Made by a program: the position numbers and the translations under genes. A model generated the notes under the pieces. It saw only the letters and a program-made list of their open reading frames with translations, had not been told where the DNA came from and did not search any database. Below are positions 1 through 64,000 of a stretch of 64,000 bases of DNA, piece by piece. Numbering within the stretch: position 1 is the stretch's first letter; every line of letters begins with the position of its first letter. Source of the DNA: Citromicrobium sp. JLT1363 (GTDB lineage Bacteria; Pseudomonadota; Alphaproteobacteria; Sphingomonadales; Sphingomonadaceae); contig NZ_AEUE01000010.1 in assembly GCF_000186705.1 (NCBI RefSeq), forward strand, positions 62,001 through 126,000, written 5' to 3'.

Positions 1-1508
1 CCCTCGGTCGCCAGACGGTCCTGCGCGCCGCGAAGGACGGTGACCGGCGGGGCAACGTCGCAGGCGAGCGCGCTCCAGTCCGAGGCATAGAGCTGCAGTT
101 CCTGCATCGCCGCGGCGAACCCGTGTTCGAAGATCGCGAGCGATGCGTCGCGCAGGAATTCCCGGTTGTCGGGCTGCGCAGCAAACGCGTGATCCGCCGC
201 GGAATCCCTGAAGAAGGTATCCATGTAATTCCCCAGCAGTCCCTTGCGGATCTTGGCGACGACGGCCCTGACATAGAGGCGCATCGCGGCTGGCAAGCGC
301 CGGGTGAGTTGCAAGGGCAGGCGGTGCCCGATGCCGAGCATGGCCAGTTCCTCGTCGGTGCTGATCGGCAGCGCAGGCCCGGCGATCACCACCCTCTCGC
401 ACAGATGCGGGAACTCCCTCGCGAAGGCGAGCGCGAACGCAGTCCCGCCCGAGGCGGCAAGCAGGCGCGCCCGGCCGATCCCCAGCTGATCGAGCAGGTG
501 AACCATCCCCCCGGCGAAGGCGATGGCCATGTCCTCTCCGCTCCCTTCCTCCGCCGTCCGGCCGCAATAGGGGCGCCAGGGCGCGATAACGCGAAGATTG
601 GCTTTCTCGAGTGCCTCCACGGTCGCCGGCGGGAGGAAGGGTCCGCCGAACAGCGGATGGAAATAGAGCACCGGCGCACCATCCGCCGCCCCGTAGAAGT
701 TCACCCGGGTTTCGACCTCATCGAGCAGGAAGGTCTGGCTCGGGTGGCGCAGCGCATCCTGGCCGGAGACTTCGCGCCGGAGGCCGGTCAGCCCCCGAAA
801 GCCCCCGTAGAGCGCGATCAGCTCGCCTTGCGAGCCAAGTTCCAGCTTGTGCAGCAAGCGTTTCAGCTGGTTGCGCACCGTCCCTAGCGAGGTCTCCCGC
901 TCCTGCGCCAGAAGCCGCAGGTTTCCGCGTTCGAGCACTTCGCGCACGATCGCCTGTTCCGCCGGCGTCAGGGCAAAGGCCTGCGCGAAGTGCGCGGCGC
1001 TTTGCGCCTCCCAGCGCAGCGGCACCGGGCATAGTTCGACTGCCGCAGAATCGTTCGCGCTGCGGCGGGCGAGGTGCGGAGTCGGGCGATCGCAATCGGG
1101 CGACAGCAGCAGGCCGATCACCGCCTGCCGCTCCTCCCCCTCGCCGATCATCTTGAGGATGGCGCGGTCTTCGCGTGCCCGGTCGGTCAGCCAGACACGC
1201 TCGGGCAGCGAATCTCCCGGGCCTGCATCGTGAATGGCGGCCGTCGCCGTCAGCAATCTCAGCCTTTGGTCCAGCAGGATAGTGTGCGCCTCGCCATCCG
1301 CGGTGGCGTCACCTCCGGGCAGAGCCGCGCCGCTCAGGATCGCATCGGCATTCTCGAAGTGAAACGACAGCCGCGCACCGCCATCGGCGAGCGCACCTTT
1401 ATCGGCAAGCTGCGTGAGAACCGGCCTCAGCGAGAGCAATTGCGACGGGTCCGCCGCGACCGCGTAGATCCGGGCAATGAGTTCGTCGTGGTCGCTCGCC
1501 TTGCTCAT
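1..1508 (-). CDS. LuxR-type HTH / alpha-beta hydrolase fold protein (3' end beyond window)
   Basis: Reading from an ATG at 1508 leftwards, the frame stays open for 502 codons and runs off the window edge, so the C-terminus is missing. The N-terminal ~180 residues are not recognised. A LuxR/GerE-like helix-turn-helix follows (~200-255, including TPAEQAIVREVL and SLGTVRNQLKRLLHKL). From ~285 on there is an alpha/beta-hydrolase fold with an intact nucleophile elbow, AASGG, Ser353. The protein is a clear paralogue of the divergent gene at 1817, sharing domain order and many residues. It may be a ligand-hydrolysing or ligand-sensing transcription factor; substrate and targets are not visible. Start chosen because MSKASDHDELIARIYAVA aligns with the paralogue's N-terminus. 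The family call is firm and the function is inferred. Confidence 0.85.
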   Translation of the reverse strand, partial: MSKASDHDELIARIYAVAADPSQLLSLRPVLTQLADKGALADGGARLSFHFENADAILSGAALPGGDATADGEAHTILLDQRLRLLTATAAIHDAGPGDSLPERVWLTDRAREDRAILKMIGEGEERQAVIGLLLSPDCDRPTPHLARRSANDSAAVELCPVPLRWEAQSAAHFAQAFALTPAEQAIVREVLERGNLRLLAQERETSLGTVRNQLKRLLHKLELGSQGELIALYGGFRGLTGLRREVSGQDALRHPSQTFLLDEVETRVNFYGAADGAPVLYFHPLFGGPFLPPATVEALEKANLRVIAPWRPYCGRTAEEGSGEDMAIAFAGGMVHLLDQLGIGRARLLAASGGTAFALAFAREFPHLCERVVIAGPALPISTDEELAMLGIGHRLPLQLTRRLPAAMRLYVRAVVAKIRKGLLGNYMDTFFRDSAADHAFAAQPDNREFLRDASLAIFEHGFAAAMQELQLYASDWSALACDVAPPVTVLRGAQDRLATE

Positions 1509-1579
1509 GAAGCATCTGGAATCCCACTTGAACCCGAAGACGCCATCTATGGCTTCAGCATGCTCGCAGAGCAAGGCAT

Positions 1580-1609
1580 GGGGGCCACCCCGCTGCCGGG
1601 ATGGCCCCC
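1580..1609. other. Inverted repeat in the divergent intergenic region
   Basis: Arms GGGGGCCA (1580-1587) and TGGCCCCC (1602-1609) flank a 14-nt loop between the two divergent LuxR-hydrolase genes. There is no T-run, so it is not an intrinsic terminator. It could be an operator or chance in GC-rich DNA. Apart from this and the palindrome at 1737, I see nothing coding in 1509-1816. Confidence 0.35.
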
Positions 1610-1736
1610 GGCGGGACTGACGACGGCAAGCCATCGTCGGATCGCAAACGTCCCGCCAAGCTCGGCGATCTCAGTGTTTCGCGCACCCGGACGGTGCGCG
1701 TGCCGCACGCCCTAGCGGCGGGAAATATCGCGCGGC

Positions 1737-1754
1737 ATGTCCCATCTGGGACAT
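1737..1754. promoter_or_regulatory. Perfect palindrome, candidate operator of the divergent LuxR-hydrolase pair
   Basis: ATGTCCCATCTGGGACAT is a perfect 7-bp dyad with a 4-nt spacer. It lies 62 bp upstream of the ATG at 1817, in the intergenic region shared with the paralogous gene starting at 1508. Position and symmetry suit binding of a dimeric HTH protein such as either flanking regulator; this is inference. Confidence 0.45.
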
Positions 1755-1816
1755 TCCCATCCGCCCGGCGCGGTGCTGTTTGCGGGCGTCAAAGCCCAGC
1801 GGATCGCAACGCAACC

Positions 1817-3502
1817 ATGACCAGGCACGCCAGCTCGACCGAAATCGAGAAGATCGTCGCGCAAGCCTATTCGGCGATCGCCAGCCCCGAGAGCGTTATC
1901 GAGCTTCTGGGACCGGTATCGCGTGTCGCATCGGCCGGAGCCGACGGGGCCTCCGCGCTCGAAGTGCATCTCGAAAATGCCGCCGACATCATCGATCGGG
2001 TCTATCCCCTGACGCCCGACGATCTCGCCGATCTCACCTTCCGGCAGCCCGGCGAATACGACAGCGATCTGACCATCGATGCGCAGCGGCGCATCCTGCA
2101 CATCGCCGGGGGCCTGTTTTCGGACCCGGCTTTTGCGCAAGGGCGCTTCCTGCCCGCCTGGGCATTGTCCCATGGCGCGGAATCGGAGCGCGTTCGTGAC
2201 GCCCTGCCCGCCGGCGACAATCCCGGCCTCGTGCGCATGGCGGACGGGGAAGACGATCCCCAGGGCATGTGGTTCATGGTCCGCCGCAGAGATCATGACG
2301 CCAGCGTCCACTTCGATTTCTTCGCGCTGCGCATGCAGTGGAACGACGAACACGGACTGAGTTTTCAGGATGCCCTGCGGCTGAGCGATGTGGAAACCAT
2401 GCTGCTGCGCCACCTGGTTCGCGGCGGGTCGCTGCGCAGCTTTGCGGATGCACGCGGGCGCTCCATCGGCACCGTGCGCAACCAGATGAAGGTGCTGCAG
2501 CGCAAGCTCGCCGTGCGATCGAAGGAAGAAGTGCTGCTGCTCTACGCAGGATTCGTCAGCACGCTGGAGGAAAGCTCGAAAAGGGCGAATGCCGCAGCGC
2601 ACGTCTGCGCCAATCTGCTGACCACCTCCACCGGAACGATCGCGTGGGAAGAGATGGGCGATCCCGAAGGGCAGCCGGCCGTCTTCTTCCATCCGCTGGA
2701 GGGTGCCCTCCTCCCCAAATCCGCCAATGCCGTTTTCGAGCAAGCGGGCCTGCGCATCATCGCGCCCTGGCGGCCCCATTACGGCGACACCAGCGGGCAC
2801 GGCTTCGGCCTTGCCGGGCTTTCATGCTTCGCGGAGAACGTGCAGGCCCTGCTGGATCACCTGCAGCTGGCGCGGGCGACCGGCTTCGCCACACAGGCAG
2901 GGGCGCCCTACATGTTCGCCTGCGCCAAGGCTTCGCCCGCGCGGTTCGACCGGATTGTCGGTGCCGGTGCCTTCCTTCCGGTGTCCGGCGAAAAAGAGAT
3001 GGCGATGATCCCGCTCAGCCATCGCCTCTCGATCGCAGCCGTCAGATCGACGCCCACGTTCGCCCGAATGTACCAGCGCGGCATGCGCGCCTCGATCGGC
3101 AAGGGATCGTTCCACCGCTTCATCGACAATTTCTACGCCGGGCACGAGCGGGAGCTGGCGGCGGTCAGGAACCCCGAACTGCAGAGCGTCTTCCGGCGTT
3201 CGGCAACCTATGCGCTGACCCGCTCGATCGACGGCGCGATCGACACGATGCAGACCTGGGCCAGCGACTGGTCGGGCCTGCTGGTCGATCCGAAGGTCGA
3301 TCTCACGCTGATCTACGGCACCCGCGACGCCAACATGCCGCCAGGCCTCGTCGCCGCTGCATCCGAAAGACTGTCGCTTCCCAAGGCCATGGCCGTCGAG
3401 GGCGCTGGCAGCTTCCTGCTGATGGATGCACCGGACAAACTGGCCCAAGTGCTTCGTCGAAAGGCGGATGGTGCCGCATGGAGGACGAAGAAGACGCTCT
3501 GA
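1817..3502 (+). CDS. LuxR-type HTH / alpha-beta hydrolase fold protein with degenerate active site
   Basis: The frame is open from 1601, but the ATG at 1817 (MTRHASSTEIEKIVAQAYSA) aligns with the start of the divergent paralogue, giving 561 residues. Domain order: unrecognised N-terminal region (~1-180), LuxR/GerE-like HTH (~185-245, with GRSIGTVRNQMKVLQRKL), alpha/beta-hydrolase fold (~275-555). The nucleophile elbow reads ATQAG where the paralogue has AASGG, so Ser is replaced by Gln360. The C-terminal site where the catalytic His normally sits reads GAGSFLLMDAP, without His. The hydrolase fold is therefore probably non-catalytic and may have become a ligand-binding sensor for the HTH. Regulation may involve the palindrome at 1737-1754. 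Target genes are unknown. Confidence 0.88.
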   Translation: MTRHASSTEIEKIVAQAYSAIASPESVIELLGPVSRVASAGADGASALEVHLENAADIIDRVYPLTPDDLADLTFRQPGEYDSDLTIDAQRRILHIAGGLFSDPAFAQGRFLPAWALSHGAESERVRDALPAGDNPGLVRMADGEDDPQGMWFMVRRRDHDASVHFDFFALRMQWNDEHGLSFQDALRLSDVETMLLRHLVRGGSLRSFADARGRSIGTVRNQMKVLQRKLAVRSKEEVLLLYAGFVSTLEESSKRANAAAHVCANLLTTSTGTIAWEEMGDPEGQPAVFFHPLEGALLPKSANAVFEQAGLRIIAPWRPHYGDTSGHGFGLAGLSCFAENVQALLDHLQLARATGFATQAGAPYMFACAKASPARFDRIVGAGAFLPVSGEKEMAMIPLSHRLSIAAVRSTPTFARMYQRGMRASIGKGSFHRFIDNFYAGHERELAAVRNPELQSVFRRSATYALTRSIDGAIDTMQTWASDWSGLLVDPKVDLTLIYGTRDANMPPGLVAAASERLSLPKAMAVEGAGSFLLMDAPDKLAQVLRRKADGAAWRTKKTL

Positions 3503-3523
3503 TCAGTCGCCATCCTCGAAAAT

Positions 3524-4489
3524 ATGCTGTATCGCGTCGTCATGACAGATCGACACGAAGCTGTTGTCGAAGAGGTTCTGCAATCGTCTTCCAGCGCCGC
3601 GCATTCCGTGGTCGCGGCCAGCTGGTGTCGTTCGGGCCTCAAGCACGGGCTGGACGCCGCAGCCGATCGCGTGCCGGAGCTTGTTTCGGGTCGCGATCTG
3701 ACCCAGCGGCGCCAGCGCCACGAGGTGATGCTGGATGTCGCCCGGCCCTTGCTCGACCAGTTGTTTCAGACCGTGTCCGCCACCGGGTGCGCGGTGATGC
3801 TGTCCGATAATGAAGGTGTGATTCTGGAGGCGCGCAGCCTGTCCGGCGACCGCGAATTGTTCGACCAGGTCGGGCTGACGCCGGGTGGGGTCTGGAGCGA
3901 AGGCCGCGAAGGGACCAACGGAATCGGGACGTGCCTGATCGAAGGCCGACCGATCACGATTCATCGCGACGAACACTTCGCCAGTCGCAATATCGGCATT
4001 AGCTGCATGGACGCGCCGGTGCGCGACGCCACGGGACGGTTGATCGGGGCCCTCGATATTTCGAATTGCCGCGACGATCACAGCGCCGCGATGGGCATAC
4101 TGGTTCAGAAGATCGTCCAGGATGCAGCGCGCCGGATCGAAAGCGGCGTCTTTCGCAAACACTTCGCCGCGCATCGGATTGTCGATGCCAATCTGCCGGG
4201 CGGCGATGCAGCCCTGCTGGCCGTGGATCGGGACGATCTGGTGATCGGCGCAACCTTTGCCGCAAGGCACCGCTTCGGGCTGACCGACGCTTGCCTGGAA
4301 GCGCGCCGTACAGCTTCCGACATTCTCGGTCGTGAAGAAGCCCTGTCCTTCCACGACTCGGAACGGGCGGTGTTGCGAAGGGCACTGGCGCAGGCCGATG
4401 GCAACGCCACTCGAGCGGCAAAGGCTCTCGGAATAGGGCGTGCGACGCTCTATCGGCGGATGGAAAAGGCAGGCTTGCAGCGCAGCTGA
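3524..4489 (+). CDS. AcoR-like GAF/Fis transcriptional regulator lacking the sigma-54 AAA+ domain
   Basis: 321 residues. A GAF-type sensor occupies ~60-190 ([39 protein letters not shown]), as in regulators of acetoin or alcohol catabolism of the AcoR family. The C-terminus ends in a Fis-type HTH (~280-318, [20 protein letters not shown]). The central AAA+ domain with the GAFTGA loop, usual in AcoR (~640 residues), is absent. The protein should therefore not activate sigma-54 RNA polymerase in the classical way. It lies just upstream of, and co-directional with, aldehyde and alcohol dehydrogenase genes, so it is probably their regulator. A second ATG at 3542 is an equally possible start; neither has a strong ribosome binding site. 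Confidence 0.85.
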
Positions 4490-4507
4490 CGCAGGGACAG
4501 GCCAGAG

Positions 4508-4525
4508 TGTCTCGATAGCGAGACA
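4508..4525. promoter_or_regulatory. Perfect palindrome upstream of the aldehyde dehydrogenase gene
   Basis: TGTCTCGATAGCGAGACA is a dyad with 7-bp perfect arms and a 4-nt spacer. It sits 104 bp upstream of the dehydrogenase ATG and directly after the AcoR-like regulator gene. It is a good candidate binding site for that Fis-type HTH protein. The assignment is inferred from position and symmetry. Confidence 0.5.
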
Positions 4526-4628
4526 GTTTGCCGAACCAGTAACCGCCCGGCTCTGTTCATCACCGCCTTTTCGCGGAACCATCATCCTCACGACCGGGAG
4601 CACCCGGCAATTTGGAGAGGATGAACTG

Positions 4629-6149
4629 ATGGACATGCAAACCAGCCCCGCCGCATCGATGACCGCCCCCTTTGCGGAGCGTTACGACAACTTCATCGGC
4701 GGCAAATGGGTCGCGCCCAAGGACGGGCGTTACTTCGACAATATCTCCTCGATCACCGGCAAGGCGGTCGGTCAGGTCGCGCGCAGTCAGGCGGCCGACA
4801 TCGAAGCCGCGCTCGACGCAGCGCATGCCGCGAAGGATGCCTGGGGCCGCACCAGCGTGGGCGAGCGCGCGCTGATCCTCAATCGCATCGCCGACCGGAT
4901 GGAGGAAAACCTCGAAAAGATCGCCATCGCGGAGACCTGGGACAACGGCAAACCGCTGCGCGAGACGATGGCCGCCGACATCCCGCTCGCGATCGACCAT
5001 TTCCGCTATTTCGCGGGCTGCATCCGCGCGCAGGAAGGCGGCATTTCGGAAATCGACCACGACACGGTCGCCTACCATTTCCACGAGCCGCTCGGCGTGG
5101 TCGGCCAGATCATTCCGTGGAACTTCCCGATCCTGATGGCGGTGTGGAAGCTCGCCCCCGCGCTGGCGGCGGGCAATTGCGTGGTGCTCAAACCGGCCGA
5201 GCAGACCCCGGCATCGATCATGGTTCTTATGGAACTGATCGGCGACCTGCTGCCCGCAGGAGTGGTGAACGTGGTCAACGGCTTTGGCGTCGAAGCGGGC
5301 AAGCCGCTCGCCAGCAGCAGCCGGATCGCCAAGATCGCCTTTACCGGCGAGACGAGCACCGGCCGCCTGATCATGCAATATGCGACCGAGAACCTGATCC
5401 CGGTCACGCTGGAGCTGGGCGGCAAGAGCCCGAACATCTTCTTCGAAGACGTGTGCCGCGAGGATGACGACTATCTCGACAAGGCGATCGAAGGCTTCGT
5501 GATGTTCGCGCTCAATCAGGGCGAGGTCTGCACCTGCCCCAGCCGCGCACTGGTTCACGAGAGCATCTACGACCGCTTCATGGAGCGGGCGATCCAGCGC
5601 GTCGAAGCGATCAAGGCGGGCAACCCGCTCGATATGGAAACGATGATCGGGGCACAGGCCTCGTCCGAGCAGCAGCAGAAGATCCTCTCCTACATCGACA
5701 TCGGCAAGCAGGAAGGTGCCGAGCTGCTGACCGGCGGCGAGGCTGCGCGGTTCGAGGGCGAGATCGCGGGCGGCTACTACGTCAAGCCGACCGTGTTTCG
5801 CGGCAACAACCGGATGCGCATCTTCCAGGAGGAGATCTTCGGACCCGTCCTCTCGGTCACCACCTTCAAGGATCATGACGAGGCGTTGGAGATCGCCAAC
5901 GACACGCTCTATGGCCTCGGCGCAGGCGTATGGAGCCGCGATGCCAACACCTGCTACCGCTTCGGCCGCGCGATCCAGGCTGGGCGCGTGTGGACCAACT
6001 GCTACCACGCCTATCCCGCGCATGCGGCGTTCGGCGGCTACAAGCAGTCCGGCATCGGGCGCGAAAACCACCGCATGATGCTGGATCACTACCAGCAGAC
6101 CAAGAACATGCTGGTCAGCTACAGCCCGAAGAAGCTGGGCTTCTTCTGA
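4629..6149 (+). CDS. NAD-dependent aldehyde dehydrogenase (acetaldehyde type)
   Basis: 506 residues, normal for the ALDH superfamily. The ATG at 4629 follows GGAGAGG at a suitable distance; [20 protein letters not shown] precedes the typical [10 protein letters not shown] entry. Visible motifs are the substrate-site [12 protein letters not shown], the general base Glu262 in LELGGKSPN, and the catalytic Cys301 in [11 protein letters not shown]. The GEVCTCPSR signature fits the ExaC/AcoD/AldB group that oxidises acetaldehyde to acetate with NAD+. Its neighbours, an AcoR-like regulator upstream and a zinc alcohol dehydrogenase and acetyl-CoA synthetase downstream, support an ethanol or acetoin catabolic role in the cytoplasm. 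Exact substrate is inferred. Confidence 0.93.
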
Positions 6150-6218
6150 GGCGATAGGCCCGGCGGGCGGCGGCGATCCCGTCGCCCGCGCAAACCCCCG
6201 AAATTCAGGAGAATTGTC

Positions 6219-7249
6219 ATGAGCAAGACCATGAAAGCCGCAGTCGTCCGCGCCTTTGGCCAGCCGCTTCAGATCGAGGAAGTGCCGGTTCCCGAAGTCC
6301 AGCCCGGCATGATCCAGGTGGCGATCCAGGCTTCGGGCGTGTGCCACACCGATCTGCACGCCGCCAAAGGGGACTGGCCGGTGAAGCCCGAGCCGCCCTT
6401 CATTCCGGGCCATGAAGGCGTGGGCTTCGTCTCTGCCGTGGGCAAGGGCGTGACCCATGTGAAGGAAGGCGACCGGGTCGGCGTGCCGTGGCTTTACACC
6501 GCCTGCGGCCATTGTGTGCATTGCCTCGGCGGGTGGGAGACGCTGTGCGAGAGCCAGCTCAACACCGGCTATTCGGTCAATGGCGGGTTCGCCGACTACG
6601 TGCTGGCCGACCCCAACTATGTCGGCCACCTGCCCGACAATGTCGGCTTCAACGAGATCGCGCCGGTGCTGTGCGCGGGCGTGACGGTCTACAAGGGCCT
6701 GAAGATGACCGACACCAAGCCGGGCGACGCGGTGGTGATCTCGGGCATCGGCGGTCTCGGCCACATGGCGGTGCAATATGCGGTGGCCATGGGGATGAAC
6801 GTGGTCGCGGTCGACGTCGACGACGCCAAGCTCGACCTTGCCCGCAAGCTCGGCGCGGTGGAGACGGTGAACGCGCGGACGGACAATGACCCCGCCGCGA
6901 CGGTAAAGCGGCTGACCGGCGGCGGCGCGCGCGGCGCGCTGGTGACGGCGGTGAGCGAGAAGGCGTTCGAACAGGCGGTCGGCATGGTCGGGCGCGGTGG
7001 TACGCTTGCGCTCAATGGTCTGCCGCCGGGCGATTTCCCGCTCAACATCTTCGGCATGGTCCTCAATGGCATCACGGTGCGCGGCTCGATCGTCGGCACG
7101 CGGCTGGACCTTCAGGAATCGCTCGACTTCGCCGCCGATGGCAAGGTCAAGGCGACGATTTCGACCGCCGGTCTGGACGACATCAATGCGGTTTTCGACC
7201 GGATGCGGCAGGGCCAGATCGAAGGGCGCGTCGTCCTCGACATGACCCA

Positions 7250-7253
<4 letters not shown>
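6219..7253 (+). CDS. adhP: Zinc-dependent alcohol dehydrogenase (AdhP/AdhA type)
   Basis: 344 residues, the usual size of the medium-chain zinc ADH family. Catalytic zinc ligands are visible in [15 protein letters not shown] and GHEGVG. The structural zinc lobe has four Cys ([16 protein letters not shown]). The Rossmann glycine motif is [13 protein letters not shown]. This group oxidises primary alcohols, chiefly ethanol, to aldehydes with NAD+. Start: ATG at 6219 preceded by AGGAGA. It lies 69 bp downstream of the aldehyde dehydrogenase, and its stop overlaps the next gene's ATG (ATGA at 7250). The three genes therefore look like one transcription unit converting alcohol to aldehyde, acid and acyl-CoA. 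Confidence 0.93.
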
Positions 7254-9526
<2,273 letters not shown>

Positions 9527-9750
9527 GCCGAACAGTCCGGGCGGTGTCGGCTGAGTGTCGTCCGCGCTCCGTCACCCCCGGTGCGCTTTCGGGCGAACTA
9601 TCGCCACCCTACATTGCGTCTGCTTTGCGCCCCGATTTCGGTCGTTGGCCCATGTGCTCGCCCCACCCGCTAGCTGTCATTGTCAGCGAACGCTCGAAAT
9701 CCGAGCCTGCTGCGACGCACGCCACGCTCGGTGCAATATCCCAGCGCCTG

Positions 9751-11109
9751 TTACGGACCGCTATCCATCCTGCCGATTGCCGCGTGAAATGAGACGAACG
9801 AGGTCGCAAGCGCAGCTTGGCTGTCGATCAGCGATTGGCGGCTGCCAATCAGCTGGCGTTGCGCGTCGAGCACGTCGAACAGTGTCGCCAGGCCTTCGCG
9901 GTAGAGCGCATCGGACTGTTCGAGCGCGGCCTCGCTCTGTTCGATGGCATCACTCAGCGCATCGATCCGCTGACCATTGGCTTCAAGCGCGACCAGTGAG
10001 TTCTCCACCTCGCCCAGCGCTTCGAGGAAGGTCAGCCGGTATTCGCCGAATCGCGCATCCGCTTCGGCCTCGGCGGCCGCCATCTCGGCGCGCCTGCGAC
10101 CGCCATCAAACAGCGGAACGTCGAGTGCGGCACCGACCGTGGCGATGAAGTCATCGAGTATGCCGCCGATGGAACCATCGCCCAGCAGCACACTGCCCGG
10201 AATCGTGAGCGAGGGGCGCAGGTCCGCCTGCTCGATCCCGACATTCGCGGCAGCGCGCAGCAGCGCGGCTTCGGCGGCTAGCACGTCGGCGCGACGACGC
10301 AACAGGTCGGCCGGGGTACCGGCGGGCGGGCCGCCGGCATATTCGGGAATGGTGCTCTCGCCGCTCGACGAAGGAGGCGCGAACAGGCCGGGCGGACGCC
10401 CCAGCAGGATCGCGAGGCGGTTCGCCGCCCCGGAACGCGCTATCTCGATCAGCCCGCGCCGCGCGCGCGTCTGCGCGAGGTCCGCAGCGGCCCGGCGCAC
10501 GTCGAGATTGGCGGCGAGCCCCGCTTCGAAGCGCAGGGTCACGATCCGCAGCGTGCGCTCCTGCAACTCGGTCGACTGGGCGAGCAGATCGAGCTGCGCG
10601 CCGGTGCGGCGGTATTCGATATACTGCGCGGCGATGGCTGCGGCGACCAGTCGGCGCTGGTCGGCAACGACGTATTCGGCCTGCGCGTAATCGGCGGCAG
10701 CAACGCGGATTTCGGCCGCGAGCCGCCCGGAGATGTCGGGATCGAACGTGCCCAGCAGGCCAATGCTGGCGGTATCGACGACATCGCTGCCGAGCCCGAT
10801 CGACGCATCCGCCGCCCCGTCGAGCCGGGGGAGCCGGTCCGCCCGCTCGGCGCGCAACAGTGCGGCGGCCCCGCGCAACCGGTCGCGCGCGATGGCGATC
10901 TCGATATTTCCGGCCAGGCCTTCCTCGACGAGGCCGTCAAGCACCGGATCTCCGAAGCCCTCCCACCAGTTCTCCGCTATCCCGCTGGGCGGAAGGTCTC
11001 TCGCATAGGCCTGCGGCGGCACGATCGCGGTCCCGGGCTCGTAGGGGTCGAGAGTCGCGCAGGCGGACAGCCCCAGCGCCGCGAGCGAAAGGATCGCGGC
11101 GCGCATCAT
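9751..11109 (-). CDS. Outer-membrane efflux lipoprotein (TolC/NodT family)
   Basis: 452 residues from an ATG at 11109 that overlaps the stop codon of the upstream RND gene. The N-terminus is a lipoprotein signal (MMRAAILSLAALGLSAC, lipobox LSAC), so the protein is probably lipid-anchored in the outer membrane. The body shows the duplicated outer-membrane-factor pattern: two long helical stretches and GRPPGLFAPP-type loops, ending in FDVLDAQRQLIGSRQSL. It is the exit duct of the tripartite pump formed with the two upstream genes. The frame is open further upstream to 11274, but that part is antisense overlap with the pump gene and has no signal sequence. Confidence 0.9.
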   Translation of the reverse strand: MMRAAILSLAALGLSACATLDPYEPGTAIVPPQAYARDLPPSGIAENWWEGFGDPVLDGLVEEGLAGNIEIAIARDRLRGAAALLRAERADRLPRLDGAADASIGLGSDVVDTASIGLLGTFDPDISGRLAAEIRVAAADYAQAEYVVADQRRLVAAAIAAQYIEYRRTGAQLDLLAQSTELQERTLRIVTLRFEAGLAANLDVRRAAADLAQTRARRGLIEIARSGAANRLAILLGRPPGLFAPPSSSGESTIPEYAGGPPAGTPADLLRRRADVLAAEAALLRAAANVGIEQADLRPSLTIPGSVLLGDGSIGGILDDFIATVGAALDVPLFDGGRRRAEMAAAEAEADARFGEYRLTFLEALGEVENSLVALEANGQRIDALSDAIEQSEAALEQSDALYREGLATLFDVLDAQRQLIGSRQSLIDSQAALATSFVSFHAAIGRMDSGP

Positions 11110-14100
11110 GCGGGCGCCACCGTCATGTCTTCGTCGAGAGCGTCGATCTCCTCGCGCAGCTTGGTCAGGTCGACGCTGCGCGGTTGCCCCAGCCGCGCAA
11201 TGACGAGGTAGAGCACCGGCGTGAGGAACAGCGTGAACAGGCTCGCGATGCCCAGCCCGCCGAAGATCACCCACCCGATAGACTGGCGCGCCTCGGCCCC
11301 GGCCCCGCTCGCGAGGATAAGCGGGGTCGCGCCGATGACGGTCGAAATCAGTGTCATCGTGATCGGCCGCAGGCGGATCGCCGCGGCCTCTTCCACGGCC
11401 TCGCGCACGCTGCGGCCCTGGTGGCGTAGCTGGTCGGCGAATTCCACGATCAGCACCCCGTTCTTGGCCATCAGACCGATCAGCATCACCAGCCCGATCT
11501 GCGAATAGATGTTGAGCGACACGCCCGAGAGGAACAGCGCGAACACCGCGGCCGCCAGCGCAAAGGGCACGGTCAGCAACACGACGAGCGCACTGGTCAG
11601 GCTTTCGAACTGCGCGACCAGCACCAGGAACACGATCACCAGCGCGAAGCCGTAGGTCAGCATCAGCGCGTTGGAACTTTCCTCCAGGCTTTCGGCATTG
11701 CCCTGCAACAGCATGTCTATGTCCTCTGCCACCGCCTGCTCCGCCAACCGCTCGATCTCATCCACCGCATCGCGCAGCGGCGCGCCCGCCTCGATATCGG
11801 CATCGACCTCGATCGCGCGGCGCTGCTCGGTCCGGTCGAGTTCGGCGGCGATGCCCTGTTCGACTATGGTGGTGACGGCGGATAGCGGAACCAGTGCCGA
11901 CCCTCCTTCCGCGCCCTGCGAGCCCCTGACATAGAGGTTGCGCAGGTCGCTCGGGTTCGTGACGCTGACCGTCTGCGCGGTCAGGAAGATCGGCACCGCC
12001 TGATCGCCGACGTTGAGATCGACCAATTCCTCCCCGCCGACCATCGCGCGCAAGGTCTGCGACAGGTCTGCCAGGTCGACGCCGAGGTCCGACGCGCGCC
12101 GTCGGTCGATCTGTACCGACAGCTGCGGCTGGGTCGGCTGGTAGGAAATCTCCGCGTTCGAAAGGATGTCGGACTGCGTATCTATCGCCGCCGCGAGCGC
12201 ATCGGCACTTTCGTAGATGCGGTCGTACTCGGGCCCGGTCAGCGCGACCTCCAGCCCCTCTCCCCCACCGCCGAAGCTCAGCGTGCCGCGCCCGCGCGCA
12301 TTGGTGCGCGATCCCGGAATCTCCGCGAGCGGCCCGTTCAGCTCCTGCACGATCTCGGTCTGGCTGCGGTCGCGCTCGCCCCAGTCGGCGAGTTCGGCGG
12401 TGACCCGCACGCGGTTGGGATCGTAGCGGCCGACGATGGAGAAGGTGCTCTCTATCTCGCCGCTGTCGAGGTAGGGCTGGAGCACCTGCTCGATCTCGTC
12501 CAGCTCTCGGTCCATGAAGGCGAGCCCCACCCCGTCGGGCCCGGTCGCATCGACCGTGATGACGCCGCGATCCTCGTCGGGCACCAGTTCGTTGTCGAGC
12601 TGGGTGTAGAGAAACCCAGCCAGCCCAGCGACCAGCACCGAGCCGAGGATCATCGCGTGCGGCTTGTCGAGCATGCGGTGCAGGGTCCGGGCATAACGCT
12701 CGGTAATACTGCTGCCCAGCCGCGCCAGCCGGCTTTCCTTCGCCTTCTCGTCGCTCGTCAGATCGAATTTCGAGGCGAGCGCGGGGACCAGCGACAACGC
12801 GACGAAGCTCGACAGGATCACGGCCACCGCCAGCACGAAGCCGAATTCGCGGAACAGCCGCCCGGTTTCCGAGGGCAGGAAGCTGATCGGTACAAACACC
12901 GAGACGAGCACGGCGGTCGTCGCGACCACCGCGAAGAACACCTGCCGCGTGCCAACCACTGCCGCGGCGCGCTTGCCCAGCCCCTTGTTCTGCAATCGCT
13001 GCGCGTTCTCCAGCACCACAATGGCGTCGTCGACGATCAGCCCGGTGGCGAGCACCAGCGCCAGCAGGGTCAGCAGGTTGATCGAGAAACCCATGATCCA
13101 GATCCCTGCGATCACGCCCACCAGCGCGATGGGGATCGTGGTGCTGGGCACCAGCGTGGGACGCCAGGCGCGGAAGAACAGCAGCATCGTGGCCACCACC
13201 ACGGCGATGGTGAAGGCGAGCGTGATCAGCACCTCTTGCACCGAGATACGGATGAACTCGGCATCGTCGGACACGATCTGCAGCTCGACGTCGTCGAACC
13301 GGCGGTTGACCCGCTCGACCGCCTGGCGGATCGAATCCGAAATCTCGATCGTGTTCGAACTCGCCTGCCGCACCACGCCGAGGCCAATGATCGGCTGCCC
13401 GTCGAGCCGCACGAAATTGCTGGCATTGGCGGGCGCGAAGTCGGCCTGCGCGACGTCGCCTACCCGCACGTTGCCGGTGATGACCACGTCCTCGATCCGT
13501 GCGGGATCGGTGGCGCTGGCATCGGCGCGGACGACCAGGCTCTGCGCGTCCGAGCGGAACGACCCGACCGGCACATCGAACGGCGCGCTCTCCAGCGCAT
13601 CGGCGACATCGGTGAGCGTAAGGCCGAAACGGTTTAGCCTGAGCGGGTCGACCGCCACGCGCATCTGGCGCTGTCGCGCGCCGAACTGTTCGATGCTCGC
13701 CACGCCTTCGGCGGTCAGCAATTCGGGAATGATGTCGTTGTCGACCAGCCGGGTCAGCTCGGACTGGTCGTAGGCATCGCTGAGAACCGCGAGCGTCATG
13801 ATCGGCTGCGCGTCCTGGTCGGCCTTGACGACGGTCACCTGCTCGACCCGTTCGGGCAGATCGCGCTGCGTGCGGCTGACCGCTTCGCGCACATCGGTCG
13901 CCGCGGTGTCGAGGTCGATCCCCGGATTGAACTCCACCCGGATGCGCGTGTTGTTCTCCTCGCTCGAAGAGCTGATCTCGCGCACGCCGGAAACACGCGC
14001 GACCGCATCTTCGAGAATGCTGGTCACCTCGGCATCCATCGTCTCCGGCGCGGCGCCGGGAAGGCTGGCGGTGACCGAGACGATCGGGCGGTCGACATTG

Positions 14101-14225
14101 GGCAACTCGCGCACTTCCACGCCCATCAGCGCTGCCACGCCTGCGATCACGATCAGGAGGTTGAGCACCCCGATCAGCAGCGGTCGCTTGACCGCGAGCA
14201 TCGGCAGGTCGGTCTTATTCTCCAC
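11106..14225 (-). CDS. RND efflux pump, inner-membrane transporter (HAE1/MdtB-like)
   Basis: 1039 residues, the standard RND length. TM1 is at ~14-35 (PLLIGVLNLLIVIAGVAAL), a large periplasmic loop follows, and then a block of helices containing the conserved TM4 motif GLIVDDAIVVLEN with the proton-relay aspartates. The second half repeats this, with GLMAKNGVLIVEFA in the TM10 region. It exports hydrophobic or multidrug substrates using the proton motive force. It is the middle gene of a three-gene operon: its start overlaps the membrane fusion protein by 11 nt and its stop overlaps the outer-membrane factor start. Substrate range cannot be read from sequence. Confidence 0.95.
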   Translation of the reverse strand: MENKTDLPMLAVKRPLLIGVLNLLIVIAGVAALMGVEVRELPNVDRPIVSVTASLPGAAPETMDAEVTSILEDAVARVSGVREISSSSEENNTRIRVEFNPGIDLDTAATDVREAVSRTQRDLPERVEQVTVVKADQDAQPIMTLAVLSDAYDQSELTRLVDNDIIPELLTAEGVASIEQFGARQRQMRVAVDPLRLNRFGLTLTDVADALESAPFDVPVGSFRSDAQSLVVRADASATDPARIEDVVITGNVRVGDVAQADFAPANASNFVRLDGQPIIGLGVVRQASSNTIEISDSIRQAVERVNRRFDDVELQIVSDDAEFIRISVQEVLITLAFTIAVVVATMLLFFRAWRPTLVPSTTIPIALVGVIAGIWIMGFSINLLTLLALVLATGLIVDDAIVVLENAQRLQNKGLGKRAAAVVGTRQVFFAVVATTAVLVSVFVPISFLPSETGRLFREFGFVLAVAVILSSFVALSLVPALASKFDLTSDEKAKESRLARLGSSITERYARTLHRMLDKPHAMILGSVLVAGLAGFLYTQLDNELVPDEDRGVITVDATGPDGVGLAFMDRELDEIEQVLQPYLDSGEIESTFSIVGRYDPNRVRVTAELADWGERDRSQTEIVQELNGPLAEIPGSRTNARGRGTLSFGGGGEGLEVALTGPEYDRIYESADALAAAIDTQSDILSNAEISYQPTQPQLSVQIDRRRASDLGVDLADLSQTLRAMVGGEELVDLNVGDQAVPIFLTAQTVSVTNPSDLRNLYVRGSQGAEGGSALVPLSAVTTIVEQGIAAELDRTEQRRAIEVDADIEAGAPLRDAVDEIERLAEQAVAEDIDMLLQGNAESLEESSNALMLTYGFALVIVFLVLVAQFESLTSALVVLLTVPFALAAAVFALFLSGVSLNIYSQIGLVMLIGLMAKNGVLIVEFADQLRHQGRSVREAVEEAAAIRLRPITMTLISTVIGATPLILASGAGAEARQSIGWVIFGGLGIASLFTLFLTPVLYLVIARLGQPRSVDLTKLREEIDALDEDMTVAPA

Positions 14226-15306
14226 GCGGCGTATCGCCCCGCGTATCCTCTACCCGCACATCCTGCTCGGGCTCGCGGGCCTGTCGCACGAGCCGGATGT
14301 CCTGCCCGTCGCGCACCTTCTGCACGCCTTCCACGATCACGCGGTCGCGCCGCCGGATCGCTCCGTCGACGAACACGCGCCCCTCGCGGCGCGAGGTTAT
14401 GGTGACGGGCACGCGCACCGCCTTGCCTTCGCGCACCAGGAACAGGTGCGATCCCTCGCCGCCCCACACGATCGCTTCCTCGGGCACCGCCGCGCGGGTG
14501 CTGCCGTTGCGGGTGAAGTTCACGCGGAAGCTCATGCCGGGGCGCAGCCTGTCGTCGCGGTTGGGGATCGCGGTGCGCACGATGAAATCGCGGCTTTCCC
14601 GCGATATGGGGTTGTCGGTCGCGATCACCTCGGCGGTGATCGTGCGGTCGGGCTCGGAGAACGGCGTGACCTCTACGGTGTCGCCCGGGTCGAGCCCCGC
14701 GAACACTTCCTCGGGCGCCGAGAAATCGACATAGAGCGTGCCGCGTTGGTCGATCTGCGTGATCGCGGTGGAATCGTTCACCCGGTCGCCAACGTCGATC
14801 TCGGTCAGGCCGACATGGCCGCTGAACGGCGCGCGCACGGTGCGGTCGGCCAGCGCGGTCTGCGCCTGGCGCAGCTGAACGCGCGCCGCTGCCAGCGATG
14901 TCTCGCCCGCTTCGATCTGGCTTTCCGAGATCGCGCCGGTATCCTCGATCCGCCGATAGCGACCGAGCAACTGGTCCGCCTCGCGCACCGAAACGCGCGC
15001 GGCCTCGACATCGAGCCGCTCGGCCCGGTCGTCCAGCTGGAGCAGCGGCGCGCCCTGCCGCACGTAGTCGCCCGCGCTGAACATCACCCGGGTGACCCGC
15101 CCGGCCGTCTCCGGGTAGAGTTCGGCGGAAGTCGCGGCGCGCGCCGTGCCGATCACCTCAACCTGCGAGATTTCCGGCAGAAAGCGCACTTCCTGCGCGA
15201 CGACAGGCACTGCCTCGGCCGCTCGCTCTTCCTCGGCGCCCGCGCAGGCCGCGAGCAGCGGACCAATGCTAACGAGCGCCAATATTCTGAAACAAAGCCG
15301 GGACAT
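14215..15306 (-). CDS. RND efflux periplasmic adaptor (membrane fusion protein)
   Basis: 363 residues from ATG 15306. The N-terminus is a lipoprotein signal with lipobox LAAC. The rest follows the HlyD/AcrA layout: a barrel-sandwich half (YPETAGRVTRVMFSAGDYVR), an alpha hairpin (~95-155), the second lipoyl half (VRAPFSGHVGLTEIDVGDRV) and a beta-barrel ending in the membrane-proximal domain. It bridges the RND pump and the outer-membrane factor encoded directly downstream and is first in the operon. No regulator gene is adjacent; the upstream DNA meets the tRNA-Thr island boundary. Confidence 0.92.
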   Translation of the reverse strand: MSRLCFRILALVSIGPLLAACAGAEEERAAEAVPVVAQEVRFLPEISQVEVIGTARAATSAELYPETAGRVTRVMFSAGDYVRQGAPLLQLDDRAERLDVEAARVSVREADQLLGRYRRIEDTGAISESQIEAGETSLAAARVQLRQAQTALADRTVRAPFSGHVGLTEIDVGDRVNDSTAITQIDQRGTLYVDFSAPEEVFAGLDPGDTVEVTPFSEPDRTITAEVIATDNPISRESRDFIVRTAIPNRDDRLRPGMSFRVNFTRNGSTRAAVPEEAIVWGGEGSHLFLVREGKAVRVPVTITSRREGRVFVDGAIRRRDRVIVEGVQKVRDGQDIRLVRQAREPEQDVRVEDTRGDTPRGE

Positions 15307-15688
15307 CGTGTTCCTGTCTATGGGAGACGATTGACTGGCGAAAGGCTTTCCGGGTTCGCTGCCCAGTGCGCAACACGGGCTATAGGCCGGGCGCACGCGA
15401 GGCAAAGGCTTTCGCGCATGGTTCGGCTCGATACGCTCTCGGTTTGCGCTACCGTCATGCGGATTGCGAAATTCGCCTCGATGATGCTCGCAGACGGAGC
15501 GCTGGTCGAGCGGCTGTTTCAGCTCGAGATCAGGTAAATCCGGACAGATCGCTCCCGCCAAAAGGCGGACATTGGCGAGTTGCGCCTCTTTGCCAAGGCC
15601 CGAGTATCACGCCCACTCACTCGCTTCCCAAAGGCGCGCCCAGACGAACGGCCTTTCGCCCTACAACGGTGCGCGGATAAGCTGAGGA
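15307..15688. other. Intergenic region upstream of the efflux operon, with repeat flank
   Basis: No convincing gene. The part nearest 15306 must contain the efflux operon promoter, which I could not place. From about 15613 to 15688 the sequence is an imperfect copy (eight mismatches counted) of 25829-25904, immediately outside the perfect 48-bp repeat. It is therefore the original downstream flank of the tRNA-Thr gene. Confidence 0.6.
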
Positions 15689-15736
15689 AGGTGGTGCCGC
15701 TTACGTGACTCGAACACGTGACCCCATCATTACGAA
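15689..15736 (-). repeat. Left attachment-site repeat (displaced 3' end of tRNA-Thr)
   Basis: 48 bp identical to 25905-25952, covering the CCA end, acceptor 3' strand, T arm, variable region and 3' side of the anticodon arm of tRNA-Thr on the minus strand. Beyond 15736 it diverges from the tRNA sequence. This is the scar left by integration. Confidence 0.9.
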
Positions 15737-15854
15737 ATCAGGGGTAGACTGCCATTGAGGCTTAAGGATTGCGAGGTTTCTGACGTCGCTGCCTGTGGTA
15801 CTGGGTGACGGCCCCAAGCAGCTCCCAAAGTGCGCTAACTGCAAGTGGTGTTTG

Positions 15855-15872
15855 CAATTGAGCTAAAGCGCC
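15855..15872 (-). pseudogene. tRNA-Thr 5'-end-like fragment inside the island's left end
   Basis: This 18-bp segment matches 16 of 18 bases of the 5' end and D-stem of the intact tRNA-Thr (25966-25983), on the same strand and in the same order relative to the left repeat. About 118 bp of unrelated DNA separates the two parts. It looks like the remainder of a second, broken tRNA-Thr copy. Confidence 0.45.
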
Positions 15873-15951
15873 TTGAAGTGGGAAGACCAATCACATCGAC
15901 CCACTGCATACCTCTTCAGCCGACCGACAACCGTCCTGAACCACGAGCCAC

Positions 15952-16953
15952 CTAGTCCTCTTCGCTTGGTGGCGCGGAGGCATGCTCGCCTAGGGACGTC
16001 GGCAAAAACCATTCCCGGCAAATGTCTTCGTACGTTCTGGGTAGAAGGGCGAGCACGCGCCACAATTCCATTATATGCTGAGGTCGTGGCACTGTTACCC
16101 AATCGCCTCCCCTGTCTTCTGCGGGGACGTGCGCACCGAATAGTTCAATTTCGCCAGTTTGGTTGAATTTTTTTACTCGGTCACCCCACCATTTTATGGG
16201 GATCCACATATCGACATCGTCCCAAAAATCATAATTAGCGATACGCCGCGCGAAATACCGGGAGAGTTCCTCAAGCTCATCTTCTGTTTGCGCCCAACCC
16301 AATTCCGCATATTGATACACGAAACGCTGGAATGCAGCGAAGAGTTTTGGCCGCTTAGCGTACCATCGAAGCGCAATAAGGCCAGTCTCAGTACCGATCT
16401 CGTTGCGCCAAGGGACGTGTATTGTCCTCCTGCCCGCAGAGCGATAATCCGCGTGCTTTGGTATAAGTATTTTATCGACATAGTCGTTCAAGCAAACGAA
16501 GGAACAGCGCTCATTCTCCAGGTCAGCAAGCACTAGGAGCACCGGAACACCCACCCCCATCCTTTCGACTGTGGCGAGTTCCGACACCTCTAAACTGAAT
16601 GCGTAAGTATCCAGAATGCAGACCAATTCTTTCTTATCGAGACTCTCTGGCGCTTTCTCAACATTTCCGCGGGAATATACCTTAAGCTCTGACGTATTCG
16701 GCTTTTCCACAGTCTTAAGCTGTATAAAAAGGTGTTCGCCCAGCGTTTCGTATGTCTTGGATTTTCCCGTCTCCTCACCCTCGCTAAAAATCTCCAGCGC
16801 GAAATCCAGCCCGTAATCGGGCCGATATTCCCGCAAAACCCAATGTTTGGGCAACTTGCTTTTAAGCAATTCCTGTCCAGCTCGATCTATTAGATGTTGC
16901 TCAGATTGCTTTTTTGCACTCGACACTGCGTACCTTTTTTGATTGTGCGACAT
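15952..16953 (-). CDS. DUF4365 domain protein, PD-(D/E)XK nuclease-like
   Basis: 333 residues. The N-terminal ~160 residues fit the DUF4365 family. RPDYGLDFALEIF (~44-56) followed by LFIQLKT (~75-81) gives the D...(E/Q)xK pattern of the PD-(D/E)XK nuclease fold, with Asp46 or Asp50, Glu54 and Gln78-x-Lys80. The C-terminal half is not recognised. DUF4365 genes are frequent in defence and mobile islands. Here the gene sits at the left end of the tRNA-Thr island, is AT-richer than chromosomal neighbours, and stands alone, reading toward the attachment repeat. A role in DNA cleavage or antiphage defence is inference. Confidence 0.75.
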   Translation of the reverse strand: MSHNQKRYAVSSAKKQSEQHLIDRAGQELLKSKLPKHWVLREYRPDYGLDFALEIFSEGEETGKSKTYETLGEHLFIQLKTVEKPNTSELKVYSRGNVEKAPESLDKKELVCILDTYAFSLEVSELATVERMGVGVPVLLVLADLENERCSFVCLNDYVDKILIPKHADYRSAGRRTIHVPWRNEIGTETGLIALRWYAKRPKLFAAFQRFVYQYAELGWAQTEDELEELSRYFARRIANYDFWDDVDMWIPIKWWGDRVKKFNQTGEIELFGAHVPAEDRGGDWVTVPRPQHIMELWRVLALLPRTYEDICREWFLPTSLGEHASAPPSEED

Positions 16954-17137
16954 GAGAGTTGCAATCTAATCATTCTGAATAGGATTTGGGCAACCCAAAA
17001 AATTGAACTGAGGGGATTTAGGCGCAGATGCGCCGTGAAATCTGTGCGCTTGCCAAAGGCAGCGCCTTTCTAGTGACACGGCTTCACATAAACCGCATTA
17101 TCCGTTCCACCCTACCCGGACTGACCAGCCGCTCCGC

Positions 17138-17187
17138 AAAAAAAAATTAAAGATGGCCCCTCGCACAGGTCAGGGCGCGAGGGGCTA
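17138..17187 (-). terminator. Intrinsic terminator after the integrase gene
   Basis: On the minus strand, AGCCCCTCGC and GCGAGGGGCC form a strong stem (plus-strand 17155-17187), followed by a T-run at about 17146-17138. It lies just downstream of the integrase stop at 17204. Confidence 0.8.
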
Positions 17188-17203
17188 TTTGGGCACTCTG
17201 TGA

Positions 17204-18349
17204 TCAGGCCAGTTGTTCCGCCGCCGCTTCGACCGCATTCATCAGCGTTGCATTGGCGAGGTGGCTATATCGCATTGTAGACTGGTAGTCCGCGTGCCCG
17301 AGCACCTTGCCGATCGTCAGGAGATCAACCTTGGCGTTCGCCATGAACGATGCTGCTGAGTGGCGTAAATCATGTATACGCAGCCCCGGAAGGCGAGCTT
17401 CCTTTCTTGCCGTGGCCCAGGCTCGCTTGATCGAGTTGTATGGCTTGAGCGTTTCCGGGTTTGGCACGAGCCACGGACAACCCGGTATCTTCATCAAACC
17501 CTCGATGATGACCACGGCTGGTCTCGAGAGAGGCACCCGTCGCGCCTTGCCGGTCTTGCTATCCGGGATCAGCCAGGAGCGCGCCACAAGATCTATATGC
17601 TCCCACCTGGCAGTGAGGAGCTCGGTCTTGCGAGCACCCGTGTACAGCAGGAGGCTGACGATCGCCCAAAGCTGCGGATTACTCGAACCCTTGCATGCCG
17701 TAAGCGGCCGTTGAGCTTCCTCCTTGCTCAGATACCGTTCGCGTGCATTGTCGAACTTGAACCGTTCGACGTTTCGAACCGGGTTCGGTTCGGCACCGGG
17801 AATTTCCCACTGCCTCGCCAACTCATACGAGCGGCCAAGCATCATGCGCAGCTTTTCTACGGTTGCGGGAGCCAGTTCCTGCCGTTTTTCCGCGAGCCAC
17901 TTCGAGATGTCGGCTGATTTGATCTCGTCCAGCCGCATGTCGCCCCATCGCGGCAACAGGTGTGTATTGATCACCGCCTCGGTGTTCTCCGGGCGTTTGA
18001 GATAGGTCCGGGCGTGGTCAATGTGTTTCTGCGCCAGATCTGCATAAGTCGGCACCTTGCGCTTCTTCGCCTTAGTCTCGGCTGGGTTTCCCGCCATGAC
18101 CACTTCAGCGCGTAACTTCTTTGCAGCCTTCTGGGCGGCTGCAAACGTGATGTCTTCCCAGCGACCGATCTTGACCTGCCGCTGCCGTCCATTGGGATCG
18201 ATGTAACGCAGAGCGTATGTTTTCCCGCCACTGGCGCGGCATTCAAGCAGGAAGCCCGTTGTTACGGTATCATAGTAATCGACCTTCGTCTTGTGGTAGG
18301 GGCAATGAGCTTCGGCGCAGAACTCTGCGGATAGTTGAACCTTAGGCAT
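17204..18349 (-). CDS. int: Tyrosine recombinase / tRNA-targeting phage-type integrase
   Basis: 381 residues from ATG 18349, preceded by AGGAAA. The N-terminal ~95 residues resemble the arm-type DNA-binding region of island integrases (YALRYIDPNGRQRQVKIGRW). A core-binding SAM-like domain spans ~100-185 and the catalytic domain ~205-370. All key residues are visible: Arg240 (YTGARKTE), His326 and Arg329 (HDLRH), His352 (GHAD) and nucleophile Tyr361 (TMRYSHL), so it should be active. It is the enzyme expected to have inserted this island into tRNA-Thr. It points toward the left end of the island and has its own terminator. The 278 bp upstream (18350-18627) hold no recognisable gene. Confidence 0.95.
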   Translation of the reverse strand: MPKVQLSAEFCAEAHCPYHKTKVDYYDTVTTGFLLECRASGGKTYALRYIDPNGRQRQVKIGRWEDITFAAAQKAAKKLRAEVVMAGNPAETKAKKRKVPTYADLAQKHIDHARTYLKRPENTEAVINTHLLPRWGDMRLDEIKSADISKWLAEKRQELAPATVEKLRMMLGRSYELARQWEIPGAEPNPVRNVERFKFDNARERYLSKEEAQRPLTACKGSSNPQLWAIVSLLLYTGARKTELLTARWEHIDLVARSWLIPDSKTGKARRVPLSRPAVVIIEGLMKIPGCPWLVPNPETLKPYNSIKRAWATARKEARLPGLRIHDLRHSAASFMANAKVDLLTIGKVLGHADYQSTMRYSHLANATLMNAVEAAAEQLA

Positions 18350-18627
18350 GAGAATTTCCTTCGTGAAAGTGAGATAGCGGAGGCACGAGGAGCGCGGCAG
18401 GAGCGGTGGCAGGGGCAGGCCCCATCGACTGCCCGATCGCTCGCCAGCGCGGCTCTCTCGCCGCCTCTGCATGGTTTTTTGGGTCGAGGGGCGGCTCGTG
18501 GTTTTGGCTGCGGAGCCGCAACGTCGGTGATGGTGCGAAAAGTGCTGCCCCCTCCCCACCCCGTCATTGCCTTAGGGTTTTCCTCGAAAGGCACGTGGTG
18601 GGGGGAGGGGGAGGCAGATTTTGCGAG

Positions 18628-19875
18628 TTAGTCGAACTTGTCCTCGCGGGCCTCGACCCAGGTGCCCGCGTCGAACTTGGCTCGCCAAGGGACGTACCAC
18701 TGGTACAAACCGCGATTTTTCGAGGGCTCGCCCAACAACCTGCGCAGGGTCACATTCGCTTCCAATCAGGTCGACATCGAGAGCGGCTTCTATCTTCGCC
18801 TCAATCGCGCCGACCACCCGATGCTGCTCGTTGATTTTGCTCAACGCGGCTTCCTCGGCATCGTCGAGCCACCACTGTTCTTTTTGCTCGAACGCGACCT
18901 TCAGCTCGGCGAAAACCTGCTGCATGTCGATATCGTGCTGATAGTCGATTTCCTTGACCGCAATGGTCCAGAACCGACTGTTCCGGTGGTATCCAACAGG
19001 AACTGCCGATCATTGACCGACGCACCGAAAATGGTCGAACGTGGGTACTCGGATTCTACGCGAGCGTAGGGTGGACGGATCTTGTCGGTCGTCTCGGTGA
19101 TGAATGCCTTGAGGCTCGCAATTTCCTTCCGGAACGAGCCTTCGAGTCGCCTAGCTCGACGATACGATGCCTGAGCGCCATCAAGCGGGCATCCTTCTGA
19201 CCTCCATCCCAGTTGAAGCCCAGTTTGACAGCATCCTCTCGTAGCTCTGAAGGCGTAACGAGACTTGCGAACCACGAGGTCTTTCCAATCCCCTGCCCCC
19301 CTTGGAGGGTAAGAACTCCGCGGGCGCGGAATCCCCGGTTCAGGTATGATGCCGCTACGATCGACAGGAGCCACTTACGCACCAGAATGTCGCGCATCTG
19401 GGCGGGGTAATCATCTTCTGGAAGGATCGTCGCGCAAATCTCGCAAACGCGAGACGTGCCGTCCCACGGCTTACCGTCGATCCAGTCCGCGAACGGGTCG
19501 TAGGTGACTTCATCCCCGAGGACGGTGATGTAGTTACGAACCTTGGTGGGTGGCATTTGATGCTGGATGGCAAGGCTCTCCAGCCGGGTAAGCAGAATGT
19601 CGTCCCGGTTCTTCGCTTCCGTGCGGATCCCCCGGTATCTCGATATCAACCCGCTTTTTCACGCGATTGAACTTGAACCTAACGTCGTGCTTCCGCGCGA
19701 GGTATTCGAAATTGGCAAGCGTACCCGGCACCATCGCCTTTGACGAAGGGGGCCTATCGGGCCATTCCGCTCGCTTGATCCGGTTTGCGTCCGATTGGGT
19801 TTCTTCGCTTATGTCGAGTGCCGAGGGGGATGGCTCCCCCTCGGCACCAAGCGGCTTCTCGAAAGCCTCAGCCAC
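18628..19875 (-). pseudogene. VirE-family (virulence-associated E) primase-helicase remnant, multiply frameshifted
   Basis: Collinear pieces of one protein appear in shifting frames from a GTG at 19875 (GGAGATG upstream, overlapping the previous gene) to a stop at 18628-18630. The pieces include a P-loop GGQGIGKTSW (~19290), the FNWDGGQKDARLMALRHRIVELG region, SFRKEIASLKAFITETTDKI, SVNDRQFLLDTTG, and a WYVPWRAKFDAGTW end. Joining them needs four single-base shifts: a G-run near 19633, one near 19152, one near 18998 and one near 18760. VirE/P4-type proteins serve replication of plasmids and satellite elements. The gene is probably dead, though assembly error at short homopolymers cannot be excluded. 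Confidence 0.8.
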
Positions 19876-20191
19876 GTGCCATCTCCGTGAGCTGATAGCG
19901 ACCAACCTCGTCGCGAACCCACAGCTGGGGCCGCGCGAGCGGTGATCGATGGATTTCGAGCAGGAGTGGCACCTCACGGTCGTAGTATGGTCCCCCAAAT
20001 TGGCCGACCTTCGCGATGATCGCTTCCTCGGTGTTCCAGTCCCCTTTCATGCAAGCTGCCATCAAGCTGACCAGGCCTGGCCGTTTCGCCAGCTGGAGCC
20101 GGACTTCGAGGTCTTGGTGGTCGGCGAGAAGCCGCTCGCCGAACGCGAAGAGTGGCTCGGACGCGGAGGTGGTGTGGTCTGTGTGAGTCAT
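19868..20191 (-). CDS. Small orphan protein of the island
   Basis: 107 residues from ATG 20191, preceded by GGAAA. The stop overlaps the GTG start of the VirE-like remnant (ATGGCACGTGGCTGA context), so the two were translationally coupled. No domain recognised; the sequence is soluble and charged, with HQDLEVRLQLAKRPGL and WVRDEVGRYQLTEMARG. Its position suggests an accessory replication role, but this is only context. The 256 bp upstream (20192-20447) hold nothing I can name. Confidence 0.6.
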   Translation of the reverse strand: MTHTDHTTSASEPLFAFGERLLADHQDLEVRLQLAKRPGLVSLMAACMKGDWNTEEAIIAKVGQFGGPYYDREVPLLLEIHRSPLARPQLWVRDEVGRYQLTEMARG

Positions 20192-20447
20192 ATCGTTTCC
20201 ATTTGATCGGGCCCTGACGAGGCACGACGACAGCGTGTCACCCGCGCCAAGCGCGAGCCCAGAGTTGCAGATTGGCTGAACCGGTGCCTGGGTGACTCAC
20301 CACCGAGGATTGGTTCTTCTCTGGCGACCCGATCACAGAGGATCGGACCAACTGCCGTTCGAATGGAATACGCCGTGGAGGTACTGAACAACGGCGGCTT
20401 GATCCGGTCGTTGTCGGCGCACGATATGCGAACTTGCGAGGCGTCTC

Positions 20448-20735
20448 TTACCCCTGCCCCGTGTTGATTCGCAATCCCCTATGGCGACAGACTGTACTCA
20501 ATAGCGCCACGCAACCGACCACCATGAACGCCAATAGCGGCTGGGTCCCGAAGATCAGAACGGTAGCGACCGTCGCTGAAAGACAGAGAAAGTCGCGCGG
20601 TCGCTTGATCGCCAGCAAGATTGCCACGCTGGCTAGAAGGATCAGCGCCAAGGCAATGGCCAGCCGGAGCAGCGCGAGCCCCAAGCTGGCCAGGATGATA
20701 TAGCCCACCAACCTCACGTGGCATGCTCGCGGCAT
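20448..20735 (-). CDS. Small two- or three-helix membrane protein of the island
   Basis: 95 residues if started at ATG 20735. A GTG at 20717, forming a GTGA overlap with the upstream stop, gives 89 residues and is equally plausible. Hydrophobic stretches run at about LVGYIILASLGLALLRLAI, LALILLASVAILLA and VATVLIFGTQPLLAFMVVG. No family recognised. It overlaps the 122-residue gene upstream and is probably co-transcribed with it. The function is unknown. Confidence 0.55.
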   Translation of the reverse strand: MPRACHVRLVGYIILASLGLALLRLAIALALILLASVAILLAIKRPRDFLCLSATVATVLIFGTQPLLAFMVVGCVALLSTVCRHRGLRINTGQG

Positions 20736-21082
20736 AGCTTAGCGAAGGGTGAGCCGTCTGCGTCCTCCACCATTAGAATGTAGGCGAATCCCTGATTTCC
20801 TACCGTTAGGATAAGCTCCCACCAACCGGCGTGGGCTTCAATCCAGTCCCAATCCGGCATGTTTGGCAGGTCATCTATTCGCGATCGCATCGGGCTGAAC
20901 CCGATTGCGTCGATCACCGCTTCTTCCGTGTCGCCAGCTTCAATGACCAGCACGTGCGTCAAATCATGCAGACCACAGTGCAGCGAATCGTCGAGACGAT
21001 CGCGGAGCAGGGTCTTCGGGGTAGGATCGATCGGGTGGTCGAGGATGGAGCGCAAGGCGTCCATGTCAGGCAGGTCATGCAT
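20714..21082 (-). CDS. Orphan acidic protein, paralogue of the 114-residue island protein
   Basis: 122 residues from ATG 21082 (AGGAAATC upstream). No named domain. Its C-terminal half (GWWELILTVGNQGFAYILMV then FAKLCREHA) aligns with that of the gene at 21183 (GWFEIVFIISDLGEGHVVLV then LLTVCRKNA), including the Cys near the end, so the two are paralogues. The N-terminal part, DLPDMDALRSILDHP, is specific to this copy. It sits behind a terminator and before a small membrane-protein gene. The function is unknown. Confidence 0.65.
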   Translation of the reverse strand: MHDLPDMDALRSILDHPIDPTPKTLLRDRLDDSLHCGLHDLTHVLVIEAGDTEEAVIDAIGFSPMRSRIDDLPNMPDWDWIEAHAGWWELILTVGNQGFAYILMVEDADGSPFAKLCREHAT

Positions 21083-21101
21083 TGTGATTTCCTTTCGGCA
21101 T

Positions 21102-21131
21102 AAAAAAAGCCCGCTCGGATTGAGCAGGCTG
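21102..21131 (-). terminator. Intrinsic terminator between two island genes
   Basis: On the minus strand, AGCCTGCTC and GAGCGGGCT form a short stem followed by seven Ts. It lies downstream of the gene at 21183-21527 and upstream of the gene ending at 20714. Confidence 0.75.
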
Positions 21132-21182
21132 CGTGGTGTGGGTTGGCTGAGAGCCTAGGTCTGGTCGCGGTAGGTCGAAGTG

Positions 21183-21527
21183 CTACTTCCCCTTGGGTTG
21201 CTCGGCATTTTTGCGACAGACGGTAAGCAAGGTGGCATCAATTTCGGCTTGGTCAGGGACTAGGACCACATGGCCCTCTCCGAGATCGCTGATGATAAAC
21301 ACGATCTCGAACCACCCCTCACTGCGCTCAATGAATTCCCAGCACTCGAACGGTCGCTGCCGAACAGTCGCTAGGTCTGAGGCGCTGTCGCCGGGTTGGA
21401 TGATAAAAAGCCATGCGATCGGCTCCGTCTCAATCATTGCCGCGTAGCGATCGAGGATGTTCGAAGGGATGTTGGCGCACGCTTTCTGGGCATGGCCTAT
21501 CGCTTCCCCGCTTGTGAGAATTAGCAT
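21183..21527 (-). CDS. Orphan small protein with paralogue in the same island
   Basis: 114 residues from ATG 21527. A soluble protein with a conserved-looking core, ECWEFIERSEGWFEIVFIIS, and a C-terminal TVCRKNAEQPKGK tail. The core aligns with the neighbouring 122-residue protein (20714-21082), suggesting a duplicated family within the element. No domain name can be given. It is followed by its own terminator. Confidence 0.65.
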   Translation of the reverse strand: MLILTSGEAIGHAQKACANIPSNILDRYAAMIETEPIAWLFIIQPGDSASDLATVRQRPFECWEFIERSEGWFEIVFIISDLGEGHVVLVPDQAEIDATLLTVCRKNAEQPKGK

Positions 21528-21544
21528 TGTTGTTGCTCCAATGG

Positions 21545-21576
21545 AAAAGGCCCCCGGAATCGCTTCCGAGGGCCCG
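21545..21576 (-). terminator. Intrinsic terminator after the membrane-coil gene
   Basis: On the minus strand, GGGCCCTCGGAAG pairs with CTTCCGGGGGCC-type sequence (minus reading), followed by TTTTCC. It lies directly downstream of the stop at 21599. Confidence 0.7.
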
Positions 21577-21598
21577 AGTTACGGTGGTGGTGATGGGG

Positions 21599-22330
21599 TT
21601 AGAGGCTGGACAGGTCGCCCATCGATTTGACCTCGCAGCTGTCAGGATCGACCCTTGCGCTGACGCGCCCCGTGCGGGTTGCGCCGAAGCCATTCTCGGC
21701 GCGGAACGTCATGAAGGTGTTGGTACCGGTGACGCCCAGGAAGCTCGTCTCCACATGCTCAAACGAGTCCGGATTGTGCAAACTCTCCTTCACCCGGTCC
21801 TTGAGCTCGGGCACGCCTCCGCCGAACATTGCCAGGCACCTTCTCAGCTTGGCTTCCGTATCCGCCATCTCGGCATCTACCTCGCGCTGCCGCTGAGCAT
21901 CCGCTTCCCGTTCGTCAGCTTGTCGCTGACGATTCGCCACCTCTGCATCAAGTTCGACTTGGCGTGCAGCTTCGGCCTCAAGCTCAGCCTTGGCGACCTG
22001 ACCGGCTGGTGTTTTGTAGTATGCCTCCTGCACCTGCCCGAGCATCGCACCCAGGAAGAAAAATGCGCCAATAGCGGCGAAATAGGCTAGCAGCTTTCCG
22101 GACTTTGGCAGTCGAAAGAAAATCGGCGGCGAGATGATCAGGCCAGCGAGGGCGAGACAGGCGGCTGCAATGTAAAAGGTGGTGACAGGCGCATCAGGAG
22201 ACGCGAGGTGCTCTCCGTTTGTCAACGCCATCAGCATGGCAAACAGCACGAGCGGAACCGCGACGATCCATTGAAGGACGCCCCAACCACGTCGCAGGAG
22301 CGATGGTTTGTCGGATGTTGATTCAGTCAA
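21599..22330 (-). CDS. Membrane protein with coiled coil and C-terminal soluble domain
   Basis: 243 residues from a TTG at 22330, chosen because AGGGAGGAAC precedes it by 5 nt. A TTG further upstream at 22384 has no such site. Three hydrophobic helices lie within ~20-100 (WIVAVPLVLFAMLMAL, FYIAAACLALAGLII, YFAAIGAFFFLGAMLG). A Glu/Arg/Gln-rich coiled coil follows (~115-160), then a small domain (VKESLHNPDSFEHVET...GFGATRTGRVSARVD) that resembles a widespread uncharacterised soluble module. Possibly a membrane-anchored accessory protein of the element. The function is unknown. Confidence 0.7.
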   Translation of the reverse strand: MTESTSDKPSLLRRGWGVLQWIVAVPLVLFAMLMALTNGEHLASPDAPVTTFYIAAACLALAGLIISPPIFFRLPKSGKLLAYFAAIGAFFFLGAMLGQVQEAYYKTPAGQVAKAELEAEAARQVELDAEVANRQRQADEREADAQRQREVDAEMADTEAKLRRCLAMFGGGVPELKDRVKESLHNPDSFEHVETSFLGVTGTNTFMTFRAENGFGATRTGRVSARVDPDSCEVKSMGDLSSL

Positions 22331-22439
22331 TTGTTCCTCCCTGATTGGGCAAAGCTTCGCCGCTCTCGCGGCAAACGCAAGCAAAAATGAGATTCATAGT
22401 CCGTAGTTTTATGGACCACATCTCGGTTCAGTCTGGTGG

Positions 22440-22643
22440 ATGGATGTCCGCTGCCGCCTAGCCGAGAACATGAAGAAGCTCAGGAAAGAGCGCGGCTGGT
22501 CGCAAGAGGCCTTGGCCGGTGAGGCTGGGCTGGATCGAACCTATGTGAGCGGCATCGAGCGCAGGGTGAAGAACCCCACGGTCACGGTCATCGAGCGGAT
22601 CGCGAAGGCGCTTGGGTGCAAGCTTGGCGACCTACTCGACTGA
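22440..22643 (+). CDS. XRE-family HTH regulator, possible restriction-modification controller
   Basis: 67 residues, essentially one Cro/C1-type helix-turn-helix (GWSQEALAGEAGLDRTYVSGIERRVKNPTVTVIERIAKALG). The size and HTH-only layout fit small phage or plasmid repressors and the C (controller) proteins of restriction-modification systems. It is encoded 153 bp upstream of, and in the same direction as, the island's DNA methylase. It could therefore time methylase expression; the link is inferred from position. It is divergent from the membrane-coil gene, so the shared 109-bp region may hold its operator. Confidence 0.8.
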   Translation: MDVRCRLAENMKKLRKERGWSQEALAGEAGLDRTYVSGIERRVKNPTVTVIERIAKALGCKLGDLLD

Positions 22644-22796
22644 CGGCATCCTATATAAGATGCCCGATTTCACGTAAGATCGATGATCCTCTGAAGCTGA
22701 AGAAACGACGCTTCAAATCGACCTCGGGCATTTCTCACTCTACACCCTTGTGTTGCGCAGATGACGCGCATATACGGTCGCCGAAAGTGAGGCCGA

Positions 22797-24785
22797 ATGA
22801 CACCCATAGACATGCTCGCCTTAGCGCTGAAGTCCGCACCCCATCAAAGGGAGGCGATTGCTGCTCGCATCGGCGTTTCGATATCTTCTCTAGATCGTTG
22901 GGTTGCACGGAGCGCCGTTCCCACCGAGACGCACCGCGCGAAACTACTTGAAGTACTTGGAGAGTTGAACGCCAGGACCCCAGCAAGCGAGGCAAAGCAA
23001 CTGATTGATGCGCTACCGGCCGTGCGAGAGGTTATGCATAGTCGAGGCGTTACGTCTTCCCGAAATGACGCTATCGATCAAATCTCGGCTCTGATATTAT
23101 TCCAAATTCTCCACGCCCGGAAATTCACATCCCACCCCCAAAAAATAATAGATCGCCACAACTTCCAATTTGCATTAACCTACTTGCCCTCGGTCATCAA
23201 AAAAACATTTTCCGAACATGTGAGCAATAGCCTCAATTCTACATTGTCGTTTTTCAGAGATGAAATAAGCTTTACGTTCTCGTTATTAGACATTTTGAAG
23301 CCTGTATTAAATGAGATCGCTAGCCGCACCACCGGGACGAGCGACCACCTTTGGCACGAACTCTTTGTTGGCTTTCTTTCCTCTTCTTTTCACGAAGAAA
23401 AAGAATTTGCACAATACATGACCCCCATAGAGGTTGTGGATTTTATGGTGCAAGCGGCGGCGCTCTTTCTCCCCAAGCACCAGAAAACGGTCAAGGTTCT
23501 CGATCCTAGCTGCGGGACGGGAACATTCCTTACTAAGTGCTCCGACCTTATAAGTGACCGAAAGCTAACTATTTGCGGCGTAGACACGAATGAGCGAATG
23601 GCGCGATTGGCCGCCATATCAGCCGTTGCGAGCGACCTTGATCCGAAGTGCATCCGGCTAGGCAATTCGCTCAATGCCGATCTTGATGCTGACTTCCTCA
23701 ATCCTGGATTCGTCGATCTCATACTCACCAACCCACCTTTTGGAGCAGAGCATTCCAAGGGATCACATGGATCGAAAAAAGTCCCCTCCGAATTAGCTTA
23801 CTTGCCCCGTTATCTTGAGTGGCTAAAGCCAGAAGGCGTTTGCGCTGTAATCCTTCCCGATAGCGTCCTCACTAACCGAGGAGCTTTCTCAAACGCCCGA
23901 AGGGATTTGGCAAACGGTGCGGACATTCTCGCTGTCATTTCCTTACCCGCAATGACTTTTGCAGCGTCCGGAACCACGACAAAAACCTCTATAGTTATAT
24001 TGCAGAAGTCTTCGCCGACGCGGACGGCACAAAAGACATTCTTAGCCACTGTCAGCAATGTCGGTTTCAAGGTGGTGAATCGCGGCTCAGTCAGACGACG
24101 AGTACCTTCACTCCAGTCAGATTTTCCTTCACTAATCTCGGCACTTCGCGGGACTGATAATGCATTTGCGGGGATTATCGAAACACAACTCCCTCGCGAC
24201 GGGGAGCGCTGGGATGCACCATATTGGATATCGTCACTTCCTCGTCACGATCAGGATGCGTACGCGCAGGAGCTCACCCCGCTTTGCGAGCTCGCGGATT
24301 TGGTGAACGAGAAGGTGAATCCGAAAGTACTCGATGCCCAGACTTTCTTTTATATTGAGATTTCTGGTGTCGCGGGTGATCTGCTCAGGGTGTCAGCCAC
24401 AGAGACCCCGACAGCAGGCGCACCATCTCGCGCTCGAAGAAAGGTGAAGGCTGGTGACGTTCTGCTTTCGACAGTTAGGCCGGAAAGACGAACCGTGGGC
24501 GTCGTCCCGGCACACCTCGACGGCGCGATATGCTCGACGGGCTTTGCGGTAATTCGGCCGAAGTCGATTTCACCATACGTCTTAGCATCTATGCTAAGAA
24601 GCGAGATCGTAACCTCTCAATTAAATGGAATAGCTTCTGGTGTAGCCTACCCTGCATTCGACGCGGCGGCGGTCGACAAAATTTCCGTTCCTTTTGTCGA
24701 TGAGAGAAGGGTGCAAAAACTTATTTCCTACGGTCGGACGCTTGAGGCCCTAGAAGTCGCAAGGCTTGCCCTGGAAATGAGCTAA
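22797..24785 (+). CDS. N6-adenine DNA methylase with fused specificity (TRD) domain
   Basis: 662 residues. The N-terminal ~60 residues look like an HTH (REAIAARIGVSISSLDRWV). The helical domain and catalytic domain are of the type I HsdM class: SAM-binding motif I DPSCGTGTF (~236) and motif IV NPPFG (~312). From ~480 there is a single HsdS-like target-recognition domain (ELADLVNEKVNPKV, KVKAGDVLLSTVRPERRTVGVV, GIASGVAYPAFDAAAVDKI). The protein therefore combines modification and specificity subunits, as in several type II and IIG-like systems. It should methylate adenine at one recognition site. Its end overlaps that of the convergent nuclease gene by a few bases. The coding DNA is AT-richer than the host genome, a sign of transfer. 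Confidence 0.88.
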   Translation: MTPIDMLALALKSAPHQREAIAARIGVSISSLDRWVARSAVPTETHRAKLLEVLGELNARTPASEAKQLIDALPAVREVMHSRGVTSSRNDAIDQISALILFQILHARKFTSHPQKIIDRHNFQFALTYLPSVIKKTFSEHVSNSLNSTLSFFRDEISFTFSLLDILKPVLNEIASRTTGTSDHLWHELFVGFLSSSFHEEKEFAQYMTPIEVVDFMVQAAALFLPKHQKTVKVLDPSCGTGTFLTKCSDLISDRKLTICGVDTNERMARLAAISAVASDLDPKCIRLGNSLNADLDADFLNPGFVDLILTNPPFGAEHSKGSHGSKKVPSELAYLPRYLEWLKPEGVCAVILPDSVLTNRGAFSNARRDLANGADILAVISLPAMTFAASGTTTKTSIVILQKSSPTRTAQKTFLATVSNVGFKVVNRGSVRRRVPSLQSDFPSLISALRGTDNAFAGIIETQLPRDGERWDAPYWISSLPRHDQDAYAQELTPLCELADLVNEKVNPKVLDAQTFFYIEISGVAGDLLRVSATETPTAGAPSRARRKVKAGDVLLSTVRPERRTVGVVPAHLDGAICSTGFAVIRPKSISPYVLASMLRSEIVTSQLNGIASGVAYPAFDAAAVDKISVPFVDERRVQKLISYGRTLEALEVARLALEMS

Positions 24786-25702
24786 GCAAGATCCCAAACC
24801 TCGTCGATGCTGGCGAACCAGACGCCATCGCCAGGTTCGCACAAGGGGTTCTGATTGACGTGTTCCGGATATTTTCGTGAGCGAGGCAAACCATGCTGCT
24901 CGACGTCTTCCGGCACAGACCTAGCAAAAGCTATGTCCCCTATCCTTCCTGTCCTGAGAAATAGGCCAACCGCAAAAAAGTCTTGGGTTTCGAACTTGCA
25001 GCTGCTCGTGGGATAATAATTCTTCTTTTGCGCGACACTCCAGTTCGCAGGATCCCCCTTAGGGGCGGTGGTTGTACTATGGATAAGGCGCGCCCGCCTC
25101 ACATCGGTCCCCCAAAGTGATTTGGACTCGACGCGTTTCGAAACCCCATCTTTCTCGAAGACAAAATCGAAATTTGCATATGATCCTAAATGCCTAGCCA
25201 TATCTTCCGGCATGCGCGTTACCGTATACCCCCTGTCGACACCATGTCTGTAGAGATAATACTCTGACAGCGCACTCAATACCTTAGCAGATGCTCCGTA
25301 TTGATCGACTTCCCATAGGTCTGACAATGAAAGTTGTTGAAGAGCAGCCTCAAGATCGACCTTCTTCGTCCCAACATATATTTCGCCATGCGCGATCTCA
25401 TTGTCGTGGTCTACATCGCAAATTCGACCTTTCGCGATTTCGCGCCAATTTGCTCCGGCGGCCGAACCCGGAACGAACTTACCTGTTCGCCCACGCACAA
25501 CCACCGCACGATTTTCTGGGGTCACCTTAATTGTAAAGCTTGCCCGCCAATGATTTTCACCATCGTTACGAAAAACGGTCTTGTCTAAGCTCGCGATCGG
25601 CACAAGCAGTGGACAGAGAACAGCAGCCATCGATTCCAAAGTCGCGCCCTCGTATCGGCGCGTCAGTTCGGCCAAAATGTCCTGCTCTTGCTCTGTCGCC
25701 AT
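24782..25702 (-). CDS. Probable restriction endonuclease, PD-(D/E)XK type
   Basis: 306 residues, no close named family. FDFVFEKDGVSKRVESKSLWG holds a D(179)...E(192)-x-K(194) arrangement on two strands, the core of PD-(D/E)XK restriction nucleases. The protein is encoded tail to tail with the methylase and the stop codons overlap (24782-24785), a common layout in restriction-modification pairs. Expected role: cleavage of DNA unmethylated at the partner's site. The N-terminal ~130 residues may carry DNA recognition. The nuclease call rests on motif plus context, not on family recognition. The 205 bp upstream lead into the right attachment repeat. Confidence 0.72.
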   Translation of the reverse strand: MATEQEQDILAELTRRYEGATLESMAAVLCPLLVPIASLDKTVFRNDGENHWRASFTIKVTPENRAVVVRGRTGKFVPGSAAGANWREIAKGRICDVDHDNEIAHGEIYVGTKKVDLEAALQQLSLSDLWEVDQYGASAKVLSALSEYYLYRHGVDRGYTVTRMPEDMARHLGSYANFDFVFEKDGVSKRVESKSLWGTDVRRARLIHSTTTAPKGDPANWSVAQKKNYYPTSSCKFETQDFFAVGLFLRTGRIGDIAFARSVPEDVEQHGLPRSRKYPEHVNQNPLCEPGDGVWFASIDEVWDLA

Positions 25703-25904
25703 AAGCCCCCCTCTGAAAGAGCGTATGGCAATCAGCGAAAGGAGCGGCTGTCAATGGCACAGTACCCGCTTTGCTTCGCTTCCCGATCCTCAGCCGCGAT
25801 CTGTTAAGCGAACGCGTTCTCCCAGAGCCCACCCACTCGCTTCCCATAGGCGCACCCAGCCGAACGGCCTCTCGCCTTACAACGGCGCGCGGATAAGCTG
25901 AGGG

Positions 25905-25952
25905 AGGTGGTGCCGCTTACGTGACTCGAACACGTGACCCCATCATTACGAA
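25905..25952 (-). repeat. Right attachment-site repeat within tRNA-Thr
   Basis: 48 bp identical to 15689-15736, forming the 3' part of the intact tRNA-Thr gene. The similarity continues leftward to about 25829 with eight mismatches, so the island carries extra host-like DNA beyond the tRNA end. Confidence 0.9.
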
Positions 25953-25983
25953 TGATGTGCTCTACCAACTGAGCTAAAGCGGC
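25908..25983 (-). tRNA. tRNA-Thr (anticodon CGT)
   Basis: A 76-nt cloverleaf on the minus strand: acceptor GCCGCTT, D arm TAGCTCAGTTGGTAGAGCA, anticodon stem CATCA/TGATG with loop TTCGTAA (anticodon CGT, reads ACG), T arm with GTTCGAGTC, encoded CCA. The 3' 45 nt are supplied by the integrated island and preserve a normal tRNA. Confidence 0.96.
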
Positions 25984-26070
25984 ATTTCGCGTGGAAGGAC
26001 GCCCCTTAATCGTCACGTCCGCGCCTCGCAATGCCAAAATGCGGCGGCGGGCCGGACCGGGCCTCTCACG

Positions 26071-27117
26071 CTAGGCGGCGATCCTTTCGCACACTGCGCT
26101 TATGACCTCGTGCGTGCTTGCCGATCCGCCAATATCCCCAGTGCCGATTCCGTCGGACAGGCAGGCCGCGATGGCGCCTTCTATCGTGACGGCAGCATCT
26201 TCCTGGCCCAGGGCGTGGCGCAGCAGCATCGCCGCGCTGAGCATTGCGCCCACCGGGTTGGCCTTGCCCTGCCCCGCGATATCCGGCGCGGATCCGTGGA
26301 TCGGTTCGTACAGGCCGCCATGGGTCTGCGAGAGCGAGGCCGAGGGCGCGAGGCCGATGGAGCCCGCGATCACCGATGCCTCGTCGCTCAAAATGTCACC
26401 GAACATGTTTTCGGTCAGGACGACGTCGAAGGCGGCGGGCCGTTCGATCAGCTTCATGGCCATCGCATCAACCAGCACATGGTGGAGCTCGATGTCCGGA
26501 TAGTCGGCGTCGCGCAGCGCGATCACCGTGTTGCGCCACAGGCGGCTGGTGGCGAGCACGTTGGCCTTGTCGACCGACGTGACCCGGCGCGAGCGGCCCC
26601 TTGCGGCATCGAAGGCGATGCGCGCGATCCGCTCCACTTCCTGGCGCGAATAGCTGCAGAGGTCGGAGGCGTTTTCGTCACCTTCCACCTTGTCGCCGAA
26701 ATAGATACCGCCGGTGAGTTCGCGCACGATCAGCATGTCCGTACCCGACGCGCGTTCGGCCTTCAGCGGCGAGAGATGCTCAAGCCCGGGAAACAGCGTG
26801 ATCGGGCGCAGGTTGGCGAACGCGCCAAGCGCCCTGCGCAGCGCAAGCAGGCCCGCTTCGGGGCGCGGCCCGCCCGCGTCCCACTTCGGCCCGCCTACCG
26901 CGCCGAGGAACACCGCGTCCGCCTCCACGCAGGCCTCGGCCGTGGCGTCGGGAAAGGGATCGCCATGCGCATCGATCGCGCAGCCGCCGATATCGTGGCT
27001 GGAGAACTCCAGCGGAAGGCCATGCGCGGCGCCAGCTTTTTCGAGCACGGCGCGCGCGGCCTGCGCGACTTCGGGGCCGATACCGTCGCCGGGGAGCAGT
27101 ACGATTGTGTGGGTCAT
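26071..27117 (-). CDS. leuB: 3-isopropylmalate dehydrogenase
   Basis: 348 residues, standard length. It oxidatively decarboxylates 3-isopropylmalate to 2-oxoisocaproate with NAD+, the third step of leucine synthesis. Visible are LLPGDGIGPEV at the N-terminus, the substrate-binding arginine region ALRRALGAFANLRPI, and the metal/NAD region FGDILSDEASVIAGSIGLAPSAS followed by EPIHGSAPDIAGQGKANP. Last gene of the branched-chain superoperon; its ATG overlaps the leuD stop. The operon end lies next to the tRNA-Thr gene. Confidence 0.97.
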   Translation of the reverse strand: MTHTIVLLPGDGIGPEVAQAARAVLEKAGAAHGLPLEFSSHDIGGCAIDAHGDPFPDATAEACVEADAVFLGAVGGPKWDAGGPRPEAGLLALRRALGAFANLRPITLFPGLEHLSPLKAERASGTDMLIVRELTGGIYFGDKVEGDENASDLCSYSRQEVERIARIAFDAARGRSRRVTSVDKANVLATSRLWRNTVIALRDADYPDIELHHVLVDAMAMKLIERPAAFDVVLTENMFGDILSDEASVIAGSIGLAPSASLSQTHGGLYEPIHGSAPDIAGQGKANPVGAMLSAAMLLRHALGQEDAAVTIEGAIAACLSDGIGTGDIGGSASTHEVISAVCERIAA

Positions 27118-27695
27118 GCCGCGGCAGCCTCGTAAGCGGCGATGGCTTCCTCGTGCGCGACGATATGGCCGAGCGGGTCGACCCCGTCGAGCAGGCAGCG
27201 GCGCGCGAATGGCTCAACGGTGAACTGCGCGCGGATATCGTCCTCGGTCTCGAGCGTGCAGCTTTCGAGATCGATCACGATCCGGATGCCCGGACGCTCC
27301 AGCAAGGCCGCATGGGTCCGCTGATCCACCTCGACCGGCAGCAGGCCGTTCTTGAGCGCGTTGCTTTTGAAGATGTCCGCGATGTCCGAACTGATGACCG
27401 CACGAAAACCATAGTCGAGCAGCGCCCAGGGCGCATGTTCGCGCGAGGAGCCGCAGCCGAAATTGGCGCCAGCCACCAGCACCTGCCGGTCGCCCGCCCC
27501 CGCAACCGGGAAGGGAGAGGCGTTCTTCGGCTGGTCGTCTTCGGTGTAGCGCCAGTCGTAAAAGGCACTCTTGCCCAGCCCTTCGCGCGTGGTCGTGGTG
27601 AGGAAGCGTGCCGGAATGATCTGGTCGGTATCGATATTGCTCTGGCGCACGACCAGCGTGCGCGCTTCCAGTCGGTTGAAAGGCTCAGGCTGCAT
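27114..27695 (-). CDS. leuD: 3-isopropylmalate dehydratase small subunit
   Basis: 193 residues, an aconitase-swivel domain. [14 protein letters not shown] and [17 protein letters not shown] are the family signatures. It forms the heterodimer with LeuC that isomerises 2- to 3-isopropylmalate. It overlaps leuC by 11 nt at its start and leuB by 4 nt at its end, so the three are translationally coupled. Confidence 0.97.
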
Positions 27696-29103
27696 CGCGC
27701 GCCTCCGTGCCGAGATATTGGGAAGGGTCGGCGATATGCCCGGCGATTGCGCTGGCGGCAGCGGTGGCGGGGCCGGCCAGCACCGTGCGCACGCCCTTGC
27801 CCTGCCGGCCGACGAAATTGCGGTTCGAAGTCGAGACGACCAGTTCCCCGGGCGCGCCCTGATCGCCGTTCATCGCAATGCACATCGAACAGCCCGGCAT
27901 GCGCCATTCGGCCCCGGCTTCGGCGAACACCGTGTGCAGCCCCTCGGCCTCGGCCTGCTGGCGAATCGCTTCCGAGCCGGGCACGATCAGCGCGATAACG
28001 CCGTCCGCCACCTTGCGCCCGCGCATCACCTCGGCCGCTTCGCGCAGGTCCGCCATGCGCGAATTGGTACAGCTGCCGATGAAGACGCGGTCGACCTTCG
28101 CCTCGGCAAAGGGCCGGTCGGCGGCAAAGCGCATGTACTCCGCAGCCTCGCGTTCGGAATCGTTCGCGGGCCGGGGCGCGTTGCCCGTTACCGGCGCCGC
28201 CGCATCGGGCGATACGCCGAAGGTTATCATCGGACGGATCGCGGCGGCATCCACCCTCACTTCGCTGTCGAACTGCGCGTCCCGATCGGAGGGAAGTTCG
28301 CGCCAGCGCGCGACGGCCGCATCCCAGGCTTCGCCCTGAGGCGCGCGCTCGCGCCCTTCGAGGTAGGCAAAAGTCGTGTCGTCCGGGGCGACCATGCCCA
28401 CGCGCGCGCCCGCCTCAATCGCCATGTTGCACAGCGTCATGCGCGCTTCCATCGACAGCGCTTCGACTGCGGGTCCGGCAAATTCCACTGCGTAGCCCTG
28501 CCCGCCATCGGCGCCGATCTGCGCGATCATGGCGAGCGCCATGTCCTTCGCACCCACTCCCGGCGAAAGCTCGCCCTCGAAGGTGATGCGCATCGATTTC
28601 GGCTTGCGCTGCAGGATGCATTGCGTGGCCAGCACGTGCCCCACCTCGGTCGTGCCGATCCCGAAGGCCAGCGCGCCGAATGCGCCGTGGGTGGAGGTAT
28701 GGCTGTCGCCGCACACGATCGTCTTGCCCGGCTGCGTCAGCGCCAGTTCGGGGCCGACAACATGGACGATGCCGCGGCGCGGATCATCCAGGCCGAGCAG
28801 GTCTATGCCATGCTTCGCGCAGTTCGCCTCCAGCTGGTGGACCTGTTTTTCCGCGTCCTCGGTCGCGTAGGGCAGGCGCCCGTCGGGGCCTGGCGGCAAG
28901 GTCGGCGTCGAGTGATCGAGCGTCGCCTGCGTCAGGTCCGGACGCCGCACGGGCAATCCGCGCTCCTCCAGCACCGCGAAGGCCTGTGGCGAGGTAACCT
29001 CGTGGATCAGGTGCAGGTCGATGAAGAGGATCGCAGGGCTATCCTCGCTTTCGGGGACGACGACGTGCGCGTCCCACAGCTTGTCGAACAGGGATCGTGC
29101 CAT
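27685..29103 (-). CDS. leuC: 3-isopropylmalate dehydratase large subunit
   Basis: 472 residues from ATG 29103 ([15 protein letters not shown]). An aconitase-type [4Fe-4S] enzyme: the cluster cysteines are in SCTNSR and PGCSMC, with a further one expected upstream. [20 protein letters not shown] is the substrate-site motif. It dehydrates and rehydrates isopropylmalate together with LeuD. The frame is open upstream to 29520, but that part is antisense to leuA. The spacing of 11 bp after leuA marks it as part of the same operon. Confidence 0.97.
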
Positions 29104-29114
29104 TGTTCCAGCTC

Positions 29115-30677
29115 TCAGGCTGCGTCGGCAAGGCGCGAACTGTCGGCCATGCGCGCGTGATTGTTGAACGCGGCGAGCAGCGCCTCGGCGGCGGCGATCA
29201 CCACATCGGTGTGCTGGCTGCGCCCGGCAATGGCGACCCCATCGACCGTCAGGCCCACCCCGATTTCCATCTCGCGCGAAAGCTGATGGGCATCGACGCT
29301 TTCGAGCATGCCTTCCTTCACTTCGGCGGCGACGCAGAAGGCATCGGTCAGCGCCTCGAACGGGCCGGTGCCGTGACCGATGGTGGTGATCCGCCCGCGC
29401 GCCCGGTGATCGAGCGTGACCTTCGCCGTCGGGCGCTCCTGCGCCTTGGTGCCGGTGCGCATCTCCACGCGCACCAGTTCCCACGCATGCCCGCGACCGT
29501 CCTCCGCGACCAGATCGCACAGGTCGTTATCGGTCACTTCGCGCTTGGTGTCCGCCAGCCGCTTGAAGTCGGCATAGAGCTGTTCGAACCGGTTCGCGCC
29601 GAGTTCGTGACCCAGCGCTTCCAGCCGCGCGCGCAGCGCGTGCTTGCCCGAGTGCTTGCCCAGCACCAGCGCGTTGGACGGCAGCCCGATATCCTCGGGC
29701 TTCATGATCTCGTAGGTGCGCCGGTCGGCCAGCACGCCGTGCTGGTGAATGCCCGCCTCGTGCGCGAAGGCGTTGCGGCCCACGATGGCCTTGTTGCGCG
29801 GCGGCGCGTTGCCGGTCGTCTCGCCCAGCAGACGGCTGACGGCGAAGATCTCGCGCGTTTCCACGCCGGTGGTGGCGGCATAGTGATCGGGCCGGGTGTT
29901 CAGCGCCATGACCACTTCTTCCAGCGCGCAATTGCCCGCACGCTCCCCGATCCCATTGATGGTGCATTCGACCTGGCCTGCGCCGCCGCGAACCGCGGCG
30001 AGGCTGTTCGCCACCGCCATGCCCAGATCGTCATGATTGTGGGTGGAGAAGATCACATGGTCGGGCCGCGCGACATTGGCGGTCAGGTCCGCGAACAGCG
30101 CGTAGATTTCTTCGGGCGAAGTGTAGCCAACCGTGTCGGGCACGTTGAGAACGTCCGCACCTGCCGCCGCCGCACATTCGAGAACCTCCTTCAGGAAGGC
30201 GGGTTCGGTGCGCAAAGCATCCTCGGCCGAAAACTCGATCTCGGTGAAGCGGCCCCTCGCCATCTTCAGCGCCCGTTCGATGGTCTTGAGCGCTTCGGGC
30301 TTTTCCATCTTGTGCTTGGCCGCCAGATGCAGGTCGCTGGTGCCGAAGAACAGGTGCAGCCGGCTGCGGCGCGCAGGCCCCAGCGCCCGCTCGGCGGCGT
30401 CGATGTCACCCTCCGTCGCGCGCGAGAGCGAGCACAGCATGGGCGCGTCGTGCAGATACCCGATCTCGCTGGCGATCGTATGGATCGCCTCGGCATCCCC
30501 GGGGGAGGCGGCTGCGAAGCCGACCTCCATCACATCCACCTTCAGCTTCGTCAGCGCATGCGCGAGCTTGAGCTTCTGCGCCGTGTTCATGGAGAAGCCG
30601 GGCGCCTGCTCGCCATCGCGCAAGGACGTGTCGAAGATCGCAATATTGCGCACACCGGTCTCAGGCTGTTGCGACAT
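29115..30677 (-). CDS. leuA: 2-isopropylmalate synthase
   Basis: 520 residues, the bacterial LeuA type 1 size. The TIM-barrel opens with [16 protein letters not shown] (metal Asp, catalytic Arg). [15 protein letters not shown] carries the metal His pair, and [18 protein letters not shown] follows. The C-terminal ~130 residues are the leucine-feedback domain ([20 protein letters not shown]). It condenses acetyl-CoA with 2-oxoisovalerate as the first committed step to leucine. Its start overlaps ilvM by 17 nt, linking the leu and ilv parts of the superoperon. Confidence 0.97.
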
Positions 30678-30939
30678 TGGCTACCTCCATGACCGGGGGG
30701 GCATTGCTCAGGCGGATCGTGGTCTCGACATCGTACAGCCGCTCCACCTGGCGCAGCATGATGTCGACCCGGCGGCTCTCGTCCAGCGGCTCCAGCGCCA
30801 GCGTCATCACGGCGCGGTTGCCATCGCTGCCCATCTGCATGGAACGGACCGCGAAGGCGCGCGCCTCGATCACGCCGAGGATCCGGCGAAGCGCGCCTTC
30901 CGCGCAGCGGAATTCGATGCGGATATGTTCAAGTTTCAT
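30661..30939 (-). CDS. ilvM: Acetolactate synthase small subunit, short IlvM-like ACT domain
   Basis: 92 residues, one ACT domain (IRIEFRCAEGALRRILGVIEARAFAVRSMQM), matching the size of IlvM rather than the ~160-residue IlvN/IlvH. It should regulate the catalytic subunit encoded directly upstream. Start and stop overlap ilvG (11 nt) and leuA (17 nt) respectively. Short size may mean altered or absent valine feedback, as known for the IlvGM isozyme of enteric bacteria. That point is inference. Confidence 0.85.
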   Translation of the reverse strand: MKLEHIRIEFRCAEGALRRILGVIEARAFAVRSMQMGSDGNRAVMTLALEPLDESRRVDIMLRQVERLYDVETTIRLSNAPPVMEVANVATA

Positions 30940-32638
30940 TGCGCTTCTCCATCATTTCGGCATTGGATTTGCCCGGTGGCACCAGCGGCCACACGTTTTC
31001 TTCCGGATCGATCCGGACATGCGCGAGGATCGGTCCGCGCGCGGCCATCAGCCGGTCGATCGCCCCGTCCACTTCCTCGCGCCGTTCGATGCCGAAAGCC
31101 TCGATTCCGAAGGCGTTGGCGACCTCGACGAAATCGGGATTGTCGGACAGATCGACCTCGGAATAATTGCCGGCAAAGAACAGCTCCTGCCACTGGCGCA
31201 CCAGGCCCAGCATCGCGTTGTCGAGCAGCACGATCTTCACCGGGATCTGGTAGCGGCGCAGCGTCGCCAGTTCCTGGATGTTCATCTGGAACCCGCCGTC
31301 GCCGCAGATTGCGAAGACCTCCTTTTCCGGCTCGGCCAGCTTGGCGCCGATTGCGGCGGGCAGGCCATATCCCATCGCGCCGAGGCCGCCGCTGGTGAGG
31401 TGCGCCTGCGGGCGCGAGAAGCGGCAGTGCTGCGCAACCCACATCTGGTGCTGGCCGACATCGCACGCGGCGACGAAATCGTCACCCACGCGTTCCGACA
31501 GCGCCTTGAGCATCGCGGGCGCATAGATGCCATTGCCCGGCGCGTCGTAGCGCGGGGCGTAGGCGGTGCGGTCCGCCATGATCCGGTCGGTCCACGGCTG
31601 GATATCGCCCCGCGCGAAGTCGATCGCCGCCAGGCTTGCCTTCAGGTTGCCGCACACTGCCGCATGGGCAAAGCGCAGCTTGCCCAGTTCGGCGGCGTCG
31701 ACGTCGATATGGACGACCGAGGCGTGCGGCGCGAATTCGGCCAGCTTGCCGGTCGCCCGGTCGTCGAACCGCGCACCGACCACGATCAGCAGATCGCTTT
31801 CCTGCACCGCCATGTTGGCCGCGCGGTGGCCGTGCATCCCCAGCATGCCCAGCATCGCGGGATGCTCGGGCGGCAGCACGCCCAGGCCCTGCAAAGTCGC
31901 AACCGCCGGGATGCCGCTTTCATCGACGATGCGGCGTACCATCTCGCTCGCGTTGGAACGCCCGATCCCGCCGCCAAGATAGAACAGCGGGCGCTGCGAG
32001 GCGGCGATCAGCTTTTCGGCCTCGGCAATCGACTCCTGCGACGGTGAAGGCAGCACGTCCGCTTTGGGAAGACGTTTGCCGGGATTATCGCATTGCGCCT
32101 GCTGCACGTCCTTGGGCAGATCGACCAGCACCGGGCCGGGCCGCCCGCCCTCGGCGATGGCGAAGGCCTCCGCCAGCATCGCGGGAATATCCTCGGGCCG
32201 GCGGATGATGATCGAATGCTTCACGATCGGCATCGTCATGCCGAAGATATCGGTTTCCTGAAAAGCGTCGGTCCCCATCATCGGCTGCGCGACCTGGCCG
32301 GTGATCGCAACCATCGGCACCGAATCGAGATAGGCATTGGCAATCCCGGTGATGAGGTTGGTCGCACCCGGACCGGAGGTGGCCAGGCACACCCCCGCCC
32401 GGCCGGTCGCCCGGCCATAGGCATCGGCGGCGAAGGCGGCGGCCTGTTCGTGCCGGACGAGGATGTGACGCGTACTGCCCTGCGGAAGCGCATCGTAAAC
32501 CGGCATGATCGCTCCGCCGGGATAACCGAACACGCATTCTACCCCGAGCGCGCCCAGCGTATCGACGACGAGTTGCGCACCCGTGCGGGTGGCAGGCTCA
32601 ATCTCGGGACTGGGGGCGGGCGTGGTCATGGCGGTCAT
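30929..32638 (-). CDS. ilvG: Acetolactate synthase large (catalytic) subunit
   Basis: 569 residues, a ThDP-dependent synthase. The N-terminal ThDP domain has VFGYPGGAIMPVYDAL and the catalytic Glu in RHEQAAAFAADAYGRATG. A central FAD-type domain follows. The C-terminal cofactor motif is GDGGFQMNIQEL with ~30 residues to LLDN. It makes acetolactate or acetohydroxybutyrate from pyruvate. Pairing with a short IlvM-type subunit suggests the IlvG naming; ilvB is also defensible. Start ATG 32638, no strong ribosome binding site; a second ATG is at 32629. It lies 30 bp downstream of ilvC. Confidence 0.95.
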   Translation of the reverse strand: MTAMTTPAPSPEIEPATRTGAQLVVDTLGALGVECVFGYPGGAIMPVYDALPQGSTRHILVRHEQAAAFAADAYGRATGRAGVCLATSGPGATNLITGIANAYLDSVPMVAITGQVAQPMMGTDAFQETDIFGMTMPIVKHSIIIRRPEDIPAMLAEAFAIAEGGRPGPVLVDLPKDVQQAQCDNPGKRLPKADVLPSPSQESIAEAEKLIAASQRPLFYLGGGIGRSNASEMVRRIVDESGIPAVATLQGLGVLPPEHPAMLGMLGMHGHRAANMAVQESDLLIVVGARFDDRATGKLAEFAPHASVVHIDVDAAELGKLRFAHAAVCGNLKASLAAIDFARGDIQPWTDRIMADRTAYAPRYDAPGNGIYAPAMLKALSERVGDDFVAACDVGQHQMWVAQHCRFSRPQAHLTSGGLGAMGYGLPAAIGAKLAEPEKEVFAICGDGGFQMNIQELATLRRYQIPVKIVLLDNAMLGLVRQWQELFFAGNYSEVDLSDNPDFVEVANAFGIEAFGIERREEVDGAIDRLMAARGPILAHVRIDPEENVWPLVPPGKSNAEMMEKRNET

Positions 32639-32668
32639 GGTTCTCGCTTTCAGAAAGGTGTCCTGCGA

Positions 32669-33700
32669 TCAGGCAGCCTTCTGCTCCTTCTTCTTCCGGG
32701 CGGCTTCCAGCCACGGCATCATCGCGCGCAGCTCCTTGCCGGTCGCTTCGATGGGGTGGCTCAGATCGGCGGCCTGCATCTTGTCGTATTCGGCCTTCCC
32801 GGCCTCGTTCTCGGCAATCCAGTTCTTGGCGAAGGTGCCATCCTGAATGTCGGTCAGGACCTCCTTCATCCGCGCACGGGTTTCGTCGTTGATGACGCGC
32901 GGACCGGAGACGAGATCGCCGTAGATCGCGGTTTCGGAGACGAACTCGTGCATCTTCTCGAACCCGCCTTCGTACAGCAGATCGACGATCAGCTTCAGTT
33001 CGTGCAGGCACTCGTAATAGGCGATTTCAGGCTGGTAGCCCGCGTCCACCAGCGTCTCGAACCCGGCGGCGACCAGTTCGGTCGCACCGCCGCACAGCAC
33101 GGCCTGTTCGCCGAACAGATCGGTCTCGGTTTCCTCGCGGAAGCTGGTTTCGATCGCGCCGGCGGTCGTCCCGCCGATCAGGCTGGCATAGGCCAGCGCA
33201 CGCTCGCGCGCTTCGCCGGTGGCGTCCTGACGCACGGCGAACAGGCACGGCACGCCCGCGCCGCGTTCGTATTCGCGGCGGACCAGATCGCCCGGCCCCT
33301 TGGGCGCAACCAGGATCACGTCGATCCCGTCGGCGGGCTGGATGCGCTCGTACAGCACGGTGAAGCCATGCGCGACGAGCAGCGCGTCGCCCTGTTCCAG
33401 GTTGGGCGCGATCTCGCTGGCGTAGATCGCCTCGTGGCTCATGTCCGGCGTCAGCAGCGCGACGAGCGATGCGGCCTTGGCGGCCTCGGCCACCGGCATC
33501 ACGGTCAATCCGTCGGCGCGGGCCTTGGCCGCGGTGGGCGAGCCGTCGCGCAGGCCGACGATCACTTCGCAGCCGCTTTCCTTCAGGTTCATCGCATGGG
33601 CACGGCCCTGGCTGCCGTAGCCGATCACGGCAACGGGACGGTCCTTGACCAGCGCGGGCTTGGCATCGGCATCGGTGTAGACTTTGATGGTTTTCGGCAT
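32669..33700 (-). CDS. ilvC: Ketol-acid reductoisomerase (class I)
   Basis: 343 residues from ATG 33700 ([17 protein letters not shown]), GAGGGAAC upstream. The NADPH Rossmann motif is [19 protein letters not shown], and the C-terminal knotted domain has [19 protein letters not shown] with the magnesium ligands. The short length defines class I. It converts acetolactate to dihydroxyisovalerate with NADPH. It begins 13 bp after ilvD and lies in pathway order within the operon. Confidence 0.97.
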
Positions 33701-33713
33701 GATTTCAGTTCCC

Positions 33714-35390
33714 TCACTCGGTAACGGGTGGAATGGTGGTGGCGCCGTAAGCGGCGGACGAGACAAGGCGGGCGTACTTGTCGAACGCGCCGCCCATGCG
33801 GTTGAGTTCACGCGGGACATGCGCCGCGCGGCGCGCGTCCCAGTCGATATCGGCGTCGATCCGGCGTGCATCTGTGTCGATACGGACGATGTCGCCTTCC
33901 TCGATCAGTGCGATGGGGCCGCCAGCGGCTGCTTCCGGGGAGCAGTGGCCGATCACGAAACCATGGCTGGCTCCGGAAAAGCGCCCGTCCGTGATCAGGG
34001 CGACCTCTCCGGCGAGGCCCTGCCCGGCAAGCGCTGCGGTAACCGCCAGCATTTCGCGCATGCCCGGGCCGCCTGCGGGGCCTTCGTAGCGGATGATAAC
34101 CACGTCTCCGGCCTTGATCCGGTTGGCGTTGACGGCGGCGAAGCAGGCTTCTTCACCTTCGAACACCCGGGCCGGGCCCTCGAAGGATTTCGAACCATAT
34201 CCGGCGGTCTTGAGCACCGCGCCTTCGGGCGCGACATCGCCGTAGAGAATGCTCAGGCCTCCGGTCGCCTTGACCGGATCGGCGGGGGTTTTGACGACCT
34301 GCTGGCCTTCGGTTTCCTCTGCCTCGGCCAGTTCGGCGAACAGGCTGCGCCCGGTCACGGTCGGCGTATCGGCGATCATCTCCGCATCGGCCAGCCGCTT
34401 GCCGAACAGCGGCACGCCGCCTGCCGCGTAGAGATCGCGGGCCAGAAAGCGCCCGCCCGGCTTGAGGTCGGTAATGACGGGCACGGTGCGCGAGAGCTCG
34501 TCGAAGGTCTCGATCGGGAAGGCGAAGCCCGCCTCGGCCGCGATCGCAGGCAGGTGCAGCACCGCATTGGTCGAACCGCCGCTGGCGACCACGGCGGTGG
34601 CCGCATTGCGAACCGACGCCGGGGTGACGAAGCTGCGTGCCGAGGTGCCCTCGTGCGCCAGCTTCGCGGCCAGCCGCCCGCAGCGCGCAGCTTCGACACG
34701 CTTGGCGGCATCGGTCGCGGGCGGATCGCCCGATCCCATGGGGGAGATACCCATCATCGCCAATGCCATGGCCATGGTGTTGGCGGTGAACTGGCCGCCG
34801 CACGCGCCGGCGCCGGGACACGCGGCACGCTCGACCTTGTCGAGTTCCGCATCGCTCATGTCACCCTTGGCATGCGCGCCGACGGCTTCGAACACATCCT
34901 GGATCGACAGGTCGCGCCCATCCATGTGGCCGGGCATGATCGTGCCGCCGTAGAAGACCAGTCCGGGAATATCGAGCCGCGCCAGCGCCATTGCGGCGGC
35001 AGGGATGGTCTTGTCGCAGCCGACCAGTATGACCGCCGCGTCCAGAGAATGGCCGCGCACCGCCAGCTCTATCGAATCGGCGATCAGTTCACGGCTCATC
35101 AGCGAGGCGCGCATGCCCTCGCCGCCCATCGTGATCCCGTCGGAAACGACGATGGTGTTGAAATCGACCGGGGTCGCACCGTTTTCGCGCAGGCCCTGCC
35201 GGATCGGCTCGGCCAGATCGGCGAGGTGCATGTTGCACGGTGTCACGGTGGACCATGTGTTGACCACCGCGACCATGGGCTGTGCCATCTGCTCGTCCGT
35301 AAAGCCCGCGCCACGCAGCATGGCGCGCGCCGGCGCCTTGGCCGGGCCCTTGGTGATCGCGTCTGAGCGTTTGGAAGCTGTTTGCGTCAT
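33714..35390 (-). CDS. ilvD: Dihydroxy-acid dehydratase
   Basis: 558 residues from ATG 35390. An IlvD/Edd family enzyme: cluster cysteines in [26 protein letters not shown] and [15 protein letters not shown], and the C-terminal substrate motif [16 protein letters not shown]. It dehydrates dihydroxyisovalerate and dihydroxymethylvalerate to the 2-oxo acids. First structural gene of the superoperon, immediately downstream of a terminator-like hairpin and a Val/Leu/Ile-rich leader ORF, so it is probably controlled by attenuation. The frame is open to 35636, but that stretch crosses the leader. Confidence 0.97.
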
Positions 35391-35425
35391 GTCGTTTCGT
35401 CCCCAGAGCATGCCTGGACGGTCCA

Positions 35426-35463
35426 AATAAAAAACCCCGCTATCCTTACCGGAGAGCGGGGTT
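35426..35463 (-). terminator. Attenuator of the ilv-leu superoperon
   Basis: On the minus strand, AACCCCGCT (35463-35455) and AGCGGGGTT (35441-35433) form a perfect 9-bp stem with a 13-nt loop, followed by TTTTTTAT. It lies between the leader ORF stop (35486) and ilvD (35390). The 5' arm sequence CCCCGCTC (35461-35454) is exactly complementary to GAGCGGGG in the leader ORF (35512-35505), giving an alternative antiterminator pairing. Confidence 0.85.
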
Positions 35464-35485
35464 CGAGAGGTCCGTCTGGCTTGGC

Positions 35486-35608
35486 TCAGCCGATGGGCAC
35501 CCCTCCCCGCTCGATAAGAAGTACGAGTACAAGGACAAGGAGCAGCACAAAGGCCAGCGCGGAGGGCGCTGCTTCGTTTGCAATCCGGGGTGCGGCCTTG
35601 GCCTGCAT
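35486..35608 (-). CDS. ilvL: Branched-chain leader peptide (ilv attenuation)
   Basis: 40 codons from ATG 35608, preceded by GAGGAA. After ~20 ordinary residues come twelve consecutive branched-chain codons, [12 protein letters not shown], then ERGGVPIG and TGA. The run uses CTT four times and GTA twice, codons that are uncommon in the surrounding GC-rich genes. The codons for ERG directly after the run carry GAGCGGGG, complementary to the attenuator's 5' arm. This is the layout of classical ilv/leu leader peptides: ribosomes stalled for lack of charged Leu, Val or Ile tRNA free the antiterminator. The sequence features are directly visible. The mechanism is inferred from the enteric paradigm. 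Confidence 0.85.
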
Positions 35609-35654
35609 TCCTGATTCCTCGCATGCGCAGCACCATTGCTGCGGTGGCGAGACG

Positions 35655-35684
35655 TTTATATCATCAGAACTTAAGGGCAAGCAA
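35655..35684 (-). promoter_or_regulatory. Candidate sigma-70 promoter of the ilv-leu superoperon
   Basis: On the minus strand, TTGCTT (35684-35679) and TATAAA (35660-35655) are 18 bp apart. Transcription would start near 35648, about 40 nt before the leader peptide ATG. An AT-rich stretch lies upstream. It is the best promoter-like match between proB and the leader. Confidence 0.5.
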
Positions 35685-35761
35685 AAATATTACCGAATTT
35701 TCGATTTTTACGCTCCGATTGTGTCCCGACCAGCGCAAGCCTGCTGGATTCCGGCGGAATC

Positions 35762-36574
35762 TCAGGGGTCTGCGGGGGCGAACAAAGTGGCGCGGGCGCC
35801 CTCCGCCAGCCGGTGGATCGGGTGGTCCTCGCGCCCGCTGGCAATGATCGTGCGGCACCCCAGCGCTCCTGCATGGCGCGCCGCCGCGATCTTGGTGGCC
35901 ATGCCACCCGTGCCCACGCCATCGGCCTGCGTGCCCCCCGCCATTGCGACGATCCCCTCGTCGATCGAAGATACGTACCCGACATGCCGCGCAGCCGCCT
36001 CGCGCGGGTCGCGATCATAGAGCCCGTCCACGTCGGACAGCAGCAGCAGCAGGTCTGCCCCGGCCAGTTCGGCGACGCGGGCGGACAGCCGGTCGTTGTC
36101 GCCCAGCTTCAGTTCCTCTGTGGCGACGCTGTCGTTCTCGTTGACCACGGGCACCGCGCCCGCTTCCAGCAATACGGCCAGCGTCGCCTGCGCATTGGCC
36201 GATCGTTCGGGCGATACGCTGTCCTGCAGGGTGAGCAGCAGCTGCGCGACCGCGACATCGTGTTCGGCAAAGGCAGCCGCCCATGCATTCATCAGCAGGC
36301 TCTGCCCGATCGCCGCCGCCGCCTGGCGTCGGTCCAGCTGCGTGGAGCGCGGGATGCCGAGCCGCTGCCAGCCAAGCGCGACGGCCCCCGAACTCACGAC
36401 GATGACGGTGGCGCCCGCTTCGCGCAGATCGACCAGGTCGCGCGCCAGTCCGGCCAGCCAGCCCGCACGCGGGGTCCGGTTCGCCGGGTCGATCAGCAGC
36501 GAGGAGCCGATCTTGACGACGATCCTTCCGGCAGAGCCCAGCCATTGCGCGGCAGTCGGTTCGGGGTTTCTCAA
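35762..36574 (-). CDS. proB: Glutamate 5-kinase, short form without PUA domain
   Basis: 270 residues, an amino-acid-kinase domain: GRIVVKIGSSLLID phosphate loop, VSSGAVALGWQRLG, PVVNENDSVATEE and LGDNDRLSARVAELAGADLLLLLSDVDGLY. It phosphorylates glutamate in the first step of proline synthesis. The ~100-residue C-terminal PUA domain of E. coli ProB is absent, so this is a compact form. Start: a TTG at 36574 overlapping the TGA of the upstream HTH gene (TTGA). No GTG or ATG gives a better start, and upstream reading is antisense-like. Usual partners obg or proA are not adjacent. Confidence 0.88.
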   Translation of the reverse strand: MRNPEPTAAQWLGSAGRIVVKIGSSLLIDPANRTPRAGWLAGLARDLVDLREAGATVIVVSSGAVALGWQRLGIPRSTQLDRRQAAAAIGQSLLMNAWAAAFAEHDVAVAQLLLTLQDSVSPERSANAQATLAVLLEAGAVPVVNENDSVATEELKLGDNDRLSARVAELAGADLLLLLSDVDGLYDRDPREAAARHVGYVSSIDEGIVAMAGGTQADGVGTGGMATKIAAARHAGALGCRTIIASGREDHPIHRLAEGARATLFAPADP

Positions 36575-36888
36575 GTGCTCTCTCGCTCCGTCTGCCCGTG
36601 ATGAAGGATCAGCAGGCGCACCAGTTTCGCGATCGGCCGGGGAACGCCGATGCGGCCATCCAGCCAGAGACTCACGGTCGAACGGTCGACCCCGATGGCC
36701 CGGGCGAGCGCAGTCTGGGTGGAATATCCCAGTTCGTCCATCGCCAGCTTGAGTTCCGCGGGCTGCATCGAGGCGAGCATCGGGTCGACCGCGTCTGCAT
36801 CTTTTGTGCAACTGCGGCTCGCAGGTGCAGTAGCTTTAATGTCACACTCGTTGCCCGTTGAATATTTCACGCCCGTTTTTTGGCTCAT
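36571..36888 (-). CDS. Small HTH protein upstream of proB
   Basis: About 105 residues if started at ATG 36888 (AAAGG upstream), or 69 if started at ATG 36780; the frame is open further to 37101. The conserved part is the C-terminal Cro/YdaS-like helix-turn-helix (GYSTQTALARAIGVDRSTVSLWLDGRIGVPRPIAKLVRLL). The N-terminal extension (SQKTGVKYSTGNECDIKA) looks unstructured. The stop overlaps the proB TTG start, so the two may be co-translated. Targets unknown. It is divergent from glnK. Confidence 0.6.
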   Translation of the reverse strand: MSQKTGVKYSTGNECDIKATAPASRSCTKDADAVDPMLASMQPAELKLAMDELGYSTQTALARAIGVDRSTVSLWLDGRIGVPRPIAKLVRLLILHHGQTEREST

Positions 36889-37066
36889 TGCGGCCTTTAA
36901 AGGTCCGTTTTTCAAAGCCTTCCCCCACCAAATGCTGCGCTGCAAAACAAGATTGACCGGCTCGTTGTAATTGTGCGATGCATCATAAATGACAAATCCA
37001 TGACCCTTCAAGCAAGAATTGGAGGGAGTGGCTGCTGTCACGTGAAATTTTCTACCAGGGGGGAAT

Positions 37067-37405
37067 ATGAAACTAGTCGTAGCCATCATCAAACCTTTCA
37101 AGCTCGATGAGGTCGTTCAGGCACTCACGGGCGTGGGAGTGACGGGCCTGACCGTTACCGAAGCCAAGGGATTCGGACGCCAGAAAGGCCACACCGAAGT
37201 CTATCGCGGTGCCGAATACGACACGAGCTTCGTGCCCAAGGTGCGGCTCGAGGCGGTCGTCGCCGACGATGTCGCGGCCAAGGCCGTCGATGCCATCGCC
37301 GCCGCAGCCAAGACCGACTCGATCGGCGACGGCAAGATCTTCACGCTCGACGTTCCGTCCGCGCTGCGCATCCGCACCGGCGAAACCGACGACACCGCAC
37401 TCTGA
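37067..37405 (+). CDS. glnK: Nitrogen regulatory protein PII
   Basis: 112 residues, canonical PII. MKLVVAIIKPFKLDEV opens the protein. The T-loop GHTEVYRGAEYDTSF carries Tyr51, the uridylylation site, and the C-terminal GKIFTLDVPSALRIRTGETD is conserved. It senses 2-oxoglutarate and ATP/ADP and binds AmtB. The gene precedes amtB by 12 bp, the usual glnK-amtB pair, hence glnK rather than glnB. GGAGG-type sequence precedes the start. I looked for sigma-54 and NtrC motifs upstream and found none convincing. Confidence 0.95.
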   Translation: MKLVVAIIKPFKLDEVVQALTGVGVTGLTVTEAKGFGRQKGHTEVYRGAEYDTSFVPKVRLEAVVADDVAAKAVDAIAAAAKTDSIGDGKIFTLDVPSALRIRTGETDDTAL

Positions 37406-37417
37406 GGGGGGTCAGAA

Positions 37418-38755
37418 ATGAAATTCAGTATCAGATCCATTGCCGCCGCAGGCCTTGCAGCATGCGCTGCAACGCCGGCTTTCGCGCTCCAGGCGCCCGC
37501 CGAAACGGTTGAAGCCGCCGCCACCATCGCCAAGGGCGATACCGCCTTCATGATCATTGCCACCGTGCTGGTCATGCTGATGATCGTGCCCGGCCTCGCG
37601 CTGTTCTACGGCGGCCTCGCCCGCACGAAGAACATGGCCTCCGTCCTCACCCAGGTGCTCGGCGTCGCGTGCCTCGCCATGATCATCTGGGTCACCTACG
37701 GCTACTCGATGGCGTTCGGCGACACCGGCAACGCCTTCATCGCCGATTTCGGCAAGGTCTTCCTGAAGGGGGTCACCTCGGATTCGGGCGCGGCGACCTT
37801 CACCGACGGGGTCGAGATCCCCGAATACATCTTCATCGCCTTCCAGATGACCTTCGCTGCGATCACCGCCGCGCTGATCGTCGGCGGGACGATGGAGCGG
37901 GCCAAGTTCTCGACCATGATGGTGTTCACCGCCATCTGGCTGACGATCGTCTACTTCCCGATCGCGCACATGGTGTGGGCGACCGGCGGGCTGATCTTCG
38001 AATGGGGCGCACTCGACTTCGCGGGCGGTACCGTGGTCCACATCAACGCGGGCGTTTCCGCGCTGGTCGGCTGCCTGATCCTCGGCAAGCGCGTGGGCTA
38101 CCCGAAGGAACCGATGCCCCCGCACTCGCTGACCATGACGCTGATCGGCACCGGCCTGCTGTGGGTTGGCTGGTTCGGCTTCAACGGCGGGTCGGAGCTC
38201 GAAGCGGACGGCGTGGCCTCGCTCGCGGTGCTCAACACCTTCGTCGCCACGGCTGCGGGCGTGCTGTTCTGGATGCTGGGCGAGACCATCTCGGGCCGCA
38301 AGGGTTCGCTGCTGGGCGGCTGCTCGGGCGCCATTGCAGGCCTCGTCGCGGTCACTCCGGCGGCAGGTAACAGCGGGCCGTTCGGGGCGATCCTGATCGG
38401 TGCGGCTGCCGCGCTGGTGTGCTTCTGGTTCGTCACCATGCTCAAGCCCAAGCTGGGGCTGGACGATACCGCGGACGTCTTCGGCATCCACGGCATCGGC
38501 GGCATCGTCGGCTCGCTCGGCACCGCCTTCACCATGATGCCGGGCCTCGGCGGACCGGGCGATGCGGAATACGACGCCGGCGCGCAGTTCATCATCCAGG
38601 CAATGGGCGTGGGCGTCGCAATCGGCTGGGCCGCAGTGGGCGCCGCGATCGCATGGATCATTGCCAAGCTGGTGACCGGCGGGCGCGTCTCCGAAGAGAA
38701 GGAACGCGACGGCCTCGACCTCAGCGAACACGGCGAACGCGCCTACAACTACTGA
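37418..38755 (+). CDS. amtB: Ammonium transporter
   Basis: 445 residues. A signal-peptide-like N-terminus (MKFSIRSIAAAGLAACAATPAFA), known in proteobacterial Amt proteins, precedes eleven predicted helices. Family signatures: DTAFMIIATVLVMLMIVPGLALFYGGL, DFAGGTVVHINAGVSALVG with the first pore His, and FGIHGIGGIVGSLGTA with the second. It conducts ammonium/ammonia across the inner membrane and is gated by the PII protein encoded just upstream. AGGGGGG lies at the ribosome binding position. Confidence 0.96.
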   Translation: MKFSIRSIAAAGLAACAATPAFALQAPAETVEAAATIAKGDTAFMIIATVLVMLMIVPGLALFYGGLARTKNMASVLTQVLGVACLAMIIWVTYGYSMAFGDTGNAFIADFGKVFLKGVTSDSGAATFTDGVEIPEYIFIAFQMTFAAITAALIVGGTMERAKFSTMMVFTAIWLTIVYFPIAHMVWATGGLIFEWGALDFAGGTVVHINAGVSALVGCLILGKRVGYPKEPMPPHSLTMTLIGTGLLWVGWFGFNGGSELEADGVASLAVLNTFVATAAGVLFWMLGETISGRKGSLLGGCSGAIAGLVAVTPAAGNSGPFGAILIGAAAALVCFWFVTMLKPKLGLDDTADVFGIHGIGGIVGSLGTAFTMMPGLGGPGDAEYDAGAQFIIQAMGVGVAIGWAAVGAAIAWIIAKLVTGGRVSEEKERDGLDLSEHGERAYNY

Positions 38756-38770
38756 TCGACGTTCGCACCG

Positions 38771-38814
38771 GCCGGGCCGCATACCCGCCGCACACAAGCG
38801 GGATGCGGCCCCGG
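38771..38814. other. Long imperfect hairpin between amtB and the porin gene
   Basis: GCCGGGCCGCAT...CCCGC (38771-38787) pairs with GCGGG...ATGCGGCCCCGGC (38798-38814), leaving an ~11-nt loop. No T-run follows, so full termination is unlikely. It could moderate read-through or stabilise the upstream mRNA. Confidence 0.5.
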
Positions 38815-38860
38815 CAACCCAATAGCCGGGGGGGACCGGTTGATAATAAGGAGAACGAAA

Positions 38861-39586
38861 ATGAACCTTTTCAAGCTTGCACCGGTGGCCGTCCTGTCCG
38901 CCACTTTGCTTGCCAGCCCCGCGCTGGCGCAGGACGAGTACGAGGAAGAAGCGGACGCGATCGAAATCAGCGGTAACGTCTCCCTGGTCAGCGATTACCG
39001 CTTCCGCGGCGTATCCTTCTCGGACGAGGATATTGCGGTTCAGGGCGGCATCGACATCGCCCACGAAAGCGGCTTCTACGTGGGCACCTGGGCATCCTCG
39101 CTCGAAGAGGGCGCCGGCCCGTTCGGGCACACCGAACTCGATCTCTACGCCGGTTTCGGCACCGACATCGCCGAGGGCGTCTCGTTCGACATCGGCCTGC
39201 TGTATTACGCCTATCCCAACAGCACCCCCGGCGTAGACACCGAATATTTCGAGCCTTACGCCTCGATCGGCACCACGCTCGGCCCGGTGGAAGCTGGGGT
39301 TGGCGTTGCCTATGCCTGGGACCAGGATTCGCTGGGTGACGACAACGTCTATTTCTACGGCGATCTGGGCACCGCCATCCCCGATACGCCGGTGAGCCTG
39401 TCGGCCCACCTCGGCTATTCGGAAGGCAGCCTCGACTACGGATCGGGCGGCTACCTCGACTGGTCGCTGGGCGCCACCGCCTCTTACGACATTCTCACCT
39501 TCGGCGTCGCCTATGTCGACACCGATCTGCCCAACGTCGCCGGGCAGGACGCTAGCGTCGTCTTCAGCATCGGCGCCAGCTTCTAG
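38861..39586 (+). CDS. TorF-family putative outer-membrane porin
   Basis: 241 residues from ATG 38861 with AAGGAGA upstream. A cleavable signal peptide (MNLFKLAPVAVLSATLLASPALA) is followed by a beta-rich body with alternating aromatic strands. ISGNVSLVSDYRFRGVSFSD is the signature of the Gcw_chp/TIGR02001 (TorF) family, and the protein ends in a C-terminal strand with Phe (VVFSIGASF). Expected in the outer membrane. Its place behind glnK-amtB, common in sphingomonads, suggests involvement in uptake of nitrogenous solutes; that is inference. Confidence 0.88.
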   Translation: MNLFKLAPVAVLSATLLASPALAQDEYEEEADAIEISGNVSLVSDYRFRGVSFSDEDIAVQGGIDIAHESGFYVGTWASSLEEGAGPFGHTELDLYAGFGTDIAEGVSFDIGLLYYAYPNSTPGVDTEYFEPYASIGTTLGPVEAGVGVAYAWDQDSLGDDNVYFYGDLGTAIPDTPVSLSAHLGYSEGSLDYGSGGYLDWSLGATASYDILTFGVAYVDTDLPNVAGQDASVVFSIGASF

Positions 39587-39692
39587 CGAATCGGCGGCGC
39601 ACCAACTCAGCCGTCGGTCGGCCCGTCGTCCCCCTGGTCGGCGGGCCGTTCGCTTTGCGGTAGCGCCCATGGCGCCGATCTCGGCAATGCAT

Positions 39693-39721
39693 GCCGGGCG
39701 GGACATAAATCCCCGCCCGGC
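39693..39721. other. Perfect inverted repeat upstream of zwf
   Basis: GCCGGGCGGG (39693-39702) and CCCGCCCGGC (39712-39721) form a 10-bp perfect dyad with a 9-nt loop. There is no adjacent T-run. It could end porin transcription weakly or be an operator for the Entner-Doudoroff operon 102 bp downstream. Confidence 0.45.
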
Positions 39722-39822
39722 CATTGAATTGAAGGCGGACTTGGCTTTACGCCCCGCCCCAGCAAACAAGCGTGTCGCCTTGCAACCAGAGCAAGGGGGC
39801 AGAGGAGGAACCGACCCCCGCA

Positions 39823-41268
39823 ATGCCCACATCCTCTTCCACCCTGCTGCTGTTCGGCGCCACGGGCGATCTCGCCAAGCGCATGCTGCTGCCCTCGCTC
39901 TACGCCCTTCACGAGGATGGCCTGATCGCGGAAGACCTGCGCATCTTCGGGACCGCGCGCAGCGCTCTGTCCGACGACGAATATCGTGAAATCGCACGCG
40001 AGGCCCTGGACGAATACCTGCCCGAAGACCGCAAGGACGAAGCGAAGATCGCCACCTTCCTGGGGCACCTGCGCTACCAGTCGCTCGACGCATCGACCCT
40101 GGAGGGGTTCGACGATCTGGCTGCCAGACTCGGCGATATCTCGGGCGGGCTCGCCATCTTCCTGTCGACCGCGCCCTTCCTGTTCGAACCCACCATTCGC
40201 GGGCTGCAATCGGCGGGCCTTGCGGGCGAGAACGTGCGCATCGGGCTGGAAAAGCCGCTCGGCAACGATCTCGCCAGTTCGCGCGTCATCAACGATGCGG
40301 TTGCCAGCGCGTTCGACGAGGACCGGATTTTCCGGATCGACCACTATCTGGGCAAGGAAACCGTCCAGAACCTGATGGCGCTGCGCTTCGCCAACGCCAT
40401 GTTCGAACCGCTGTGGAATGCCAACGGGATCGACCACGTGGAGATCACCATCGGCGAGACCGTGGGGCTCGAAGGGCGCAATGCCTTCTACGACGAGACC
40501 GGCGCGCTGCGGGACATGGTGCAGAACCACATGCTGCAATTGCTGGCGCTGATCGCGATGGAGCCGCCGGCCGATTTCGACGCCACCAGCGTGCGCGACG
40601 AGAAGGTGAAGGTGCTGCGCTGCCTGCGCCCCGTCGCCGCCGAGGAAATGGTGCGCGGCCAGTATGCGGGCGGCGCCGTGGGCGGCGAAGTCGTGGGTTC
40701 CTATACCGACGATCTGGGCGAGCCATCCGACACCGAAACCTTCGTGGCGCTGAAGGCCCATGTCGAAAACTGGCGCTGGCAGGGCGTGCCCTTCTACCTG
40801 CGCACCGGCAAGCGCATGGCGGAACGCCGCAGCGAAATCGTGATCCAGTTCAAATGCGTGCCGCACAACATCTTCGCCGAACGCGGCGGGAAGCTGGCCG
40901 CGAACCGGCTGGTGATCCGCCTGCAGCCGGAAGAACATGTCCGCCTGATGGTGATGGCGAAGGAGCCGGGGATGGACCGCGACGGGGTGACCCTGCGCGA
41001 AGTTCCGCTGGACCTCTCGCTCACCCAGGCATTCTCCAAGGCCCGGCGGCGGATCGCCTACGAACGCCTGCTGCTGGATCTGGTGGACGGAGACCCGACG
41101 CTGTTCGTCCGCCGCGACGAGGTGGAGGCGCAGTGGAAGTGGATCGACGCGATCCGCGCGGTGTGGAGCAAGGAAGCCATCGCCCCCAAGAGCTACAGCG
41201 CGGGCAGCTGGGGGCCGAGCGCATCGGTCGCGCTGACCGAACGCGACGGAGTGAGCTGGCATGAGTGA
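39823..41268 (+). CDS. zwf: Glucose-6-phosphate 1-dehydrogenase
   Basis: 481 residues from ATG 39823, AGAGGAGG upstream at a slightly long distance. A GTG at 39772 would add 17 residues that resemble nothing. Motifs: NADP fold LFGATGDLAKRMLLPSLYAL, active-site FRIDHYLGKETVQNL with catalytic Asp-His, and the EKPLG substrate loop. It oxidises glucose 6-phosphate to the lactone. First gene of the Entner-Doudoroff operon; it overlaps pgl by 8 nt. Confidence 0.96.
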   Translation: MPTSSSTLLLFGATGDLAKRMLLPSLYALHEDGLIAEDLRIFGTARSALSDDEYREIAREALDEYLPEDRKDEAKIATFLGHLRYQSLDASTLEGFDDLAARLGDISGGLAIFLSTAPFLFEPTIRGLQSAGLAGENVRIGLEKPLGNDLASSRVINDAVASAFDEDRIFRIDHYLGKETVQNLMALRFANAMFEPLWNANGIDHVEITIGETVGLEGRNAFYDETGALRDMVQNHMLQLLALIAMEPPADFDATSVRDEKVKVLRCLRPVAAEEMVRGQYAGGAVGGEVVGSYTDDLGEPSDTETFVALKAHVENWRWQGVPFYLRTGKRMAERRSEIVIQFKCVPHNIFAERGGKLAANRLVIRLQPEEHVRLMVMAKEPGMDRDGVTLREVPLDLSLTQAFSKARRRIAYERLLLDLVDGDPTLFVRRDEVEAQWKWIDAIRAVWSKEAIAPKSYSAGSWGPSASVALTERDGVSWHE

Positions 41269-41982
41269 CGAACCCCGCCTCTGGACACCGAAAGGCTGGC
41301 ACACCTTAGAAGATGGCGCCGCAATGGCTGCGGCCTGCGCGGATCGGGTGGCGGCAATCGTGGAAAGCGCCATTGCCGAAAGGGGGCATGCCGTCGTCGC
41401 CTTCCCGGGCGGCTCCACGCCCGTCCCGGCCTTCGAACTGCTGGCCCGGCGCCCGCTCGACTGGTCGAAGGTCTCCATCCTTCCGGGCGACGACCGGATC
41501 GTGGATCACGACGATCCGCTTTCCAACTTCGCCATGCTCGATCGCTATTTCGGCGGCACCGGCGCCCGGTTGATCCCGCTGGTGGATGACGTCGCCTCGG
41601 GCGCTACGCATGCAGAGAGCGCCAATCGTCGCCTCGCCGATCTGCCCTGGCCGCCCGACCTTGTATGGCTGGGCGTGGGCGGGGACGGCCACACCGCCAG
41701 CATCTTTCGCGGCCCGGACTATCGGGAAGCAATCGAAACCGAAGCCCGCGCGCTGAAGGTCACGCCCGATCCGCTTCCGCCCGAAGCACCCGTCGCGCGC
41801 ATCACGCTGAGCGTGCACGCCATCCGATCCGCCCGCCACCGCATGGTGTCGCTGCGCGGAGAGGATAAACGCATGGTGCTGCTCGAAGCCCTGTCCGACG
41901 GGTACAAGAGCCGTTTTCCGGTCGGTGTCGTGTTCGGGTCCGCGTCCGGCGAAGTGTCCGGCGAATTCTACTGGAGCCCCGC

Positions 41983-41986
<4 letters not shown>
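41261..41986 (+). CDS. pgl: 6-phosphogluconolactonase
   Basis: 241 residues, DevB/Pgl type of the glucosamine-6-phosphate isomerase-like fold. Signatures: [32 protein letters not shown] and [16 protein letters not shown]. It hydrolyses 6-phosphogluconolactone to 6-phosphogluconate. It overlaps zwf at its start and edd at its end (ATGA), in pathway order. Confidence 0.95.
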
Positions 41987-43799
<1,813 letters not shown>

Positions 43800-43803
<4 letters not shown>

Positions 43804-44771
43804 GCGAAGCGCGAGAGATCGTCGTCGCCGATATCGGCGGCACCAATGCCCGCTTTGCCCTCGCCACCTATGCGGCGGGCGAGATCGCGCTTGGCGAACC
43901 GGTGAAGCTGCCGACCGCGGATTTCCCCGGTCTGCCCGCCGCCTTCCGGGCTTTCGCGGACCGGATCGGGCGACAGCTTCCGTCTGCCGCCGCCTTTGCG
44001 ATTGCCGGTCCGCTGCGCGGCGGGGGCGTGCAGATGACCAACAGCCCGTGGCGTCTCCGGTTCGACGAGATTCGCCGCGATCTGGCGCTGGAGCACGCGG
44101 TTTTCCTCAATGATTTCGCGGCCATCGGGCATGCCGTCGGTGCCGCGCACGAAGACGACCTGCGTCCTGTCGCCGGGCCGGACCAACCCCTCCCGCGCGA
44201 CAGGCCCTGCACTATCGTCGGGCCGGGGACCGGGCTTGGCGTTGCGCTGCTGCTGCCCGAGAGCGGCCAGGTGGTGCCGACCGAAGGCGGCCATATCGAC
44301 TTCGCCCCGCTGGACGAGGTGGAGGAACGCCTGCTCTCCCACCTGCGCACGCGCTTCGGTCGCGTTTCGGTAGAACGGGTGGTATCCGGCCCGGGCCTGC
44401 GCGCCTTCGCCGAAACGCTGGCCGCGATCGATGGCATCGCAGCCCCGGAGGGCGACGACACCGCCTTGTGGACCCGCGCGCTGGCGGGCGAGGACACGCT
44501 GCTGCGCCGCGCGCTGGACCGTTTCTGCCTCAGCCTTGGCTCGGTCACCGGCGATCTGGCGCTGGCGCACGGCCCGGGCAGTGTTGTGCTGGCCGGTGGG
44601 CTCGGCCAAAGGCTCTCGGAAATACTGCCGCAGTCGGGCTTTGCCGAAAGATTTGCCGCCAAAGGGCGCTACGAAGCGCTTATGGCAAGCGTGCCCGTCA
44701 AGATCATCACCCACCCCGAACCGGGACTGTTCGGGGCAGCCGCCGCCTTTGCCAGGGAGCATTCATCGTGA
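43800..44771 (+). CDS. glk: Glucokinase
   Basis: 323 residues from a GTG at 43800 that overlaps the edd TGA. Phosphate-1 motif [15 protein letters not shown], glucose-binding [27 protein letters not shown] and EGGHIDF are all present. It phosphorylates free glucose to feed zwf in the same operon. The frame is open far upstream inside edd, but only the GTG gives a proper ROK/Glk N-terminus. The stop overlaps the eda GTG. Confidence 0.95.
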
Positions 44772-45382
44772 AGCCCATCGAACAGATCATGCGCACCGCG
44801 CCCGTCATCCCCGTTCTGGTGATCGACGATGTGCACGATGCACGCCCCATCGCCGAAGCGCTGGTGGAAAGCGGGCTCAAGGTTCTCGAGGTGACGCTGC
44901 GCACCGACTGCGCGCTGGAAGCGATCAAGCGCATGAACCTGGTGCCCGGCGCCATCGTCGGCGCGGGCACGGTCACCAACAAGCAGCAGCTGGACGACTG
45001 CGTGGCGGCGGGCGCGGAGTTCATCGTTTCGCCCGGGCTTACCGAGCCGCTAGCCCATGCCGCGGCGAGCGCCGGGGTGCCGCTGCTGCCCGGCGTCGCC
45101 AATGCGGGCGACATCATGCGCGGGCTCGACCTGGGGCTGAAGCACTTCAAGTTCTTCCCGGCAGAGGCGAATGGCGGGATTCCAGCGCTCAAGGCGCTCA
45201 CCGGGCCGTTCGGCGACCTCAAGTTCTGCCCCACGGGGGGCATCAAGCAGGATACGGCGGCAGACTGGCTTGCCCTCGATCAGGTGCTGTGCGTGGGCGG
45301 GAGCTGGCTGATCGGGCCCAAGCCGCTCGACTTCGATGCGATTCGGGAGCGCGCGGCCAAAGCGGCGGCGCTGGCCGGATAG
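44768..45382 (+). CDS. eda: KDPG aldolase (2-dehydro-3-deoxyphosphogluconate aldolase)
   Basis: 204 residues from a GTG at 44768 (GTGA overlap with glk). TIM-barrel class I aldolase: PVIPVLVIDDVHDA, the catalytic Glu in LEVTLRTDCAL, and the Schiff-base Lys in GLKHFKFFPAEANGG. It splits KDPG into pyruvate and glyceraldehyde 3-phosphate. Last gene of the five-gene operon; tRNA-Cys follows on the opposite strand 15 bp away. Confidence 0.96.
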   Translation: MKPIEQIMRTAPVIPVLVIDDVHDARPIAEALVESGLKVLEVTLRTDCALEAIKRMNLVPGAIVGAGTVTNKQQLDDCVAAGAEFIVSPGLTEPLAHAAASAGVPLLPGVANAGDIMRGLDLGLKHFKFFPAEANGGIPALKALTGPFGDLKFCPTGGIKQDTAADWLALDQVLCVGGSWLIGPKPLDFDAIRERAAKAAALAG

Positions 45383-45397
45383 CTCTTCGCGAAAAGG

Positions 45398-45471
45398 TGG
45401 AGGCCCGAGCCGGAATCGAACCGGCGTGCAAGGATTTGCAGTCCTCTGCGTAACCACTCCGCCATCGGGCC
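45398..45471 (-). tRNA. tRNA-Cys (anticodon GCA)
   Basis: A 74-nt minus-strand cloverleaf: acceptor GGCCCGA/TCGGGCC, discriminator T, encoded CCA, D arm GGCGGAGTGGTTACGC, anticodon stem with loop CTGCAAA (GCA), T arm GGTTCGATTCC. Convergent with eda. Confidence 0.96.
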
Positions 45472-45614
45472 CCGACTTTGCGGGCTAGGCGCGAAGCGGG
45501 GCGTCTAGCGGCTCGTGCCGCGCAGTTCAATCAGCTTTTGAACGATCCGGTTTTGGCGCGGTATCGCGCAAGCACGGCTTCCCTTCGCCGAAGCTTGGTA
45601 TAAGACCCGGCCCC

Positions 45615-46397
45615 ATGTCGATTACCGCAATGCTGGAACCCATCGCCGGAAATGGCGAACCCGTTACCCTCCCCGCGCAGGAATGGCTGCAGGGCCGCAC
45701 GCTTTATGGCGGGGCGAGCGCGCTGATTGCCTACACCGCCGCCATCCGTGCCTTTCCCGATCTGCCCCCGCTGCGCTCCGCCCAGGTGGCTTTCGTCGCG
45801 CCGGTGGGTGCGGACGTGACCCCGCGCGCGGAGATCATCCGGCAGGGCCGCAATGTGACGCAGGTGCGTGTGGACCTGCTGGTCGATGGAAAGCCGGGCC
45901 TTACATCCTTCTGGCTGTTCGGCGCCGCACGAGAGCCCAATGGCGTACATCGCGCCCCGCCCGTCAGCCCGGCGCCGGTGCCTTTCGAGGACGCCGAGCC
46001 GATGATGGTCGGCAAGGGCCCGGCTTTCATCCAGCACCAGTTCGAAATTCGCCGCGCCGAGCCTTCGGGCGGTCACGAAGAGGCCGTGCCCGTCATGCGC
46101 CGGTGGGTCCGCCTGAAGAACGACGACGGGCTCGATCCCGTCAGCCGTTCGGTCCTGCTCGGCGATGTCAACGCGCCCAGCGCGATCCGCGTGATGGAGC
46201 GACCCGGCCCGCTGAGCTCGATGAACTGGGCGATCAATATCCTCGATCCCGAAGCCCGGACGCGCGAAGGGTGGTGGCTGGCCGAAACGGCAAGCGACCA
46301 TGCGGATGCCGGCTATTCGAGCGAACGCCTGCGCCTGTGGAATGCCGACGGCCAGCTGGTCATGGTGGGCCAGCAGGCCGTGGCGGTGTTCGGCTGA
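45615..46397 (+). CDS. Acyl-CoA thioesterase family protein (TesB-like double hotdog)
   Basis: 260 residues. The N-terminal hotdog half has LQGRTLYGGASALIAYTAAI and the acyl-binding strands RSAQVAFVAPVG. The C-terminal half ends in ASDHADAGYSSERLRLWNADGQLVM, as in proteins named thioesterase family or acyl-CoA thioesterase II-like. It probably hydrolyses acyl-CoAs in the cytoplasm; the chain length is not visible. Single gene, convergent with the crotonase fusion. A GC-rich stem at 46420-46445 between them may terminate transcription. Confidence 0.85.
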   Translation: MSITAMLEPIAGNGEPVTLPAQEWLQGRTLYGGASALIAYTAAIRAFPDLPPLRSAQVAFVAPVGADVTPRAEIIRQGRNVTQVRVDLLVDGKPGLTSFWLFGAAREPNGVHRAPPVSPAPVPFEDAEPMMVGKGPAFIQHQFEIRRAEPSGGHEEAVPVMRRWVRLKNDDGLDPVSRSVLLGDVNAPSAIRVMERPGPLSSMNWAINILDPEARTREGWWLAETASDHADAGYSSERLRLWNADGQLVMVGQQAVAVFG

Positions 46398-46455
46398 GGT
46401 TTCTTCTTTGGACCTCCCGCCCCGCCAAAGCGGGGCAGCGGGTCAGTCCATAAAG

Positions 46456-47682
46456 CTAGGATGCATCGCCGAACTCGGGCGTCCGCTTGGCCATCCCGGC
46501 CATCACGGCTTCGATCTGGTTCGGCTGGCGGATCACGCCTGCCTGTTCCTCGCTTTCCGCCATCAGCATGTCTTCCCCGCGCTCGTCATGCATGCGGTTG
46601 GAAAGGCGCTTGGCCGCGCGGATCGCGTCCGGGTTGCGCTGCGCGATGGTGGCGGCGATCTCGTTCGCCTTCGCCAGCGGATCGTCGGCAACGAAGGTTG
46701 TCAGCCCCAGCCGCAGCGCCTCTTCGCCGGTGAATTCGCGATTGGTGTAGACCAGTTCGCGCAGCACGTCGTCGCGCACCAGCCCGCGCCACAGGTGATA
46801 GCCGCCCATGTCGGGCACCAGGCCCCATTTCATTTCCATGATCGCCATGCGCGTATCGGGCGCGGCCACGCGGATATCGGCTCCGCTGGCAATCTGCATC
46901 CCGCCGCCGAAGCACACGCCGTGGACCGCCGCGATCACCGGCATCGGCAGCTTGCGCCAGACCGTGGCGACCTGCTGGTACTTGTTCGAATCGCCATAGG
47001 TCCGGTCGGTCAGCGCAGGTTCGTTCGATCCCGGCTCACGCGCGAAGCTCGACGTATCGAGCCCGGCGCAAAAGCTGCGTCCCTCGCCCGAGAGCACCAC
47101 GACGCGCACGTCCTTGCGCTCCATCAGCGCCTCGCCCGCCGCGATGATCGCGGTGAACATCTCCGGGTCGAGCGCATTCATCTTGTCCGGCCGGTTGAGC
47201 CGGACATGCATGATGCCATTATCGCCAAGCTGCGTCTCGACGCGCTTTTCGTCCGCCTGTGTTGCCATTCTCGGGCTCTCCCCTTGCGTGCCGCTTTTGG
47301 TTTTCGAGCAGGCTTCGTCGCGCAAGCGCGGTGCGCTGTCCAGCCTGCACGAAGGGGCAGGCGCAAGATCGAGCCGGTAGCCCGCCCCATCCGTGGCGAT
47401 CAACCGGCCCAGCCCCACGCCATCCAGCTTGCGCCGCAGCCGTGCCACATGCACCGCGACCCGGTTGGTGCCCGGCTCCATGGAAAGCCGCCAGACGTCG
47501 GAGAGCAATGTGCGCTGGGACACCGTACGCCCCGGCGTCTCCGCCAGCCGCCACAGCAGCGCAAACTCGCGCGGATGGAGCGCCAGCCAGCGCCCCCTGC
47601 AGGAGGCATCGCGGTGAAACAGGTCGAGCCACAACGGCCCGGCCTGCATCTGCCGCGCAATCAGTGCCTGCGCTGTGTGCAC
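46456..47682 (-). CDS. OmpR-type winged-helix domain fused to a crotonase (enoyl-CoA hydratase/isomerase)
   Basis: One open frame of 408 codons from a GTG at 47682. Residues ~20-110 are an OmpR/PhoB-type winged helix (LHPREFALLWRLAETPGRTVS, NRVAVHVARLRRKLD) without receiver domain. A ~30-residue linker follows, then a complete crotonase (~140-408: NRPDKMNALDPEMF, GRSFCAGLD, HGVCFGGGMQIASGADIRVA). An in-frame ATG at 47268 is preceded by GGGGAGAG at 9 nt and matches the normal crotonase start, giving 270 residues. The product may therefore be two proteins, a fusion, or both. The crotonase probably acts on an enoyl-CoA; its substrate is unknown. Confidence 0.8.
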   Translation of the reverse strand: MHTAQALIARQMQAGPLWLDLFHRDASCRGRWLALHPREFALLWRLAETPGRTVSQRTLLSDVWRLSMEPGTNRVAVHVARLRRKLDGVGLGRLIATDGAGYRLDLAPAPSCRLDSAPRLRDEACSKTKSGTQGESPRMATQADEKRVETQLGDNGIMHVRLNRPDKMNALDPEMFTAIIAAGEALMERKDVRVVVLSGEGRSFCAGLDTSSFAREPGSNEPALTDRTYGDSNKYQQVATVWRKLPMPVIAAVHGVCFGGGMQIASGADIRVAAPDTRMAIMEMKWGLVPDMGGYHLWRGLVRDDVLRELVYTNREFTGEEALRLGLTTFVADDPLAKANEIAATIAQRNPDAIRAAKRLSNRMHDERGEDMLMAESEEQAGVIRQPNQIEAVMAGMAKRTPEFGDAS

Positions 47683-47812
47683 GCGCCCCGCCGCCTCGCC
47701 GTCCCATTGCCCGATCGTCCTGCCCCGAGGCTAAAGCCTGGCGGCAGGGGAGCAATTCAGCGTGGCTGCTTAGGGAGTTGGACCTAGCCGGGGCAGGCCT
47801 GTTCGGCCCGTG

Positions 47813-49000
47813 TCAGCTTCCTTCGCGTTGGAGGAAGCGTTTCACGTTGCGCGCCGCCTGCCGGATGCGCTGCTCGTTCTCGACCATGGCGATCCGCACG
47901 TAGCCTTCGCCTTCCTCGCCGTAGCCGATACCCGCCGCCACCGCGACGCCCGCTTCCTCCAGCAACTGCTTCGAGAATTCCAGGCTGCCCATGTTGTGGA
48001 AGCCCGGCGGCAGGGGGGCCCAGGCGAACATGCTCGCTGGTGGGGTGGGGATTTCCCAGCCCGCCCGCCCGAAGGCCTCCACCATCACGTCGCGCCGGTT
48101 CTGGTAGCGCAGGCGGTTTTCCTCGACGATGTCCTGCGGGCCGTTGAGCGCGGCGCACGCCGCCGCCTGGATCGGCGTGAAGGCCCCGTAATCGAGGTAG
48201 GACTTCACCCGGGTCAGCGCCGCGATCAGCTGGGGGTTGCCGACCGCAAAGCCCATCCGCCACCCGGCCATGGAATAGGTCTTGGACATGGAAGTGAATT
48301 CGACCGCGCATTCCTTCGCGCCCGGCACTTCCAGGATCGAACGGGTCGGCTTCCCGTCGTAATAGAGTTCCGAATAGGCAAGGTCGGAGAGGACCCAGAC
48401 CTTGTTCTCCCGCGCCCAGGCAACCAGCCGTTCATAGAAGGCGAGGTCGACGGTCTCCGCCGTCGGGTTGCTGGGGTAGTTGACCACCAGCACGCTCGGC
48501 CGCGGCGAGGTATAGGCCATCGCCTGATCGAGCGCTTCCCAATAAGCTTCGTCCGGCGTGGTCGGCACGGAGCGGATCGTCGCGCCCGCGATAATGAAGC
48601 CATAGGTGTGGATCGGGTAGGACGGGCTCGGCGCGAGCACCACGTCGCCCGGCGCCACGATGGCGGTGGCCATCGAGGATAGCCCCTCCTTCGATCCCAT
48701 GGTGACGACCACCTCGCGCTCCGGGTCGAGATCGACGTTGAAGCGGCGGCCGTAGTAATTCGCCTGGGCCTTGCGCAGGCCGGGAATTCCGCGCGACTGG
48801 CTATAGCCGTGCGCGGATGGCTTCCCGGCAACCTCGCACAGCTTGTCGATCACATGCTGCGGCGGGGGATGATCGGGATTGCCCATGCCAAGATCGATGA
48901 TGTCGCGCCCCGCCCGCCGGGCCGCGTGTCGCATCGCATTCACTTCGGCGATCACGTAGGGCGGCAATCGCCGCATCCGGTAGAACTGGTCGTCGCTCAA
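47813..49000 (-). CDS. alaC: PLP-dependent aminotransferase, AlaC-type glutamate-pyruvate transaminase
   Basis: 395 residues, fold-type I aminotransferase. It begins with FYRMRRLPPYVIAEVN, a start typical of AlaC/YfdZ and related alanine transaminases. Key sites: DLGMGNPDHPPP, NYPSNPTAE, SDLAYSELYYDG, and the PLP lysine in SMSKTYSMAGWRMGF. It likely interconverts alanine and 2-oxoglutarate with pyruvate and glutamate. Monocistronic, divergent from phaC across 151 bp. Confidence 0.9.
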   Translation of the reverse strand: MSDDQFYRMRRLPPYVIAEVNAMRHAARRAGRDIIDLGMGNPDHPPPQHVIDKLCEVAGKPSAHGYSQSRGIPGLRKAQANYYGRRFNVDLDPEREVVVTMGSKEGLSSMATAIVAPGDVVLAPSPSYPIHTYGFIIAGATIRSVPTTPDEAYWEALDQAMAYTSPRPSVLVVNYPSNPTAETVDLAFYERLVAWARENKVWVLSDLAYSELYYDGKPTRSILEVPGAKECAVEFTSMSKTYSMAGWRMGFAVGNPQLIAALTRVKSYLDYGAFTPIQAAACAALNGPQDIVEENRLRYQNRRDVMVEAFGRAGWEIPTPPASMFAWAPLPPGFHNMGSLEFSKQLLEEAGVAVAAGIGYGEEGEGYVRIAMVENEQRIRQAARNVKRFLQREGS

Positions 49001-49151
49001 GCCTTGCTCCCGCTGGTTCGCGCATCACTATCCCCATTCTGGAACGCCGCGCGCTTCTGTGCAATTGTTGCTAGCGAGAGGACGCCCAGAATTTTCCGGC
49101 AGTCGATCCCGATGGGATGCGGCCTCTTAGCGACAAGAGAGGACCGATGCG

Positions 49152-51053
49152 ATGGCGGACACGACACCTGATCCTTCCGGAACCGATCCGTTCGCAGCGA
49201 TGCTGGAAGCGCAGGCGCGCTGGACCCAGATGATGTTCGCCCCGCTGACCCAGCCGTCCACGGCAGGCGCGGATGCTGCACCGCTTCCGATGGCCGACCT
49301 CCAGAAGTGGGCGGAGAACGCCACCCGCCTCCAGACGATGTGGCTGGAATTCTGCCAGACCAACGCGATCGAGGCCACCAGCGAGATGATGGCGGGCGAT
49401 CCTGCCGAATGGCCGGCCAAGTGGTTCGCCATGTTCGAGACCTGGACCGAGCAGCTGCCCTTTGCCGATCCGGCGGAACAGCAGCGCTGGTGGGCGGAAA
49501 GCGCGCAATTGTGGCAGGCACTGCTGGTCCCGCCGGGCGACTCGCAGGACGCGGCTGGCGGCGATGCCGAGCTGCCCCGCGAGGACCGGCGCTTTGCCGA
49601 CCCGCGCTGGCGCGAACAGCCGATCTTCGCGTTGATCCATCAGACCTATCTCCTGCTCACCGAACGCGTTCTGGCGATGGTGGAGAAGATGGATCATGTC
49701 GATCACGCCAAGAGAGAGCAGCTGAAATTCGCCACGCAGGCGATGGCCGAAGCGCTCAGCCCGGCCAATTTCGCGGCGACCAATCCGATCGTGCTCGATC
49801 GCATCATGGAAACGCGCGGCGAAAGCCTGGTCAAGGGCATGCAGAACCTTCTGCAGGACCTGCAGAAGGGCCAGCTGACCCATTCGGACCCGCAGGCCTT
49901 CACCGTGGGGGAGGATATCGCGGCCACGCCGGGCCAGGTCGTGTTCGAAACGCCGCTGTACCAGCTGATCCAGTACGAGCCGACCACCGAAAAGGTGCTG
50001 AGCGTGCCGCTGATCATCTTCCCGCCGTGGATCAACCGGTTCTACATCCTCGACCTCAACGAGAAGAAGAGCTTCGTGAAGTGGGCCCTCGATCAGGGGC
50101 TTACCGTGTTCATGGTCAGCTGGAAATCGGCCGACGCCTCGATGAAGGATATCGTCTGGGACGATTACATCGCTGCCCAGATCGAGGCGATCGACCATGT
50201 GCGAAAGCGGCTGCGACAGCCCCACGTCCATGCGATCGGCTACTGCGTGGCAGGCACGACGCTGGCCGCGACGCTCGCCCTGCTCGCCTCGCGCGAGGAA
50301 GCCGACAAGGTCAAGAGCGCGACCTTCTTCACCGCCCAGATCGATTTCACCGACGCTGGCGACCTGCTGCATTTCGTCGACGATCAGCAGATCGCCGCGA
50401 TCCAGGGGCTGAAGCGCGACGGCTATCTGGACGGGCGGTTCATGGCCGCGACCTTCAACCTGCTGCGCGGCAACGATCTGATCTGGAACTACGTCGTGCG
50501 CAACTACCTGCTGGGGGAGGATCACACCGCCTTCGATCTGCTCCACTGGAACGGCGATGTGACCAACCTGCCCGCCAAGTGGCACCGGGACTATCTGCAG
50601 GACCTCTACCGCGACAATCTGCTGGTGAAACCGGGACGGCTGCAGGCGCTGGGCACGCCGATCGACCTGAGGAAGGTGGAAGTGCCCACCTATGTGCAGG
50701 CAGGCAAGGACGATCACATCGCCCCCGCAGCTAGCGTGTGGAAGATCACCGAGCATTTTCGCGGGCCGCTGCGCTTCGTGCTTGCCGGGTCCGGCCATAT
50801 TGCAGGCGTCGTCAATCCGCCCGCCGCAGGCAAGTACCAGTACTGGATCAACGAGGACGGGGACGTCGACACGCTGGAGGAATTCCGCGCGGGTGCAACC
50901 GAGCATCCCGGAAGCTGGTGGCCCGACTGGATCGAGTGGATCCGGGCGCAGGACAGCAAGGAGCTACAGGCGCGCGGCAAGCGCAAGCCCGGCAGCGGCC
51001 AGAAGGACAAGGTGATCGAACCCGCCCCGGGCCGCTACGTGAAGGAACGCTGA
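49152..51053 (+). CDS. phaC: Class I poly(3-hydroxyalkanoate) synthase
   Basis: 633 residues, class I size. The lipase-like box GYCVAG carries the catalytic Cys365; the catalytic Asp lies in AGKDDHIAP (~520) and the His in GSGHIAGVVNPPA (~550). The N-terminal ~240 residues are the variable PhaC_N part with FIPPWINRFYILDL-like sequence (IIFPPWINRFYILDL here). It polymerises hydroxyacyl-CoAs on the granule surface. A phasin gene follows 113 bp downstream with its own promoter-like region. The start at ATG 49152 is preceded by AGAGGA. Confidence 0.96.
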   Translation: MADTTPDPSGTDPFAAMLEAQARWTQMMFAPLTQPSTAGADAAPLPMADLQKWAENATRLQTMWLEFCQTNAIEATSEMMAGDPAEWPAKWFAMFETWTEQLPFADPAEQQRWWAESAQLWQALLVPPGDSQDAAGGDAELPREDRRFADPRWREQPIFALIHQTYLLLTERVLAMVEKMDHVDHAKREQLKFATQAMAEALSPANFAATNPIVLDRIMETRGESLVKGMQNLLQDLQKGQLTHSDPQAFTVGEDIAATPGQVVFETPLYQLIQYEPTTEKVLSVPLIIFPPWINRFYILDLNEKKSFVKWALDQGLTVFMVSWKSADASMKDIVWDDYIAAQIEAIDHVRKRLRQPHVHAIGYCVAGTTLAATLALLASREEADKVKSATFFTAQIDFTDAGDLLHFVDDQQIAAIQGLKRDGYLDGRFMAATFNLLRGNDLIWNYVVRNYLLGEDHTAFDLLHWNGDVTNLPAKWHRDYLQDLYRDNLLVKPGRLQALGTPIDLRKVEVPTYVQAGKDDHIAPAASVWKITEHFRGPLRFVLAGSGHIAGVVNPPAAGKYQYWINEDGDVDTLEEFRAGATEHPGSWWPDWIEWIRAQDSKELQARGKRKPGSGQKDKVIEPAPGRYVKER

Positions 51054-51083
51054 TAAAGGGCGATATTACAGCTGGCTAACGCC

Positions 51084-51145
51084 TTTTGTGCACTGCACAA
51101 AAAAGGCTTGAATATTCTTGCTGGAGGGCATATTTGTGCATTGCA
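51084..51145. promoter_or_regulatory. Two PhaR-like boxes in the phasin promoter
   Basis: TTTTGTGCACTGCACAAAA (51084-51102) is a perfect 9-bp dyad containing TGC-N3-GCA. A second TGC-N3-GCA, TGCATTGCA, lies at 51137-51145. TGC-N3/4-GCA is the operator of the PHB-responsive repressor PhaR in Paracoccus and Rhodobacter. The boxes bracket the promoter elements at 51108-51136, a good arrangement for repression. No phaR gene is in the window. Confidence 0.7.
51108..51136 (+). promoter_or_regulatory. Candidate phasin promoter
   Basis: TTGAAT (51108-51113) and TATTTG (51131-51136) are 17 bp apart, 30 bp before the phasin ATG, and lie between the two PhaR-like boxes. Confidence 0.5.
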
Positions 51146-51166
51146 GCAAGAAACGTGAGATTCTTC

Positions 51167-51997
51167 ATGGCCGACGAAACCGATACCAAGGGCGATGCCG
51201 CCGCGCAGAAGGCGTATGAAAGCGCCGTCGAAGCGAAATCCGGCAGCAAGCCCGCTGAAGAGGCCCCGGCGGCTCCGGCGGAAACTCCGGCACCGGCTGC
51301 TGCCAAGGCTGAGGCGAAGCCTGCCGCAAAGGCAGCCGCGCCCGCCAAGGCCGAACCGGTGAAGGCTGAAGCCGCACCGAAGCCGAAAAAGGCCGCGCCG
51401 CGCAAGAAGGCCGCCGTCGCCAAGGCTGCCAAGGCTCCGGCGAAGAAGGCTCCTGCGAAAACGTCGGCCGCGAAGACCACCGCTCAGAAGAAAACCACTA
51501 CCAAATCGGGTGCCAAGCGCACCGCAAAAACCTCCAGACCCAAGGACACCACCATGGCTACCAAGACCCAGACCAAAACCGCCGACATGGCCAGCAACAT
51601 GGCCAACGAAATGCAGACCCGCCTTGCCGGCATGTACGAAAAGGGCACGGAAATGACCGGTGAAATGGTCACCTTCCAGCGCGCCAATGCCGAAGCAATG
51701 GCCGAAGCGGGCAAGATCCTCTTCACCGGCATGCAGGACATGACCCGTGAAGCGGTCGAGGAAAGCCGCAAGGCGGCCGACCAGATCAGCGAAGATGCCC
51801 GCCTGATGGCCGCCGCCAAGTCGCCGACCGAGCTGGTGAAGCTGCAGGGCGACATCATGCGCCGTTCGTTCGACAACGCGGTTGCCGCCGGTTCGAAGAA
51901 CACCGAAGCCTGGATCAAGCTGACCAACGACGCGATGGCCCCGCTGACCAGCCGCGTGAGCGAAGCGGTCGAAAAGATGAACAAGGTCGCCGCCTGA
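51167..51997 (+). CDS. phaP: Phasin with histone H1-like Ala/Lys/Pro N-terminal tail
   Basis: 276 residues from ATG 51167. Residues ~20-125 are a low-complexity Ala/Lys/Pro region (KPAAKAAAPAKAEPVKAEA, KKAAPRKKAAVAKAAKAPAKK), like histone H1 tails. From ~130 comes a phasin_2 domain (MASNMANEMQTRLAGMYEK, MTGEMVTFQRANAEAMAEAG). PhaF of Pseudomonas also joins a phasin to a histone-like part, but in the reverse order. The tail may tether granules to the nucleoid. An internal ATG at 51554 would give a conventional ~147-residue phasin. Strong expression and PhaR control are suggested by the promoter layout. Confidence 0.88.
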   Translation: MADETDTKGDAAAQKAYESAVEAKSGSKPAEEAPAAPAETPAPAAAKAEAKPAAKAAAPAKAEPVKAEAAPKPKKAAPRKKAAVAKAAKAPAKKAPAKTSAAKTTAQKKTTTKSGAKRTAKTSRPKDTTMATKTQTKTADMASNMANEMQTRLAGMYEKGTEMTGEMVTFQRANAEAMAEAGKILFTGMQDMTREAVEESRKAADQISEDARLMAAAKSPTELVKLQGDIMRRSFDNAVAAGSKNTEAWIKLTNDAMAPLTSRVSEAVEKMNKVAA

Positions 51998-52055
51998 GGG
52001 TGAGCGAATTGGCCGATGCCCGGCGCGTGAGCGCGGGCAGTCGGAACCAGGGCCG

Positions 52056-52093
52056 GGGGCCGGGCGACACGATCGTCCGGCCCCTTGCCTTTT
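52056..52093 (+). terminator. Intrinsic terminator after the phasin gene
   Basis: GGGGCCGG (52056-52063) and CCGGCCCC (52077-52084) form a stem followed by TTGCCTTTT. The rest of the 308-bp gap to clpS (51998-52305) holds no recognisable gene, although the clpS frame is open from 52165. Confidence 0.7.
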
Positions 52094-52305
52094 GGCCCTG
52101 ATCATCTGGCCCTCGCCTTCTGAAGCCCGGCGCCCGCACCAATGGCGCCTTCCCCCCGTCCTTCTTGCCCTGCCTTCCGCACCCTCTCTTGCGGATTGCG
52201 CGGGCGTTACGATACTGTGTCGCTATGCGTGAACCAGCCAGCCCCGCTTCTCAGAGGATTTCCTCGTACGGCCCGGAAACCGCTCGTATGCCGGCCATCC
52301 ATTGC

Positions 52306-52650
52306 ATGGCCGACGACGGAACCGATGGCGACGACAACGAGGGGCGGCCCGCCAATCCATCCGTCGGCGTCGCCACCAAGACGCGTGCGAAGCCCAAGAA
52401 GCCGAGCCAGTACAAGGTGCTGATGCTGAACGACGATTACACGCCGATGGAGTTCGTCGTGATGGTCCTCAAGCGGTTCTTCCGCATGGATCTGGACGAG
52501 GCGACACAGGTGATGCTCCACGTTCACCAGCGCGGCGTCGGCGTATGCGGGATTTTCCCCTACGAAGTGGCGGAAACAAAGGTGAACCAGGTGATGGATT
52601 TCGCCCGCCAGAACGAACACCCGCTGCAATGCACGCTGGAGAAGGCCTGA
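52306..52650 (+). CDS. clpS: ATP-dependent Clp protease adaptor ClpS
   Basis: 114 residues from ATG 52306. The conserved core begins [31 protein letters not shown]-like sequence: [16 protein letters not shown] includes the N-degron binding Asn-Asp pair, and [21 protein letters not shown] follows. It delivers N-end-rule substrates to ClpAP. The frame extends upstream to 52165 with another ATG at 52225, but the extra residues are not family-like. clpA is not adjacent. lptF follows 89 bp downstream. Confidence 0.93.
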
Positions 52651-52739
52651 GCCACCAGTCTCTGAAAACACGCGGATGACGAAGGCCCGCTTTGCCGCTA
52701 GGGCCTGGGGCACAGACGCAATCACCCGCGGGACTTCCC

Positions 52740-53963
52740 TTGCCCTTCACTTCGCGACTCGACCGATACATCTTCCGGCTGGTGATCGTGCCGCTGCTGG
52801 GCGTGTTCGTGCTTGCCGCGTCGCTGCTGGTGCTGGACCAGATGCTGCGGCTGTTCCGCTTCGTGTCGACCGAGGGGGGGCCGGTGGGCGTCGTGTTCCG
52901 CATGCTGGGCGCGCTGCTGCCCGATTATGCCAGCCTCGCCATTCCGCTGGGCCTGCTGCTCGGCACGCTATTCGCCTTCCGCCAGCTCGCCCTGTCGAGC
53001 GAGCTGGACGTGATGCGCGCGGTCGGCCTCAGCTACACGCGGCTTCTGCGGGTTCCCTACGCCATCACGCTGACGCTAATGGCGATCAACGCCGCGCTGG
53101 TGTTCTACATCCAGCCGGTATCCAAGTATTACTATGAGGAACTGCAGTTCGATCTGCGCTCGGGCGCGCTGGGCGCGTCGATCAAGGTGGGCGAATTCAC
53201 CACCCTGGCGGACCGGATGGCGCTGCGGATCGAGGAAAGCGAGGAATCGGGGCGCGAGCTGAAAGGCATCTTCGCGCGGATCAACACGCAGGACGGACAA
53301 ACGCTCTCCATCAGCGCGCGCGAAGGACGCTTCCTGTCCACCAGCGACGATCCCGACACGATCATCCTGCGCCTGTCCAATGGCACCATCGTGCAGGACC
53401 CCGACGGGCAATCACCCCGCGTGCTCAGCTTTGCCATGCACGACCTCCCGATCGACCTGCCGACCATCGAGAGCTTCCGCCAGCGCGGCGAGGCGGAGGC
53501 GGAATATATCCTGCCCGAACTGCTGCAGATGGGGTGGAGCGACAATGCGAGCGAGGACACCCGCAATGCCAGCCAGGCCAGCCTGAACTACCGGCTGGTC
53601 GAACTGGCGATGATGGCGTTCCTGCCGCTGCTCGCGGTGGCTCTTGCGATCCCGCCCAAGCGATCGACCAGCGCGCTCGGCGTATTCGTCGCGGTGGTCC
53701 TCGTGGTCGCCTATCACAAGATCAACCAGTACATGCAGGACTTCGCCGCGCTGGGCCGGATCGATCCGACGCTGGGGCTGTGGGGACCGTTCGTCATCTT
53801 CGTCGGGCTGATCCTGTGGTGGTTCTGGCAGATCGCCTATGTGCCGGGCGGCCAGCCGATCGGCGCGCTCGAAAACGTTTTCTCCAAACTGGTGAAGTGG
53901 CTCGGCCGGATCCTGCGGCCCCGCCGCCGACGCGCCAACGCCCTTGCCGAACAGGGTAGCTGA
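52740..53963 (+). CDS. lptF: LPS export permease LptF
   Basis: 407 residues if started at TTG 52740 (MPFTSRLDRYIFRLVIVPLL); another TTG at 52692 adds 16. A YjgP/YjgQ family inner-membrane permease: three N-terminal helices (VIVPLLGVFVLAASLLVL, YASLAIPLGLLLGTLFAF, VPYAITLTLMAINAALVF), a periplasmic jellyroll (~130-290), and three C-terminal helices. With LptG and the LptB ATPase it extracts lipopolysaccharide from the inner membrane. lptG follows after 11 bp. Confidence 0.92.
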   Translation: MPFTSRLDRYIFRLVIVPLLGVFVLAASLLVLDQMLRLFRFVSTEGGPVGVVFRMLGALLPDYASLAIPLGLLLGTLFAFRQLALSSELDVMRAVGLSYTRLLRVPYAITLTLMAINAALVFYIQPVSKYYYEELQFDLRSGALGASIKVGEFTTLADRMALRIEESEESGRELKGIFARINTQDGQTLSISAREGRFLSTSDDPDTIILRLSNGTIVQDPDGQSPRVLSFAMHDLPIDLPTIESFRQRGEAEAEYILPELLQMGWSDNASEDTRNASQASLNYRLVELAMMAFLPLLAVALAIPPKRSTSALGVFVAVVLVVAYHKINQYMQDFAALGRIDPTLGLWGPFVIFVGLILWWFWQIAYVPGGQPIGALENVFSKLVKWLGRILRPRRRRANALAEQGS

Positions 53964-53974
53964 CGGCCCCTCGC

Positions 53975-55072
53975 ATGACGTTCGATTTCTTTCCCTCGCG
54001 CACGCTGACGCTTTATCTGGCGAAGATGTTCAGCCTGCGCATCCTCGCGGTGCTGGTGATGCTGGTGCTCGTGCTGATGATGCTCGACCTGCTGTCGACC
54101 AGCGGGGAAATCCTTGCGGTCGAAGGCAACAGCGAGGCGGACCTGTGGCATTACGCATCGCTGCGCGTGCCGCTGCTGATCCAGCGCTTCCTGCCCTATT
54201 CGGTGCTGCTCGCCACGATCATCACGCTGGTCACGCTGAACCAGAACAGCGAAGTCATCGCAATGAAGGCCGCCGGGCTTTCCGCCCACCAGGTCTTGGC
54301 CCCGCTGATCCTGACCGCGATGGTCGTCTCTCTGGCAAGCTTCGCCTTCAATGAAAGGGTGGTGACGCGCGCCGCGGCCGAACTGACGGCATGGGAGGAT
54401 ACCGAATTCGGCGCCCTGCCCGACGCGCCCGAGAAAAGCGGCATCATCTATCTGGTCGACGGCCCGAACATCCTGACCGCGCGCAGCTACGAAAAGGGCG
54501 GCCCCGCGCCGCGCCTGAACGATGTGACCTTCTACCGCCGCAGCCCGAGCGGGGAAATCATCCAGCAGATCGATGCGGAACTGGCGATCCGCGGGAATGG
54601 CGGCTGGGCGATGCAGGCGCCGCGCGTCTTCACCATCGGCACGGCAAGCCTTGCCGAGCCTGCCGAGGTGATCGTGGCGCCCGGCATCACGCCCGCGCAG
54701 ATCGAACTCGCCTCGGTCGATCCGACTGCGCAGCCCTTCTGGCAGCTTGGCGATTCCATCGATGCCTACAAGGCGGCCGGGCGCGATACCGGAGAGCTGG
54801 AGGCCAATTACTGGCACAAGATTTCAGGGCCGCTATCGGCCGTCCTGATGCCGATCCTGGGCGCGGTCGCGGGCTTCGGGCTGGCCCGATCGGGCCAGCT
54901 TTTCGCGCGCGCGGTGGCGGGCATGTTTCTGGGCTTTGCCTATTTCGTGATCGACAATGCCGCGCTCGCCATGGGCGATTTCGGCGGCTATCCGCCCTTC
55001 CTCGCCGCGTGGGCACCGTTCTTCCTGTTCCTGCTGATCGGTGAGACGGTTCTCGTGCGCACGGAAGAATGA
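53975..55072 (+). CDS. lptG: LPS export permease LptG
   Basis: 365 residues, the partner of LptF: same layout with three N-terminal helices (SLRILAVLVMLVLVLMMLDL first), a periplasmic domain, and three C-terminal helices (AVLMPILGAVAGFGLARSG). LNQNSEVIAMKAAGLS is the cytoplasmic coupling-helix region typical of LptG. Co-transcribed with lptF; its stop overlaps the GNAT gene (ATGA). Confidence 0.93.
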   Translation: MTFDFFPSRTLTLYLAKMFSLRILAVLVMLVLVLMMLDLLSTSGEILAVEGNSEADLWHYASLRVPLLIQRFLPYSVLLATIITLVTLNQNSEVIAMKAAGLSAHQVLAPLILTAMVVSLASFAFNERVVTRAAAELTAWEDTEFGALPDAPEKSGIIYLVDGPNILTARSYEKGGPAPRLNDVTFYRRSPSGEIIQQIDAELAIRGNGGWAMQAPRVFTIGTASLAEPAEVIVAPGITPAQIELASVDPTAQPFWQLGDSIDAYKAAGRDTGELEANYWHKISGPLSAVLMPILGAVAGFGLARSGQLFARAVAGMFLGFAYFVIDNAALAMGDFGGYPPFLAAWAPFFLFLLIGETVLVRTEE

Positions 55073-55602
55073 GCGGACACGGCGAAACCGACTGGTCGAT
55101 CCGGCTTGCGCGAGCCGGCGATGCCGATGCCCTGCCCGCGATCGAGCGCGCCGCCGCCACGATGTTCGAACGGATCGAGCCGCTTCGCCATATCGCCGCG
55201 CAGGAGCCGATCCCGGCCGAACGCCTGCGCCGCTATATCGCGCGCGGTCACTGCCTCGTCGCGGTGGCGGACACGGGGACGCCGGTCGGCTTCATCGCGA
55301 CCGAGCCTTTCGGGCGCGAGCTTCACGTGTGGGAATTGAGCGTCCATCCCGACTGGCAGGGGCGCGGGATCGGTGCGGCCCTGCTGCGCGGCTGCATCAT
55401 CGATGCAGGCAATTCGGGCTTCACCGCCATCACGCTGACGACCTTCGACGAGGTTCCGTGGAACGCGCCCTTCTATCGCAGGCTGGGGTTCGTCGATCGC
55501 GATTCGGCGGACAATGCCCGCCTCGCGCAGGAGCTCGCACGCGAGGAAGCGCACGGCATGCCGCCCGGTTCGCGCGTCGCGATGGTCCGCGATCTGCCGT
55601 GA
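55069..55602 (+). CDS. GNAT-family N-acetyltransferase
   Basis: 177 residues. The acetyl-CoA binding segment is VWELSVHPDWQGRGIGAALLRG (motif A with Q-x-x-G-x-G/A), followed by GFTAITLTTFDEVPWNAPFYRRLGF. The substrate is unknown. Translationally coupled to lptG, which says little about function. Confidence 0.9.
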   Translation: MSGHGETDWSIRLARAGDADALPAIERAAATMFERIEPLRHIAAQEPIPAERLRRYIARGHCLVAVADTGTPVGFIATEPFGRELHVWELSVHPDWQGRGIGAALLRGCIIDAGNSGFTAITLTTFDEVPWNAPFYRRLGFVDRDSADNARLAQELAREEAHGMPPGSRVAMVRDLP

Positions 55603-55657
55603 GCTTTCGGCGCGGCCTGCACAAGCGCGGGACCGTGCCGATCAGGCGCCTGATTCC

Positions 55658-56743
55658 TTAGCGCTTGAGCATCGTGCTGCGCGCAATCTTGCCCACCAGC
55701 ACCAGCATCCCGGGGTGGTTCGCCCCCTCGTAGGTCGAACCGACGCCCAGCTCGCGCGCGAGGCGGCGGTGCGCTTCGGGCAGGTCGTGATAGGGCATGG
55801 AGGGCATCAGGTGGTGCAGCGCGTGGTAGCGCAGGCCCACCGGCGCCCAGATTTCCGCCGCGATCCCGGGCGGGGGCACGTTGACCGAATCGAGGAACTG
55901 CGCGGTCACGGTCATCGCCTCCCCCTCGTTCTCCCACAGGTGCGCCACCAGCGTGCGCAGCTGGTTGAGCAGCGCGGTGAGCGACAGGATGGCGAGCGCG
56001 ATCAGCAGCGGCCGCCAGCCGAAGGCGAGCGGGCTGGCAAGCAGCGCGATCGCCCACACGGCGGCACCCGCTTCCTGCCAGCGCACCCGCTTGCCGAAAT
56101 CGCCTTCGGGTGCCTTCCGGCGGAAATCGGGATTGATCGAGAGCGAAGAGAGCCGCTGCCAGGTGAAACGGCGCACCGCGGGGATGACGACGCCAAGCGG
56201 CACCAGCACCGCGAAGCGGAACAGCAGCGCCACGGGCGCCAGCAATGCGACAGCCACGAACAGCGGAAGGCTCCACGGCTTCATCAGAGCCAGCGGCAGG
56301 TATTCGGGATCCTCCACCGTGCCGTACTGCGTGCGCTTGTGGTGGATCGTATGGACGCCCTCGTACATGAAACTAGGGGTCAGCAAAGGGATGCCAACCA
56401 GCACGTTCCAGCCGGTGCGGAAGCCCCGCAGAGCCTTCTTGTGGATATGCGTCAGCTCGTGGATGAACATCAGCGCGCGATAGAACGCCAGCGCCGCGAC
56501 GAGCCCCGCGGCGATCTGCACCGCGAGATTGCCCGAAAGGATCGCAACTGCGATGCCCGCATAGCCAAGGCCCGCCGACAGCAGCATGTCGGGCCAGTAG
56601 ACCGACGGCTTCGCTTCGCCGAGACCCTTGGTCAGGTCGCGCGCGGCGCGCAGCATCGCCTTGTCGTCCTGCGCCATGAACTGAAGGCGGTTCGCGCGCA
56701 CGGGTGCGGGCTGGGCTGGGTCGATTGTCTGATGCATAGTCAT
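55658..56743 (-). CDS. Membrane fatty acid desaturase
   Basis: 361 residues from ATG 56743, with a second ATG at 56737 and no clear ribosome binding site. Three histidine boxes are present: HELTH (with the following HIHKK), HTIHHKRTQ and HALHHLMP. These bind the di-iron centre of membrane desaturases. Several hydrophobic spans lie between the boxes. It probably introduces a double bond into acyl lipids. It is divergent from the GNAT-like gene at 56863, sharing a 119-bp promoter region. Confidence 0.9.
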   Translation of the reverse strand: MTMHQTIDPAQPAPVRANRLQFMAQDDKAMLRAARDLTKGLGEAKPSVYWPDMLLSAGLGYAGIAVAILSGNLAVQIAAGLVAALAFYRALMFIHELTHIHKKALRGFRTGWNVLVGIPLLTPSFMYEGVHTIHHKRTQYGTVEDPEYLPLALMKPWSLPLFVAVALLAPVALLFRFAVLVPLGVVIPAVRRFTWQRLSSLSINPDFRRKAPEGDFGKRVRWQEAGAAVWAIALLASPLAFGWRPLLIALAILSLTALLNQLRTLVAHLWENEGEAMTVTAQFLDSVNVPPPGIAAEIWAPVGLRYHALHHLMPSMPYHDLPEAHRRLARELGVGSTYEGANHPGMLVLVGKIARSTMLKR

Positions 56744-56862
56744 AAGGGGGCTTTGTTGAGGGCGCGTATTACTGCAGTTTCTCCAGCGAGCCAAACGCAT
56801 CCGCCCGGCCGGAATGATCGACTGGCTTGCGTCCGGCGCGCGCGGGAGACACAGGGGCCAAA

Positions 56863-58083
56863 ATGCACAAGCAGATACGGGACACGCAAGTGACGGATGC
56901 AACCACCGACGGCCTCGGCGCCTCTGCGCCGGGCGGCGATATAGTGATCGAGCCTGCTACCGGCAAGCGCGGCCGCGAGGCCTTCGTCGACCTGGGCCGC
57001 CGCTTTGCCGCGCAGGTGCCGCACGCGGTGCCGCAACTGCGTTCGGAACAGCTCGAGCTCGTCCATCCGGAAAAGAACCCTTTCTTCGGTCACGCCGACG
57101 TGCAGCTTTTCATCGCCCACCGCGCAGGCCGGCCGGTCGGGCGGATCAGCGCGCATATAGACCGGCTCGCACTCGAAGTGCCCGCCGAACAGGGCATGGG
57201 GCCCGGCACCGGCATGTTCGGCTATTTCGATGCCGAGGATCAGGCAGTGGCCGATGCGCTGCTCCGGCTGGCGGAAGACTGGCTCAGGGCCAAGGGCATG
57301 ACGCGCGTGCTCGGCCCGATTTCGATGTCGATCTGGGAAGAGCCGGGCCTGCTGGTGCGCGGGCAGGATCATGCGCCGATGATCATGATGGGTCATCACC
57401 CGGCGCAGTATGCGGACTTCATCACCGCACACGGGTACCGGCCCGCAAAGCGGCTCCACACCTACGACCTGGACATTTCGCAGGAATTCCCGCCGCTGGT
57501 CCGCCGGATCGTGAGGTCGGGCGAACGCAATCCGCGGATTCGCGTGCGCGAGGTGGATCTGCAGAATTACCAGAGCGAGATCGAGATCATTCTCGAGATC
57601 CTCAACGATGCATGGTCGGGTAACTGGGGCTTCGTGCCCCTGACCGAAGCCGAGGTCGCGCATACCGGCAAGAAACTGAAGCCGCTGGTCCATCCTGAAC
57701 TCAACCGGATCGCGGAGCTGGACGGAGAGCCGGTCGCCTTCATGCTCACCCTGCCCGACATCAACGATCTGCTGGCGCGCACCAAGGGCAAGCTGTTCCC
57801 CTTCGGCTGGATTTCGACGCTGCGCTGGCTGCGCAAACCCAGGGGTGCGGGCATGCGCGTGCCGCTGATGGGCGTGCGCAGCCGGCTGCACAATTCGCAG
57901 CTGGCGGGCCAGCTCGCCTTCATGATGATCGACGAAATCCGCCGCTCGGCATCGGACCTGTTCGATTCCAAGCGCGGCGAGATCGGCTGGATTCTCGAGG
58001 ACAACCAGGGGATGGTGGCCATCGCGGATACCATCGACAGCCGGATCAACCGCGAATACATCATCTACGAGAAGCATTTATAG
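56863..58083 (+). CDS. Large GNAT-like protein of unknown substrate
   Basis: 406 residues from ATG 56863, GGGAGA upstream. The N-terminal ~200 residues suggest a GNAT fold (FIAHRAGRPVGRISAHIDRLAL, GMFGYFDAEDQAVADALLRLAEDWLRAKG) but without a textbook acetyl-CoA loop. A second similar half (~230-400) holds FLTLPDIN-type strands (AFMLTLPDINDLL) and DSRINREYIIYEKHL at the end. Similar proteins are annotated only as N-acetyltransferase or hypothetical. The stop lies just before an EcfG promoter. Confidence 0.7.
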   Translation: MHKQIRDTQVTDATTDGLGASAPGGDIVIEPATGKRGREAFVDLGRRFAAQVPHAVPQLRSEQLELVHPEKNPFFGHADVQLFIAHRAGRPVGRISAHIDRLALEVPAEQGMGPGTGMFGYFDAEDQAVADALLRLAEDWLRAKGMTRVLGPISMSIWEEPGLLVRGQDHAPMIMMGHHPAQYADFITAHGYRPAKRLHTYDLDISQEFPPLVRRIVRSGERNPRIRVREVDLQNYQSEIEIILEILNDAWSGNWGFVPLTEAEVAHTGKKLKPLVHPELNRIAELDGEPVAFMLTLPDINDLLARTKGKLFPFGWISTLRWLRKPRGAGMRVPLMGVRSRLHNSQLAGQLAFMMIDEIRRSASDLFDSKRGEIGWILEDNQGMVAIADTIDSRINREYIIYEKHL

Positions 58084-58084
58084 C

Positions 58085-58109
58085 GGAACGCCCGGCACCC
58101 CGCGTCGTT
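58085..58109 (+). promoter_or_regulatory. EcfG-type promoter for the single-domain response regulator
   Basis: GGAAC (58085-58089), 16-nt spacer, CGTT (58106-58109): an exact match to the EcfG general-stress sigma factor consensus GGAAC-N16/17-CGTT. It lies 57 bp upstream of the ATG at 58167, just after the preceding stop codon. Confidence 0.8.
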
Positions 58110-58166
58110 CGATTGTCTGACCCTGCCCATCACCGGCACGGTTTTTCACCAGGGACGAATAAGACT

Positions 58167-58592
58167 ATGCCGCCGGATGGCGCCCCTTCAGGCAAGACTC
58201 GAAAGTTCGGCCCCGTGCTTGTGGTGGAAGACGACGCAGCCCTGGCCCTTGCGGTGGAGGATGCGCTTCTGGATGCAGGCGCGAGCCGCGTGGTCATCGC
58301 TGCGAGCACCGCGCAGGCGACCGACACCCTGCGCGACGAGCGGTTCGAGACGGTGATCCTCGACGTTCACCTGGCAGACAGAGGCGATGGCTGGGCGATC
58401 GCCGAGCTGCTCCGCGCGCTCGGTGCGGATGCGCCCAGGGTCATCTTCGCCACCGGATCGCCGCAGGAAATCCCCGAGGACATCGCCGATCTGGGACCGG
58501 TTCTCGCCAAGCCGTACGATTTCGAACGCCTGGTGGAGCTTGCCCGCGCGCGGGCACGCACCGGCCTGTTCTCCCGCCTGCGGCGAGACTGA
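58167..58592 (+). CDS. Single-domain response regulator, FAT-GUY-like
   Basis: 141 residues from ATG 58167 (AGGGACG upstream); a TTG at 58113 would add 18 residues with no domain. Receiver only: acidic pair EDD (21-23), phospho-acceptor Asp66 in ILDVHLADRGDG, switch Thr96 in VIFATGSP, and Lys115 in LAKPYD. FATG matches the start of the FATGUY motif of alphaproteobacterial single-domain regulators such as SdrG, which act in general stress signalling of Sphingomonas. The EcfG promoter and neighbourhood of phyR support that role. Phosphotransfer partners are inferred. Confidence 0.85.
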   Translation: MPPDGAPSGKTRKFGPVLVVEDDAALALAVEDALLDAGASRVVIAASTAQATDTLRDERFETVILDVHLADRGDGWAIAELLRALGADAPRVIFATGSPQEIPEDIADLGPVLAKPYDFERLVELARARARTGLFSRLRRD

Positions 58593-58685
58593 CACCACCT
58601 TTATCACAATGCGCCGCTGCCGCTGCCGCTCAGGCGGGGGCCCTGCCCCCATGCGGCAGGCTCACCCGTCGCCGGCAACCGGACG

Positions 58686-58731
58686 GCAAAAAAAAAGGCC
58701 TTCGATCCGTCTGTTAACGGAACGAAGGCCT
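58686..58731 (-). terminator. Very strong intrinsic terminator, minus strand
   Basis: On the minus strand AAGGCCTTCG-T-TCCGT, loop TAACAG, ACGGA-T-CGAAGGCCTT make a nearly continuous 15-bp stem followed by a run of about nine Ts. On the plus strand no T-run follows, so it cannot end the response regulator transcript in the usual way. No minus-strand protein gene precedes it. Confidence 0.8.
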
Positions 58732-58785
58732 TCGGGATCGTATCACCAGCCGCTTGGACGGGAGGGGGGTCTCGGCGGTGATACA
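58690..58785 (-). ncRNA. Candidate stress-related small RNA antisense between the response regulator and phyR
   Basis: The strong minus-strand terminator has no coding gene upstream. About 80 nt before it lies a near-EcfG promoter on the minus strand: GGAAC (58815-58811), 16 nt, CATT (58794-58791; consensus CGTT). This predicts a transcript of about 95 nt. It contains a single-stranded ACCCCCCTCC stretch (58770-58761), an anti-Shine-Dalgarno-type motif frequent in alphaproteobacterial trans-acting sRNAs. Otherwise 58593-58869 has no recognisable gene. The existence of the RNA is inferred. Confidence 0.4.
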
Positions 58786-58869
58786 GGGAAAATGCACCGC
58801 ACCCGCCCGGGTTCCACGCCCGACAATTTTTTTTGATATCTCCTCTTCGGCGGCTAGAGCCCAAGCCTT

Positions 58870-58894
58870 GGAACCGCCCTTCACGCCGCACGTT
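58870..58894 (+). promoter_or_regulatory. EcfG-type promoter of phyR
   Basis: GGAAC (58870-58874), 16-nt spacer, CGTT (58891-58894), exactly the EcfG consensus, 31 bp before the phyR ATG. This implies positive feedback of the general stress response on phyR. Confidence 0.85.
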
Positions 58895-58925
58895 GCGAGG
58901 AAGGTTCAGACGGGAAAGAGAATTT

Positions 58926-59729
58926 ATGTCCATTGGTGAAAATGTCGCTGCGAACCTCCCTTACCTGCGCCGCTACGCGCGCGCGCTCACCGGATCGCAG
59001 CAAACCGGCGACGCTTTCGTACGCGCCACGCTGGAGGCCGCGCTGGCCGATGACGACCTCAAAGCCTCGCTCGAAGGCGGCCGCGTGCCGCTCTACCGCG
59101 CGTTCAACAAGGTCTGGTCCAGCGCCTATCTCGAAGTTGCCGATCAGGGCGCCGAAGGCGCGGACCTGCCGGGCGACGTGGAGGCCGACCGCCTCCAGAA
59201 CGTCACCCCGCTCAACCGGCAGGCGCTGCTGCTGACCACGCTGGAAGATTTCACGATCGAACAATCGTCCGAAATCATGGAAATCCCGGCCGAAGAGGTC
59301 GAAAAGATGGTGCAGGACGCGATTGCCGAGATCGATCGCGAATCCGCCACCAGCGTGCTCATCATCGAGGACGAGCCGCTGATCTCCATGCAGCTGGAAG
59401 ATCTGGTGCGCGGGCTGGGCCACGACATCTGCGGCACCGCCGCCACCCGCACGCAGGCGCAGGAAGTCGTCGCGCAGAAGACCCCGGGCCTGGTGCTGGC
59501 GGATATCCAGCTTGCCGACGGGTCCTCCGGGCTCGACGCGGTGGACGATATTCTGAGCATCGGCAGCGTGCCGGTGATCTTCATCACCGCCTACCCCGAA
59601 CGCCTGCTGACCGGCGACCGGCCCGAACCGACCTACCTGGTGACCAAGCCGTTCCAGGAAGCCACGGTGCGCGCGGCAATCAGCCAGGCACTGTTCTTCA
59701 ATTCGAACCGCGAAGACGCCAACGCCTGA
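58926..59729 (+). CDS. phyR: Anti-anti-sigma response regulator PhyR
   Basis: 267 residues from ATG 58926. The N-terminal ~135 residues mimic an ECF sigma factor (LPYLRRYARALTGSQQTGDAF sigma2-like, LEDFTIEQSSEIMEIPAEEVEKM sigma4-like). The C-terminal receiver (~143-262) has the acidic residues in IIEDEP, phospho-acceptor Asp193 in VLADIQLADGSSG, and Lys241 in VTKPF. When phosphorylated it binds NepR and frees EcfG. The EcfG promoter lies directly upstream and a terminator follows. The partner genes nepR and ecfG are 2 kb away beyond a divergent kinase. Confidence 0.97.
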   Translation: MSIGENVAANLPYLRRYARALTGSQQTGDAFVRATLEAALADDDLKASLEGGRVPLYRAFNKVWSSAYLEVADQGAEGADLPGDVEADRLQNVTPLNRQALLLTTLEDFTIEQSSEIMEIPAEEVEKMVQDAIAEIDRESATSVLIIEDEPLISMQLEDLVRGLGHDICGTAATRTQAQEVVAQKTPGLVLADIQLADGSSGLDAVDDILSIGSVPVIFITAYPERLLTGDRPEPTYLVTKPFQEATVRAAISQALFFNSNREDANA

Positions 59730-59759
59730 CGCGGTCTACCGACCGACCCGATACGAAGA

Positions 59760-59787
59760 AGGGCTCCGCGATTGCGGGGCCCTTTCT
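59760..59787 (+). terminator. Intrinsic terminator after phyR
   Basis: AGGGCTCCGC and GCGGGGCCCT form a 10-bp stem with one G-T pair and a 4-nt loop, followed by TTCTGGTTT. Confidence 0.75.
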
Positions 59788-59835
59788 GGTTTGGTTACGG
59801 GTTTTCTGCGGTGCGGCGGCGACCGGCACGCGGCC

Positions 59836-61521
59836 TCAGCCCTCGGGCTGATGATCGCCCAGCTTCTTGCTGCGCGCGCGCATGCGGAATTCGGTCGGCT
59901 TGCGCACCGGGACCTGCAGGACGCAGCGCACGCCTTCCGGTGCGAAGCGCAGATCGACCGGGTGCTTCAGCTCGTGCGCGACGATCTTCTCGATCAGTTC
60001 GGTACCGAACCCGCGCGAGCGGGTCTGCGGAACCGGGGGACCGCCCGCCTCCTGCCAGACGACCTCCACCAGACCGGCCTCCAGCCGCGACCATGTGACC
60101 GACAGCCGCCCTTCCTCCACGGAAAGCGCGCCGTATTTGGAAGCATTGGTGGCCAGCTCGTGGATCGCCAGGCCGAAGGAGAGCGCATCATTGGGCGCAA
60201 GCTCCACTTCGGGCCCTTCGAAATGCAGCGTATCGTCCTGGGTGTTCGCATAGGGCGCCAGCTCCGCCTCCAGGACGGCGCGTAGCGGAGTGGTGCCCCA
60301 TTCGGACTGGGTCAGCAGGTCGTGCGTGGCCGAAAGCGCGCGAATGCGCCCGTCGAGACCGCTGGCGAAATCCTCCAGCGAACTGGCGCGCCGGCGGGTG
60401 AGAGCGACGATGGAGAGCACATTGGCCAGCGTGTTCTTGACCCGGTGATTGAGCTCGCGCGTCAGCGAATTGCGGATGGAGTTCTGCTCCGCATAGAAAT
60501 CCAGCGCGGCCTGGTCTTCATGCGCCTGCTGGGTCAGCAGCCGCGCGACCAGCATCGAAAGGCTGGCCACTGCGATTCCGAACAGCAGCGTGATCATGGA
60601 CAGCAGGGACAGTGCATCGCCGCGGGCGCTTTCCACCTCCACGGTCATCGGTCGATCGGCAAGCTGCACTTCGATGCGCGTGACATTGCCCGTGAGCCGT
60701 TCGGGCGCATGGGACGCGATCAGATTGGCGGGCTCGGGCGCCCCGTCGTACAGCCTCACGCCGCGCCCGCCGACCAGTTCGCGGGTCAGCACCGAATCGA
60801 GAAAATTCTGTGAATTGAACGGGCTGTAAACGAAGCCGCGGATCAGCTCCTGATCGGTACCGGGTTCGAACACCGGCATGTAGACGATGAACCCCGCACG
60901 CGCGCTCTCGCGGTTCTGGACCAGATCGAGCTTGCCGCTGGCGGTCGGCCGTCCGGTCCGGATGGCCTCCTGCATCGCCTCGCGCCGGGTTTTCTCGGAA
61001 TACATGTTGAAGCCGACGGCAAGGCGGCTTTCTTCCTTCATCGGTTCGAAGAAGGTCACGGGAACCGCGAAGTTGCTTTCGCGCGATGGCCTGGGCTCGA
61101 TGTCGAAGGCCTGGCCGGTTTCCGACGATACCAGCCTTTCGAACGCATCGATCTGGCCGCGTGGCACGATCGGGCTCCACCCGATCCCTACCGATCCGCG
61201 ATAATCCGCATCCAGCCGCAGCTCGGTGGCGAAGCGGCGAAACAGGTTGGCCGGCACCCGGTCGAGCGTGCTGATGAGCGCGGCACCGGCAATCAGGTAG
61301 GACCCGCTGGTGTTGACCCGCCGGTCGAGCGAAGACGCAATCACCTGCGTCGTTTCGCCCAGAACGGCCTTCTCGCGCTGGCGCTCGCCGCGCTCGATCG
61401 CAAAAACGCTGAGCGCGGTGATCGCGGTGATCAGCAGAAAAATGATCACCGGCACTGCGCGCGGGTAATAGATCAGCCAACGTCGGAAGCGACGTACAGG
61501 GAGTGCGGAATCGGACGCCAC
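59836..61521 (-). CDS. CHASE-domain HWE/HisKA_2 sensor histidine kinase of the general stress response
   Basis: 561 residues. TM1 is at ~23-43; a periplasmic CHASE-type sensor spans ~75-290 (ANLFRRFATELRLDADYRGSVGIGW-type motif: RLDADYRGSVGIGWSP); TM2 ~302-328. The HisKA_2/HWE dimerisation domain carries His359 in RELNHRVKNTLANVLSIV, and the ATPase domain has LAIHELATNASKYGALS and RGFGTELIEKIV. Kinases of this kind phosphorylate PhyR, and the gene sits between phyR and nepR-ecfG in opposite orientation. The extracellular cue is unknown. Start ATG 61521. Confidence 0.9.
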   Translation of the reverse strand: MASDSALPVRRFRRWLIYYPRAVPVIIFLLITAITALSVFAIERGERQREKAVLGETTQVIASSLDRRVNTSGSYLIAGAALISTLDRVPANLFRRFATELRLDADYRGSVGIGWSPIVPRGQIDAFERLVSSETGQAFDIEPRPSRESNFAVPVTFFEPMKEESRLAVGFNMYSEKTRREAMQEAIRTGRPTASGKLDLVQNRESARAGFIVYMPVFEPGTDQELIRGFVYSPFNSQNFLDSVLTRELVGGRGVRLYDGAPEPANLIASHAPERLTGNVTRIEVQLADRPMTVEVESARGDALSLLSMITLLFGIAVASLSMLVARLLTQQAHEDQAALDFYAEQNSIRNSLTRELNHRVKNTLANVLSIVALTRRRASSLEDFASGLDGRIRALSATHDLLTQSEWGTTPLRAVLEAELAPYANTQDDTLHFEGPEVELAPNDALSFGLAIHELATNASKYGALSVEEGRLSVTWSRLEAGLVEVVWQEAGGPPVPQTRSRGFGTELIEKIVAHELKHPVDLRFAPEGVRCVLQVPVRKPTEFRMRARSKKLGDHQPEG

Positions 61522-61587
61522 TTGTACTCCGGCTTGTGTCTTGCACCCTGGCTTGGCGGGCGCGTGCTCTGTTCATCGGTCACTGGG

Positions 61588-61612
61588 GGAACCACGGGGT
61601 GGCCGCAACGTT
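61588..61612 (+). promoter_or_regulatory. EcfG-type promoter of nepR-ecfG
   Basis: GGAAC (61588-61592), 16-nt spacer, CGTT (61609-61612), 75 bp upstream of nepR. It implies autoregulation of the sigma factor. The -10 is followed by CC, so GGAAC...GTTCC also forms an inverted repeat. Confidence 0.85.
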
Positions 61613-61687
61613 CCGGCTATCTAGGATCGTTAACGGGAGAGGCGGGCTTGGGTTTCGGTTTCCGAAGGCCCATGTTAGCCGACAGAC

Positions 61688-61903
61688 ATGGACGACAATC
61701 AGAATCCGAAGCAAAAGAGCGCGCCCCAGGTGCGCGCCGACAAGGGTGAAAAGCCGATGGGTCAGCCTCAATGGGCGGACAGCTTGCGCAATCTGTACGA
61801 TTCGGTCGTCGACGAGCCGATTCCCGACAGTTTCAAGGATCTGCTCGAACAGCTGGACGAACCGGACAAGAAGAAATCCGGCAAGGATGGGGGTGACGCA
61901 TGA
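61688..61903 (+). CDS. nepR: Anti-sigma factor NepR
   Basis: 71 residues. The core QWADSLRNLYDSVVDEPIPD and FKDLLEQLD gives the two helices that bind EcfG or the sigma-like part of PhyR; both ends are disordered and charged. It is followed by ecfG with an ATGA overlap, the usual nepR-ecfG order. Confidence 0.95.
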   Translation: MDDNQNPKQKSAPQVRADKGEKPMGQPQWADSLRNLYDSVVDEPIPDSFKDLLEQLDEPDKKKSGKDGGDA

Positions 61904-62520
61904 GTTCGCAGCCAGCCCCGGCCGCCGATCCGGTCGAGTTCAAGCGTGAACTGACGGCCGTGGTGCCGCATCTGCGTGCCTTCGCGCGCGGCCTGTGCGG
62001 TCGCCCGGACATGGCGGACGACCTCGTCCAGGAAACGCTGATGAAGGCATGGGCCGCGCAGGAGCGGTTCGAGCCGGGCACCAGCATGCGTGCATGGACC
62101 TTCGTGATCCTGCGCAATGCCTACCTGACCGACATGCGCCGCAACCGCTTCCGCGGCGAATATGACGAGAACGTCGCCGAGCGTATCCTGACCGCGCCTG
62201 CGGGCCAGGAAGAGCCTATCCACCTGTCCGACATGCACCGCGCGCTGCTGACCCTGCCGCCCGAGCGGCGCGAGGCTTTGCTGCTGGTGGGCGCAGGCGG
62301 CTTTTCCTACGAGGAAGCGGCCAATATCTGCGGCTGCGCGGTGGGCACCATCAAGAGCCGCGTGGGCCGTGCGCGCGCCACGCTCAACGCGATGCTCGCC
62401 GATGGCGACATTCCGCGCCGCTCGATCGACGACGACACCGCGCACCGCGCCATCCTCGAGGAACTGGACGATGTCGCCGCGGGCAATGGCCTTGCCGAGC
62501 CGACCAATGGGCGCACCTGA
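61900..62520 (+). CDS. ecfG: General stress sigma factor EcfG
   Basis: 206 residues. Region 2 has LRAFARGLCGRPDMADDLVQETLMKAW and region 4 has LTLPPERREALLLVGAGGFSYEEAA...GTIKSRVGRARATL. The spacing and sequence fit the ECF15 (EcfG) group. It directs RNA polymerase to GGAAC-N16-CGTT promoters, three of which lie in this locus. The N-terminal ~15 and C-terminal ~35 residues are variable extensions. Confidence 0.96.
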   Translation: MSSQPAPAADPVEFKRELTAVVPHLRAFARGLCGRPDMADDLVQETLMKAWAAQERFEPGTSMRAWTFVILRNAYLTDMRRNRFRGEYDENVAERILTAPAGQEEPIHLSDMHRALLTLPPERREALLLVGAGGFSYEEAANICGCAVGTIKSRVGRARATLNAMLADGDIPRRSIDDDTAHRAILEELDDVAAGNGLAEPTNGRT

Positions 62521-62541
62521 CGATCGCGCGCGCGGTGCGCC

Positions 62542-63753
62542 GTGAGCGATCCCGGCGCCGGGCCGAACGCGGCCCCGAAACCGAAGGGCGGGTCCGCAAA
62601 GAAGCGTAACCTTCTTGCCGAGCAGGAACTGCGCCTCCTCAGCACGCTGGTACTGTTGCTGGGCATCGGATTATTCCTCGCCCTGCCTTTCGTGTTGTCG
62701 ATCGGTTCGGTGGTGTTCCTGCCCTTGACCACCGCCGTGATCCTGTCGGTGCTGCTGGCGCCGCTGGCCGACCGTCTTTCGGCATGGGGCGTGCCCAACA
62801 CGCTCGCCTCCGTCCTGTCCCTGCTGATTTTCGTCGCCATCGTGGTGCTGGCCTTCAGCGCCATCCTGCAGCCGGCCTTCAGCCTGTTCGACCGCTTGCC
62901 GGAACTGATCGAGCAGATCGGCGCGCGCTACGAGGAATTGCAGGCCGAATTCGCCTGGATCGCCAATGCCAATGATCGGCTGGCGGACCTGGTCGGCAGC
63001 TCGGGAGGAAACGAGGTCGTCCTAGCGGGACCATCTGTATTCCAGCAGGTCGCGATCAGCGCGCCGGTGCTGCTGCTGGAGGTGATGCTCACTTTCCTGA
63101 TGGCCTTCTTCATGGTCGAGGCGCGCGGACGGCTGCGGCGCAACATCCTGTTCGGGCGCACCAGCTTCGGCACCAGCGTCAAGGCGGCGCGGGTCCTGCG
63201 CGAGGTGCAGGACCGGGTGGCGGCCTATATTCTGACGGTGGCGTGGATCAATCTGGGCGTCGGCATCGTGGTGGCGCTGGGCGCCTGGGCGATGGACCTG
63301 CCCGCGCCGATCATGTGGGGCGGCCTCGCCACGCTGCTGAACTTCATTCCCTATATCGGCCCGCTTGCGATGACCGCGCTGCTGACCCTGTTCGGGCTCG
63401 GCACGGCGGATACGGTCTTCCTCGGTCTGATCCCGCCCGTCGCCTACGTGGTGCTGCACGTGTTCGAAGCGAATGCCATCACGCCCGCGATCCTCGGGCG
63501 GCGCTTCACCATGAACCCGGTGATGATCCTGCTCGCCTTTTCGTATTTCACCTGGATCTGGGGCGCGGTCGGCGCGCTGCTGTCGGTGCCGATCCTGCTG
63601 ATGCTGACCGCATTCTTCGACCATATCGGACGGCCCAACCTGCTGGGCTTCATCTTTGGCGAGCCGCTGTTCCAGACCCCCCTGATCGAACTGGACGCGG
63701 AAGGGGATACGGGCGCCGACGCCGCGACGGCCAGCGAGGCTCGCCCCGGCTGA
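62542..63753 (+). CDS. AI-2E family transporter (PerM/YdiK type)
   Basis: 403 residues from a GTG at 62542, 22 bp after ecfG. Eight or so hydrophobic spans, with the family's conserved block WGGLATLLNFIPYIGPLAM and a C-terminal FSYFTWIWGAVGALLSVPI. A large extramembrane segment lies at ~110-180. The family exports or exchanges small molecules, and most members are not autoinducer transporters. Its position suggests co-transcription with ecfG. Confidence 0.9.
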   Translation: MSDPGAGPNAAPKPKGGSAKKRNLLAEQELRLLSTLVLLLGIGLFLALPFVLSIGSVVFLPLTTAVILSVLLAPLADRLSAWGVPNTLASVLSLLIFVAIVVLAFSAILQPAFSLFDRLPELIEQIGARYEELQAEFAWIANANDRLADLVGSSGGNEVVLAGPSVFQQVAISAPVLLLEVMLTFLMAFFMVEARGRLRRNILFGRTSFGTSVKAARVLREVQDRVAAYILTVAWINLGVGIVVALGAWAMDLPAPIMWGGLATLLNFIPYIGPLAMTALLTLFGLGTADTVFLGLIPPVAYVVLHVFEANAITPAILGRRFTMNPVMILLAFSYFTWIWGAVGALLSVPILLMLTAFFDHIGRPNLLGFIFGEPLFQTPLIELDAEGDTGADAATASEARPG

Positions 63754-63782
63754 TCCCGCCGGGCAGGATCGCCGACTCAGGC

Positions 63783-63815
63783 AAAAGGGGCCGGACCGCT
63801 TCCGGCCCGACCCCT
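63783..63815. terminator. Bidirectional terminator between the AI-2E gene and sodB
   Basis: GGGGCCGGA and TCCGGCCCGACCCC form an imperfect strong stem. On the minus strand it is followed by TTTT, suiting sodB; on the plus strand there is no clear T-run. Confidence 0.6.
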
Positions 63816-63837
63816 CGAATGTCCAACTAAGCGGGAC

Positions 63838-64000
63838 TTACTGCGGATAGGTCCAGGTCTTGCCCCGCGCGAGGTTCTCGCTGGCGAAGGCCCAGTTCAG
63901 CTTCTCGGTCGTCAGCGCCTTGAGATAGGCGGGACGCGCGTTCTGGTGATCGAGGTAATAGGCGTGTTCCCACAGGTCGATCACGAGCAGCGGATTGACG
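63838..64000 (-). CDS. sodB: Superoxide dismutase Fe/Mn type, C-terminal part
   Basis: The last 54 codons of the gene; the start lies beyond the window. [19 protein letters not shown] holds the metal ligands Asp and His of the D-x-W-E-H motif, and [13 protein letters not shown] is the usual C-terminal helix region. It dismutates superoxide in the cytoplasm. Iron versus manganese cannot be decided from this fragment. Confidence 0.93.

Follow-up and report, generated by a model that had tools for sequence, protein, structure and literature searches.

The ilv-leu operon and its neighbourhood

The window, by which we mean the whole 64-kb stretch of Citromicrobium sp. JLT1363 DNA analysed here, carries on its minus strand eight genes of branched-chain amino acid biosynthesis in the order ilvD-ilvC-ilvB/G-ilvN/M-leuA-leuC-leuD-leuB, which overlap or are separated by 30 nt or less. 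The dihydroxy-acid dehydratase gene ilvD (33714-35390) was recognised by the NCBIfam model NF002068 (717.7 bits, cut-off 644) and the ketol-acid reductoisomerase gene ilvC (32669-33700) by NF004017 (518.7 bits, cut-off 336), while the best model for the acetolactate synthase large subunit (ilvB/G; 30929-32638) was one for AHAS II of the ilvG type, NF006524 (857.4 bits, cut-off 738). The small subunit (ilvN/M; 30661-30939), a protein of 92 aa, is weakly ilvM-like, scoring 34.8 bits with NF008362, below the cut-off of 68, and holds an ACT domain (Pfam ACT_5, 51.9 bits, cut-off 27). These genes are followed by leuA, encoding 2-isopropylmalate synthase (29115-30677; NF002086, 606 bits, cut-off 532), by leuC and leuD for the large and small subunits of 3-isopropylmalate dehydratase (27685-29103, TIGR00170, 624.8 bits, cut-off 560.25; 27114-27695, TIGR00171, 173 bits, cut-off 116.25), and by leuB for 3-isopropylmalate dehydrogenase (26071-27117; TIGR00169, 459.6 bits, cut-off 353.2). 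The eight genes are presumably read as one transcript. A simple consensus scan of positions 25000-37000 on both strands found seven terminator-like sites where shuffles predicted 7.7, and two of the seven lie within the operon on the minus strand. It gave no evidence for an internal terminator, but it also missed both the promoter and the terminator of the leader described below.

The initial annotation had called the ilv-leu superoperon complete, a description that has to be given up, because ilvA lies on contig 23 and the best match to ilvE, sought with the type I model only and scoring below its cut-off, on contig 24, the window being on contig 17. The only acetolactate synthase in the genome over the family cut-off is that of the ilv-leu operon. 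About 7 kb away, on the opposite strand, a second dehydratase of the IlvD/Edd family (about 42184-43704, plus strand) is some 33% identical to the operon IlvD. Past the operon lies a convergent pair formed by an N6 DNA methylase-like gene (22797-24785, plus strand; Pfam N6_Mtase) and a gene for a 306-aa protein (24782-25702, minus strand) with no match in NCBIfam or Pfam; the two are possibly a restriction-modification pair.

A leader with a Val/Leu/Ile codon run precedes ilvD

Upstream of ilvD, on the same strand, an open reading frame of 40 codons plus TGA (35486-35608) starts with the ATG at 35608 and ends with the stop codon at 35486, 95 nt from the ilvD start at 35390. Its codons 21-32 (35548-35513) form an uninterrupted run of 12 Val/Leu/Ile codons, GTG CTG CTC CTT GTC CTT GTA CTC GTA CTT CTT ATC, in which the single Ile codon is the last; a further Ile codon occurs earlier, at leader codon 9. 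Val/Leu/Ile runs of at least seven occur nowhere else in the six frames of the 64 kb, and the longest runs in 20 mononucleotide shuffles reached 5-8. Ahead of the leader, a putative promoter (35655-35684) consists of TTGCTT (35684-35679) and TATAAA (35660-35655) spaced by 18 nt, and a putative ribosome-binding site, GAGGA, lies at 35616-35620; by eye, near relatives show a similar promoter-like motif at the same place and GAGG ahead of the leader ATG.

The leader stop codon is followed by a spacer of 24 nt and by a predicted intrinsic terminator (35429-35461), a hairpin CCCCGCTCTCC-GGTAA-GGATAGCGGGG with its 5' arm at 35461-35451, loop at 35450-35446 and 3' arm at 35445-35435, which runs into six T at 35434-35429. 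The stem CCCCGCTCTCC/GGATAGCGGGG contains one C-U mismatch before the six T, and within it AACCCCGCT/AGCGGGGTT is the perfect 9-bp stem of the initial annotation. Directly after the codon run lies GAGCGGGG (35512-35505), which can pair without mismatch over its 8 nt with CCCCGCTC in the terminator 5' arm and which is, given the co-variation among relatives reported below, the candidate outer 5' arm of an antiterminator. Folding of the nascent RNA predicts in addition an inner 5' arm, AGGGGT (35499-35504), and an inner 3' arm, ACCTCT (35466-35471), the latter being part of a GGACCTC element between leader stop and terminator that can be seen by eye in many relatives. The leader as a whole folds better than its shuffles (z = -2.75 over 111 nt, z = -3.0 over 184 nt). 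The letters thus agree with what had been claimed for the locus, namely a 40-codon leader with twelve uninterrupted Val/Leu/Ile codons, a segment right after them that pairs exactly with the terminator 5' arm, and a promoter, ribosome-binding site, leader, antiterminator and terminator that can all be placed.

Taken for the window alone, complementarity of the GAGCGGGG type was not significant (p = 0.38; shuffles were equally good in 57%), since the tail of the window leader, the part from the end of the run to the stop codon, is G-rich. As single-locus shuffles fail to single out the window, the conclusion on the antiterminator rests on the comparison of relatives.

Conservation of the leader and terminator in relatives

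For this comparison a sample of 35 upstream regions was used, one per genome and including that of the window, from loci with an IlvD at least 58% identical; the nearest named IlvD record was that of Citromicrobium sp. UBA3494 (99% identity). A Val/Leu/Ile-rich leader ORF, defined as 8-12 such residues in the best 12 codons regardless of start codon or ribosome site, was found together with a terminator upstream of ilvD in 33 of the 35, the window included, while in the two loci that lacked the leader (L017 and L040) the best 12 codons reached 6. A hairpin and T tract followed the leader stop in every leader-bearing locus (33/33), at a stop-to-terminator spacing of 22-36 nt, and Val, Leu and Ile were all present in the last 30 codons of each leader (33/33). 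By eye, the tail of the ORF differed from group to group. Runs of five or more within 500 nt upstream occurred in 27/33 loci of this IlvD kind, duplicates included, as against 1/22 control loci carrying the other IlvD kind, which is 46-50% identical.

Genes were scanned in 32 loci, some leader-bearing loci on short contigs being left out. The order ilvD, ilvC, ilvB, leuA, leuC, leuD, leuB was found in 22 of these, and 18 of the 22 also matched the small subunit in tblastn. Four loci of one other family of the same order (f6) carried ilvD-ilvC-ilvB-leuA and leuB with no match to leuC or leuD, and six loci showed no such operon in the stretch examined (L017, a longer stretch around L040 listed as L090, and four with the other IlvD kind). 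The leader-led operon also exchanges parts among relatives, namely the AHAS small subunit, ilvA or ilvE at differing places: ilvE follows leuA in Euryhalocaulis (L016; 11627-12595), Brevundimonas MYb52 and L081, ilvA stands ahead of leuA in Parvularcula (L013; 14877-16151), and Marinicaulis (L010; 14503-15069) has an AHAS small subunit of standard length.

Co-variation of the antiterminator and terminator arms

The longest perfect complement between the leader tail and the terminator 5' arm was measured for each locus and compared with that obtained when partners were permuted among loci, the relatives drawn upon not being independent samples. With 28 sequences the mean complement was 6.96 nt for true partners as against 5.90 (sd 0.19) for permuted ones, with 22 sequences 6.86 versus 5.68 nt, and with 14 sequences 6.86 versus 5.47 nt (sd 0.32), and none of 20 000 permutations reached the true value in any of the three sets. 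The complement shifts its letters and its register among groups, reading GGTCGGGG:CCCCGACC, GAGGAAGCA:TGCTTCCTC and CCGGAAGCGG:CCGCTTCCGG. An energy-based mix-and-match of tail and terminator arm was weaker (p = 0.022), and in shuffles made locus by locus this pair reached p 0.05 or less in 6/28 loci, the window not among them. The arms thus co-vary across relatives, and the antiterminator would be mutually exclusive with the terminator.

The energy-based test gave no signal for the tail and the spacer (p = 0.52; 0.15 or more with perfect complements), for the early leader and the terminator arm (p = 0.98), for the run with either the terminator arm (p = 0.81) or the tail (p = 0.16), or for the post-terminator region and the terminator arm (p = 0.34). 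No conserved protector (1:2) stem, of the sort that brings about super-attenuation when translation is absent, was found, the early leader and the tail showing no co-variation (p = 0.95). The spacer and the post-terminator region gave p = 0.002 in the energy test (28 sequences) and, with perfect complements, p values of 0.013, 0.157 and 0.129 for 28, 22 and 14 sequences; per-locus shuffles were significant for this pair in 5/28 loci, the window not included. Past the T tract stands an exact complement of the spacer element, GACGGACC/GGACCTC, with a length of 8 nt in L029 and L016 and of 7 nt in L011 and L012, so that read-through RNA could form a second stem around the terminator; in the window the corresponding pairing (35476-35469 with 35424-35417) is imperfect.

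Codon usage in the leaders

Codons were counted in the last 30 codons of 28 leaders and in the ilvD genes of the same loci. GTA made up 44/108 leader Val codons (41%) as against 19/1105 in ilvD (1.7%), CTT 74/192 leader Leu codons (39%) as against 106/1128 (9%), CTA 15/192 leader Leu codons as against 14/1128, and ATT 36/70 leader Ile codons (51%) as against 159/908 (18%). GTA, CTT and ATT are thus strongly enriched in the leaders, CTT and GTA being the codons remarked upon in that of the window. CTT and CTC usually share one tRNA, as do ATT and ATC, and part of the bias may for that reason serve RNA structure. Rare regulatory codons probably sharpen the response. Codon choice has been held to set the sensitivity of attenuators, with rarity alone described as an oversimplification (PMC1183508).

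Predicted folding and proposed mechanism

In a fold model of the nascent window RNA that lacks the terminator 3' arm, the antiterminator is composite, with GAGCGGGG:CCCCGCTC outside and AGGGGT:ACCTCT inside, which would give the recurring GGACCTC spacer element a role, though tail and spacer do not co-vary. With the ribosome at run codons 1-8 the antiterminator had a probability of 0.92-0.96; at run codons 9-12 it was covered, counting 12 nt past the A-site codon as lying under the ribosome, and a ribosome on the stop codon left only the terminator. In 26/28 loci, upstream pairing of the terminator arm was more extensive when the ribosome had stalled than when it stood at the stop (mean 0.72 vs 0.33); it was as extensive in the no-ribosome state as in the stalled one (mean 0.73 vs 0.72, 28 loci). 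Compared with shuffles, the switch score was at 0.05 or less in 10/28 loci, the window not included, with a mean of 0.72 vs 0.57 (Wilcoxon p = 0.0005). Once the full terminator was present, the equilibrium favoured it at every stall position (P 0.67-1.00), so that switching would have to be kinetic. In the same model the untranslated nascent leader of the window folded the antiterminator (0.93) and the full untranslated leader the terminator.

Taken together, the conserved leader, its fixed spacing, the codon enrichment, the co-variation and an ilvL-like layout argue for a classic ribosome-mediated transcription attenuator, and we put the probability that an attenuator of the ilvL kind controls the eight-gene branched-chain amino acid operon at about 90%. 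The earlier proposal of a translation-controlled attenuator is hence supported, and the alignment of relatives that had been named as a check found the codon run, the terminator and the complementary segments conserved and co-varying. In the proposed mechanism, RNA polymerase would transcribe the leader with a ribosome trailing. When Leu-tRNA and Val-tRNA are ample, the ribosome would reach the stop codon and cover GAGCGGGG-AGGGGT, upon which the terminator hairpin would form and transcription stop near 35429. Under a shortage of leucine or valine, the ribosome would stall early in the run and leave GAGCGGGG-AGGGGT exposed, and this segment would pair with ACCTCT and CCCCGCTC while the terminator 3' arm has yet to be transcribed; with the antiterminator so formed, polymerase would continue into ilvD and on to leuB. 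Translation of the leader, termination in vivo and the response to starvation are what we infer from these features. Because the sole Ile codon of the run adjoins the antiterminator, isoleucine shortage may not induce the operon and may even shut it, while shortage of leucine or valine should induce it; this prediction depends on the footprint assumption and one fold model, and the Ile at leader codon 9 could also stall the ribosome.

Alternative explanations

The element could be an ordinary or partial terminator between proB and ilvD, next to which a small gene for a hydrophobic membrane peptide happens to lie, with no sensing of amino acids. The peptide is indeed hydrophobic and might span a membrane, a terminator downstream of proB would come as no surprise, and the complementarity within the window by itself falls short of significance. 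An accidental neighbourhood of this kind is nonetheless hard to reconcile with an ORF-terminator spacing that is fixed in 33/33 loci and with the co-variation of the antiterminator and terminator arms, and a membrane peptide would leave unexplained the synonymous bias to GTA, CTT and ATT and is at odds with a tail that varies between groups. In L007, L013 and L014, moreover, no proB match was present in the 10 kb upstream that were examined, so the element follows the ilv-leu operon and not proB. We regard this explanation as improbable.

A riboswitch or T-box, in which a metabolite or tRNA is sensed by the RNA in place of a translating ribosome, would likewise place a terminator beside an alternative upstream pairing and would agree with a leader that folds better than its shuffles (z -3.0), but no Rfam family reached its gathering score in the leader, two tRNAs elsewhere being the only elements of the window to do so, and the parts that are conserved by eye, the codon run, the complementary arm, the GGACCTC element and the terminator, include nothing aptamer-like. 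A permissive Rfam scan returned seven sub-threshold hits with no T-box or aptamer family among them; the best, RF02501 (E 0.013, 19.6 of 45 bits), was taken as chance. An ilvD motif RNA has been described as a riboswitch candidate of the genus Veillonella (PMC8632094). Direct sensing by the RNA is accordingly given very little credence, and the same holds for a leader acting chiefly on translation, through ribosome reinitiation or exposure of the ilvD start. A translational role could draw on the spacer element with its exact complement after the T tract in L029, L016, L011 and L012, and on the co-variation of spacer and post-terminator region in the energy test; the support from perfect complements, however, fades as the sequences are thinned, the pairing in the window is imperfect, leader stop and ilvD are 95 nt apart, and an intrinsic terminator is present in 33/33 loci. 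Ribosome-mediated transcription attenuation remains the preferred reading.

Evolutionary history and significance

A tree of 40 IlvD rows placed the 13 around the window next to Marinicaulis and Parvularcula and apart from the seven f6 rows of the same order, with a support of 80 at the fork uniting Marinicaulis, L009 and L037. Constraining the 13 and the seven f6 rows to group together was rejected (p-AU 1.3e-39), as was forcing the 23 rows from this order into a single clade (p-AU 1.4e-6), in topology tests that were chosen after inspection of what is a quick tree of IlvD alone. The tree suggests that the operon, with its leader, crossed between orders, to which old duplication and loss may be an alternative. 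This IlvD kind was present in at least 11 of the 199 genomes sampled in the family of the window, its own included (E 1e-185, best seven candidates a genome), and class-wide in at least two of 385, again with its own (E 1e-180, best three candidates a genome). A genome of the same genus (G004) had no IlvD of this kind, its matches being 32-39% identical or partial, so some members of the genus may have lost the operon or replaced it.

As a tentative and rather doubtful synthesis, it could be envisaged that a self-contained cassette of the ilvD-led ilv-leu operon and its attenuator moved between alphaproteobacterial orders, and that in the Citromicrobium group the antiterminator arm shifted relative to the run, such that the last four codons, including the sole Ile, no longer signal. 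The switch would then report on leucine and valine, would either ignore isoleucine shortage or be shut by it, and could be turned off only with the help of translation. The locus offers a conserved, experimentally simple alphaproteobacterial case of attenuation that spans both branched-chain pathways, and relatives provide natural variants of antiterminator register and operon content. Their comparison could address how the position of a codon with respect to the antiterminator determines the amino acid being sensed, and whether operons take their regulators along when they move.

Comparison with known attenuators

A search of mainly open-access literature, with the proteobacterial survey of Vitreschak and others (2004) outside its scope, returned, among the matches listed, nothing that deals with this leader or with any attenuator of an ilvD-led ilv-leu operon from the Alphaproteobacteria. 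The ilvL leader of the E. coli ilvXGMEDA operon (NC_000913.3, locus L091) likewise has a Val/Leu/Ile run and AHAS II genes in its operon, and the same script found there GTGCGGGG 5 nt past the run, with a complement of 8 nt in the terminator arm, and a stop-to-terminator distance of 24 nt. This likeness is one of layout. The E. coli operon is without leu genes, whereas here ilvD comes first and leuACDB are included, and its run ends in three Ile codons, whereas that of the window has one, at the end.

The attenuator of Caulobacter ilvBN is reportedly documented by Tarleton in 1994, the source cited for it. In Caulobacter crescentus, the ilvBN leader carries tandem Ile/Val codons along with a rho-independent terminator (PMC4117421); it resembles the window element as an alphaproteobacterial leader with a terminator and differs in controlling ilvBN only. 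The initial annotation had found it unusual that one leader before ilvD should serve both pathways, which was an overstatement, as such an arrangement is known from S. aureus, where a leader peptide of 26 aa and a terminator before ilvD control the ilv-leu operon (PMC5794164), and from Listeria, where Rli60 does so with a 13-aa leader peptide and a terminator (PMC5864092), each with reporter and mutant evidence. Compared by description, both share with the window a single leader peptide and terminator ahead of an ilvD-led ilv-leu operon; they differ in belonging to the Firmicutes and in being regulated by CodY as well (PMC5794164, PMC5864092), and the S. aureus antiterminator is proposed to pair with the poly-U tail (PMC5794164), unlike the terminator-arm pairing predicted for the window. 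Judged by its sequence, the window element is predicted to work like the ilvL, S. aureus, Listeria and Caulobacter attenuators and, apart from a protector stem, has those of their defining features that are accessible to computation. The element is a well conserved member of an established class, and its twist with respect to the known attenuators, the placement of its codons, is a modest one.
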